Shown piece after piece: positions 1 to 6,258 of a stretch of DNA of 6,258 nucleotides. The translations under genes and the position numbers were made by a program. The DNA is from Candidatus Krumholzibacteriota bacterium. Lineage in GTDB: Bacteria; Krumholzibacteriota; Krumholzibacteriia; Krumholzibacteriales; Krumholzibacteriaceae. Within the stretch, counting starts at the first letter, position 1; every line of letters starts with the position of its first letter. Location of the stretch: contig JAFGCX010000022.1 in assembly GCA_016932415.1 (NCBI GenBank), positions 1 through 6,258 on the forward strand, written 5' to 3'. Under the pieces are notes generated by a model. The model saw nothing but the letters and a program-made list of their open reading frames with translations, had not been told where the DNA came from and searched no databases.

Positions 1-5
1 AATAT

Positions 6-79
6 GCGCCCATAGCTCAACTGGATAGAGCGTCTGGCTACGGACCAGGAGGTTGGGGGTTCGAATCCTCCTGGGCGTA
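6..79 (+). tRNA. tRNA-Arg, anticodon ACG
   Basis: Complete cloverleaf of 74 bases. The acceptor stem is 6-12 with 72-78. The D stem is 15-18 with 28-31. The anticodon stem is 33-37 with 45-49 around the loop CTACGGA, which puts ACG at 40-42. The variable loop has 5 bases, the T stem is 55-59 with 67-71, and the T loop TTCGAAT is standard. Position 79 (A) is the discriminator base, as in other bacterial arginine tRNAs of this type. The 3' CCA is not encoded: the next bases are TTTTT. The first acceptor pair is a G-U wobble (6 with 78), slightly unusual. A34 must be deaminated to inosine by TadA to read CGU, CGC and CGA; a tadA gene lies at the other end of the window. Any promoter lies upstream of the window. 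Confidence 0.96.
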
Positions 80-251
80 TTTTTCCTTTTCTTCCGATCG
101 TACTTCCGGCAGGAAGGCCCGGTGAGGTCCCGAATCCGGGGGACGCGCTGTATCGGTTTATTTTATAACGGATTACGATCCTGGCGCAAGGCCAGTCATT
201 TGTTTTTTCCCCTGTCAAAAACCGCATGGAAGCTGATTTTATTGGCTTGAC

Positions 252-271
252 TTAATCTAATTAAAGATTAA
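252..271. repeat. AT-rich inverted repeat, possible operator
   Basis: A perfect 7-bp inverted repeat, TTAATCT and AGATTAA, separated by 6 bases (AATTAA). It begins at the end of a TTGACT hexamer (247-252) and lies about 26 bp upstream of the -35 box of the predicted porC promoter. The symmetry and 13-bp centre-to-centre spacing resemble a binding site for a dimeric helix-turn-helix regulator. AT-rich DNA gives such repeats by chance fairly often, and no second copy is visible in the window, so the regulatory role is an inference. Confidence 0.4.
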
Positions 272-296
272 ATTATAAGAGATAACAAAATTGCGC

Positions 297-324
297 TTGA
301 CCTTTTGACATCTTTCAATATACT
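297..324 (+). promoter_or_regulatory. Predicted sigma-70-type promoter of the por operon
   Basis: TTGACC (297-302, 5 of 6 matches to the -35 consensus) and TATACT (319-324, 5 of 6 matches to the -10 consensus) are separated by 16 bp. Transcription would begin near 331, giving a leader of about 100 bases before porC. A perfect TTGACA at 305-310 has no acceptable -10 at the right distance, so the TTGACC pairing is preferred. A weaker upstream alternative is TTGACT at 247-252 with an A/T-rich -10 near 269-278. The consensus is that of Escherichia coli and may differ in detail in this organism. Confidence 0.6.
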
Positions 325-329
325 GTGCC

Positions 330-391
330 AATGGGTCTTTTTCGTGCGCCAGACCCGTTATTGTCAGTATTGAACGGTATCATTTTTTTTT
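330..391 (+). promoter_or_regulatory. porC leader: hairpin followed by a T9 tract
   Basis: Immediately at the predicted transcript start, 330-338 (AATGGGTCT) can pair with 351-359 (AGACCCGTT). This gives 9 bp including one G-U pair, with a 12-base loop. Nine T residues follow at 383-391, 23 bases after the stem, which is too far for a standard terminator. A 5-base complement (TGTCA at 362-366, TGACA at 401-405) brackets the T tract. The arrangement could be a 5' stabilising hairpin or part of a leader with alternative folds. No riboswitch class is recognisable and no leader peptide is obvious. Confidence 0.35.
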
Positions 392-428
392 AAGATCAGA
401 TGACATAACTGCCAGAAAGGGACAGGGT

Positions 429-983
429 ATGATCGAAATCAGGACCCATGGCCGGGGCGGCCAGGGAGCTGTGATCGCTTCCGAGATAATCGCGGACGCG
501 TTTTTTCATGAAGGTAAATTCGTTCAGGCTTTTCCCGCTTTCGGCGTGGAACGGCGCGGAGCTCCGGTTATGGCCTTCACCCGCGTTTCAGATTCCCTGA
601 TAAGGGAAAGATGCCAGATATACCAGCCCGACCATCTTGTCGTCCTCGACAGAGTCCTTATCGAGACGGTGAATATAACCGAAGGCCTGAAAGAGGGCGG
701 ATGGATAATAATCAACACCAATGACACGGTAGAAAAATCAGAATTGACTGAAAAGTTCCATGTCGCGACCGTCGACGCGAACAGGATCGCCCTCAGACAC
801 AGGCTCGGATCGCGGGCTACGCCGATCGTAAATACATCGATCGTAGGCGCTTTTGCCGGTGCTACGGGGCTTGTAGGCATAAAGGCTGTCAAGGAAGCGA
901 TCGACGGGTTTGTCCCGATCAAGAAGGAAGCCAACATGCAGGCGGCTGAGGATGCCTGCAACGGAGTCAAGATTATTTCCTGA
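429..983 (+). CDS. porC: 2-oxoacid (probably pyruvate):ferredoxin oxidoreductase, gamma subunit
   Basis: 184 residues, the usual length for a stand-alone gamma subunit. The N-terminal glycine-rich motif GRGGQGAV (residues 8-15) and the segment FPAFGVERRGAPV (35-47) are hallmarks of the POR gamma domain, which packs on the alpha/beta thiamine diphosphate core and contributes to CoA-dependent oxidative decarboxylation of 2-oxoacids in the cytoplasm. The start is supported by GAAAGGGA at 415-422, leaving about 7 bases to the ATG. It is the first gene of an operon and is followed after 84 bases by the fused flavoprotein/ferredoxin gene, then porA and porB, matching the classical gamma-delta-alpha-beta order. 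The family assignment is firm. Gamma sequence alone does not separate pyruvate enzymes from those for branched-chain or aryl 2-oxoacids. Confidence 0.93.
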   Translation: MIEIRTHGRGGQGAVIASEIIADAFFHEGKFVQAFPAFGVERRGAPVMAFTRVSDSLIRERCQIYQPDHLVVLDRVLIETVNITEGLKEGGWIIINTNDTVEKSELTEKFHVATVDANRIALRHRLGSRATPIVNTSIVGAFAGATGLVGIKAVKEAIDGFVPIKKEANMQAAEDACNGVKIIS

Positions 984-1067
984 TAGGTGATACCGGCGGG
1001 AAGGTGCCGGACGCGGGAGTGGAGGCTGATAGCCTTAAAAGCGTTCAATCAGGAGGCTGGAGGATAA
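984..1067 (+). other. Intercistronic gap with two small hairpins and a possible 26-codon frame
   Basis: The only sizeable gap inside the por operon. CCGGC (993-997) can pair with GCCGG (1006-1010). AGGCT (1023-1027) can pair with AGCCT (1031-1035) across a GAT loop. Neither has a T run, so they are not terminators; they could affect mRNA processing or stability. A GTG at 987 opens a 26-codon frame ending in TAA at 1065-1067, directly abutting the next ATG. It has no clear Shine-Dalgarno sequence and no recognisable product, so I do not call it a gene. Confidence 0.4.
1051..1064 (+). promoter_or_regulatory. Double Shine-Dalgarno before the fused flavoprotein gene
   Basis: AGGAGG at 1051-1056 lies 11 bases before the ATG at 1068, and GGAGGA at 1059-1064 lies only 3 bases before it. 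One is longer and the other shorter than the usual 5-9 base spacing, but together they mark 1068 as the start. An in-frame TAA at 1065-1067 prevents any start further upstream. Confidence 0.65.
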
Positions 1068-2747
1068 ATGGTCGAAAAGGTGGAATTTAAAACGTACAGG
1101 GAAATGCCGATCCGCCCGATGACGGTTACAGATATGCTCTGGAACCGTACTGGCTCATGGCGGAATGTCCGTCCCTACTACGATTACAAGACTTCTCCGT
1201 GCAAGGCGGGATGCCCGACTGGTGAGAATATCCAGCGATATATCTATCTGGTGACGGAGAATGACTACGAAAACGCGTGGAAGACTATAATCGATTCCAA
1301 CCCGATGCCTGCCGTGACCGGCAGGGTCTGTTTTCATCCGTGCATGGCGAACTGTACTCGGAGGGATTTTGACGAATCGGTGAATATCAACGCGATAGAA
1401 CGGTCTCTGGGAGACAAAGGGCTTGAAAATCCTCAGTGGATGAGCAGATCGAAAGCGACGAAGAATGAGAAGGTCGCTGTCGTCGGGAGTGGCCCAGCCG
1501 GCCTGTCATGCGCTTTTTATCTCGCCAGGCAGGGATATCCGGTCACTCTATTCGAGATGGAGAAAGCTCTCGGCGGGATACTCCGCTGGGGGATCCCCGA
1601 GTTCAGGCTCCCGAACGATACTCTCGACAAGGTCATAAGCGCGATAGTCGAATCAGGTCCGATCAAGGTCAGGACCGGGATAGAAGTCGGTCGGGATCCA
1701 GGCATCGAGGAGATCGAGAGCGAATACGACGCGGTATTTCTCGGTCTCGGACTTACACGCAGCCGCGAGATCGGGATCGACAATGAGGATTGCAAGGGAG
1801 TCGAACCTGGACTCGAATTTCTAAAAAGGGTGAACAGTGGTGAAAAGGTAGATCCGGGTAAAAAAGTAGCTGTCATAGGAGGCGGAAATACTGCGATGGA
1901 TGTCGCCAGGTCGGCGATAAGGTGTGGAAGCGATGTAACGGTATTTTACAGAAGAACGATGGCGGAGATGCCTGCTATAAGGGAAGAAATAGAAGAAGCG
2001 GAGAAGGAAGGGGTAAAATTCCATTTCCTCTGCGCTCCGAAAGAACTGGTGGTAAAGGGAAAGAGACTCTCAAGTGTCGTATTCCAGAAGATGGAACTGG
2101 GAGAGCCTGACGATTCGGGCCGGAGGCGTCCGGTCCCGGTCGAGGGAGAGACCTTCAGCGTTGAGGTCGACAGCCTGTTTCCCGCTATCGGCGAGCAGGC
2201 CGATCTCGATCCGTTCAGCGGCCACCTGGAGACGGAATGGGATCTTGTCAGCGCAAAAGGTGATTTCGGAGAAACAAGCAATGAGAAGATCTTCGCCGGA
2301 GGAGATATTGTCACAGGCGCGGCCAGCGTCGTAGAGGCGATAGCCGCCGGACGCAAGGCGGCAGAGAGGATCGGACGATTCCTTTCGGGCGAGGAAGAAC
2401 CGATAATGACTCCTCCCAATGTCGTGGGGATCGATGATATGAATACGGCGTATTTCTCACACGTGAAACAGAACAGGGTGCCGACGATCGCCGCAGAACA
2501 GATAAAGGGGACGTTCAGGGAGATCAAAACGGGATTCACCGAAGAGCTGCTTCATAATGAAGCTGACCGCTGTTTCTCCTGCGGAGTCTGCAACTACTGC
2601 GACAACTGCTGGATCTTTTGCCCCGACGTCGCGATAAAACGCGGCAAGGATGAATATGAGATCGATTATGATTATTGCAAAGGCTGCCTTGTTTGCGTTG
2701 AGGAATGCCCTCGCAGCGCCTTTTCAACGCGGGAGGAGGGAAAATGA
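1068..2747 (+). CDS. GltD-type FAD/NAD(P) oxidoreductase fused to a PorD-like ferredoxin (electron-transfer subunit of a 2-oxoacid oxidoreductase)
   Basis: 559 residues with three parts. Residues about 40-125 form a GltD/DPD-like N-terminal Fe-S domain with Cys 45, 49, 88, 92 and 96. Residues about 134-440 form the two-dinucleotide-fold flavoprotein: an FAD motif GSGPAG (140-145), an NAD(P) motif GGGNTAMD (271-278) followed by Arg295-Arg296 after the second strand, which in GltD favours NADPH, and a second FAD motif AGGDIVTGAAS (410-420). Residues about 495-555 form a 2[4Fe-4S] ferredoxin: C508-x2-C511-x2-C514-x3-C518-P and C537-x2-C540-x2-C543-x3-C547-P. An extra CxxC (502, 505) lies just ahead. 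The gene occupies the porD position between gamma and alpha. It should carry electrons between the PorB cluster and NAD(P)(H) in the cytoplasm. The N-terminal CxxC of canonical GltD/DPD is missing. This is not a glutamate synthase: no large-subunit gene is nearby. Domain calls are firm; direct NAD(P) coupling and NADP preference are inferences. Confidence 0.9.
   Translation: MVEKVEFKTYREMPIRPMTVTDMLWNRTGSWRNVRPYYDYKTSPCKAGCPTGENIQRYIYLVTENDYENAWKTIIDSNPMPAVTGRVCFHPCMANCTRRDFDESVNINAIERSLGDKGLENPQWMSRSKATKNEKVAVVGSGPAGLSCAFYLARQGYPVTLFEMEKALGGILRWGIPEFRLPNDTLDKVISAIVESGPIKVRTGIEVGRDPGIEEIESEYDAVFLGLGLTRSREIGIDNEDCKGVEPGLEFLKRVNSGEKVDPGKKVAVIGGGNTAMDVARSAIRCGSDVTVFYRRTMAEMPAIREEIEEAEKEGVKFHFLCAPKELVVKGKRLSSVVFQKMELGEPDDSGRRRPVPVEGETFSVEVDSLFPAIGEQADLDPFSGHLETEWDLVSAKGDFGETSNEKIFAGGDIVTGAASVVEAIAAGRKAAERIGRFLSGEEEPIMTPPNVVGIDDMNTAYFSHVKQNRVPTIAAEQIKGTFREIKTGFTEELLHNEADRCFSCGVCNYCDNCWIFCPDVAIKRGKDEYEIDYDYCKGCLVCVEECPRSAFSTREEGK
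2732..2740 (+). promoter_or_regulatory. Shine-Dalgarno that fixes the porA start
   Basis: GGAGGAGGG ends 3 bases before the ATG at 2744, with the GGAGG core 7 bases away. An in-frame ATG at 2705 lies deep inside the upstream gene, lacks a comparable site, and would add 13 residues absent from the family. The start at 2744 gives an ATGA overlap with the upstream stop, implying translational coupling. Confidence 0.85.
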
Positions 2748-3895
2748 AAAAGGTCATCATGGGAAATCACGCCGTCAGTTACGGCGTCAAAGCCTCTGAA
2801 GCCAAAGTGATCTCGGCTTACCCGATCACCCCTCAGACCCATGTTGTGGAACTTCTTTCAGAGATGTGCGCCAACGGCGAGATCGACGCTGAATTCATCA
2901 AGGTGGAATCGGAACATAGCGCGATGGCTGCCTGCGTGGGGGCTTCCGCGGCAGGTTCCAGGGCATTTACGGCGACCTCTTCCCAGGGGCTGCTGCTGAT
3001 GCACGAGATGCTGCACTGGGCGGTAGGGGCGAGGCTTCCGATAGTGCTGGCGAATATAAACAGGGCGGTCGGGCCTCCGTGGAGCATCTGGACCGATCAG
3101 AACGATTCGCTTTCGCAGAGGGATGTCGGATGGCTCCAGATCTATGTCGAAAGCAACCAGGAGACGCAGGATACGATCCCTCAGGCTTTCAAGATCGCCG
3201 AAGAACTCCAGATGCCGGTAATGATAGTGATGGACGCCTTTTTCCTTTCTCATACTTACGAGATAGTCGATCTCTTCGACAAGGAGCAGGTAAGAAAATT
3301 CCTTCCTCCCTATGAACCGGAGATAAAGATAGACGTGAACGATCCTCATTCGTTCGGCAATCTGGCCGGTCCGGACATGTACATGGAACTGAGGTACATG
3401 ATCCAGGAAGCGATGGAAAAGAGCATCGATGTGATCAAGAGGGTCGACAGGGAATTCGAGGAGATATTCGGCCGCAAGTACGGGCTTGTCGAAGCATACC
3501 GGTGCGAAGACGCAGAGACGATCCTTGTCACTTCCGGTACCGTCGCCTCGACGACGAGAGCCGTCATCGACGAGATGAGGGATGAAGGTATCAAAATAGG
3601 AGCGTTGAAGATACGCGTCTTCAGACCATTCCCGTTCGAAGAGGTCTTCGAAGTACTTTCAAAGACTGAAAAAGTCGCCGTGATCGACAGGAATATATCA
3701 TTCGGCGGACACGGGATCTTTTTCCAGGAGATAAAGAGCGCGCTATACGGCAGGACTGACGTTCCGATCACCGGATATATAGCGGGACTCGGGGGGCGTG
3801 ATATCACACCGGAGGTCATAAGAGAGATCGCCGACAAGGCGCTGACCGACAAGAAACCGGAAAGATATATCAACTGGATTGGAGTGAAGAGATGA
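2744..3895 (+). CDS. porA: 2-oxoacid (probably pyruvate):ferredoxin oxidoreductase, alpha subunit
   Basis: 383 residues from the ATG at 2744, a normal length for a separate alpha subunit. Residues 26-32, YPITPQT, are the signature of the pyrimidine-binding domain. Glu55 and Glu57 in the KVESEHSAM segment are in the region expected for the glutamate that activates thiamine diphosphate. Thr29 and Arg107 appear, by eye, to match the Thr31 and Arg114 that bind pyruvate in the Desulfovibrio africanus enzyme. The segment GPPWSIWTDQNDS (110-122) followed by QRDVGW resembles pyruvate-type alpha subunits more than the GPSTGLPT form of 2-oxoglutarate and branched-chain enzymes. The C-terminal part holds DRNISFGGHG (315-324) and GLGGRD (348-353), typical of this family. 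The gene overlaps its neighbours on both sides by ATGA, so stoichiometric translation with the fusion protein and PorB is likely. Pyruvate is the favoured substrate, but phenylglyoxylate or related acids are not excluded. Confidence 0.92.
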   Translation: MKKVIMGNHAVSYGVKASEAKVISAYPITPQTHVVELLSEMCANGEIDAEFIKVESEHSAMAACVGASAAGSRAFTATSSQGLLLMHEMLHWAVGARLPIVLANINRAVGPPWSIWTDQNDSLSQRDVGWLQIYVESNQETQDTIPQAFKIAEELQMPVMIVMDAFFLSHTYEIVDLFDKEQVRKFLPPYEPEIKIDVNDPHSFGNLAGPDMYMELRYMIQEAMEKSIDVIKRVDREFEEIFGRKYGLVEAYRCEDAETILVTSGTVASTTRAVIDEMRDEGIKIGALKIRVFRPFPFEEVFEVLSKTEKVAVIDRNISFGGHGIFFQEIKSALYGRTDVPITGYIAGLGGRDITPEVIREIADKALTDKKPERYINWIGVKR

Positions 3896-4797
3896 AACAG
3901 GCAAGTATTCCAATGGAAGAGTATATGGGATCCGGTCATCTTGCCTGCCAGGGGTGCGGAGCTACCCAGGCGATGCGTTTTGCGCTCAAGGCTCTTGGAC
4001 CGCAAACGGCCCTGGTCATTCCGGCATGCTGCTGGGCAGTCATAGATGGCTCTTTCCCACATTCATGTATTCAGCAGCCGATTTTCCATACCGCTTTCGA
4101 GACAGCCGCCGTCGTGGCTTCCGGAATCAAGGCCGGTCTGAAGATGCGCGGCGACACGGAAACGACAGTGATGGCCTGGGCGGGAGATGGCGGGACGTTT
4201 GATATAGGTCTGCAGGCCCTTTCGGGCGCGGCGGAGAGGAATGACGATATCATATATGTCTGCTATGACAATGAGGCGTATATGAATACAGGGATCCAGA
4301 GAAGCTCGTCGACTCCGGTGGGAGCATGGACGACGACTACGCCTGTGACGAGCTACAAAACGAGGCCGAAGAAAAACATGATCGATATCATGGCGGCTCA
4401 TGCCATACCTTATATCGCGACAGCTTCGACGGCTTATCCGCATGATTTCATGAGGAAAGTCGCCAAAGCCAAGGAGATAAAGGGTACGAAATATATCCAG
4501 ATCTTTGCTCCCTGTCCGACAGGGTGGAAACTCTCCCCGGAGCTCTCGGTAAAGATGGCGAGGCTGGCCGTCACATCGAAGGTATATCCGATAGTAGAGA
4601 TAACCGAGAACGGCCAGAAACTCGATGTATGGAAAGATTTCGAACCGACTTCGGTACGTGACTATATGAAACCTCAGGGAAGATTCCGTCACCTGACCGA
4701 CGCGGAGCTCGAGGGGATCGAAAAGGAAGTCGAAGCCAACTGGCAGAGGTTGCTGGCCAAGGAAAAGTTGCTTGGTTCGATACCGGGACTTGGTTGA
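3892..4797 (+). CDS. porB: 2-oxoacid (probably pyruvate):ferredoxin oxidoreductase, beta subunit
   Basis: 301 residues, typical for PorB. The thiamine diphosphate/Mg motif starts with GDGGTFDIG (98-106) and ends with the DN pair at 126-127 in YDNEAYMNTG, the GDG-x(25-30)-N pattern. Four candidate ligands for the proximal [4Fe-4S] cluster are visible: Cys19 and Cys22 in ACQGCG, Cys46 or Cys47 in PACCW, and Cys208 in APCPTGW. The subunit binds the cofactor pyrophosphate and passes electrons from the hydroxyethyl intermediate to the ferredoxin subunit, here the C-terminal domain of the upstream fusion. The start at 3892 overlaps the porA stop by ATGA, and GGAG at 3881-3884 gives a 7-base spacing. 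It is the last gene of the operon: a strong terminator follows 28 bases after the stop. All recognisable catalytic elements are intact. Confidence 0.94.
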   Translation: MKQASIPMEEYMGSGHLACQGCGATQAMRFALKALGPQTALVIPACCWAVIDGSFPHSCIQQPIFHTAFETAAVVASGIKAGLKMRGDTETTVMAWAGDGGTFDIGLQALSGAAERNDDIIYVCYDNEAYMNTGIQRSSSTPVGAWTTTTPVTSYKTRPKKNMIDIMAAHAIPYIATASTAYPHDFMRKVAKAKEIKGTKYIQIFAPCPTGWKLSPELSVKMARLAVTSKVYPIVEITENGQKLDVWKDFEPTSVRDYMKPQGRFRHLTDAELEGIEKEVEANWQRLLAKEKLLGSIPGLG

Positions 4798-4825
4798 TCC
4801 GGCTCCATGAACTCTGATGAACGAC

Positions 4826-4851
4826 GCCCGGCCGAGTCGCCGGGCTTTTTT
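4826..4851 (+). terminator. Rho-independent terminator of the por operon
   Basis: A 7-bp all-GC stem (GCCCGGC at 4826-4832 with GCCGGGC at 4839-4845) closes a 6-base loop CGAGTC and is followed at once by six T residues (4846-4851). It lies 28 bases after the porB stop. There is no A run on the 5' side, so it acts only for + strand transcription and separates the por operon from the lipoprotein-tadA unit. Confidence 0.94.
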
Positions 4852-4925
4852 ATCGGCGGAAAGAACGTCAAAATTTAGAAAACCGGCCAATACAGGGTCC
4901 GTTAACTGATTAGCTTTATATCGTG

Positions 4926-4955
4926 TTGACAATGGCCGGCCGGCATTGTTATTGT
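4926..4955 (+). promoter_or_regulatory. Predicted promoter of the lipoprotein-tadA unit
   Basis: A perfect TTGACA (-35, 4926-4931) is followed after 18 bp by TATTGT (4950-4955, 4 of 6 matches to the -10). Transcription would start near 4962, about 60 bases before the lipoprotein ATG. It lies downstream of the por terminator, where a new promoter is needed. The weak -10 suggests activator dependence or modest strength. The spacer carries an inverted repeat, listed separately. Confidence 0.45.
4927..4951. repeat. Inverted repeat overlapping the promoter, possible operator
   Basis: TGACAATG (4927-4934) and CATTGTTA (4944-4951) form 8-bp arms (6 bp perfect plus a G-U and an outer pair) around 9 GC-rich bases that include the palindrome GGCCGGCC (4934-4941). 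The repeat covers the -35 box and the whole spacer and touches the -10, the position expected for a repressor site. It could also form a hairpin if transcribed from further upstream. No matching copy is seen elsewhere in the window. Confidence 0.4.
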
Positions 4956-5021
4956 TCCTTGAAAGAGAATTGATGATCAAATGCGCAGCCCATTACCCTT
5001 AAGGGCAGGAAGGGAGAGGTT

Positions 5022-5735
5022 ATGAAAAGATTTCCGGCTTATATCGCTTTGCTGGCGCTTGTGGCCTTTGCCGCGTGTAAATCCCAGCATCCTTCCGTGA
5101 TAAAAGCGGAACCTGATTTTGATTCTGGAAAAATACAATCGATACTTGTCCTGCCCGTGGTGAGCTCGGTGACTCGCGGGGAAGACCCCGATCGCGAGTC
5201 TGAAAGAATAACAAACCGGGTCCTCTGGGAACATGTTACAGAATTGGACGATTTTACATTCCAGTCGCCAGAGACGTTCAAAATAAAGATATATGCCGAG
5301 AATCTCGGTGACAGGATCGGTGAGTTCAATGACAAATGGGCGACTTCGCACACCGCCGACGTAGATTTCCTTAACGCTCTTTCGACTCTTAACGTGGATC
5401 TTATCATGATTCCGCATGTCTACCTCTGGCTTAAGGATGAAGCTGATTACCGGGAGGAAGGCTCATCTTCGGCGACACAGGTAGGCCTGACTGTCAGCCT
5501 GGTGGATCCGGCGACCGGCCGCATCATGTGGGAATCGACAGATGAGAACACAAAAGAGTCGGTCAGGACGGAAGGAAACAGGGTGCAAGCGATGTCAGGC
5601 GGGATCAACCGCAGGATATCGGGAACGTCGATGTCAGGAAAAGATATCTATGCCGCGCCTCCTTTCGAGGATGTTGTCGTTCTGGTAGTATCGGCGATCA
5701 TCGACGCGATTCCGAAGAAGGTGACGGGCTTGTAA
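5022..5735 (+). CDS. Predicted lipoprotein of unknown function
   Basis: 237 residues. The N-terminus is a lipoprotein signal: Lys2-Arg3, a hydrophobic stretch 4-18 rich in Ala and Leu, then FAAC with Cys19 as the lipidated residue. Phe at -3 is less common than Leu or Val but tolerated. Lys20 is not a retention signal, so an outer-membrane, periplasm-facing location is likely. The mature part begins with a strand-like SILVLPVVSS (40-49), and has a further strand NVDLIMIPHVYLWL (124-137) and VGLTVSLVDPATGRIMW (154-170). This alternation, and the phrase VDPATGRIMWES, resembles small CsgG/TolB-N-like or GNA1162-like lipoproteins, but similarity is too weak by eye to assign a family. Residues about 186-205 are Gly/Ser/Arg-rich. 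The ribosome binding site AGGGAG (5011-5016) supports the start. tadA begins 2 bases after the stop. Function unknown. Confidence 0.85.
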   Translation: MKRFPAYIALLALVAFAACKSQHPSVIKAEPDFDSGKIQSILVLPVVSSVTRGEDPDRESERITNRVLWEHVTELDDFTFQSPETFKIKIYAENLGDRIGEFNDKWATSHTADVDFLNALSTLNVDLIMIPHVYLWLKDEADYREEGSSSATQVGLTVSLVDPATGRIMWESTDENTKESVRTEGNRVQAMSGGINRRISGTSMSGKDIYAAPPFEDVVVLVVSAIIDAIPKKVTGL

Positions 5736-5737
5736 TA

Positions 5738-6193
5738 ATGGATGAAAGGATGATGGGGGAGGCTCTCCTTGAAGCAAGGAAGGCTCTTGGAGAAGGGGAA
5801 GTGCCCGTCGGTGCTGTCATCGTCAGAGATGGGAAGATAATCGGGCGGGGGCATAACGAGGTGGAGGGGCGTTCACTCGCTTCAGCCCACGCCGAGATGC
5901 TCGCGATAGAGGATGCTGCCGCCACCATCGGCGACTGGCGTCTTGATTCATCATCGATATATGTCACCGTGGAGCCATGCCATATGTGCCTTGGGGCTCT
6001 TTTTCTTTCACGGGTGGACAGAGTCGTTTATGGGACGGCCCAGCCGCGGAGCGGAGCATGCGGCTCTGTCGGTAATCTGCATGAGTCAGAGTTGTACGGA
6101 CACAGGATCGAAGTCATTGGCGGAATACTTCAGGAAGAATCTCTTTTGCTTCTTCAGAAGTTTTTCGCTACATTAAGGGCTGAAGAAAAATAG
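5738..6193 (+). CDS. tadA: tRNA-specific adenosine deaminase (A34 to inosine)
   Basis: 151 residues, the usual size for bacterial TadA. The zinc-dependent cytidine/adenosine deaminase motifs are intact: His51-Ala-Glu53 supplies a zinc ligand and the proton-shuttling glutamate, and Pro80-Cys81-His-Met-Cys84 supplies the other two ligands. GEVPVGAVIV (20-29), Asn40, and RVDRVVYGTAQPRSGACGS (92-110) are typical of TadA rather than of free-base deaminases. The enzyme converts the wobble A of tRNA-Arg(ACG) to inosine; such a tRNA gene is at the start of this window. The start at 5738 is 2 bases after the lipoprotein stop, with only a weak GGG at 5726-5728 as ribosome binding site, so translation is probably coupled. 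Later Met codons at 5750 and 5753 lack proper spacing from any Shine-Dalgarno and are less likely. A tRNA-Ser gene follows after 1 base. Confidence 0.96.
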   Translation: MDERMMGEALLEARKALGEGEVPVGAVIVRDGKIIGRGHNEVEGRSLASAHAEMLAIEDAAATIGDWRLDSSSIYVTVEPCHMCLGALFLSRVDRVVYGTAQPRSGACGSVGNLHESELYGHRIEVIGGILQEESLLLLQKFFATLRAEEK

Positions 6194-6194
6194 C

Positions 6195-6258
6195 GGAGAG
6201 ATGCGAGAGCTGGCTTAATCGGCACGATTGGAAATCGTGTGTGGGGGTGACTCCACCG
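6195..6258 (+). tRNA. tRNA-Ser, anticodon GGA (3' part beyond the window)
   Basis: The 5' acceptor strand is GGAGAGA (6195-6201), then TG. The 3-bp D stem is CGA/TCG (6204-6206 with 6219-6221). The anticodon stem is CACGA/TCGTG (6223-6227 with 6235-6239), around TTGGAAA with GGA at 6230-6232, which reads UCC and UCU. A long class II variable arm follows: GTGGGG (6241-6246) pairs with CTCCAC (6251-6256) using one G-U pair. The T arm and acceptor 3' strand are cut off by the window end. The gene begins 1 base after the tadA stop and has no room for its own promoter except inside tadA, so it is probably processed from the tadA transcript. Confidence 0.9.

Follow-up and report, generated by a model that had tools for sequence, protein, structure and literature searches.

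A four-gene bacterial operon for a proposed 2-oxoacid:NADP+ oxidoreductase with a PorD subunit interrupted by a GltD/NfnL-type flavin module

Archaeal-type PorABCD (PFOR; PDB 9bt4) is a pyruvate/2-oxoisovalerate:ferredoxin oxidoreductase of four subunits, and PorD is the small ferredoxin subunit usual in such enzymes. Among the OFORs, the phenylglyoxylate:NAD+ oxidoreductase PadEFGHI of Azoarcus evansii is nicotinamide-linked, and PNO, the pyruvate:NADP+ oxidoreductase of Euglena and Cryptosporidium, joins PFOR to a flavin module for NADP; PNO is a single chain and its module, of cytochrome-P450-reductase type, is unrelated to GltD. The 2-oxoglutarate:NADP+ oxidoreductase KorABC of Azoarcus has a fused Kor core with KorC as flavin subunit. 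The family of NfnB/NfnL and GltD has permuted forms in StnC (8oh5) and in the NfnABC of Caldicellulosiruptor (9bov) and T. sibiricus (9n5u). DsrL, the NAD(P)H:acceptor oxidoreductase of DsrAB, is encoded with dsrAB.

In the window (the whole stretch of 6,258 nucleotides that was analyzed), which comes from a Krumholzibacteriota-type genome, we saw a genuine, conserved and non-chance operon of four genes, for a gamma subunit, a flavoprotein, an alpha and a beta subunit, followed by a terminator-like hairpin (Table 1). All four reading frames were open in a frame check of the window; the ORF list begins alpha at 2705, while the homologous ATG is at 2744. Of the ATGA overlaps described in the original prediction, those at 2744-2747 and 3892-3895 are present, but gamma and the flavoprotein gene are separated by a gap of 84 bp. 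The total of terminator-like sites in the window did not exceed the shuffle count; the site after beta is well placed.

Table 1. Features of the operon and of the flavoprotein within the window
Feature	Coordinates	Strand	Evidence
Gamma subunit, PorC-like, 184 aa	429..983	+	POR PF01558 1.5e-37; TIGR02175 202.7 bits vs cut-off 81.1
Flavoprotein delta subunit, 559 aa, a PorD with an inserted GltD/NfnL-type FAD-NADP module	1068..2747	+	NF009410 562.9 vs 516
PorD N-terminal arm, residues 26-39, NRTGSWRNVRPYYD	1143..1184	+	Motif common to standalone PorDs, PDB 9bt4_G and 5c4i_B
Fer4_20 cluster domain, residues 41-120 (C45, C49, C88, C92, C96)	1188..1427	+	Pfam Fer4_20 1.4e-19
Rossmann domains for FAD and NADP, residues 133-440	1464..2387	+	Pyr_redox_2 3.7e-29; fold match to NfnL, DPD, GltD
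YRR motif (residues 294-296) at the 2'-phosphate site, predictive of NADP(H)	1947..1955	+	Invariant in alignment A1 and in 63/64 rows of A2
Hinge RCFSCG (C502, C505), permuted ligand pair of distal [4Fe-4S] cluster (predicted)	2568..2585	+	Invariant in 64 sequences
PorD-type 2[4Fe-4S] domain, residues 506-557	2583..2738	+	NF040684 67.7 bits (the model's cut-off of 120 applies to the full length, and half of a PorD is not expected to reach it); 9bt4_G E 1.2e-9
Alpha subunit, PorA-like, 383 aa	2744..3895	+	POR_N 6.9e-76; PFOR_II 1.2e-33; 9bt4_B 9.4e-110
Beta subunit, PorB-like, 301 aa, with TPP site and the cysteines of the proximal cluster	3892..4797	+	TPP_enzyme_C; NF008818 410 vs 405; 9bt4_C 5.2e-73
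Terminator-like hairpin and T run	4826..4855 (hairpin 4826-4845)	+	7 GC pairs then T run, 3' of beta

A survey for the fusion beside porA/porB, proposed as a check in the original prediction, found the operon across several phyla. Of 25 genomes of the order, 22 have the full-length fusion flavoprotein and a further two have its C-terminal part where a contig ends; in family f8 four genomes of six have it in full length. In both sets it is adjoined by gamma, alpha or beta wherever contigs permit. The order gamma-flavoprotein-alpha-beta recurs in Gemmatimonadota, Acidobacteriota, Desulfobacterota, Pseudomonadota and Electryoneota; in the best Desulfobacterota loci alpha adjoins the flavoprotein gene in 24 cases of 24. 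The arrangement is widespread in bacteria and yet seems undescribed, as we found no published account of the complex in the literature searched (most subscription journals lay outside its coverage).

The core subunits have the domain composition of a 2-oxoacid:ferredoxin oxidoreductase core (PorABC), with POR_N and PFOR_II in alpha, the TPP domain in beta and POR in gamma. The beta motifs HLACQGC, PACC and FAPCP align with 9bt4_C and supply the four proximal-cluster cysteines; YPITPQT, NRAV and YMNTG line up with motifs of D. africanus PFOR that hold the pyruvate-binding Thr, Arg and Asn, and the roles of all these residues we take to be established. The substrate models disagree: beta passes the 3-methyl-2-oxobutanoate model, while the nearest model for alpha is PorA_Arch, with a score (523.6) below its cut-off of 550. 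In the profile search the core subunits scored far from the OGOR models, and pyruvate or a branched-chain 2-oxoacid are the candidate substrates. Long branches meet at the outgroup of the alpha tree, which is read for local grouping alone. The genome also encodes a NifJ-type PFOR and has other ferredoxin-linked OFORs.

The original prediction had compared the GltD-like flavin subunit with that of the phenylglyoxylate enzyme; this comparison did not hold. The PadH model NF045765 matches two other loci of the genome and misses the flavoprotein, and the PadE, PadG and PadI models gave the operon core scores (157.6, 287.1 and 240) far below their cut-offs (300, 700 and 700).

Judged by its sequence, the flavoprotein is a PorD interrupted by a circularly permuted GltD/NfnL module. 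Its Pfam domains are Fer4_20, Pyr_redox_2 and Fer4, and it belongs to the NF009410/PRK12771 subfamily, with residues 26-553 scoring above the curated cut-off. It has what marks a GltD/NfnB NADP(H) module: Fer4_20, the FAD/NAD Rossmann folds, the cluster cysteines and YRR. An AlphaFold2 model computed from a 64-sequence alignment (pLDDT 90.4, pTM 0.88) resolved the ferredoxin domain, which had stayed unresolved with 18 close sequences; it matched 9bov_A with VIA Z 51.5 and rmsd 1.7 over 468 residues. The permutation can be seen by fold, as 9bov_A aligns over residues 38-508 and 5jca_L only over 41-441, as well as by sequence, with the hinge segment standing at the N-terminus in NfnL and DPD-A.

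Both signatures of PorD, the TGxWR..RP arm and the 2[4Fe-4S] domain, are present in the flavoprotein, ∼465 residues apart; the protein matched by the C-terminal domain, 9bt4_G, is the delta subunit of the M. acetivorans-type PFOR. The arm adds 21.0 bits to the PorD profile, where the highest gain among 20 shuffles was 6.8. In six control loci a standalone PorD of 86-131 aa lies directly before alpha, and after gamma wherever gamma is visible; it thus holds the slot of the flavoprotein, which bears out the predicted order of gamma, PorD slot, alpha and beta. PorD was, however, not replaced, as the original prediction had it, since the arm motif and the profile show both its ends kept with the flavin module inserted between them. 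The description as a GltD-like protein with a C-terminal 2[4Fe-4S] ferredoxin was right as to families but incomplete, for the protein also has the PorD arm at its N-terminus and a domain that binds a cluster.

The arm is partner-specific: TG-x-W-R..RP was present in all 43 POR-linked homologues but in none of the 15 of NifJ, Dsr and Stn type. One could suppose that the flavoprotein acts on its own as an NADPH oxidoreductase and shares no more than a transcript with the POR genes, as its NF009410 relatives work with DsrAB or adjoin NifJ; however, retention of the arm in POR-linked homologues alone and operons with no separate PorD make this extremely improbable. We consider it probable, with some confidence, that the operon encodes a single complex, a CoA-acylating 2-oxoacid:NADP+ oxidoreductase with a split PorD as delta, working in the oxidative direction in vivo. 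In such a complex the TPP-binding alpha and beta would carry out the decarboxylation of the 2-oxoacid, gamma would be the third core subunit, and the arm and ferredoxin domain would dock delta in the normal PorD place. Fold alone is no proof of the reaction, as flavoproteins of this family work with other partners too.

The invariance of seven ligand cysteines (C45, C49, C88, C92, C96, C502 and C505) in 64 sequences leads us to predict a four-cluster relay to FAD. Clusters were assigned with NfnB ligand numbering (PMC7596348), which replaced a DPD-based scheme that paired Glu with C45, and by comparison with the StnC proximal cluster (PMC10482914). The predicted ligands are C508/C511/C514/C547 and C518/C537/C540/C543 for the two PorD clusters, C45, C96, C502 and C505 for the distal cluster, and C49, C88, C92 and E111 for the proximal one. 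Electrons would pass from TPP through the beta [4Fe-4S] cluster, the two PorD clusters, the distal and the proximal cluster to FAD and on to NADP+. The acceptor is predicted from the YRR motif, which marks NADP(H) specificity in characterized DsrL and NfnB (PMC7596348); with YRR invariant in the clade, an NADP-linked complex is the best reading, where NAD(P) had originally been proposed.

The locus could also encode an ordinary ferredoxin-linked POR or VOR with a delta doubling as ferredoxin:NADP+ reductase, its PorD clusters feeding either ferredoxin or FAD. The PorD domain has fully kept both clusters, and a ferredoxin pool exists, given the other ferredoxin-linked OFORs of the genome. A chain of clusters running unbroken through one subunit is, however, most simply a through path, and the operon travels with no ferredoxin gene (none was found in the operon, the conserved neighbourhood or the best Desulfobacterota loci, and the flavoprotein loci have no ORF for a small ferredoxin); we regard this alternative as unlikely.

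Electron bifurcation, raised in the original prediction, would require FAD to split electrons between low-potential clusters and a high-potential acceptor, or to confurcate them to drive carboxylation. E111 and Arg180 match residues of NfnB; position 111 is that of the NfnB Glu and of StnC Lys170, with Glu in the POR and Dsr types examined and Lys in Stn types. The Arg is, however, also found in StnC, whose FAD does not bifurcate (PMC10482914). Moreover, the operon and its conserved neighbourhood hold no gene for a second flavoprotein or high-potential acceptor (Etf, NuoEF, Hdr, NfnA/NfnS or Hyd/StnAB-like), and bifurcation appears decidedly improbable.

The direction of the proposed NADP+-linked reaction is a separate matter. 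As POR enzymes are reversible in principle, the complex might run backwards as a 2-oxoacid synthase, with reductive carboxylation driven by NADPH. Carboxylation of acyl-CoA needs about -500 mV, though, and NADPH supplies about -320 to -370 mV, so that without bifurcation the reaction would cost about +30 to +35 kJ/mol (+35 at standard potentials); this part of the original prediction is thermodynamically unlikely and we hold it very improbable. We expect oxidation in vivo, yielding acyl-CoA and NADPH without free ferredoxin.

If so, anaerobes would make NADPH and acyl-CoA in one step with ferredoxin bypassed, and flux predictions would change in several phyla where annotations call the flavoprotein no more than an 'NAD(P)-binding protein'. 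The anatomy is concrete, with a module inside PorD, an arm as docking mark and hinge cysteines, and TGxW together with YRR makes a genomic marker of flavoproteins that belong to OFORs.

NifJ and, in the case of DsrL, DsrAB are further partners of this flavoprotein family. Its clades follow partner type, and the DsrL-type relatives adjoin dsr-like genes (recognized by eye); no dsr gene was found in the window. In trees the NifJ- and Dsr-linked flavoproteins nest within branches of POR-linked ones (AU p = 0.017). DsrL may thus have arisen from an OFOR subunit, which would bear on the evolution of dissimilatory sulfur metabolism. One could speculate, tentatively, that a flavin-inserted PorD was ancestral to the whole NF009410 family, that DsrL and the NifJ-linked proteins are arm-less descendants of an OFOR delta, and that in all of them the distal cluster would sit on the C-terminal hinge cysteines, not on the residues that published alignments of DsrL look for at the N-terminus.

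Archaeal-type PorABCD shares the slot order gamma-delta-alpha-beta with the operon and is homologous to it in the three core subunits and at either end of delta; the delta of the operon differs in the inserted FAD-NADP module, two further predicted clusters and NADP+ as predicted acceptor. The permuted Nfn/StnC forms share with the flavoprotein the fold, the FAD and NADP sites and the CxxC hinge; the flavoprotein module, in contrast, lies inside PorD, has no bifurcating FMN module and has Glu, not Lys, beside the proximal cluster. DsrL has the same NF009410-type architecture with a C-terminal 2[4Fe-4S] domain, and its NADP-dependent DsrL-2 type has YRR as in the flavoprotein, but its partner is DsrAB and it has no PorD arm. 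PadEFGHI has homologous gamma, alpha and beta subunits; it differs in having separate PadF and PadH and in using NAD, not NADP. Eukaryotic PNO works like the proposed complex, although as a single chain and with a non-GltD module.

The window carries a complete gamma-flavoprotein-alpha-beta operon with family support for each gene, as the original prediction had it; the ATGA overlaps also claimed are present at two of the three junctions, but gamma and the flavoprotein are separated by a gap of 84 bp. A hairpin and a T run lie 3′ of beta. The lipoprotein-like ORF and tadA are downstream in relatives as well, followed there by dnaX, ybaB and recR; on the 5′ side relatives have a cysteine desulfurase gene, often also mnmA (neighbour names partly assigned by eye). 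Among named genomes, Candidatus Krumholzibacteriia and UBP1 MAGs come closest. The host genome (3.1 Mb, completeness 95%) encodes other OFORs: a NifJ-type PFOR, KorAB of the 2-oxoglutarate type, an indolepyruvate enzyme and a further OFOR left unassigned.

Features of the window and of other loci
Location	Strand	Feature
5-80		tRNA-Arg(ACG)
429-983	+	gamma
1068-2747	+	flavoprotein (559 aa)
2744-3895	+	alpha
3892-4797	+	beta
5022-6193		lipoprotein-like ORF without known family, then tadA
6194-6258		contig end; resembles a truncated tRNA-Ser, without a call from ARAGORN or Rfam
G000:C6:34589-36046 (window's genome)		StnC/NfnA-type (GltD plus more) protein in a 1238-aa open frame
L206 5941-12230		flavoprotein family directly 5′ of NifJ
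L207 5947-12273		flavoprotein family directly 5′ of NifJ
L081 238-1935 (Tenderia)		POR-linked flavoprotein beside POR beta

The flavoprotein shares its slot with standalone PorD, as predicted; PorD, however, is interrupted rather than replaced. The slot directly 5′ of alpha is filled by a standalone PorD (86-131 residues) in control loci of this and other phyla; wherever gamma is visible, PorD comes after it. The arm of PorD is TG-x-W-R/K ... P immediately N-terminal to the first cluster; PDB 9bt4_G and 5c4i_B, the delta chain of oxalate oxidoreductase, carry it too. The flavoprotein has the N-terminus NRTGSWRNVRPYYD and ends in the PorD cluster domain. TGxW was seen in all 43 POR-linked flavoproteins (36 with strict TGxWR) and in none of 15 that are NifJ-linked, Dsr-linked or Stn type. 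When arm and ferredoxin domain were joined by script, the PorD profile score of 38 gamma-flavoprotein-alpha-beta members rose by 21.3 bits on average, against 7.4 for the best of 20 shuffles; the gains were 11.1 (shuffles 8.7) for NifJ types and 2.3 (shuffles 6.1) for Dsr types. Since arm and cluster domain are kept, TGxW is partner-specific and joining raises the score, we conclude that the flavin module sits inside PorD. A relative, G011, encodes PorD in one POR operon (L234) and the flavoprotein in another (L022), a natural comparison.

The module itself, a GltD/NfnB-type unit (residues 41-505), is permuted: in sequence search the segment ending in RC-x2-C lies C-terminal to the FAD/NADP domains, while it opens the chain in NfnL and DPD-A (columns 467-507 match 5jca_L 7-47). 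The confident structure model (pLDDT 90.4, pTM 0.88) agrees with this order; permuted 9bov_A superposes on residues 38-508 (Z 51.5, rmsd 1.7, 468 residues), unpermuted 5jca_L on residues 41-441 only. C45, C49, C88, C92, C96, C502 and C505 are invariant among 64 aligned sequences. From alignment with NfnB numbering (PMC7596348), the predicted ligands are C45, C96, C502 and C505 for the distal cluster, and C49, C88, C92 and E111 for the proximal one. E111 aligns with StnC Lys170, a ligand of the FAD-proximal cluster (PMC10482914); the position is Glu in POR- and Dsr-type rows of the same alignment, as in the window, but Lys in Stn-type rows.

The survey of genomes bore out the association with POR genes: in the phylum set, gamma, alpha or beta adjoins the fusion unless the contig stops there (in G074 an assembly gap splits the locus), and alpha is adjacent in 24/24 fetched Desulfobacterota matches. 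Of the 25 genomes in the window's order, 22 carry the fusion at full length, and two others, G022 and G023, have a C-terminal part at a contig end. It is also present in four of six genomes of family f8, and absent from the remaining families of the phylum set. Outside the phylum, gamma-flavoprotein-alpha-beta recurs in Gemmatimonadota, Acidobacteriota, Desulfobacterota, Pseudomonadota and Electryoneota. Desulfobacterales and MAGs labelled Deltaproteobacteria have gamma-alpha-beta-flavoprotein, as apparently does Tenderia, whose contig begins inside beta.

In the tree flavoproteins cluster by partner; the Desulfobacterales POR type joins DsrL (support 99/96) and the Tenderia POR type joins the NifJ type (99/93). 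One common clade for all POR types is rejected by the AU test at p 0.017, a value that is indicative only because the group was named after a first tree was seen. If this reading of the tree is right, DsrL and NifJ-linked flavoproteins derive from an OFOR subunit. DsrL-type proteins (loci L080, L033, L211, L212) have the RCxxC hinge in common, and published alignments show Ser/Thr/Arg at the N-terminal ligand positions (PMC7596348); thus, the hinge pair may provide the true distal-cluster ligands in these proteins.

NADP, not NAD, is the predicted cofactor, given Y294-R295-R296 and the rule that DsrL enzymes bearing YRR use NADP(H) and those without it NAD(H) (PMC7596348). The Tenderia flavoprotein has CSQ instead and may be NAD- rather than NADP-dependent. 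Electrons would pass from TPP via the beta cluster, the PorD clusters, the distal and the proximal cluster to FAD and NADP+. Oxidation of 2-oxoacids by NADP+ is strongly downhill, and the reverse, carboxylating reaction is implausible without bifurcation; no gene for a bifurcation partner was found in the operon or its conserved neighbourhood, so neither the NADPH-driven synthase nor the bifurcation once considered is favored. Pyruvate-binding residues are conserved in the core; as family scores divide between pyruvate and branched-chain substrates, we assign no single substrate.

A nicotinamide-linked OFOR is of a known kind; in searchable literature we found no account of a module inserted in PorD, of a permuted hinge as part of an OFOR subunit, or of how widely the operon occurs. 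The core belongs to the four-subunit POR/VOR family and the flavoprotein to NF009410, a family with a database entry without function. By the family-model tests run this is not a phenylglyoxylate enzyme, and the suggested likeness to it in the flavin subunit was not supported. POR followed by NuoE/NuoF-like genes (HydBC-like, bifurcating-core type) is possibly another NAD-linked arrangement: such genes lie directly 3′ of gamma-PorD-alpha-beta in L226 and L227 and of POR operons in L222 and L223, and apparently occur in the window's family too (G025, G026; all names by eye). DsrL has the same flavoprotein architecture, but beside dsr-like genes (recognised by eye, not by profile). NifJ-linked flavoproteins share it also, with nifJ directly 3′, in Phenylobacterium zucineum, Methylovirgula, Aeromonas caviae and one genome of the window's phylum (L213); NifJ is in one piece in L206, L207, L209 and L213, and in the plasmid records L206 and L207 a dihydroorotate-dehydrogenase-like gene comes next.
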